Shown here one piece after another: positions 1 to 32,054 of a stretch of DNA of 32,054 bases. Each line of letters starts with the position of its first letter. Position 1 is the stretch's first letter. The notes under the pieces were generated by a model. It made no database searches and was not told where the DNA came from. It worked only from the letters and a program-made list of their open reading frames with translations. The translations under genes were made by a program, and so were the position numbers. The stretch is from an uncultured Pelagibacteraceae bacterium (lineage in GTDB: Bacteria; Pseudomonadota; Alphaproteobacteria; Pelagibacterales; Pelagibacteraceae), in NCBI GenBank assembly GCA_902587085.1, contig CACIJX010000005.1, forward strand, positions 1 through 32,054. The letters run 5' to 3'.

Positions 1-301
1 GAAATAATTTGATATATTTATTTTTGCATTGTCATCTAAGAAATCACCGATTAAAAATTTTATTCCTAAAATTTTTTCTGTTTCTTTTTTATCAATTCCT
101 AATATTTTACCATATTTTACATTTTCTTTCACGACTTGGGACCACCCACCAGGTGATGAGCCTAGGTCTAACAAATTAATTCTGTTTTTTAAAAATTTAA
201 ATTTTTTGTTAAGTTCTATAAGTTTGAAAGCTGATCTTGATCTATAACCTTTGTTTTTTTGCTTTTTTAAAAAAATGGTCTTGATAATTCTTATGATCCA
301 T
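1..301 (-). CDS. rlmE: 23S rRNA 2'-O-ribose methyltransferase RlmE/FtsJ, N-terminal part (runs off the window start); needs a -1 nt correction in an A7 tract to join the ATG to the body
   Basis: The frame 246..1 on the minus strand is open and reads YRSRSAFKLIELNKKFKFLKNRINLLDLGSSPGGWSQVVKENVKYGKILGIDKKETEKILGIKFLIGDFLDD, the FtsJ SAM-binding motif DLGxxPGGWSQ. The only upstream ATG (301-299) is in another frame: MDHKNYQDHFFKKAKKQRL*. Confidence 0.8.
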
Positions 302-316
302 AAAATTTAAAATTAA

Positions 317-1108
317 TCAAAGAATATCTTGCTGATCTTCCTCTTCTATAATTTTGTTGGCATCTTTTAGTCTTGACCTATAGCTATAAATTCCAAAAGG
401 AATTAAGATTAAATAAATTAACGAACAAATTGCCAAAGTTTCAAAAGTATATTGGATTATAGATACAAAAAATAACCCTACACCTAACAGTAAAAAAATA
501 GTCATATTTCTTTTTATAGAAATTTTCTTAAACGAAAAGGTAGGAATTTTGCTTATTAGCAAAATTGAAGTAAGTACAACCAAAAAAGGACTAATATTTT
601 TTATAGAAAAAAAATTACTAAAAATTGATAATTCATAAATTATTGGAAATAAAATTAAACATCCTCCTGCTGGAGATGGAATGCCTTGAAAAAAATTCAT
701 TTTCCATTCCTCATTTTCATCAAATTTTGTTAAATTAAATCTAGCTAATCTTAAAACACAACAGACAGAAAATAACAAAACTAGCAGCCACCCAATTCTA
801 CCTAGTTGATTAAGTTCCCAAAAGTAAACAACAAAAACTGGTGCAATTCCAAAGCTTACAAAGTCTGTGAGAGAGTCTAGTTCTTTTCCAAATTCTGAAG
901 TTCCCTTAATTAATCTAGCAACCCTTCCATCCAAAGCATCTAAGATTGCAGCAACAATTATAAATAAAACTGCAAAACCAAAATTTCCATCCATTGAGAA
1001 TTTTATTGAACTTATTCCAAGACAAACTCCAATTAATGTTAAAACACTCGGCAAAATATATCTTGAACGATTCACAGAAACTACCTTGAAATTATCTTTT
1101 TTTTTCAT
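317..1108 (-). CDS. pssA: CDP-diacylglycerol--serine O-phosphatidyltransferase
   Basis: CDP-alcohol phosphatidyltransferase motif DALDGRVARLIKGTSEFGKELDSLTDFVSFGIAP; multiple TM segments; adjacent to psd. Confidence 0.93.
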   Translation of the reverse strand: MKKKDNFKVVSVNRSRYILPSVLTLIGVCLGISSIKFSMDGNFGFAVLFIIVAAILDALDGRVARLIKGTSEFGKELDSLTDFVSFGIAPVFVVYFWELNQLGRIGWLLVLLFSVCCVLRLARFNLTKFDENEEWKMNFFQGIPSPAGGCLILFPIIYELSIFSNFFSIKNISPFLVVLTSILLISKIPTFSFKKISIKRNMTIFLLLGVGLFFVSIIQYTFETLAICSLIYLILIPFGIYSYRSRLKDANKIIEEEDQQDIL

Positions 1109-1762
1109 TTATTTACTTGCAATTAAACTTTCACCAGCAATTACATTCTGACCTTCTTTTACCAGAATTTTTCTTTTGTTAAAATATAAATCAACCCTAC
1201 TTCCAAATCTAATAATTCCTAATCTATCTCCTTGTCTTACTTCTTGATTTTTTTGTGTTTGAGTGATAATTCTTCTAGCAATTAATCCAGCAATTTGAAC
1301 AACAACGATAGTGTCTTCGGTTTGATCATCTTTAATTCTAAAATAATTTCTTTCATTCTCTTCGCTTGCTTTATCCAAAGACGCATTTAAAAATTTACCT
1401 GGTTTATAAAAAATATCTTCTATCCTACCTTTTGACGGTGATCTGTTTACATGACAATCAAACACATTCATAAAAATACTTACCCTCATAAATTTTTTAT
1501 CATTCAAACCAAGTTCTATTGGGCCGCTAACTTCTCCGATTGATGTAATTCTACCGTCTGCTGGACTAACTAAATAGTTATCATCTCCTATTGCTACTCT
1601 TTCAGGGTCTCTAAAAAAATAATAAACCCAAATTGTGATTAATGTGAAAATAAATCCAAAAAAGTTAGATATTAACCAAAGAATCAGGGTTAGCACCGCG
1701 GATATAACTAAAAATTTATACCCTTCCTCGTGTATTTTTGGAAATATTTTTTCAAGCATCAT
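1109..1762 (-). CDS. psd: Phosphatidylserine decarboxylase proenzyme
   Basis: SPADGRITSIGEV, NVFDCHVNRSPSKGRI and IIRFGSRVDLYF (FGS processing site) motifs. Confidence 0.94.
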   Translation of the reverse strand: MMLEKIFPKIHEEGYKFLVISAVLTLILWLISNFFGFIFTLITIWVYYFFRDPERVAIGDDNYLVSPADGRITSIGEVSGPIELGLNDKKFMRVSIFMNVFDCHVNRSPSKGRIEDIFYKPGKFLNASLDKASEENERNYFRIKDDQTEDTIVVVQIAGLIARRIITQTQKNQEVRQGDRLGIIRFGSRVDLYFNKRKILVKEGQNVIAGESLIASK

Positions 1763-1768
1763 AACTTA

Positions 1769-1820
1769 TAATTTGATAATCTATGGGTAATATGTATAAA
1801 AATCCTTAATTATCAAATTA
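1769..1820. promoter_or_regulatory. Divergent psd/icd promoter region with 12-bp perfect inverted repeat
   Basis: TAATTTGATAAT (1769-1780) and ATTATCAAATTA (1809-1820) are perfect reverse complements. + strand TTGATA (1773-1778), 16 nt spacer, TATAAA (1795-1800). Confidence 0.55.
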
Positions 1821-1829
1821 AATTTTTTT

Positions 1830-3044
1830 ATGGCAAAAATAAAAGTAAAAAATCCAGTAGTTGAGCTTGATGGCGATGAAATGACCCGTATAATTTGGTC
1901 GTTTATTAAAGATAAGTTAATAAAGCCTTATTTAGACATAGAACTTAAATACTTCGATCTTGGCATTCAGAATAGGGATAAAACTAATGACCAGGTAACA
2001 ATAGATTGTGCCAAAGCTATTCAAAAGTATGGAGCTGGGGTTAAGTGTGCAACAATCACTCCTGATGAGGCTCGTGTTAAAGAATTTAAACTAAAAAAAA
2101 TGTGGAGATCACCTAATGGCACAATAAGAAATATAGTTGGTGGAACAATTTTTAGAGAGCCAATAATTTGTAAAAATGTACCAAGATTAGTTCCTCATTG
2201 GACTGAAAGTGTAATAGTTGGAAGACATGCCTTTGGAGATCAATATAAAGCCACTGATTTTAAAGTACCAGGAAAAGGTAAAATGACAATCAAATGGCAA
2301 TCTGAAGATGGAAAAGAAAAAATTGAGCATGAGGTATTTAAATTTAATGACTCAGGTATAGCTCTCTCAATGTATAATTTAGATAGTTCAATAAAAGATT
2401 TTGCAAGAGCATGTTTAAATTATGGTTTGGATAGAAAATGGCCAGTTTATTTTTCATCTAAAAATACTATTTTAAAAATATACGATGGTAGGTTTAAAGA
2501 TATTTTTGAGGATATTTATCAAAAAGAATTTAAGAAAAAATTTGATGAAGCAGGAATTACTTACGAACATAGATTAATTGATGATATGGTTGCATGTGCA
2601 ATGAAGTGGAGTGGTAAATATATTTGGGCTTGTAAAAATTATGATGGAGATGTCCAATCTGATACAATAGCTCAAGGATATGGTTCTCTGGGTTTAATGA
2701 CTAGTGTACTTAGGACTCCAGATGGTAAAATAGCAGAGGCTGAGGCAGCCCACGGAACTGTTACTAGACATTATAGGCAGCACCAAATGGGTAAAGAAAC
2801 ATCTACAAATCCAATTGCATCTATTTTTGCGTGGACAAGAGGCTTGGCTCATAGAGGACGGTTAGATGACAATGATGAATTAATAAAGTTTTCGGAAAGC
2901 TTAGAAAAAATTTGTATCGAGACAGTTGAGAGTGGATCTATGACAAAGGATTTAGCTATTTTGGTTAGCAAAACTCAAAAATATCTTACTACAAATCAAT
3001 TTCTGGAAACAATAGACTCTAATCTAAAAAAAAAACTTAGCTAA
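1830..3044 (+). CDS. icd: NADP-dependent isocitrate dehydrogenase
   Basis: 404 aa; eukaryote-like/dimeric IDH motifs ([45 protein letters not shown]). Confidence 0.95.
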
Positions 3045-5712
3045 TTTTATCTGTCAAAGTTTTAAAAGCTTCTTCGATCTTTTCTTTATGAGATCCTCCG
3101 GCTTGAGCAAAATCTTTTCTACCTCCACCACCTTTTCCTCCAAGAATTTCAGAAGCAACTTTAACAAGTTGGACAGCGTCAAATTTTTTGGTTAGTTCTT
3201 TTGTTAAACCAATTGCTACTCCGACCTTACCTTCAAAAGTCGAGATACTGACTACGATTCCATCTTTAATATCTTTTTTTCCCTGATCTATTACACTTCT
3301 TAATTCTTTAGGAGGGAAATCGATTAAAACCTGTTGTCTAAATAAAAAATTATGAATTTTTTTATCTTTTATTATATTTTTGTTTTTATCTTCAATAATT
3401 TTTTTAATTTTAATTTTTTCTAATTGTTTGTTAAGATTTTTCAGATTTTCTGGTAAATCAGCATTATCTTTATAATCTAGTTTTATCTTAAATTTTGACA
3501 ACTCTTTTTTAATATTATCAAGTTGGTCCTTAAGGTTTTTTTCTTTCAAAGACTTATCCTTTTTTAAAGTTTTTTCATAATCTTGAAGTTCTTTATTCCT
3601 TAATGCCTCAACTCTTCGAACTCCTGATGCTATTGATGATTGACTAATTATTTTAAATTTTCCAACTTCTTTGGTATTTTTTACATGTGTTCCACCACAT
3701 AACTCGGTAGAGAAGAATGCATTATTTTCTCTACCCATAAAAACAACTCTGACTTCATCACCATATTTTTCACCAAATAAAGCTAAAGCTCCAAGACTAA
3801 CGGCTTCTTTAGGAGTCATAATTCTTGTTTGTACATCACTTGCGCTTTCAACCATTTCATTAACAATTTTATTTATTTTAGTCATTTCATCTTTTTCAAT
3901 AGGCTTGTTATGACTGAAGTCAAATCTAAGTCTATCTGGACTTACTAAAGATCCTTTTTGGGTCACATGTTTACCAAGAGTCCTTCTTAGAGACTCATGA
4001 AGTAAATGTGTTGCAGAGTGGTTGGCTCTTGAGTTGTTTCTTTTTTGAGTATTTATTTCAAGATTTACACTTTCGCCGACTTTAAGTGAACCTTTATCAA
4101 CTGTTCCATAGTGAACAAATAAGTCACCCATTTTTTTTTGGGTATCGTTGATATTTATTTTACATTTAGAATTTGATATAGTTCCTTGATCTCCAACTTG
4201 TCCGCCTGACTCGCCATAAAAAGGTGTTTGATTTGTTATAATTTCAACTTCGTCACCCTCTTTTACGTTTTCAACAAATTTATTACCTTTTGATAGTTTT
4301 AAAACTACTCCTTCAGCTTTATCAAGTTCATAACCTAAGAATTCAGTTGGATTTAATTGTTCTCTTACTTTAAACCATTTTTCCTCTACTGACTTATCGC
4401 CTGATCCTTTCCAGCTTGCTCTAGCTAACTCTTTGCTTTTTTGCATTGCTTTATCAAATGTGGAGGTATCAATTTTAATATTTTTATTTTTTAAAATATC
4501 GGCAGTAAGATCCAATGGGAATCCGTATGTATCATAAAGTTTAAAAGCTATTTCACCAGGCAAAGTATTATTTTTTGCTTTTTCTAAATTCTGTTCTAAA
4601 ATTTTCATTCCTCTTTCTAAAAGTGAAGAAAATTTTTCTTCCTCGTTTTTCAATGTTTCTATAATTAAATCTTTTCCTGTATTTAATTCTGGATAACTTT
4701 TTGACATTTCGTTTAATAGGACGTCGAATAATTTAAAGAAAATTGGTTTTTTACTTCCTAGCGTATGGGCGTGTCTCATGCCTCTTCTCATAATTCTTCT
4801 AAGAACATAACCTCTTCCCTCATTAGAGGGTAAAACACCTTCGGCTATCAAAAAACTACTTGCTCTTAAATGATCAGCTATGACTCTGTGACTTGCGATT
4901 GTATCATTATCTATTTTAGTATTTGTAATTTCAGATGATGCTGAAATTAGCTTTTTAAAATGATCTATTCCATAATTATCATGTGTACCTTGTAGAACAG
5001 CTGTTATTCTCTCTAAACCCATTCCGGTATCAACTGATGGCTTAGGTAAATTAATTCTTTTATCCTTAGAAAGCTGTTCAAATTGCATGAAAACGAGGTT
5101 CCAAATTTCAATAAATCTATCTCCATCTTGATCTAAACTTCCGGGTGGACCCCCTTTTAATTTGTCCCCATGATCAAAGAATATTTCAGAACAGGGTCCA
5201 CAAGGTCCGGTCTCACCCATTGACCAAAAATTATCTGATGTTGAAATTTTAACTATTTTACTCTCTGATAATCCAGCTACCTTTTTCCATAATTTAAAGG
5301 CTTCTTCATCCTCAGAGTACACTGTTGCTGACAATCTATCCTTTGGGATTCCAAAATCTTTGGTGAGCAATTCCCAAGCATAAAAAATAGCTTTTTCCTT
5401 AAAATAATCTCCAAATGAGAAATTTCCTAACATTTCGAAAAATGTGTGGTGCCTTGGCGTATATCCAACATTTTCTAGATCATTATGTTTTCCCCCTGCT
5501 CTAATACATTTTTGTGAGGTAGTAGCAGTTTTGAATGACTTATTTTCAACTCCAGTAAAAACATTTTTAAATTGTACCATTCCTGAATTTGTAAACATTA
5601 AAGTTGGATCATTGTTTGGGACTATATTGCTAGAGTCGACTATTTGATGTTTGTTTCTAGAGAAATAACCAAGAAATTTCTTTCTTATATCACTCATCAA
5701 AATACTGCTCAT
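3037..5712 (-). CDS. alaS: Alanyl-tRNA synthetase
   Basis: 891 aa; [73 protein letters not shown] motifs. Confidence 0.97.
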
Positions 5713-5760
5713 ATATCTATTAAATACAGATATTTTATTTATTGTCTATAACAAGAAAAC

Positions 5761-5789
5761 ACACGAAAGGTGCAGAGCACCTTTCGTGT
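5761..5789 (-). terminator. Intrinsic terminator-like hairpin downstream of recA
   Basis: ACACGAAAGGTGC (5761-5773), AGA loop, GCACCTTTCGTGT (5777-5789): 13-bp perfect stem. On the minus strand it is followed by GTTTTCTT. It lies between the recA stop (5811) and the alaS start (5712). Confidence 0.75.
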
Positions 5790-5810
5790 AGAGAGCGCGA
5801 TGAAAAATCG

Positions 5811-6902
5811 TTATTTTTCTGTTTCTTTTTCTTTTTGGGATGGATTCCCTTCAATTTTTTTTGAAATTAGACCAGCTTTAGTTCTAATTGCCAACTCAAT
5901 TTCTTGTGCAATTTTTGGGTTTTTTTCTAAGTAGATTTTAGCATTTTCTCGTCCTTGACCTATTTTTTCACCCTTGTAAGCATACCATGCACCTGATTTT
6001 TCTACTATTTCGGCTTTAGAACCTAGATCAATCAATTCGCCCGATTTGCTAATACCTTTTCCATACATTAGATCAAACTCAACCATTTTAAATGGTGGGG
6101 CTACTTTATTTTTTACAACCTTAACTCTTGTACTATTACCGATAATCTGATCTTTCTCTTTAATGGCACCTATTCTTCTAATATCCATTCTTACTGAAGA
6201 ATAGAATTTAAGTGCATTACCACCCGATGTTGTTTCGGGATTACCAAACATGACGCCAATTTTCATTCTGATTTGGTTAATAAATATTACCATTGTGTTT
6301 GATTTTGATATCGATCCAGTTAATTTTCTTAAAGCCTGACTCATCAATCTTGATTGTAAACCAACATGGTGGTCTCCCATTTCACCTTCTAATTCAGCTT
6401 TTGGCGTTAATGCTGCAACTGAATCCACGACTAAAACAGATAATGATCCTGATTTAATTAGTGTATCAGCAATTTCTAATGCTTGTTCACCAGTATCTGG
6501 TTGAGATATTAAAAGTTCATCAGTTTTAACACCTAGTTTTTTTGCATAAACTGGGTCTAAGGCATGCTCTGCATCAACAAAACCACAAATTCCTCCGGTT
6601 TTTTGAGCCTCAGCTACGACTTGTAAAGCTAATGTAGTTTTTCCAGAAGACTCTGGACCATAAATTTCTACAACTCTTCCTTTGGGCAACCCACCTATTC
6701 CTAAAGCTAAATCCAAACTTAGGGATCCTGTTGAAATAGACTCTACATCCATGGTCTGCTGTTGTCCTAGACGCATAACTGAGCCTTTGCCGAAATTGTC
6801 ATCTATTTGACTAATAGCTGCGTTTAAAGCTTTATTTTTTTCTTTGATCTCTTGTTCTTTCTTAGTGTCTGACTTAACTACTTTTAAATTATTTTTAGTC
6901 AT
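5811..6902 (-). CDS. recA: Recombinase A
   Basis: 363 aa; [10 protein letters not shown] Walker [52 protein letters not shown]. Confidence 0.98.
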
Positions 6903-6934
6903 TTTTTTTCCTTTTTTTTATATTACGAATCAAT

Positions 6935-6958
6935 ATTATAAATGTACACATTTTGTTC
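6935..6958 (-). promoter_or_regulatory. recA promoter with SOS-box-like element
   Basis: Minus strand GAAC-AAAATGT-GTAC (6958-6944), 7/8 match to the alphaproteobacterial GAAC-N7-GAAC box, followed by TATAAT (6940-6935). Confidence 0.4.
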
Positions 6959-6988
6959 TTTTAATCAATCTTAAAATGATGTAAGTGT

Positions 6989-8275
6989 TTATTTGATATT
7001 TTCTAAATAAAGATCGCCAATAGACGCGAGTAAATTGAATTGCGCTATTGCATAATCTCTTTGAGCTTTTGCAAAACTTGTTCTAGCGTCTAATAGAAGT
7101 GTTCTGGACTGTATCACTTCCAATGTAGTTCTTCTATCTCCAGTTTCATATTCAAGGGTAATTCCCTCATTAGCAATTTCAGCAGCTCTTAGTTGAACAG
7201 TTGTAGCATCTAAAACACCCTTCGATGCGCTGTAAGTAGTCCAAGCGTTTGCTGTATCTATTCTAACTTGGTCAGAAACATCATCAAATATTAATTGTTT
7301 TTCTTGCATTTTAAAATTAGCTTTTTTAACAGAAGATAAATTTTTTCCCCCTTTAAAAAGTGGCCATGTAACAGTCGCTTTTACTTCTTCTTGATCTCGC
7401 TGATCAACACTAGATGATAAATCTTGATTCTTTTTTTTTGAATATGAAATTTTTGCAGATGGTGATAGATCACCTCTAGCTACAAATAATTCTTTTTTTG
7501 AAATCTCTAAATCTATCTTCGCTAAATTTAAACGTGGATTGATTTGTTCTGAAATAGCTGTTGCAGTACTTAAACTACTAGGCACTTTTAAATTGGGGAA
7601 AAAAGAAAGGTCTATAGAAGAAGGGGATTTTGAACCAATTATTTTTTCAAAATTCTTTTTACCAGAAATTAGTTCATTTGAAGCTGTAATTAACTTAGCC
7701 TGAGCACCTGCCAATGAAGATTCTGATTGTGCAAAATCAGTAAGGCTTATTTCACCTCTTTCTAGTCTAGATCTATCGCTCTCAACCTGTCTCTCAAAAA
7801 GTTCAACATTTAATTCATTAAATTTCAAATTTTTAAAGTTAAAACCTAAATTATAATAAGCTTTAGCAGCATTCAACAGAACTTCTTGCTCAAGTTTGTT
7901 AAGTTCAAATTTTGCAAATTCAAATTCAAGCTTAGACTTTTTTAGATTATTATAATTACCAAAACCGTCAAAAACTTTCTGCTCAATCAAAACTGATCTA
8001 CTTTTGGGTGTAGAGTCTGTATCTACTAGTGTTTCGCCAGATTGATTTGTTCTATCTGTATTTTGTTGGGTTGCGGTATCTCCGGATAATGTAATAGAAG
8101 GTAAAAAATCTCCTCTGGAAATGTTTACATCTTCTTTGGCAGCTTTTAAACTTTCTCTTTCAGCATTAAGTTTTGAATTATTTTTAAACGCATCTGATAA
8201 AGTTTTGAATAATTCTTGTCCATTTAAAGAATTTGGTAATAATAAAATAATTAATAATAAATATAATTTTTTCAT
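6989..8275 (-). CDS. tolC: TolC-family outer membrane efflux protein
   Basis: 428 aa with signal peptide; internally repeated coiled-coil OEP architecture; C-terminal ...EVIQSRTLLLDARTSFAKAQRDYAIAQFNLLASIG. Confidence 0.85.
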   Translation of the reverse strand: MKKLYLLLIILLLPNSLNGQELFKTLSDAFKNNSKLNAERESLKAAKEDVNISRGDFLPSITLSGDTATQQNTDRTNQSGETLVDTDSTPKSRSVLIEQKVFDGFGNYNNLKKSKLEFEFAKFELNKLEQEVLLNAAKAYYNLGFNFKNLKFNELNVELFERQVESDRSRLERGEISLTDFAQSESSLAGAQAKLITASNELISGKKNFEKIIGSKSPSSIDLSFFPNLKVPSSLSTATAISEQINPRLNLAKIDLEISKKELFVARGDLSPSAKISYSKKKNQDLSSSVDQRDQEEVKATVTWPLFKGGKNLSSVKKANFKMQEKQLIFDDVSDQVRIDTANAWTTYSASKGVLDATTVQLRAAEIANEGITLEYETGDRRTTLEVIQSRTLLLDARTSFAKAQRDYAIAQFNLLASIGDLYLENIK

Positions 8276-8279
8276 CGTT

Positions 8280-8537
8280 TTAATAAAATTTCATTTTTTT
8301 TGATCTGTGGCTTTTGTCCAAAAAAACTGTCAGATCTGATATTATTGGAAAATCTCTCATCATTTGTTTTGTTATTCTTTCGTAATGCATTATAAAGTTT
8401 TGTACCTCCAATTTTGACATAGTCTTTTTATTTTTTGATGTCAATTTCATTTTTTGTTCCTGTAATAAACGCCATTTAAATATATCATTAAAATTAGGTG
8501 CTTTTAAATAAACTATCTTGTCAATTTTTTTAAAGAT
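8280..8537 (-). pseudogene. C-terminal part of the D-glycerate 3-kinase-like gene, out of frame with the N-terminal ORF 8530..9189
   Basis: Minus-strand frame ending at 8280 reads IFKKIDKIVYLKAPNFNDIFKWRLLQEQKMKLTSKNKKTMSKLEVQNFIMHYERITKQMMRDFPIISDLTVFLDKSHRSKKMKFY*, typical of the glycerate kinase C-terminus. It has no start codon of its own and joins the upstream ORF if the A8 tract (T8 at 8537-8544 on +) is A7. Confidence 0.8.
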
Positions 8538-9189
8538 TTTTTTTATATTGATGCTTTAGATAATTATTTGTTGTTTTTCTCCAAATAAGATCTTTGTCAT
8601 ATTCCTTTTCTATATAGTTCAGTGATTTTTTTAAATCAATATTTTTTTGATTTCTTGCACCAACACACCATCCCTCAAAAATAATGATATCAGGGCGTTT
8701 TTTAATTTTTTGCCATTTATTTTTATTTAATCTGTCATCAATAGATTTATCGAATTTTGGTATATGGACAGTCTTAAAATCCCTTTTTTTTAACTTTTTA
8801 AGTGTGTTATTTATTAAACTAAGATCATGCGTTCCAGGCACACCCCTCACTAAAAAAAGTGGGTGAATTTTCCTTGAAATTTTAATTCTTTCAGCTTTTG
8901 TTTTGTAAAAATCGTCAATAGAAAAAATACAAAGATTGATTCCGTACTTTCTTTTTAATAAGAATTTTAAAATTGCAGTAATTGTACTTTTTCCCGCTCC
9001 TTGTCCTCCTGACAAACCTATTATCTTTGGTTTTTTATCTACTTTGTATATTGAGTAAATCCATTCCGAGAGCGGAATATAAAATGTTTTTAGCTTACCT
9101 AATTTATCGATTATAGGCTTTTTGCCAATTTCGTGTTTTTTTAAAAATTTTAAATATTCACTTTTTATCATGGGGATGGTTTTCACCAT
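8530..9189 (-). CDS. D-glycerate 3-kinase-like P-loop kinase, N-terminal ORF truncated by frameshift
   Basis: GLSGGQGAGKSTITAILKFLL Walker A, SIDDFYKTKAERIKISRKIHPLFLVRGVPGTHDL, FEGWCVGA motifs of the glycerate kinase family. ORF stops at ...YLKHQYKKNL*. Confidence 0.8.
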   Translation of the reverse strand: MVKTIPMIKSEYLKFLKKHEIGKKPIIDKLGKLKTFYIPLSEWIYSIYKVDKKPKIIGLSGGQGAGKSTITAILKFLLKRKYGINLCIFSIDDFYKTKAERIKISRKIHPLFLVRGVPGTHDLSLINNTLKKLKKRDFKTVHIPKFDKSIDDRLNKNKWQKIKKRPDIIIFEGWCVGARNQKNIDLKKSLNYIEKEYDKDLIWRKTTNNYLKHQYKKNL

Positions 9190-9523
9190 CGTTAACAGGA
9201 ATATTTTTTAGTTCAAATGGTTTTATACCCTCTACACATGCTATATTAATACCGTAAATTCTAGGATCAATTCTTGGTCTATTATGAGTATGAATCCCGC
9301 AAACAGAACAAAAATAATGTTTTGCTGTTTTTGAGTGGAATTGGTATAGCTTTAGAATATTTTCCCCTTTAACAATTTTAAAATCGTCTGGACCTATAAC
9401 TCCTATTATATAGCCCTTTCTTTTACAAATAGAGCAATTGCACCTCATAATCTTTTTAAAACCTTTTTCTGAAATTTTAACTTCAGCCTCTACTCCTCCG
9501 CAGTGACATGTTAATTTAGCCAT
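9158..9523 (-). CDS. GFA/CENP-V family (glutathione-dependent formaldehyde-activating-like) zinc protein
   Basis: CHCGGVEAEVKI, CNCSICKRKGYI, YFCSVCGIHTH zinc-binding motifs. Confidence 0.88.
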   Translation of the reverse strand: MAKLTCHCGGVEAEVKISEKGFKKIMRCNCSICKRKGYIIGVIGPDDFKIVKGENILKLYQFHSKTAKHYFCSVCGIHTHNRPRIDPRIYGINIACVEGIKPFELKNIPVNDGENHPHDKK

Positions 9524-9624
9524 AACTTATCCTCTCATTAACTTTTAAAGATATCCACATTTATTACATGTTTTAATTGGATGTTCACGTTTTGATTCAC
9601 TTATGATTCTAATTCAGACTCATT

Positions 9625-10512
9625 TTACAACCTAATAGTGTGTATATTAATAATATTTTCAATACGTTTTAAGGAATTTTCTAAATCTTTTAAATTTTCT
9701 CTGCTCGAGGTAATAAAAATTAAAGTACAAAAAATAGCAATTAAAAAATTTATGATCATAAAAATATTATTGTTGTCTATTTTGAGAAAAACGAAACTAA
9801 ATACCATTATCATTAATAAAGACCTAAATAAGACCTGATACTTAAAAGTGGATATTATTGAAAGAGAATGAATTATAAGACCTTTCAGTGGCATTTTTGA
9901 AGGTCCAAAATATCTATACCCCCTCACAGTAGGTATACTATGAAGATTAGGTATATGTTTTTTTGCTGATCCAGCAAAATTACTCCATAAGCTTTTCTTA
10001 GATGATAATAATAATACATCATTTTTTGTTAAACAGCTGTAGTGACCAAAATTCATATTTTTGCCAGCAAAAATTAAAGTAATTAATTTATGTAATTTAT
10101 AAAGAATTGTAAAAACAGTTCCCTCTGTTCTTTTTTTTCTAGTAGCGACTACTGAAACATTTTTCTTTTCCAATACATTTTTTATAATTGATGGTAAATC
10201 ATCTGGATTATCTTCGCCATCACCGTCCATTAATAAAAGGTAATCAAAGTCTTTTTTTTCAGCCAAATACTTTATTCCAGTTGCGTTACACCTTGTGTGA
10301 CCTTGATTTTCCTTAATATTAATCAAATCAATAGATTTTATTTTTTTAAAATTAAATGAAGGTTTAGGCATTTTTTCAGTAGAACAATCGTTTACTATCA
10401 ATATAGAGAAATCCGCATCAAATATTGTAATATTTTTATCTATATTATCTAATAATTTGAAAAGTGACTTCCAGTCATTATAGCAAGGTATTAAAATTTT
10501 AAATTTTATCAT
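9625..10512 (-). CDS. Family 2 glycosyltransferase (dolichyl/polyprenyl-phosphate sugar synthase-like) with C-terminal TM helices
   Basis: ILIPCYNDWKSLFKLL, IVNDCSTE, ENQGHTRCNATGIKYL, LLMDGDGEDNPDDL; two hydrophobic C-terminal segments. Confidence 0.85.
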   Translation of the reverse strand: MIKFKILIPCYNDWKSLFKLLDNIDKNITIFDADFSILIVNDCSTEKMPKPSFNFKKIKSIDLINIKENQGHTRCNATGIKYLAEKKDFDYLLLMDGDGEDNPDDLPSIIKNVLEKKNVSVVATRKKRTEGTVFTILYKLHKLITLIFAGKNMNFGHYSCLTKNDVLLLSSKKSLWSNFAGSAKKHIPNLHSIPTVRGYRYFGPSKMPLKGLIIHSLSIISTFKYQVLFRSLLMIMVFSFVFLKIDNNNIFMIINFLIAIFCTLIFITSSRENLKDLENSLKRIENIINIHTIRL

Positions 10513-11807
10513 TCTAAATCTCTTACCTCAAATTCAATCATGGAGTCTTGAGCAATTATTTGTACTTTATTCATGTAAATAATTTCACACCCATATTTAG
10601 GTCTAGGTTTTAAATGATAGCATAAATTTCCTGCAAACCATTCGTTTCCGATGATTTTATTTATTTCTTTGATGCCTTTCTGTTCTAAATATTTTTTTAC
10701 TTTTATAGAAACCTCTTTTCCAGGATAATCTGTTCTTTTATCTATTTGAGATACTGAAATATAAGCATAAGCGAACGGTGAGAAAAAAAATAATATTATA
10801 AAAATTGATAAAAAACTCTTAATTTTATTTAAGTATATCTGAGACTTAAAGATATAAATTATCAAAGTCCCAAAAGTTAAATAAAAAGGAGTCATCCACA
10901 TAGTTCTAATTTTTACTCCCATTATCATCGATGTTAATAGCATAAAAAATACAGGAGCTATAGTTGTTAAAATTAGGAAAACTAATTTTTTATCTTTAAA
11001 ATTAATTTTAGGTTTTATTTTTTTTAAAAGAAAAAAAGACATTAAAAGAAAGGGAAACAAGAGACCAATTTGTTTTCCTAAAAAAATTAATGGATAAATT
11101 AAATGATCTACAAACCCCTCTGTCCCACCAGTTCTTTGCAGGCCGTAAGTAATGGTAATGTAATTATTTTCATTTAACCAAATTAAATGAGGTAATAAAA
11201 TTAATAACGTTATTGGTCCGGCAATAAAATAATGCGAAAATTTAATACCCTTCTTTAAGAAATATAAAAAAACAAGTTTTACTCCAATGATTAAATAAAT
11301 AAAAAGATATTTTGATAAAATTCCTAAACCAGCAAACAAACCTAAAAATACATAGTCAATTCCTTTATCATATCTAATGCACCTCCAAGTATAATAAATG
11401 GTTAAACTCCAAAAAGGTAATTGAGCAACATTTACGTTAAATTCTGGTGTCGTAAAGTTATAAAAATAAATACCTTCAAGTAAAAGCACTGATAAAAAAG
11501 CGAGATTTTTATTATTAAAAATTTCTTCAGAAAATTTGTAAACTGCAAAAAAAGCTATTACTACAAAAACTTGACTTAATAAATAATAAGCCCAATCTTG
11601 ACTTCCAAAAATTTGGTAAAATATTTCTACAGCAAAGGCGCTAAATGGTGGATGTTTATTAAAACCCCAATCCAAATTACTTCCCCATGCTAATGCCTCG
11701 ATAGTATCAAGTGGTAAATTTTTATTTGTTAAAGAAGGAATTAAAGTCCATATCAACAAATGACCTAATAAAAACGTGTAGAGTATTTTTGAGTTGTATT
11801 TATTCAT
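10509..11807 (-). CDS. GT39/ArnT-like integral-membrane glycosyltransferase
   Basis: Multi-TM; N-terminal acidic loop DTIEALAWGSNLDWGFNKHPPFSAFAVE typical of PMT_2/ArnT-like proteins; 4-bp overlap with the GT2 gene. Confidence 0.82.
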   Translation of the reverse strand: MNKYNSKILYTFLLGHLLIWTLIPSLTNKNLPLDTIEALAWGSNLDWGFNKHPPFSAFAVEIFYQIFGSQDWAYYLLSQVFVVIAFFAVYKFSEEIFNNKNLAFLSVLLLEGIYFYNFTTPEFNVNVAQLPFWSLTIYYTWRCIRYDKGIDYVFLGLFAGLGILSKYLFIYLIIGVKLVFLYFLKKGIKFSHYFIAGPITLLILLPHLIWLNENNYITITYGLQRTGGTEGFVDHLIYPLIFLGKQIGLLFPFLLMSFFLLKKIKPKINFKDKKLVFLILTTIAPVFFMLLTSMIMGVKIRTMWMTPFYLTFGTLIIYIFKSQIYLNKIKSFLSIFIILFFFSPFAYAYISVSQIDKRTDYPGKEVSIKVKKYLEQKGIKEINKIIGNEWFAGNLCYHLKPRPKYGCEIIYMNKVQIIAQDSMIEFEVRDLE

Positions 11808-11839
11808 AAAAAATACACATAATAATAATTTAAATTATA

Positions 11840-11867
11840 TTGACACGAATATAAACGTTTATATACT
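11840..11867 (+). promoter_or_regulatory. dksA promoter with a 16-bp palindrome in the spacer
   Basis: TTGACA (11840-11845), 16 nt spacer, TATACT (11862-11867). The perfect palindrome ATATAAACGTTTATAT (11849-11864) spans the spacer and the 5' part of the -10. dksA ATG at 11883. Confidence 0.7.
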
Positions 11868-11882
11868 GCCTCAATTTAAAAG

Positions 11883-12302
11883 ATGGTTAAAAAGTCAGTT
11901 AAAAAATACGTTCCGAACAGTAAAGAGAAGTATATGTGTGCAAAACACAAAAAATATTTTACTGAAAGATTAACTTCTTGGAGAAAAGAAATCATTAAAT
12001 CAAATAATGAGAGTGTAATTTTGGCAAACATCGATGATAACGTTTCATCTGCTGATATAGTTGATCAAGCATCTTCTCAAACAGAAAAGACAGTTGAATT
12101 AAGATCATCAAACAGAAGAAGAAAGTTAGTGAATAAAATTGACCAAGCCCTTAATAAAATAAAAGATGGAACTTATGGTTATTGTGAGGAAACGGGTGAA
12201 CCAATTGGATTAAAAAGATTAATGGCTAGACCAATAGCTACACTAAGTATTGAGGCTCAGGAAAGACATGAAAAAGAAGAAAAAATTTACGTGGATAGTT
12301 AA
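11883..12302 (+). CDS. dksA: RNA polymerase-binding transcription factor DksA (alphaproteobacterial type)
   Basis: GTYGYCEETGEPIGLKRLMARPIATLSIEAQERHEKEEK. Confidence 0.93.
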   Translation: MVKKSVKKYVPNSKEKYMCAKHKKYFTERLTSWRKEIIKSNNESVILANIDDNVSSADIVDQASSQTEKTVELRSSNRRRKLVNKIDQALNKIKDGTYGYCEETGEPIGLKRLMARPIATLSIEAQERHEKEEKIYVDS

Positions 12303-12922
12303 ACTTGAGGGATTTTTTCATCCCTTTTTAAAATGTCAAAACCTTTAATTACAGCTTCTCTATTAGAAATTTCTTTATACCACCTGGATAAATTTTTAAA
12401 ATTTTTTAAGCCTATATCGTGCCACTCATGTCTTGCTATCCATGGAAAAGTAGCAATATCTGCTATTGAATAATCTACGGCTAAAAACTGATTTTTTTCT
12501 AATCTTTCGTCTAAATCTTTATATATAGTTTTTGCGATTTTAAAGTATCTGTCTTCACCCCACTCACTTTTACCTGGATTGTAATGATGGAATTGATGGT
12601 GTTGGCCAAGCATAGGTCCAACGTATGCCATCTGACCCATTAACCATTGATTAATTAAATTTTTATTTTTTTCAGGATAAAATTTTCCACTTTTTTCACC
12701 TAGGTACATCAATATTGCACCTGACTCAAATATTGAAATATTTTTGTCGTGATCTATTATTACTGGAATTTTACTGAATGGACTAATAGCTCTAAATTTT
12801 GGTTCAAACTGTGCACCTTTATTAATATTTACTTTTGTTACTTTATATCTGAATTTAATCTCCTCCAACATTATTGAAATTTTTTTTCCGTTTGGAGTAT
12901 TGGCTGTAAGTATTTCTATCAC
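12299..12922 (-). CDS. Glutathione S-transferase family protein
   Basis: N-terminal thioredoxin-like GST domain (SPFSKIPVIID, FESGAILMYLGEKSGKFYP) and C-terminal YSIADIATFPWIARH. Confidence 0.9.
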   Translation of the reverse strand: MIEILTANTPNGKKISIMLEEIKFRYKVTKVNINKGAQFEPKFRAISPFSKIPVIIDHDKNISIFESGAILMYLGEKSGKFYPEKNKNLINQWLMGQMAYVGPMLGQHHQFHHYNPGKSEWGEDRYFKIAKTIYKDLDERLEKNQFLAVDYSIADIATFPWIARHEWHDIGLKNFKNLSRWYKEISNREAVIKGFDILKRDEKIPQV

Positions 12923-13929
12923 TTATTTTTAATTCCTAAACGTGCCTGTATATCTTTAGAGGAAGTAGTGAATTCAAAACGGTATTTTTCATTTGGTCTC
13001 GCTCTTTTGAAACATTCAACTGATGCCAACGCACCTTCGTGAAACCCGGATAAAATTAGTTTTAGTTTTCCTGGATATGAGCAAATATCGCCTATAGCAA
13101 AAATACCTTTTTTATTTGTCTCAAAATTTTCAGTATTAACTTTAATAGTTTTTTTATCCATGTTTAAACCCCACTCGCTAATTGGTCCGAGTTTCATTAT
13201 CAAACCAAAAAAACTTAATATATAGTCGGTTTGAATATCTATCTCTTTGCCGTCATTACTTTTAAGACCTATCGACTTAATATTATTATCGCCTTTAATT
13301 GAAGAGAGTTGATACTTAGTTTTTATATCCACTTTTCCTTCTTTTTGAATTTCACTAAGTGTATGTGGGGCACCTCTAAATTCATCTCTTCTATGAATAA
13401 GTGTTACTTTAGCAACTTTTGATAATTCTAATGCCCAATCTAATGCAGAATCACCGCCACCAAAAATTGAAATTTTTTTGTCTCTAAATTTTTTTTTATC
13501 TGATACGGAATAAAAAATATTTTTACCCTCATATTTTTCAGCATCTTTTACTGATAGTTTTCTTGGTTCAAAAGATCCCACACCTCCAGCAATAATTATG
13601 TTAGGAGAAGTAAAAACTTTATTTTGACTAGTTTTAACCACCCAGTTATTTCCCTCATTTTTTATTTCTTGTACTCTTTCATTAAAATGAAAATTTGTTT
13701 TAAATGGTTTTATTTGTTCAAGTAAATTTTTGGTTAGTTCTTCACCTGTGCACTGAGGTATTCCTGCAATATCATAAATTGGCTTATCTGGATAAAGCTC
13801 AATACATTGCCCCCCAGCTCTATCTAAATTATCAATGACCTCTGACTTTAATCCTTTGATTCCTAATTGATGAACAGCAAATAATCCTACTGGTCCTGCT
13901 CCTATAATTACAACATCTGTTTTAATCAT
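12919..13929 (-). CDS. Ferredoxin--NADP reductase, thioredoxin reductase-like type
   Basis: GAGPVGLFAVHQLGIKG, GGGDSALDWALEL, FAIGDICSYPGKLKLILSGFHEGALA; adjacent to a 2Fe-2S ferredoxin. Confidence 0.9.
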   Translation of the reverse strand: MIKTDVVIIGAGPVGLFAVHQLGIKGLKSEVIDNLDRAGGQCIELYPDKPIYDIAGIPQCTGEELTKNLLEQIKPFKTNFHFNERVQEIKNEGNNWVVKTSQNKVFTSPNIIIAGGVGSFEPRKLSVKDAEKYEGKNIFYSVSDKKKFRDKKISIFGGGDSALDWALELSKVAKVTLIHRRDEFRGAPHTLSEIQKEGKVDIKTKYQLSSIKGDNNIKSIGLKSNDGKEIDIQTDYILSFFGLIMKLGPISEWGLNMDKKTIKVNTENFETNKKGIFAIGDICSYPGKLKLILSGFHEGALASVECFKRARPNEKYRFEFTTSSKDIQARLGIKNK

Positions 13930-13931
13930 TT

Positions 13932-14252
13932 TTATACTTGCTTGGATGGCGTGGTAACAACCAATCCATCTAATTCATCAGAGACAATTAATTGACAACT
14001 TAATCTACTATTTTTTTTTGGTTCAAATGCCATATCAATCATATCTTGCTCTCCAGGTTCAATTTTAGATAATTTATTTAACCATTCTTCTTTGACATAA
14101 ACGTGGCAAGTAGCACATGCCATTCCGCCACCGCAGTCAGCATCAATACCTACGATACTATTTTGAATGGCCCCTTCCATTACTGAAAGACCTTTTTCAA
14201 CTTCTATAGTTTTTTTATTACCTGATGAGTCTATATAAGTAATTTTAGGCAT
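13932..14252 (-). CDS. 2Fe-2S ferredoxin (adrenodoxin-like)
   Basis: Cys ligand pattern DCGGGMACATCHVYV ... LSCQLIV. Confidence 0.93.
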   Translation of the reverse strand: MPKITYIDSSGNKKTIEVEKGLSVMEGAIQNSIVGIDADCGGGMACATCHVYVKEEWLNKLSKIEPGEQDMIDMAFEPKKNSRLSCQLIVSDELDGLVVTTPSKQV

Positions 14253-14270
14253 TTGATTAATATAGGTACA

Positions 14271-14308
14271 AAAAAAAATAGGGCAAGTTATAAAACTCGC
14301 CCTATTTT
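14271..14308 (-). terminator. Strong intrinsic terminator of proteorhodopsin
   Basis: AAAATAGGGCAAGT (14275-14288) pairs with ACTCGCCCTATTTT (14295-14308), 14 bp with one G-U; minus-strand U-run from the A-run at 14270-14278. Confidence 0.88.
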
Positions 14309-14327
14309 AAATAATTAGCTTTTTATA

Positions 14328-15098
14328 CTATCTTTTAGCTAAAGAAGTGTTCTGCATAGCAGCAGCCCAGATAACTAGACCAAATGCTAATTTGTTTACG
14401 AAGTCAGCTAAGTTATAGATGATGTTCAATGTGTTTGAATCAATTCCTCCAGCTAGATAACCGAATACGTAACCTAGTGGGTAAATTGCCCAACCAATTG
14501 TAACTATCATTCTCATAGCTCCAAAAGCAGTGGCTACAGCTTTGTTGCCACCTTTTGACGCTGCTCTTCCAGCTTCTCCAGAAAAGATTTCAAATAGAAT
14601 GTATATCCAGCCTGCCATTCCAATTATGAAACCAACAAACTCTTGGATATAACCGGCTTCACCTAAATATCCACCGACTAACATCACTATTGAAGCTATT
14701 AGTAATCTCCAGAACATTGAAGTCGGAACTTTTCTAATAGCAGCTAAGATTAGATAGAATTCAACTATTTGAAGTGGGACAGTAATTAACCAATCTATAT
14801 ATCTGTATACAGTTGGAGTTTCACCTGTGCTCACCCAAATGTCTCGCATGTAAACGTAGTGAACAAATGCAACAAACTGAATTAGTCCAGCAACTGTTAC
14901 TGATGTTCTCCACGATGCAGCAACTGTATTTCTTTCTAAAAAGAAAAATACAGCACCTGCTAACATACCCATAGATGCTAACCAAAACGTAATTCCTACG
15001 AAATCGTTAGTAGCTAAGTAAGCAGTAGCAGCGTTAGCTGAGCTCGTTACGCCTATAAAGGCTAGAGCAGCTAGTGCAATCATACCTAGTTTTTTCAT
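14328..15098 (-). CDS. Proteorhodopsin (light-driven proton pump), predicted blue-absorbing
   Basis: Signal peptide plus 7 TM; RYIDWLITVPLQIVEFYLIL (Asp97, Gln105, Glu108 by proteorhodopsin numbering) and Schiff-base lysine in NLADFVNKLAFGLVIW. Confidence 0.97.
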   Translation of the reverse strand: MKKLGMIALAALAFIGVTSSANAATAYLATNDFVGITFWLASMGMLAGAVFFFLERNTVAASWRTSVTVAGLIQFVAFVHYVYMRDIWVSTGETPTVYRYIDWLITVPLQIVEFYLILAAIRKVPTSMFWRLLIASIVMLVGGYLGEAGYIQEFVGFIIGMAGWIYILFEIFSGEAGRAASKGGNKAVATAFGAMRMIVTIGWAIYPLGYVFGYLAGGIDSNTLNIIYNLADFVNKLAFGLVIWAAAMQNTSLAKR

Positions 15099-15103
15099 GA
15101 AAA

Positions 15104-15197
15104 CCTCCCTTTCGTTTAGTTTTCGTTTAGTTTAAATTTAAACCGTCCGAAGACAGAGTATCTCCCTCTCTCTTAGAACATGGGTGGGACGGTACCC
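15104..15197 (-). promoter_or_regulatory. Structured 5' leader candidate upstream of proteorhodopsin
   Basis: ACCGTCC (15142-15148)/GGACGGT (15187-15193) outer stem; inner hairpin AAGA-c-AGAG (15150-15158)/CTCT-c-TCTT (15166-15174); tandem 11-mer; GGGAGG Shine-Dalgarno just before the ATG. Confidence 0.5.
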
Positions 15198-15248
15198 AAA
15201 AAGAAAGTTAATTTGAAGCTTTTTCTTTAATAAAAAGTGTTGATTTTA

Positions 15249-15278
15249 TTGACTTTTTTGTTTTTTTTTGGGGATAAT
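15249..15278 (+). promoter_or_regulatory. Candidate sigma70-type promoter of prpE
   Basis: TTGACT (15249-15254), 18 nt spacer, GATAAT (15273-15278), about 35 nt upstream of the TTG start at 15314. Confidence 0.45.
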
Positions 15279-15313
15279 AGTGATTAAAATGGGTTTAATA
15301 GGGAGTATCTGAT

Positions 15314-17212
15314 TTGCAAGGAAAATACGAAAAAATTTACGATTCGTCTATAAACGACAGGGAGGGTTTTTGGAAAAATGTATCTGAAGATATTTTTTGG
15401 TATAAAAAACCAACAAAAATTCTTAATATAAGTAAGCCTCCATTTTACAAATGGTTTGAGGACGGTATTACCAACACTTGTTATAACGCTGTAGATTTTC
15501 ATGTCGATAATGGTCGTGGGGATAAAACGGCAATAATTTACGATAGTCCGATTACAGGTACAAAATACACATTATCATATAATGATCTTAAGGAAAAAGT
15601 TTCAATTTTTGCGGGGGCACTAAAAAATCAAGGAATTAAAAAAGGAGACAGAATAATAATTTATATGCCAATGATACCACAGGCAGTTGTTGCGATGCTG
15701 GCATGTGGAAGGATAGGTGCAATCCATTCTGTTGTTTTTGGAGGTTTTGCAGCCAACGAATTAGCAAGCAGAATTGATGACTCTAGAGCAAAAATTATTA
15801 TTTCTGCATCTTGTGGGTATGAACCTGGTAGAACAGTTCATTATAAACCTTTACTAAATAAAGCTATTGAGATTGCAAATCATAAACCAGAAAAATGTAT
15901 CATATGGCAAAGAGAAAAAGATAAAGCTGAGATTGATCCAATAAGAGATATTGATTGGACTGAAGCTTTGAAGGGAGCTAAGCCTGCTGAATGCGAAAAA
16001 ATGAATTCAAATGATTACGCCTATATACTTTACACATCAGGAACAACAGGAACTCCTAAAGGAATAGTTAGAGATATCGGTGGTCACATTGTAGCTTTAA
16101 AATGGACGATGAAGAATATTTATAACATTAATCAAGATGATGTTTGGTGGTCTGCAAGTGACATTGGATGGATAGTTGGTCACTCTTATATTGTTTATGC
16201 ACCGCTATTTTACGGTTGCACAACAGTTTTATTTGAAGGTAAACCAGTGGGTACTCCAGACGCAGGTGTTTTTTGGAGAATAATATCTGAATACAAGGTA
16301 AAATCTTTATTTACAGCTCCTACGGCAATTAGAGCAATCAAAAAAGAAGATCCAGACGGAAAATTCTTTAAAAAATATGATTTGTCTAAATTTGACACCT
16401 TATTTTTAGCGGGTGAACGTGCCGACCCAGATACAATTAAGTGGTTTGAAAAACTTTCTAATGCTCCCGTCATAGATCACTGGTGGCAAACAGAAACAAG
16501 TTGGGCCATAAGTGCTAATTGCGCTGGAATAGAAAAGTTTCCAATTAAATATGGTTCAGCGTTTAAACCTGTGCCAGGTTACGACTTAAAAGTTCTTAAT
16601 AGTGAGGGAAAAGAGAATAATGCAGGTCAGATGGGAGATATAGTTGTTAAGTTGCCTTTGCCTCCAGGAACTTTCCCAACTTTATGGAATGCAGATGAAA
16701 GATATAAAAAAGTTTATATGTCGACATATAAAGGTTATTACCAAACTTATGATGCAGGACATATTGATGAAGATGGTTATGTTTGGATCATGTCTAGAAC
16801 AGATGATATAATAAATGTAGCTGGTCACAGATTGTCTACAGGAGCAATTGAAGAAGTTTTAGCAGAACATAAGAATGTTGCGGAGTGCGCTGTGATAGGA
16901 ATTGCTGATAAACTAAAAGGTCAACTCCCAATTGGATTAATAGCTTTAAAAGCTGGAGTTGATAGGGATAATAAAGAAATTTCAAAAGAGTGTGTAACTT
17001 TAGTAAGAGAAAAAGTGGGTCCCGTTGCAGCTTTTAAATTAGCTATTGTTGTTAAAAGATTACCAAAAACAAGGTCTGGAAAAGTTTTAAGAGGAACTGT
17101 TAGGAAAATTGCAGACGGGGAAACCTATAAAATACCCCCAACAATTGATGATCCAGCAATATTAGACGAGATTAAAAAAGATTTAAAAGACAATAATATT
17201 TTAAAAGGTTAA
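15314..17212 (+). CDS. prpE: Propionate--CoA ligase / acyl-CoA synthetase (PrpE-like), TTG start
   Basis: 632 aa; YILYTSGTTGTPKGIVRDIGGH AMP-binding motif, WWSASDIGWIVGHSYIVYAPL, HWWQTETSW, and KTRSGKVLRGTVRKIADGE C-terminal lysine motif. Confidence 0.88.
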   Translation: MQGKYEKIYDSSINDREGFWKNVSEDIFWYKKPTKILNISKPPFYKWFEDGITNTCYNAVDFHVDNGRGDKTAIIYDSPITGTKYTLSYNDLKEKVSIFAGALKNQGIKKGDRIIIYMPMIPQAVVAMLACGRIGAIHSVVFGGFAANELASRIDDSRAKIIISASCGYEPGRTVHYKPLLNKAIEIANHKPEKCIIWQREKDKAEIDPIRDIDWTEALKGAKPAECEKMNSNDYAYILYTSGTTGTPKGIVRDIGGHIVALKWTMKNIYNINQDDVWWSASDIGWIVGHSYIVYAPLFYGCTTVLFEGKPVGTPDAGVFWRIISEYKVKSLFTAPTAIRAIKKEDPDGKFFKKYDLSKFDTLFLAGERADPDTIKWFEKLSNAPVIDHWWQTETSWAISANCAGIEKFPIKYGSAFKPVPGYDLKVLNSEGKENNAGQMGDIVVKLPLPPGTFPTLWNADERYKKVYMSTYKGYYQTYDAGHIDEDGYVWIMSRTDDIINVAGHRLSTGAIEEVLAEHKNVAECAVIGIADKLKGQLPIGLIALKAGVDRDNKEISKECVTLVREKVGPVAAFKLAIVVKRLPKTRSGKVLRGTVRKIADGETYKIPPTIDDPAILDEIKKDLKDNNILKG

Positions 17213-17316
17213 TGGAATTAACTATAATTTTACTGATTATATTTTATGTAGTTTTTTATCTTTTGCGTCCATTTTCGAAGAATGAATTAAAAAAATTTAA
17301 GAAAAAGAACAATTGA
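17212..17316 (+). CDS. Small single-pass membrane protein, 34 aa
   Basis: Start overlaps the prpE stop (TAATG). Reads MELTIILLIIFYVVFYLLRPFSKNELKKFKKKNN*: one hydrophobic helix followed by a basic tail. Ends 7 bp before the next gene. Confidence 0.5.
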   Translation: MELTIILLIIFYVVFYLLRPFSKNELKKFKKKNN

Positions 17317-17323
17317 TAAAATA

Positions 17324-17932
17324 ATGAAAAGAATTTTCATCGCTTTTGGACATCATAACACAACCAACTCTTTTAATGCTGCGATTAGGGATAATTTCAT
17401 TGATGAAGCTAAGAAAAACGGTAATGAAATAGATTTAGTAAATTTATTTGAAGAAAAAGAGCAATTACCTTTTTATAATCAGAATATAAACCCACCTCCT
17501 AAATTAGTTTTAGATTATAGAAAAAGGTTGGAAAAATGCTCTGTTATGATGTTGATAGGTAGTTGCCATAATTTAAGACTAAATGCCATCTTAGAAAATT
17601 GGGTTGATTGGGTACTACATCCTAAATGGTTTTTTTCCTATAGATCTCTTATGCCTGGAAATAAATATTTTAAAAATTACGGTTATCCAGTTGCTGGGGC
17701 AATGAAGGGGAAACTTGGTATTATTTCGATTACCTATGGTGGTCCAATGATTAGTTATCAGAATTTTTCTTTTTTTGATAATATTCCATTTAGGCGAATA
17801 AAAAAAGCCGTTTTTAAATTAGGTGGATTAAAAACAAAATACATTCGCTTTTATTCAGTTCTTCCAAATATGGATAATAAAGTTTTTAAAAAACACATGG
17901 AAAAAGTTAGAAAAGTTGCAAGAAGTATTTAG
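17324..17932 (+). CDS. NAD(P)H-dependent oxidoreductase / flavodoxin-fold quinone reductase-like
   Basis: IFIAFGHHNTTNSFNAAIRDNFIDEAKKNGNEIDLVNLFEEKEQLPF and GKLGIISITYGGP are typical of the flavodoxin_2 fold (KefF/MdaB-like). Confidence 0.72.
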   Translation: MKRIFIAFGHHNTTNSFNAAIRDNFIDEAKKNGNEIDLVNLFEEKEQLPFYNQNINPPPKLVLDYRKRLEKCSVMMLIGSCHNLRLNAILENWVDWVLHPKWFFSYRSLMPGNKYFKNYGYPVAGAMKGKLGIISITYGGPMISYQNFSFFDNIPFRRIKKAVFKLGGLKTKYIRFYSVLPNMDNKVFKKHMEKVRKVARSI

Positions 17933-17946
17933 TTCAATTTCAAAAA

Positions 17947-19260
17947 TTAAAAACTTAAAGACTTACCTTTGGCAGGTGATATGATCTTATTATTTTCCAT
18001 AACAATTTCACCATTAACTATTGCTGCAACTGGGAATCCTTTAACTTTATAATTATTAAAAGGTGTCCATCCACATTTACTTTCTATCCAATTATCTTTT
18101 ATAACAACCTCTTTATTCATGTCTATAATAGTAAAATCAGCATCATAATTTTCTTTTATGTAACCTTTGTTTTTAATTCCAAATAAATCACATGGATTTT
18201 CACAAACTAACTTAATTAACTGCTCTATTTTTAATTTTCCCTTATTTACATGATCTAACATAACTGGAAGTAAGGTTTGAACTCCTGGCATTCCAGATGG
18301 GGATAAAGGATATTTTCTATTTTTTTCTTCTTTAGTATGTGGAGCATGATCTGATCCTATAGTACTTACCAGAGACTCTTTTACTGCATCCCATAATCTA
18401 TCATAGTGATCTTTAGATCTTAAAGGCGGGTTCATCTGGCTAAAAGTTTTTAGTTTTTCATAACAATCGGGAGCAAATAAAGTTAAGTGTTGTGGTGTAA
18501 TTTCAAATGTAACCCCTGCTCTTTTTTCTGAGAAAAAATCAATTTCTTGTTTAGTTGTTACATGAAGAATATGAATTTTCTTTTTATATTTTTGAGCTAT
18601 TCTTACTACTCTTTTTGTAGACTCTAGTGCACATTCTTCATTTCTCCAAACTGGGTGTGAAGTTACGTCTCCTTCTTTAATAAATTTTTTCCTAGATAAA
18701 AGAATATTTTCATCTTCAGAATGTACTGAGATAATCTTGCTACTATTTGATATAACTTTTTCTATATCCTTTTCCTGACTTACTAATAGGTTCCCTGTTG
18801 AAGATCCTGCAAAAAGTTTCACTCCACAACAACCATCCAAAGTATTAACTGATGCAAGCTCTTTCATATTGTTTGGTGTAGCACCAAAATAAAATGCATA
18901 ATTACAAAACATTCTATCTTTTGCGGCCTTAAGTTTATTATTAAATTCTTTAAAAGTTGATGTTGGAGGATTGGTATTTGGCATTTCAAAAACTGAGGTT
19001 ATCCCTCCTGCAATTGCTGCTCTACTACCGCTCTCTAAATTTTCTGCATCATTTGATCCTGGCTCTCTGAAGTGAACCTGTGTATCAATTGCACCTGGTA
19101 TAACTATTTTGCCTGTAGCATCGAAAACTTTACTGCTATTAAGATCTATTTTTCCTAATTTTTTGATTTTATTACCTGATAAACCTATATCTATATTTCG
19201 AAACTTTCCTTCTGTATAGCAAGATCCATTCTTTATGATGAGACTATAGTTATCAGACAT
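17947..19260 (-). CDS. pyrC: Dihydroorotase (amidohydrolase superfamily, type I-like)
   Basis: VIPGAIDTQVHFREPG, GGITSVFEMPNTNPPT, KIHILHVTT, STIGSDHAPHTKEEK. Confidence 0.85.
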   Translation of the reverse strand: MSDNYSLIIKNGSCYTEGKFRNIDIGLSGNKIKKLGKIDLNSSKVFDATGKIVIPGAIDTQVHFREPGSNDAENLESGSRAAIAGGITSVFEMPNTNPPTSTFKEFNNKLKAAKDRMFCNYAFYFGATPNNMKELASVNTLDGCCGVKLFAGSSTGNLLVSQEKDIEKVISNSSKIISVHSEDENILLSRKKFIKEGDVTSHPVWRNEECALESTKRVVRIAQKYKKKIHILHVTTKQEIDFFSEKRAGVTFEITPQHLTLFAPDCYEKLKTFSQMNPPLRSKDHYDRLWDAVKESLVSTIGSDHAPHTKEEKNRKYPLSPSGMPGVQTLLPVMLDHVNKGKLKIEQLIKLVCENPCDLFGIKNKGYIKENYDADFTIIDMNKEVVIKDNWIESKCGWTPFNNYKVKGFPVAAIVNGEIVMENNKIISPAKGKSLSF

Positions 19261-19297
19261 AATTTGTTAAATATAATATACAATATAAACTTTAAAT

Positions 19298-20176
19298 ATG
19301 AAAAAAGATCAAATATTTTTTTTAAAGGATAGGGGTGTTATTTTTATTGACGGAAAAGACGCCAAAGAATTTTTACAAAATATTGTAACTAATGATATAA
19401 ATAAGGTAAGTAATACCTCAAGTTGTTTTGCCTCATTATTAACCCCACAAGGAAAATACTTGTTTGATTTTATTATAGTTAAACATAAAAATGGTTATTT
19501 TTTAGATTGTGAAAAGGGACAAGCAGATAAATTGGTAGATAGGTTAAATACTTATAAACTCAATTCTAGTATTGAAATATTAAACTTAAGTAATGAGTTC
19601 GAAGTTGCTGTTATAAATAAGGAGAAGTTCCTAAGTTTAGAGGGTTCTAAAGATTTAGAGGGGAACACTATAAAATATAATAATGATACAATTATATTAG
19701 ATCCTAGATTAAAGGATTTGGGTGGAAGAATAATCGCAAATTTAGAAAAGTTAACTATATCAATTAAAGATCTTGGTTTAAAATCAGAAGACCCAAAGAA
19801 CTACTACAATTTAAGTTATAAACTTGGAATTCCACAAATTAATACCCTAAAGCTTCAGGAAAAAATTTTTGGCCTTGAATGTAATTTCGAGCAACTTAAT
19901 GGAATAGATTTCAAGAAAGGTTGTTATGTAGGTCAAGAAAATACTGCAAGAATGAAGTTAAAAAATAAATTAAGAAGAAAATTGTTTCCTTTAAAATCTA
20001 ACGAAAAACTTGGCATCGGAAGCAATGTAACATTCAATAAAATTAATATTGGCAAAGTTTTAATTGATGAACCCCACCCTTTCGCTTTAATTAAACTTTT
20101 TGATCCAAATTTTTCAGAATTTAAAAATAAAGAAATATTAGCTGATAATAAAAAAGTGACTATTATAACTTCTTAA
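19298..20176 (+). CDS. ygfZ: Folate-binding protein YgfZ (Fe-S cluster maintenance)
   Basis: Signature KGCYVGQENTARMKLKNKLRRKLFPL; N-terminal GcvT-like FIDGKDAKEFLQNIVTNDI. Confidence 0.9.
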   Translation: MKKDQIFFLKDRGVIFIDGKDAKEFLQNIVTNDINKVSNTSSCFASLLTPQGKYLFDFIIVKHKNGYFLDCEKGQADKLVDRLNTYKLNSSIEILNLSNEFEVAVINKEKFLSLEGSKDLEGNTIKYNNDTIILDPRLKDLGGRIIANLEKLTISIKDLGLKSEDPKNYYNLSYKLGIPQINTLKLQEKIFGLECNFEQLNGIDFKKGCYVGQENTARMKLKNKLRRKLFPLKSNEKLGIGSNVTFNKINIGKVLIDEPHPFALIKLFDPNFSEFKNKEILADNKKVTIITS

Positions 20177-21033
20177 AAGAATTTAAGTAAAACAACTCCA
20201 GCAAAAATAATCAAAATTGATAAAGTTTTAAGAACTGTAAAGCTCTCTTTAAGAAAGATCGTGCCGATCAACAGTGCTATTATTACGCTTGTTTCTCTTA
20301 AGGCGCTTACTAAAGGTATGGGTGCCTGTGTAAATCCCCACACAATAATTCCATAAACTATATATGATATGGTTCCACCAAACCAAAATAATAATTTAGC
20401 TTCGCTAAAAACTCTTTTAACAACATCTGGTTTGTTCATAATTTTTAAAAGTATGTGAAAAAGTAAAGCGTTAACAATAAATGACCATCCCATAAAGCTC
20501 AAAGGAGAAAAGCTAGCTCTTGCTCCATAACCATCAGCTATGGAATATCCTCCAATAAATAATCCCGTTAGTAATGCAAAACTGATTGCTTTTGCATTTT
20601 TTCTAGCAATCCAAGGAAATAAAGAATGTCGATCTTGAGTGCTTATACTTAAAATTCCAATTGAGATTATAATTATTCCTAATAATTCAAAAGTGCTTAA
20701 CTTTACCCCAAAAAATAACAACAAAACAATTGTGACTACTACAGGTCCAGTTCCTCGCGCAATAGGATAAACTCTTGTGTAGTCACCATATCTATAAGCT
20801 GTAAGCAAAAACCACTGATAGCCCTGATGAATGAGTGCACTTACTAAAATATAAGGTAAACTTTCTATAGCAGGCATTGGTACTAAAAAAATAATAACTA
20901 AAGAAGCAGGAACATGTCCTAAAACAATTGCGGCAACAGCCACGTATTTGTCTTTATGGGACTTGACCATACTGTTCCACAAAGCATGTAAAAATGCTGC
21001 AAATAAAACTGCTAAAAATACAACTGTGCTCAT
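20173..21033 (-). CDS. EamA/DMT-superfamily transporter
   Basis: 286 aa, about 10 TM helices, EamA-like repeats (ALWNSMVK..., RYGDYTRVYPIARGTGPVVV, ...ALRETSVIIALLIGTIFLKE). Confidence 0.87.
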   Translation of the reverse strand: MSTVVFLAVLFAAFLHALWNSMVKSHKDKYVAVAAIVLGHVPASLVIIFLVPMPAIESLPYILVSALIHQGYQWFLLTAYRYGDYTRVYPIARGTGPVVVTIVLLLFFGVKLSTFELLGIIIISIGILSISTQDRHSLFPWIARKNAKAISFALLTGLFIGGYSIADGYGARASFSPLSFMGWSFIVNALLFHILLKIMNKPDVVKRVFSEAKLLFWFGGTISYIVYGIIVWGFTQAPIPLVSALRETSVIIALLIGTIFLKESFTVLKTLSILIIFAGVVLLKFF

Positions 21034-21040
21034 AAATTTT

Positions 21041-21124
21041 TGGTGCGGTCGGAGAGACTCGAACTCTCACGGGAAACCCACACGCCCCTCAAGCGTGCCT
21101 GTCTACCAATTTCAGCACGACCGC
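21041..21124 (-). tRNA. tRNA-Leu (anticodon GAG), CCA encoded
   Basis: Minus strand GCGGTCG...CACGC-TTGAGGG-GCGTG...GAGAGTTCGAGTCTCTC-CGACCGC-ACCA; long class II variable region. Confidence 0.95.
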
Positions 21125-21185
21125 CTTAACTTATATGCGACAATAAATGAATGACTTTTTATGTTCAAGTTGATAAATTATTTGC

Positions 21186-22160
21186 ATGTCGTCAGAGAAT
21201 TTAAATCAAATATATAATAAGATTTCTTCAGTTGTTCCTGAGGTTGAATGGAAGTTTCATGCCCCTTTGATTGAAAAGATTAATAAATTAAAAACAGAAA
21301 AAGACGCAGTTATTTTAGCTCACAATTATCAAACTCCTGAAATTTATCATGGTATTGCAGATATTTCGGCTGACTCTCTTGCGTTAGCATTGGAAGCAGC
21401 TAAAACTAAAGCTAAGATTATTGTTTTATGTGGAGTCCATTTTATGGCAGAGACTGCAAAGTTAATGAGCCCAGAAAAAAAAGTTTTAATTCCGGATATG
21501 CAGGCAGGCTGCTCTCTTGCAGAATCTATTACTGGAGCAGATGTAAGAATGCTCAAAGAGAAATACCCTGGTGTTCCGGTAGTTTCATACGTTAATACTT
21601 CAGCTGATGTAAAAGCAGAATCTGATGTTTGTTGTACATCTGCCAATGCAGTTAAAGTTGTTGAGTCTCTAAAATCAGATAAAGTAATTTTTCTACCGGA
21701 TCATTATTTGGCAAATTATGTTCAAAAAAATACAAAGGTAAAAATTATTTCTTGGCAAGGTACATGTATGGTTCATGAGAAATTTACAGGTAAAGAGATA
21801 GAAGACATTAAAAAGGAAAACCCTGACATAGAAGTTATTGCTCATCCTGAGTGTCCTCCGGATGTAATTAGTGCCTCGGATTTTGCCGGATCAACTTCGA
21901 GTATGGTTAATTATGTTAAAAAAAATCAACCAAAAAAAGTATTGCTAGTTACCGAATGTACTATGAGTGATAATGTTCAAGTTGATAATCCAAACGTTCA
22001 ATTCATTAGACCATGTAATCTTTGCCCACATATGAAAAAAATTACTCTAAGTAAGGTTTATGATTGCTTAAAAAATGAAACCAATGAAATTAAGATTGGT
22101 CATAATATTGCAGAAATGGCAAGAAAATCCGTTTTGAAAATGGCTGAAATTGGTAGATAA
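21186..22160 (+). CDS. nadA: Quinolinate synthase A
   Basis: AVILAHNYQTPEIYHGIADISADSLALA, CGVHFMAETAKLMSPEKKVLIPD, AHPECPPDV, CNLCPHMKKITL. Confidence 0.96.
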   Translation: MSSENLNQIYNKISSVVPEVEWKFHAPLIEKINKLKTEKDAVILAHNYQTPEIYHGIADISADSLALALEAAKTKAKIIVLCGVHFMAETAKLMSPEKKVLIPDMQAGCSLAESITGADVRMLKEKYPGVPVVSYVNTSADVKAESDVCCTSANAVKVVESLKSDKVIFLPDHYLANYVQKNTKVKIISWQGTCMVHEKFTGKEIEDIKKENPDIEVIAHPECPPDVISASDFAGSTSSMVNYVKKNQPKKVLLVTECTMSDNVQVDNPNVQFIRPCNLCPHMKKITLSKVYDCLKNETNEIKIGHNIAEMARKSVLKMAEIGR

Positions 22161-22166
22161 TTTTGA

Positions 22167-23003
22167 GTGCAAAAAATAAATAATAAATACATTAAACATA
22201 TAGTATACCAAGCTCTTAAGGAGGATCTAAAACCCTCTGGAGATATTACAACTAGAAATATTAAAAATAAAAAAATTACTGCAAAAATAATTGTTGGGCA
22301 AAATTGTATATTAGGTGGATTAAATTTTGCTAAGCAAACCTTTAAAACTTCAGATAAAAAAGTTGCCTTTAAGTTAAAATCCAAAGATGGGCGAAAATTA
22401 AATAAAGGTAAAATAGTTGCTGTATTGAAAGGCAATGCATCAAGTATCCTTAAAGCTGAAAGAGTTGCACTTAATTTTCTTGGATTAATTTCAGGAGTTG
22501 CAACAGCAACAAACCAATTTGTAAAAAAAATAAAAGGAAAATCTTGTAAAATATGTTGTACAAGAAAAACTTTTCCAAATTTAAGAGTTTTACAAAAATA
22601 TGGGGTTAAGTTAGGTGGGGGCGTTAATCATAGATTTAATTTGAGTGATGAAATTTTGATAAAAGATAATCATATAGCTGTAGGTAGGAATATTCGTGAT
22701 CTAGTTAAAAAAACTATTAAAAAAAGAAAGGGAAAAAAAATAACTGTAGAAGTGGATAATCTCAGTCAGTTTAAAAAAATTATAGGACTAAAATTTAATA
22801 GAGTTTTATTTGACAATATGAGCACTAAAAATTTAAGAAAAGCAGTAAAAATTTCAAAAAGATTTTATGAAACTGAAGCTTCTGGAGGTGTAAACCTAAA
22901 CAATGTAAGAAAAATTGCGGCGACTGGTGTTCATAGGATTTCTGTTGGACAGATAACTCACAGTGCTCCTACAATTGACTTTAAATTAGATTTTATCTCC
23001 TAA
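22167..23003 (+). CDS. nadC: Nicotinate-nucleotide pyrophosphorylase (carboxylating), GTG start
   Basis: LKPSGDITTRNI, ERVALNFLGLISGVAT, CCTRKTFPNLRVLQKYGVKLGGGVNHRFNLSDEILIKDNHI. Confidence 0.95.
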   Translation: MQKINNKYIKHIVYQALKEDLKPSGDITTRNIKNKKITAKIIVGQNCILGGLNFAKQTFKTSDKKVAFKLKSKDGRKLNKGKIVAVLKGNASSILKAERVALNFLGLISGVATATNQFVKKIKGKSCKICCTRKTFPNLRVLQKYGVKLGGGVNHRFNLSDEILIKDNHIAVGRNIRDLVKKTIKKRKGKKITVEVDNLSQFKKIIGLKFNRVLFDNMSTKNLRKAVKISKRFYETEASGGVNLNNVRKIAATGVHRISVGQITHSAPTIDFKLDFIS

Positions 23004-25653
23004 GTGCAGCTTGAGCTGCGGCTAATCTTGCAATTGGAACTCTGAAAGGTGAACAAGAAACATAGTTAATTCCAGCTTTAGAACAAAATTCTATACTTCT
23101 TGGATCGCCACCATGTTCACCGCAAATTCCTAATTTGAGTTTTTTATTCTGTTTTTTGCCTCTTTGCGAAGCAATTTTAACTAATTCCCCAACACCGTCT
23201 TTATCTATACTAACAAATGGATCATCTTCAAAAATTTTATGATCTATATAGTCTCCTAAAAATTTACCTGAGTCGTCTCGGCTAATTCCAAATGTAGTTT
23301 GTGTTAAATCATTTGTTCCAAAGCTGAAAAAATCAGCATATTTTGATATTGGAGCTGCTCGCAATGCCGCTCTTGGTAACTCAATCATTGTACCAACAAA
23401 ATAATTAATTTTTATCTTACTTTCCTTTTGAATTTCATCTGCTACCTTATTAACCAATTTTCTCATTATTCCCAATTCATCTTCGGTAGAAACTAATGGT
23501 ATCATTATTTCAGGTATTATTGACTCAACGTTTTCTTTTTTACATTCAATTAACGCTGTAAAAATTGCTCTACATTGCATCTCATAAATTTCAGGAAAAG
23601 AAATACCAAGTCTACATCCTCTATGACCTAGCATAGGGTTTTGTTCATGTAATTCTGCCACTCTATTCTTTATTTCCTTAACACCTAAATTTAAAGATCT
23701 AGCAACTTCCTCCATGTCTTTATCAGTCTTCGGTAAAAATTCATGTAATGGTGGATCTAAAAGTCTAACTGTTACAGGTAAACCTTTCATTATTTTAAAA
23801 ATTTCTTTAAAATCATTTTTTTGATGAGGAAGCAATTTATCCAATGCTATTTTTCTATCATCTAAATGTTTTGACAAAATCATTTGTCTCACTGAGAGAA
23901 TTCTCTCGTCATCAAAAAACATGTGTTCAGTTCTACACAGACCAATACCTTCAGCACCAAAATTTCTTGCGATTTTCGTATCTTTAGGGGTTTCAGCATT
24001 TGTTCTGATTTTTAATTTTCTGAAATCATCTGCCCACTTCATGATTATTGAAAAGTATCCGGAGATATCTGGTTTTACAGTAGGAACCAAGCCTCTCATA
24101 ACCTGACCTGTTCCACCATCAATAGTAATTATATCTCCCTCTTTAATTGTTAGGTCTCCAACCTTGAATTCTTTAGCTTCATAATCAATATTAATTTCTC
24201 CTGAGCCACAAACACATGGTCTTCCCATGCCTCTAGCGACTACTGCAGCATGACTTGTCATTCCACCTCTTGCAGTTAAAATTCCTTTGGCTGCATGCAT
24301 ACCATGTATATCCTCCGGTGATGTTTCTAGTCTTACTAAAATTGTGTCTTCTTTTTTGTTATTCATATTCTCGGCTTCATCAGCACTAAAAACCACTTTT
24401 CCGCTTGCTGCTCCGGGTGAGGCAGGTAATCCTTTTGCTATCACTTCCTTTTTCACTTTTTCATCTAAGGTAGGATGTAAAAGTGTATCCAAAGTGTTGG
24501 GGTCTATTCTTAAGATTGCATCCTTTTTTGATATTAATTTTTCCTTAACCATATCAACAGCAATTTTTATTGCAGCTTTAGCTGTGCGCTTTCCACTGCG
24601 AGTTTGTAACATCCAAAGTTTATTATTTTCAACAGTAAATTCGATGTCCTGCATATCTCTATAATGTTTTTCTAATCTAATGAATACTTTTTTTAGCTCT
24701 TTAAAAACTTCCGGCATAGTTTCTTCCATAGATTTTTCTTGGGCACCTGCATCCTCTTTTGCTTTTCTTGTTATATATCTTGGAGTTCTACTTCCAGCTA
24801 CGACATCCTCTCCCTGAGCATTGATAAGGTATTCTCCAAAAAAATTATTTTCACCAGTTGATGGATTTCTTGTAAATGCTACACCTGTAGCACAATCATT
24901 TCCCATGTTTCCAAATACCATCGATTGAATATTAACGGCAGTTCCCCAATCCCCTGGAATTTGATTAAATTTTCTATAGGTATTTGCTCTTTTGCTTTCC
25001 CAAGATAAAAAAACTGCCCTTATTGCACCAAACAACTGTTCATAAACATTTTGAGGAAAGTTCTTTCCTGTTTTTTCTAAAATTAAATCTTTAAAGTTTT
25101 TTATAAGACCGTTCCAATCATCAGAATTTAGCTCTGTATCCTGCAAAACACCCTTGGTTAATTTATAATTATCAATCATTTCCTCAAAAAAATGGCTTTC
25201 GATATCTAAAACTACGTTTCCGTACATTTGTATAAATCTTCTATAACTATCTTTTGCAAATCTTTCATTCGCAGTTTTTTTTGATAATGCATCGACAGTT
25301 TTATCATTGAGACCTAAATTCAAAATAGTATCCATCATTCCTGGCATGGAAACTCTTGAACCAGACCTAACTGATACTAATAAAGGATTTTTATTGTCCC
25401 CAAATTTTTTCCCAGTGCTAAATTCAATATTTTTTAAAGCTTTTTTAATTTCATTAAGTATTTTTGGCGGTAGTTTCTTTTTATTATTATAAAAAATTTT
25501 GCACATTTCTGTTGAGATTGTGAAACCAGGAGGTACTGGTAAACCTAATCTTGCCATCTCAGCTAAATTGGCACCTTTTCCCCCTAAAATATTTCTAGAA
25601 TTTAAAACTTTTTTTGCTTTTTTATCTCCAAAACTAAATATGTATTTTGACAT
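22993..25653 (-). CDS. ppdK: Pyruvate, phosphate dikinase
   Basis: 886 aa; LGGKGANLAEMARLGLPVPPGFTIST, LTARGGMTSHAAVVARGMGRPCVCG (catalytic His), GICGEHGGDPRSIEFC. Confidence 0.97.
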   Translation of the reverse strand: MSKYIFSFGDKKAKKVLNSRNILGGKGANLAEMARLGLPVPPGFTISTEMCKIFYNNKKKLPPKILNEIKKALKNIEFSTGKKFGDNKNPLLVSVRSGSRVSMPGMMDTILNLGLNDKTVDALSKKTANERFAKDSYRRFIQMYGNVVLDIESHFFEEMIDNYKLTKGVLQDTELNSDDWNGLIKNFKDLILEKTGKNFPQNVYEQLFGAIRAVFLSWESKRANTYRKFNQIPGDWGTAVNIQSMVFGNMGNDCATGVAFTRNPSTGENNFFGEYLINAQGEDVVAGSRTPRYITRKAKEDAGAQEKSMEETMPEVFKELKKVFIRLEKHYRDMQDIEFTVENNKLWMLQTRSGKRTAKAAIKIAVDMVKEKLISKKDAILRIDPNTLDTLLHPTLDEKVKKEVIAKGLPASPGAASGKVVFSADEAENMNNKKEDTILVRLETSPEDIHGMHAAKGILTARGGMTSHAAVVARGMGRPCVCGSGEINIDYEAKEFKVGDLTIKEGDIITIDGGTGQVMRGLVPTVKPDISGYFSIIMKWADDFRKLKIRTNAETPKDTKIARNFGAEGIGLCRTEHMFFDDERILSVRQMILSKHLDDRKIALDKLLPHQKNDFKEIFKIMKGLPVTVRLLDPPLHEFLPKTDKDMEEVARSLNLGVKEIKNRVAELHEQNPMLGHRGCRLGISFPEIYEMQCRAIFTALIECKKENVESIIPEIMIPLVSTEDELGIMRKLVNKVADEIQKESKIKINYFVGTMIELPRAALRAAPISKYADFFSFGTNDLTQTTFGISRDDSGKFLGDYIDHKIFEDDPFVSIDKDGVGELVKIASQRGKKQNKKLKLGICGEHGGDPRSIEFCSKAGINYVSCSPFRVPIARLAAAQAALRR

Positions 25654-27707
25654 CAGGTTCCTTCTAATTTTGAAAAATCTACAAAACTATTAAAAGTAGT
25701 ACATAATATTTGTAGCAACTCCAAGCGATTATTTTTTATATCTTTATTTTCATCATTTACCTTAACATTTTCAAAAAACTTATCTGTTGACAATTTAGTG
25801 TCTGACAAGAGTTTTAGATGATTTTCGTAATTTTTCTTTTCATCCTTAAGTGTAAACTCCTTTCGGATAGTATTTATTCTCTCAAAGAGCTCTTTTTCTT
25901 CTTCATATTTAAAAAGAACAGCGTCAGGCCCATTCCTCGAAATAGATTTTTCATGCTCTAATATATTAGAAGCCCTTTTATAGGTTGATACAGCATTTTT
26001 TCCTAAGTCCTTTGAGATAAATTTATTCATTATCAAAGTTTTTTGATAAAGTTCCAAGAAATTGTCATTTAAATGTGAGCTCACAGAAGCCTCTATAATA
26101 TCTGTTCTAATTTTTTTCTCTTTAAGTATATTCTTCATTCTTTCTCTAAAAAATAAGATTAATTCTTTTTGTACTTGACTGTTTATCTCTTTAACCCCTT
26201 GATCAAAATAAATTTTTAGTGAATACTCAATTAAGTCTGATAATTTAACCACAAGATTATTTTCAATTATAGTTCTTAACAACCCGATTGCTGCTCTTCT
26301 TAGTGCGAATGGATCTTTTGAACTTGTTGGTTTCTGATTTATTAAGAAAAAACCAACCAAAGTATCTAGCTTATCAATAATTGAAAGAGCATAACTGACT
26401 GGTTTTTTTGAAACAGGTGATGAAATATTAGTTGGTAAATAATGGTCACTTATAGCACGAGATACTTCTTCTTCGAAACCTTGGCTAATAGCAAAATATT
26501 TTCCCATCACACCTTGAAGTTCTGGAAACTCACCCACTAATCCTGAAACAAGATCAGATTTAGAAACTGATGCTGCTATTTCTACTTTTTCTTTATTCAA
26601 ATTTAGTTGATCGGAAATAAAATATGCCATCTTTCTTAACCTTTGAGTTTTATCAAAAATTGATCCTAAATTTTCATAAAAATTTACCTTTTTTAATTTG
26701 TTAATTTGTTTTATTAGATTTAAAGACCTATCTTTTTCCCAAAAAAATCTTGCATCAGAAAGCCTAGCCTCTACAACTCTTTCATTGCCTATTTTAATTA
26801 ATTTTTTATCATCCTTATTATTGGTAACTATAAGAAATTCATTTCGCATTCTATCTTTTTGATCAATTAAAGTGAAATATCTTTGATGAGATTGCAAAGT
26901 TGATTTGATGATCTCTTTAGGTAATTTTAGGTAATTTTCATCAAACTTTGCAACTATAACTGAGGGTTTGTCTACTAAATTAGCAACCTCAGTAAGTAAT
27001 GATTTGTCGATAGATTCTTTGTAGAATTTGCTTTTACATACAGAGCTAATTTTTTGTGAAATAAACTTCTCTCTTTGGTTATGATCTAAAATAATTCGAT
27101 TATTTATTAAAAAGTTTTTGTATTCACCTAAGTCTTTAATTTTTTTTTGTTTTATATCACCATATTCCTCTAAAAGAGTAAAATTTACGGTTTCTAAATG
27201 AGAGAATTTAAATCTTAAAATTTTTTTATTGAAAATTGCCATTATTGACCTCAATGGGCGTCCCCAGTTTAAGTCATAATCAGACCATCTCATAGATTTT
27301 TTCCATGATATTTCCCTCAACAATTGAGGTATTGAATTTGCCAATTCATATTCAGTATCAATTACTTTTGCCTTTATTTTTGCAAAATAGAAAAAGCCTT
27401 TTTCTAATTTTTTTTTATAAAGTTGACTAATAGGTATATTTTTTGAATTTGCAAAACTCTTAACAATATTATCTGACACTCCCTCTTTTGGCCCCTTAAC
27501 TTCTAATGCTTGCGTTCTAATTTTATTTGGTAAATTTGTTATAAAAACTGTCAGTCTTGTTGGCGTAGAATAGACATGCAAATCTTTATATTTTAAATTT
27601 AAATCTGATAAATTTTTTGTAAATAGTTTTTCTAATTGTAATCTTGCACTAATTTGCAAAGTTGGTGGTATTTCCTCGCTGTAAAGTTCAATTAAAAGTT
27701 CTGACAT
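25653..27707 (-). CDS. glyS: Glycyl-tRNA synthetase beta subunit
   Basis: ELLIELYSEEIPPTLQ, GPKEGVSDN, SDARFFWEKD, DKLDTLVGFF...PTSSKDPFALRRAAIGLLR. Confidence 0.96.
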   Translation of the reverse strand: MSELLIELYSEEIPPTLQISARLQLEKLFTKNLSDLNLKYKDLHVYSTPTRLTVFITNLPNKIRTQALEVKGPKEGVSDNIVKSFANSKNIPISQLYKKKLEKGFFYFAKIKAKVIDTEYELANSIPQLLREISWKKSMRWSDYDLNWGRPLRSIMAIFNKKILRFKFSHLETVNFTLLEEYGDIKQKKIKDLGEYKNFLINNRIILDHNQREKFISQKISSVCKSKFYKESIDKSLLTEVANLVDKPSVIVAKFDENYLKLPKEIIKSTLQSHQRYFTLIDQKDRMRNEFLIVTNNKDDKKLIKIGNERVVEARLSDARFFWEKDRSLNLIKQINKLKKVNFYENLGSIFDKTQRLRKMAYFISDQLNLNKEKVEIAASVSKSDLVSGLVGEFPELQGVMGKYFAISQGFEEEVSRAISDHYLPTNISSPVSKKPVSYALSIIDKLDTLVGFFLINQKPTSSKDPFALRRAAIGLLRTIIENNLVVKLSDLIEYSLKIYFDQGVKEINSQVQKELILFFRERMKNILKEKKIRTDIIEASVSSHLNDNFLELYQKTLIMNKFISKDLGKNAVSTYKRASNILEHEKSISRNGPDAVLFKYEEEKELFERINTIRKEFTLKDEKKNYENHLKLLSDTKLSTDKFFENVKVNDENKDIKNNRLELLQILCTTFNSFVDFSKLEGT

Positions 27708-28592
27708 TTATTCTTCTTGATTTTCTAACCATGTAGATCCTGATCCTTTTGCAAGATCTCTTATTCTATTTATATATCCGGTTCTCTCCGCTACAGAAAT
27801 GACTCCTCTTGAATCTAATAAATTAAATATATGACTGGCTTTTAAGCATTGATCATAAGCAGGTAATGAAAGTTTTTTTTCAAGTAGAGATTTGCATTCG
27901 GTTTCTGCAATTTCAAAATTTTTGAGAAGATGATCTGTATTTGCATAATCAAAATTATACGCTGAAAACTCTTTTTCTGATTGAAGATAAACATCTTTAT
28001 ATTTTACTCCTTCACTGTTCCAGTCAATATCAAATACATTTTTTTTTGATTGAACAAACATACAAATTCTTTCTAAACCATAGGTTAGTTCTACTGATAC
28101 CGGATTACAGTCAATTCCTGTCATTTTTTGAAAATAGGTAAATTGAGTGATCTCCATTCCATCACACCATACTTCCCATCCGAGTCCAGCCGCTCCTAAA
28201 GTAGGACTCTCCCAATCGTCTTCTACAAATCTAACATCATGATCCTTAACTTTAATTCCTATGGCTGATAAACTTTTTAAATAAATCTGTTTAATGTTTT
28301 TTGGTGACGGTTTTATTATAACTTGGTACTGATAATAGTGTTGTAAACGATTTGGATTTTTCCCATATCTACCATCAGTAGGCCTTCTTGACGGTTGGAC
28401 ATAAGCTGCCTTCCATGGTTTAGTTCCAAGTGAACGAAGTGTGGTTGCTGGATGAAATGTACCTGCTCCAACTTCAACATCGTAAGGTTGTAAAATTATA
28501 CAACCATACTTGCTCCAAAATTTTTGTAAGTTAAAAACTAAATCTTGAAAAGTTATATAATTTTTTTTTTTACTTTTAATTTTTTTTGGCAT
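27708..28592 (-). CDS. glyQ: Glycyl-tRNA synthetase alpha subunit
   Basis: [83 protein letters not shown]. Confidence 0.97.
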
Positions 28593-29408
28593 TTATAAAC
28601 CAAATTTTTGCCACAAGGCTCTTTCTTCAATAGTTCCAACTATACTATCAATTTGATTATCCAATAGTGAAGAAGATAATTTTTTTGCAATAAAACCTTT
28701 TGGTTTTTCAAGTTTTTTTATTATTATATTTTCTCCAAATTTCTGTCTCAATACTTGTTCGGCATTTCCAATCCCATCTATAAGTCCTAGCTTTAAAGAT
28801 GCAGATCCTGACCAAAACTCACCTGTGAAAGTATTATTTTTTTCTGGTTCTTTTAATTTTGCACCTCTACTTTTTTTTACTAAATTAATAAAGTCAGAAT
28901 GTAACTCTAATTGTAATTTTTTTATTCTCTGAATGTCTTCATCTTTTTCCTCTCTAAAAGGATCTAGTGTGCTTTTATTTTTACCTGCAGTATAAACTCT
29001 TCTTTGAATTCCAATTTTCTTTATTGCATCCTGAAATCCAAAAGAGGCTGAGATTACTCCAATAGATCCAACAATTGAGCTTGAATTTGCATAAATTTCA
29101 TCTCCAGCACAGGCAATAAGATATCCGCCTGATGCTGCAACATCCTCTGCAAAAACAATCACTTTTTTATTATTTTTTTTTGCAAGTTGCCTTATATAGT
29201 CATGTATTAAATGTGATTGAACAGGAGAACCACCGGGTGAATTAATTGATATTGCAATACTTTTTGCTTTCTTAAAAGAAAAGGCTTTTTTTATAATTTC
29301 TTGTTGACCCGAAAAATCTATACCCTTTCTAAATCTACCTGCAGAACCGATAACGCCAGATAGCCTGACATGAGGAATAATTATTTTTTTTTTAAAAAAA
29401 GAAAACAT
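28593..29408 (-). CDS. S49 family serine peptidase (SppA/SohB-like)
   Basis: SINSPGGSPVQSHLIHDYIR, VAASGGYLIACAGDEIYANSSSIVGSIGVI catalytic motifs. Confidence 0.92.
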   Translation of the reverse strand: MFSFFKKKIIIPHVRLSGVIGSAGRFRKGIDFSGQQEIIKKAFSFKKAKSIAISINSPGGSPVQSHLIHDYIRQLAKKNNKKVIVFAEDVAASGGYLIACAGDEIYANSSSIVGSIGVISASFGFQDAIKKIGIQRRVYTAGKNKSTLDPFREEKDEDIQRIKKLQLELHSDFINLVKKSRGAKLKEPEKNNTFTGEFWSGSASLKLGLIDGIGNAEQVLRQKFGENIIIKKLEKPKGFIAKKLSSSLLDNQIDSIVGTIEERALWQKFGL

Positions 29409-29530
29409 ATGATTTAGATTTGCTTAATTTCTTATATCAGCACTAAAAATTAATTAAAATATAATCTACGCTACTCTTGGTTGAAATTGAAGTGCGTCAC
29501 AGATGTATTAATTAATAATTTTTTAAAGTA

Positions 29531-29536
29531 TATAAT
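29531..29536 (+). promoter_or_regulatory. Candidate -10 element (TATAAT) of the polyprenyl synthase gene
   Basis: Perfect TATAAT 6 nt before the ATG at 29543. Confidence 0.35.
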
Positions 29537-29542
29537 AAAAAC

Positions 29543-30556
29543 ATGGGTTCTGTAATACCACTAAAGAAATCTGCTAATTCTGCTTACTTAGATTTAAAAA
29601 ATCTACTAAATGGAAAGATTGAATCGGTTGAAAAGCTTATAACTTTAAAGCTTCAAAGTCATGTATCACTTATAAAAAAAATGAGTGACTATCATTTAAC
29701 TTCAGGTGGAAAAAGACTAAGGGCACTATTAACTATGGGTTCTGCAAAATTAGGTGGTTACTCTGAAGGAAACAGGGATATTAATTTAGCAGCATGTGTT
29801 GAATTAATTCATAGCGCAACTCTTTTACATGACGATGTCATAGATGAAAGTAAAGTGAGAAGAGGAAATAAAACGCCTAACTCTATATGGGGAAATCAAT
29901 CATCAATTTTAGTTGGAGACTATTTGCTTAGCAGATGCTTTGAAATGATGGTGGAAGACGGAGACTTAGAAATATTAAAGCTTTTATCGTCTACATCTTC
30001 TAAAATTGCACAAGGTGAAGTTTTACAGCTTCAATATAAAGGAGAGGCGGATCTGCTCGAAGAAAACTATATTAAAATTATAAATTTAAAAACAGCGGCT
30101 CTTTTTGGAGCTGCTTCAAGAGTTGGGGCTTGTATAACTAATCTTGATGATAAAAAGAAGGACTCCTTAGAGTCTTATGGAAAAAATTTAGGATTAGCAT
30201 TTCAGATTGCAGATGACGCTTTAGATTATTTTTCAAAAGAAAAAATTTTTGGAAAAGAGATTGGTAAAGATTTTTATGAAGGTAAAGTTACTCTTCCAAT
30301 AATTATTACCTTTCAGAAAGCAAATTCAGTTGAAAGATCATTTTTAACAAATATATTTAAAAAAGATGAAAGGTATAAAGAAGATTTTGAAAAAGTATTA
30401 GAACTTGTTAAAAAATATAAAGTCATTGAGGCTACTTTTAAAAGAGCTGAATATTTTGTAAATGTTTCGTCTGACGCATTAGGTATTTTCGAGAATTCTG
30501 TAGAAAAAACAGTTTTACAAAATCTTACTGATTTTAGTTTAAACAGATCTTATTAG
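29543..30556 (+). CDS. ispB: Octaprenyl/polyprenyl diphosphate synthase
   Basis: GGKRLRALL, LLHDDVIDESKVRRGNKTPN (first Asp-rich motif), AFQIADDALDYF (second Asp-rich motif), GKEIGKDFYEGKVTLPII. Confidence 0.92.
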   Translation: MGSVIPLKKSANSAYLDLKNLLNGKIESVEKLITLKLQSHVSLIKKMSDYHLTSGGKRLRALLTMGSAKLGGYSEGNRDINLAACVELIHSATLLHDDVIDESKVRRGNKTPNSIWGNQSSILVGDYLLSRCFEMMVEDGDLEILKLLSSTSSKIAQGEVLQLQYKGEADLLEENYIKIINLKTAALFGAASRVGACITNLDDKKKDSLESYGKNLGLAFQIADDALDYFSKEKIFGKEIGKDFYEGKVTLPIIITFQKANSVERSFLTNIFKKDERYKEDFEKVLELVKKYKVIEATFKRAEYFVNVSSDALGIFENSVEKTVLQNLTDFSLNRSY

Positions 30557-31185
30557 GGATAAAGAACTTCTCTTATCCAAGAGCCGTTTTCTTTTCTATA
30601 ATTTAATCTTTCATGTACTCTATTTTTAATTTCGAACCAAAACTCAATTTCGCCTGGCGAAAGTCTCCATCCAGACCAATGCAAAGGTCTAGGAACATTT
30701 TTGCTGTCAGGAAATTTATTTTCATATTCTTTAATTTTATTCAAAAATTCTTCTCTATTTTTCATAACTTGAGATTGAGAAGATGCCCATGCACCTATTC
30801 GACTGCCATAAGCTCTTGAATTAAAATAATCATCTGCTTCCTGTTTATCTACCATGCTAACTTTTCCAGAAATTCTTATTTGTCTTCTTAAACTTTTCCA
30901 GTGAAAACACATAGATGCATTTGGATTATTTTTTAAATCTTTTCCTTTTTTACTATTAAAATTTGTATAAAAAACGAAACCCTTTTCACTTAAACCTTTA
31001 AGCAAAACCATTCTAACACTGGGGATACCCTCTGAACTTGAGGTTGCTAGAGATAAAGCGTTTGGATCATTAATTTCACTTTTTTCTGCAAGAGCAAACC
31101 ATTTTTCAAATAAAACTATAGGATTTGCTTCATCTTCGAAACAAATATCAAGTCCTAGCGAATTTTGGCCACTTTTTTGATTCAT
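30553..31185 (-). CDS. pdxH: Pyridoxamine 5'-phosphate oxidase
   Basis: GIPSVRMVLLKGLSEKGFVFYTNFNSKKGKDL, CFHWKSLRRQIRISG, RPLHWSGWRLSPGEIEFW. Confidence 0.96.
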   Translation of the reverse strand: MNQKSGQNSLGLDICFEDEANPIVLFEKWFALAEKSEINDPNALSLATSSSEGIPSVRMVLLKGLSEKGFVFYTNFNSKKGKDLKNNPNASMCFHWKSLRRQIRISGKVSMVDKQEADDYFNSRAYGSRIGAWASSQSQVMKNREEFLNKIKEYENKFPDSKNVPRPLHWSGWRLSPGEIEFWFEIKNRVHERLNYRKENGSWIREVLYP

Positions 31186-31219
31186 AAATTATATAAAATA
31201 ATTTATACATTAATTATCG

Positions 31220-32054
31220 ATGTCTTTTAATACTTTTGGAAAAATATTTAGATTTACTACATGGGGTGAGTCACATGGTCCTGCTATTGGCTGTATTATA
31301 GATGGATGTCCTCCGAATATCACTTTATCTGAAAAAGATATACAAAAAGACATGAATCGAAGAAGACCGGGTAATTCCAAATTTGTATCCCAAAGGAAAG
31401 AGTCGGATAAAATTGAAATTTTATCTGGTGTATTCAATGGAAGAACAACGGGAACACCAATTTCAATATTAATTGCTAATGAAGATAAAAGATCAAGGGA
31501 TTATGAGTCAATTAAAAATAAGTTTAGACCTGGACACGCGGATTTTACCTACTTTAAAAAATATGGCATTAGGGACTACCGAGGAGGTGGTAGACAATCA
31601 GCAAGAGAGACTGCTTCAAGGGTAGCGGCAGGTGCAGTAGCAAAAATAGTTTTAAAAGACATTATTGGAAAAAAATTTAACATTATTGGAGCAGTTATCC
31701 AATTAGGTTTGATGGGCTGCGATAGGAAGAATTGGAATAATAATGAAATAAAAAAAAACCCCTTTTTCTGTCCTGACAAAAAATCGGTTAAGCTTTGGGA
31801 AAAATATCTTTTAGCAGTGAGAAAATCTGGTTCATCTTGTGGAGCAATTATTGAATTAAGGACTAACGGGATTCCTGCAGGTCTTGGTGCACCAATTTAC
31901 TCAAAGCTTGACTCTGATATAGCTGCAGCACTAATGAGCATCAATGCTGTTAAAGGAGTAAATATTGGTTCTGGTATGAGCTCTGCATATTTATCTGGAG
32001 AGGAAAACTCTGATGAAATACGATCTAGATCTGGAAAAATAAATTTCAAGAGTA
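31220..32054 (+). CDS. aroC: Chorismate synthase (3' end beyond window)
   Basis: ATG at 31220 reads [34 protein letters not shown]...[15 protein letters not shown]...[41 protein letters not shown]...; open to the window end, so absent from the ORF track. Confidence 0.96.

Follow-up and report, generated by a model that had tools for sequence, protein, structure and literature searches.

A conserved structured RNA leader precedes the proteorhodopsin gene in three genera of SAR11 bacteria

SAR11 bacteria are among the commonest bacteria of the ocean, and proteorhodopsin, a light-driven proton pump, is widespread in marine bacteria. Why SAR11 makes abundant proteorhodopsin irrespective of light is a question on which the leader of the proteorhodopsin mRNA may bear. 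In P. ubique, proteorhodopsin is reported to be constitutive and made in large amounts, and light causes no change of its expression in growing cells (PMC3090418); post-transcriptional control has been proposed for SAR11 (PMC2864753). The window analysed here is the whole stretch of 32,054 nucleotides of contig CACIJX010000005.1, whose genome was placed in genus g1 of the SAR11 family f1. An initial annotation had pointed to a foldable leader with a strong Shine-Dalgarno (SD) sequence directly before a proteorhodopsin gene, and the leader sequence, the SD and their place before this ORF were all verified (Table 1).

Table 1. Coordinates of the proteorhodopsin locus and of the elements of its leader in the window
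Feature	Position	Strand	Basis
Proteorhodopsin ORF, 256 aa	14328-15098	minus	ORF list, naming from translation
Proteorhodopsin leader	15182 to 15099	minus	directly 5' of the ORF
Acetyl-CoA-synthetase-like ORF, divergent from proteorhodopsin	15314-17212		ORF naming from translation
Predicted -35, TTCAAA	15212..15217	minus	spacing of 17 to the -10
Predicted -10, TACCGT	15189..15194	minus	position conserved across genera
Predicted transcription start	15182 (+/- ~3 nt)	minus	placed seven nt past the -10
Hairpin P1, 5'-proximal, GUUC..AAGA.AGAG / CUCU.UCUU..GGAC	15145..15179	minus	MFE, congener folding, covariation in related groups
P2, perfect palindrome GTTTAAATTTAAAC	15130..15143	minus	symmetry across orthologs
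A-rich repeat region TAAACGAAAACTAAACGAA	15111..15129	minus	near-invariant across genera
Shine-Dalgarno AGGGAGG	15104..15110	minus	GGGAG core invariant in alignment
P3, weak possible hairpin, GAAAAC (15124-15119) / GUUUUC (15104-15099)	15099..15124	minus	MFE

The minimum-energy fold (MFE) of the leader consists of P1, in which GUUC/GGAC lies under an inner hairpin, of P2, a GUUUAAAUUUAAAC hairpin, and of the weak P3, whose two strands flank the SD. The inner AAGA.AGAG/CUCU.UCUU hairpin reported at the outset is thus real and forms part of P1. The match between ACCGTCC (15193-15187) and GGACGGT (15148-15142), which had been read as a 7-bp outer stem, is likewise present in the sequence, but this stem is absent from the MFE; all 7 of its pairs are present in only four of the 17 g1 leaders and 6 of 7 in three more, whereas P1 forms in all 17. 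Since its 5' strand overlaps the predicted -10, that strand is probably not transcribed. The GGGU/ACCC pseudoknot also suggested overlaps the predicted promoter and is not conserved. The folding energy of this single leader is unremarkable (-29.0 kcal/mol, z = -1.24, with 22 of 200 shuffles equal or better), and the case therefore rests on comparative evidence.

Proteorhodopsin is encoded in 151 of 197 family genomes, and upstream regions were gathered from about 190 orthologous loci, 148 of them non-redundant. The same order of elements was found in about 140 orthologous leaders from genera g1, g3 and g4: a promoter-like TTCNNN-N17-TANNNT, P1, the palindrome P2, the A-rich repeats, a GGGAG-type SD and the AUG. 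In g7, g9 and g12, a P1 of unrelated sequence is followed by UUUUUGUUUAAACAAAAA immediately 5' of the SD. A run of U after P1 in leaders of these genera (L106, L110, L227-L236 and L243) makes, immediately ahead of the proteorhodopsin gene, a terminator-like hairpin, behind which come a complementary A-run and the SD. Leaders of the sister family f2 (L249-L266) carry a perfect palindrome of A and T only (TAATTTTATAAAATTA and variants) that stops roughly 1 nt short of the SD, and no clear P1 hairpin was seen in them. Neither P1 nor P2 was found in most g5 leaders and in one f2 leader (L263).

A TTCNNN with a spacing of 16-17 bp to a TANNNN hexamer was present in 134 of 144 leaders, the spacing being exactly 17 in 132 of those, a count biased toward 17 by a script that tested 17 before 16. 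The -10 reads TACCGT, TATGGT, TAAGGT or TATTTA across genera, and the transcription start in the window is predicted from its position. Relative to the start so predicted, the first paired base of P1 falls at +1 to +9, mostly +4 to +7 (median about +6), with one outlier at -9.

To assess covariation, each column was simulated on the tree independently of the others, its number of changes being set to that observed, in a simplified, home-made test that is R-scape-like but is not R-scape. In three groups, the total covariation of P1 exceeded this tree-based null, with 5.76 observed versus 2.09 +/- 0.95 expected, 2.27 versus -1.12 +/- 1.07 and 4.11 versus -1.88 +/- 1.14, and in each group none of 200 simulations reached the observed value. 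Double changes were found at 6 of the 8 P1 pairs in group A2, and the paired fraction, counted together with the invariant pairs of P2 and P3, was 92.6% and fell to at most 71% when the partners were slid. P1 segments from 48 representatives also folded better than their dinucleotide shuffles (mean z -2.83). Because P1 aligns poorly in g1, the phylogenetic null covered the related groups, and the claim for P1 in the window is accordingly founded on the shared architecture, its formation in every g1 leader and the match to a covariance model.

The pairing of P1 is kept, with many G-U pairs, though its primary sequence is not conserved between genera. Since both sequence and loops drift while the pairing is retained, the hairpin itself seems to matter. 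The same drift speaks against a metabolite riboswitch, which had been put forward together with a thermosensor for this leader: P1 lacks a conserved core of unpaired bases, its arms and loops differ freely from group to group (the loops of g3 are assorted and short, namely GCGA, GUGA, GAAA, UUCG and ACAA), the conserved letters sit in P2 and the SD region, and neither a ligand nor an expression-platform logic is visible. The thermosensor idea is weak: the SD is paired in neither P1 nor P2 and is looped by P3, which is weak, AU-rich and mostly invariant. A structured leader before a regulated-looking gene would suit a metabolite riboswitch or an RNA thermometer, but Rfam offers no match and light left expression unchanged in growing P. 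ubique (PMC3090418), and we regard both as very improbable. Attenuation, with P1 as an intrinsic terminator, would agree with the terminator-like P1 and U-run of g7, g9 and g12; it is scarcely credible for a highly expressed gene where no antiterminator is visible and where the U-run after P1 is absent, as in the window and in g1, g3 and g4.

In the P1 loop of the window (about 15169-15159), the SD-like GAGGGAGA is retained in 17 of 17 g1 leaders while the remaining P1 drifts. A CsrA-type GGA loop, sought by eye only, occurs in g1 and in some g3 loops but is missing from most of those of g4, and was not retained as a candidate.

The specificity of the leader was examined with a covariance model, R1, built from 29 g3 leaders, whose E-values are rough. 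A scan of 79 genomes gave one confident match per genome, adjoining proteorhodopsin; the other matches were weak, with per-genome E-values of at least 0.002, and included further proteorhodopsin leaders. The window's own leader matched R1 with 24 bits (E = 0.018), and its genome does not appear among the matches of the stricter R1 genome scan. Some SAR11 genomes (loci G088:C4, G025:C22 and G038:C1) hold a second, divergent rhodopsin gene, about 45% identical, whose leaders are without P1-P2, and the idea that the leader marks rhodopsin genes generally was discarded. When the window and ten related leaders were compared with Rfam 15, as the initial annotation had advised, no family scored above its gathering threshold and the matches were at chance level; the leader thus matches no family of that catalogue, and no description of it was found in the literature searched, which consisted of openly licensed papers. 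The advised alignment of orthologs allowed the stems to be tested for covariation, and it was P1 that showed compensatory changes, the outer stem not being conserved. Taken together, the covariation of P1 beyond the null, the architecture shared between genera and the single confident model match at proteorhodopsin support the cis-acting RNA proposed at the outset: a structured RNA leader is conserved before proteorhodopsin in three genera.

P2 behaves differently from P1. Across the g1, g3 and g4 leaders it is a perfect palindrome of 14-20 bp, whose symmetry holds in 103 of the 104 distinct genes whose leaders were compared, and about nine changes of P2 type were inferred on the CDS tree, one being the sole asymmetric case (L148). 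Control stems of 6 bp with A/T loops of 4 nt elsewhere in the fetched DNA were symmetric at the chance rate (35 of 142, 25%), versus 101 of 101 for proteorhodopsin P2 in the same comparison, these 101 being related by descent. Two neighbouring bases at the centre of the palindrome are unable to pair with each other in a single RNA strand, so the symmetry of P2 is not accounted for by a simple hairpin. It might instead reflect a site in the DNA to which a dimer binds, or a duplex of RNA.

P2 could hence be a DNA operator downstream of the promoter, where a dimeric regulator would block elongation, P1 being a separate stabilising hairpin. Symmetry through the two central bases, repeated switching among palindromic types with a single asymmetric gene, the absence of G-U pairs from the P2 core as opposed to their abundance in P1, and P2 analogues across the order, in f2, g7, g9 and g12, that are perfect palindromes as well all argue for an operator. 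Nevertheless, these analogues abut the SD, which fits translation better, G-U pairs are tolerated at the outer P2 pairs in g1 and some g4 leaders, and P2 exists in one copy per genome with no enrichment of similar sites, unlike a regulon; we consider the operator possible but rather unlikely. P2 was also rejected as a regulon site, strict sites occurring once per genome, at proteorhodopsin, while chance matches elsewhere have asymmetric centres, and no enrichment of P2-like sites was found in the window's own genome. Nor are palindromes before start codons a general habit of SAR11, as they are rare outside proteorhodopsin among the genes sampled. The protein-binding role envisaged for the leader may apply to P2. 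As a tentative proposal, P2 may be a SAR11-wide, proteorhodopsin-specific dyad, symmetric to its innermost pair in at least three sequence classes, that a dedicated dimeric factor would read, either in the DNA or in base-paired RNA, and that would couple expression to a signal, beside a co-evolved 5' hairpin.

Downstream of P2, the SD lies mostly in or beside the loop of P3. P3 differs by one GC-to-AU substitution from one genus to another and has lost one base jointly in L051 and L059; as it is otherwise invariant, these changes are only suggestive of a real hairpin. They also count in favour of a strand-exchange switch, in which the 5' strand of P2, UAGUUU, would alternate among P2 itself, the 5' AACU beside P1 and the tail AAAACUA, with access to the SD governed via P3. 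The repeated AACUA copies are all able to pair with UAGUUU, and many g4 leaders let P1 extend into P2 on paper. However, the energy gained when P1 is extended by borrowing the 5' strand of P2 was not significant compared with shuffled flanks (Wilcoxon p = 0.066), and that extension was rejected; P2 and P3 are almost invariant within groups and a conserved ligand-binding core is absent. Such a switch therefore appears unlikely.

We propose, with about an even chance of being right, that the leader combines a 5'-protective hairpin with a ribosome-loading 5' UTR, in the manner of ompA, for a constitutive and abundant gene. Transcription would begin just upstream of P1, which would bury most of the 5' end and hinder both the removal of pyrophosphate by RppH and the 5'-end-dependent attack of RNase E. 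P2, if it acts as RNA, would form a second hairpin stacked immediately after P1, and the open A-rich stretch with the near-perfect SD that follows could allow efficient ribosome loading, the net result being a long-lived mRNA from which an abundant membrane protein would be translated at a high and largely constitutive level. The decay enzymes concerned are encoded in SAR11, RNase E/G in 8 of 8 genomes and the RppH family in 7 of 8, the exception being a genome 58% complete. In E. coli, the bla mRNA is stabilised by a 5' hairpin, which impedes RppH, and two protective elements are attributed to the ompA UTR (PMC3997798). Several observations count against this protective model: f2 leaders have P2 without P1, so that P1 is not universally needed; the symmetry of P2 through its centre is unexplained by a hairpin; and the approximately 2-fold higher proteorhodopsin expression of stationary-phase P. 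ubique in the dark (PMC3090418) indicates that some regulation exists. Moreover, with about five unpaired 5' nucleotides predicted, protection may be less than complete.

Around the leader, a terminator-like inverted repeat, AAATAGGGCGAGTTTTATAACTTGCCCTATTTTTTTT (about 14308-14271, minus strand), lies between proteorhodopsin and a downstream ferredoxin-like gene and is kept in related loci, and the mRNA may thus be largely monocistronic. The spacer between proteorhodopsin and the acs-like gene contains a TATCCCCAAAAAAAAA block (about 15280-15262, minus strand) conserved in g1 and g4. Elsewhere in the window, a 16-bp palindrome, ATATAAACGTTTATAT (about 11848-11863, minus strand), is found upstream of the ORF at 10509-11807, at a distance of about 49 nt.

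The leader would add an uncatalogued RNA family to SAR11 and, being confined to proteorhodopsin, offers a concrete and mutable element by which the level of the protein may be set, the symmetric P2 being a testable constraint beyond hairpin pairing. Among known systems, the leaders and motifs of Candidatus Pelagibacter ubique at rpsB, rpsL and ffh and the SAM-V motif (Meyer et al. 2009, PMC2704228) are likewise conserved, GC-richer intergenic RNAs; rhodopsin is unmentioned in the text of that paper, and the proteorhodopsin leader matches no Rfam family. P2 resembles bacterial dyad operators in its perfect dyad symmetry, centre included, but differs from them in being a single copy per genome, inside a transcribed leader and without a known regulator. 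In the ompA mRNA, a 5' hairpin is followed by further structure downstream and then by a single-stranded SD region. With the 5' UTR of E. coli ompA, as also with papA, the proteorhodopsin leader would share a hairpin, here predicted to lie near the 5' end of the transcript, and, with ompA, further structure downstream, an SD region predicted to be single-stranded and an mRNA that encodes an abundant membrane protein (for the role of the 5' hairpin, see PMC3997798); here P2 is palindromic and the start is a predicted one, and the likeness is one of layout, for which no sequence homology is claimed.
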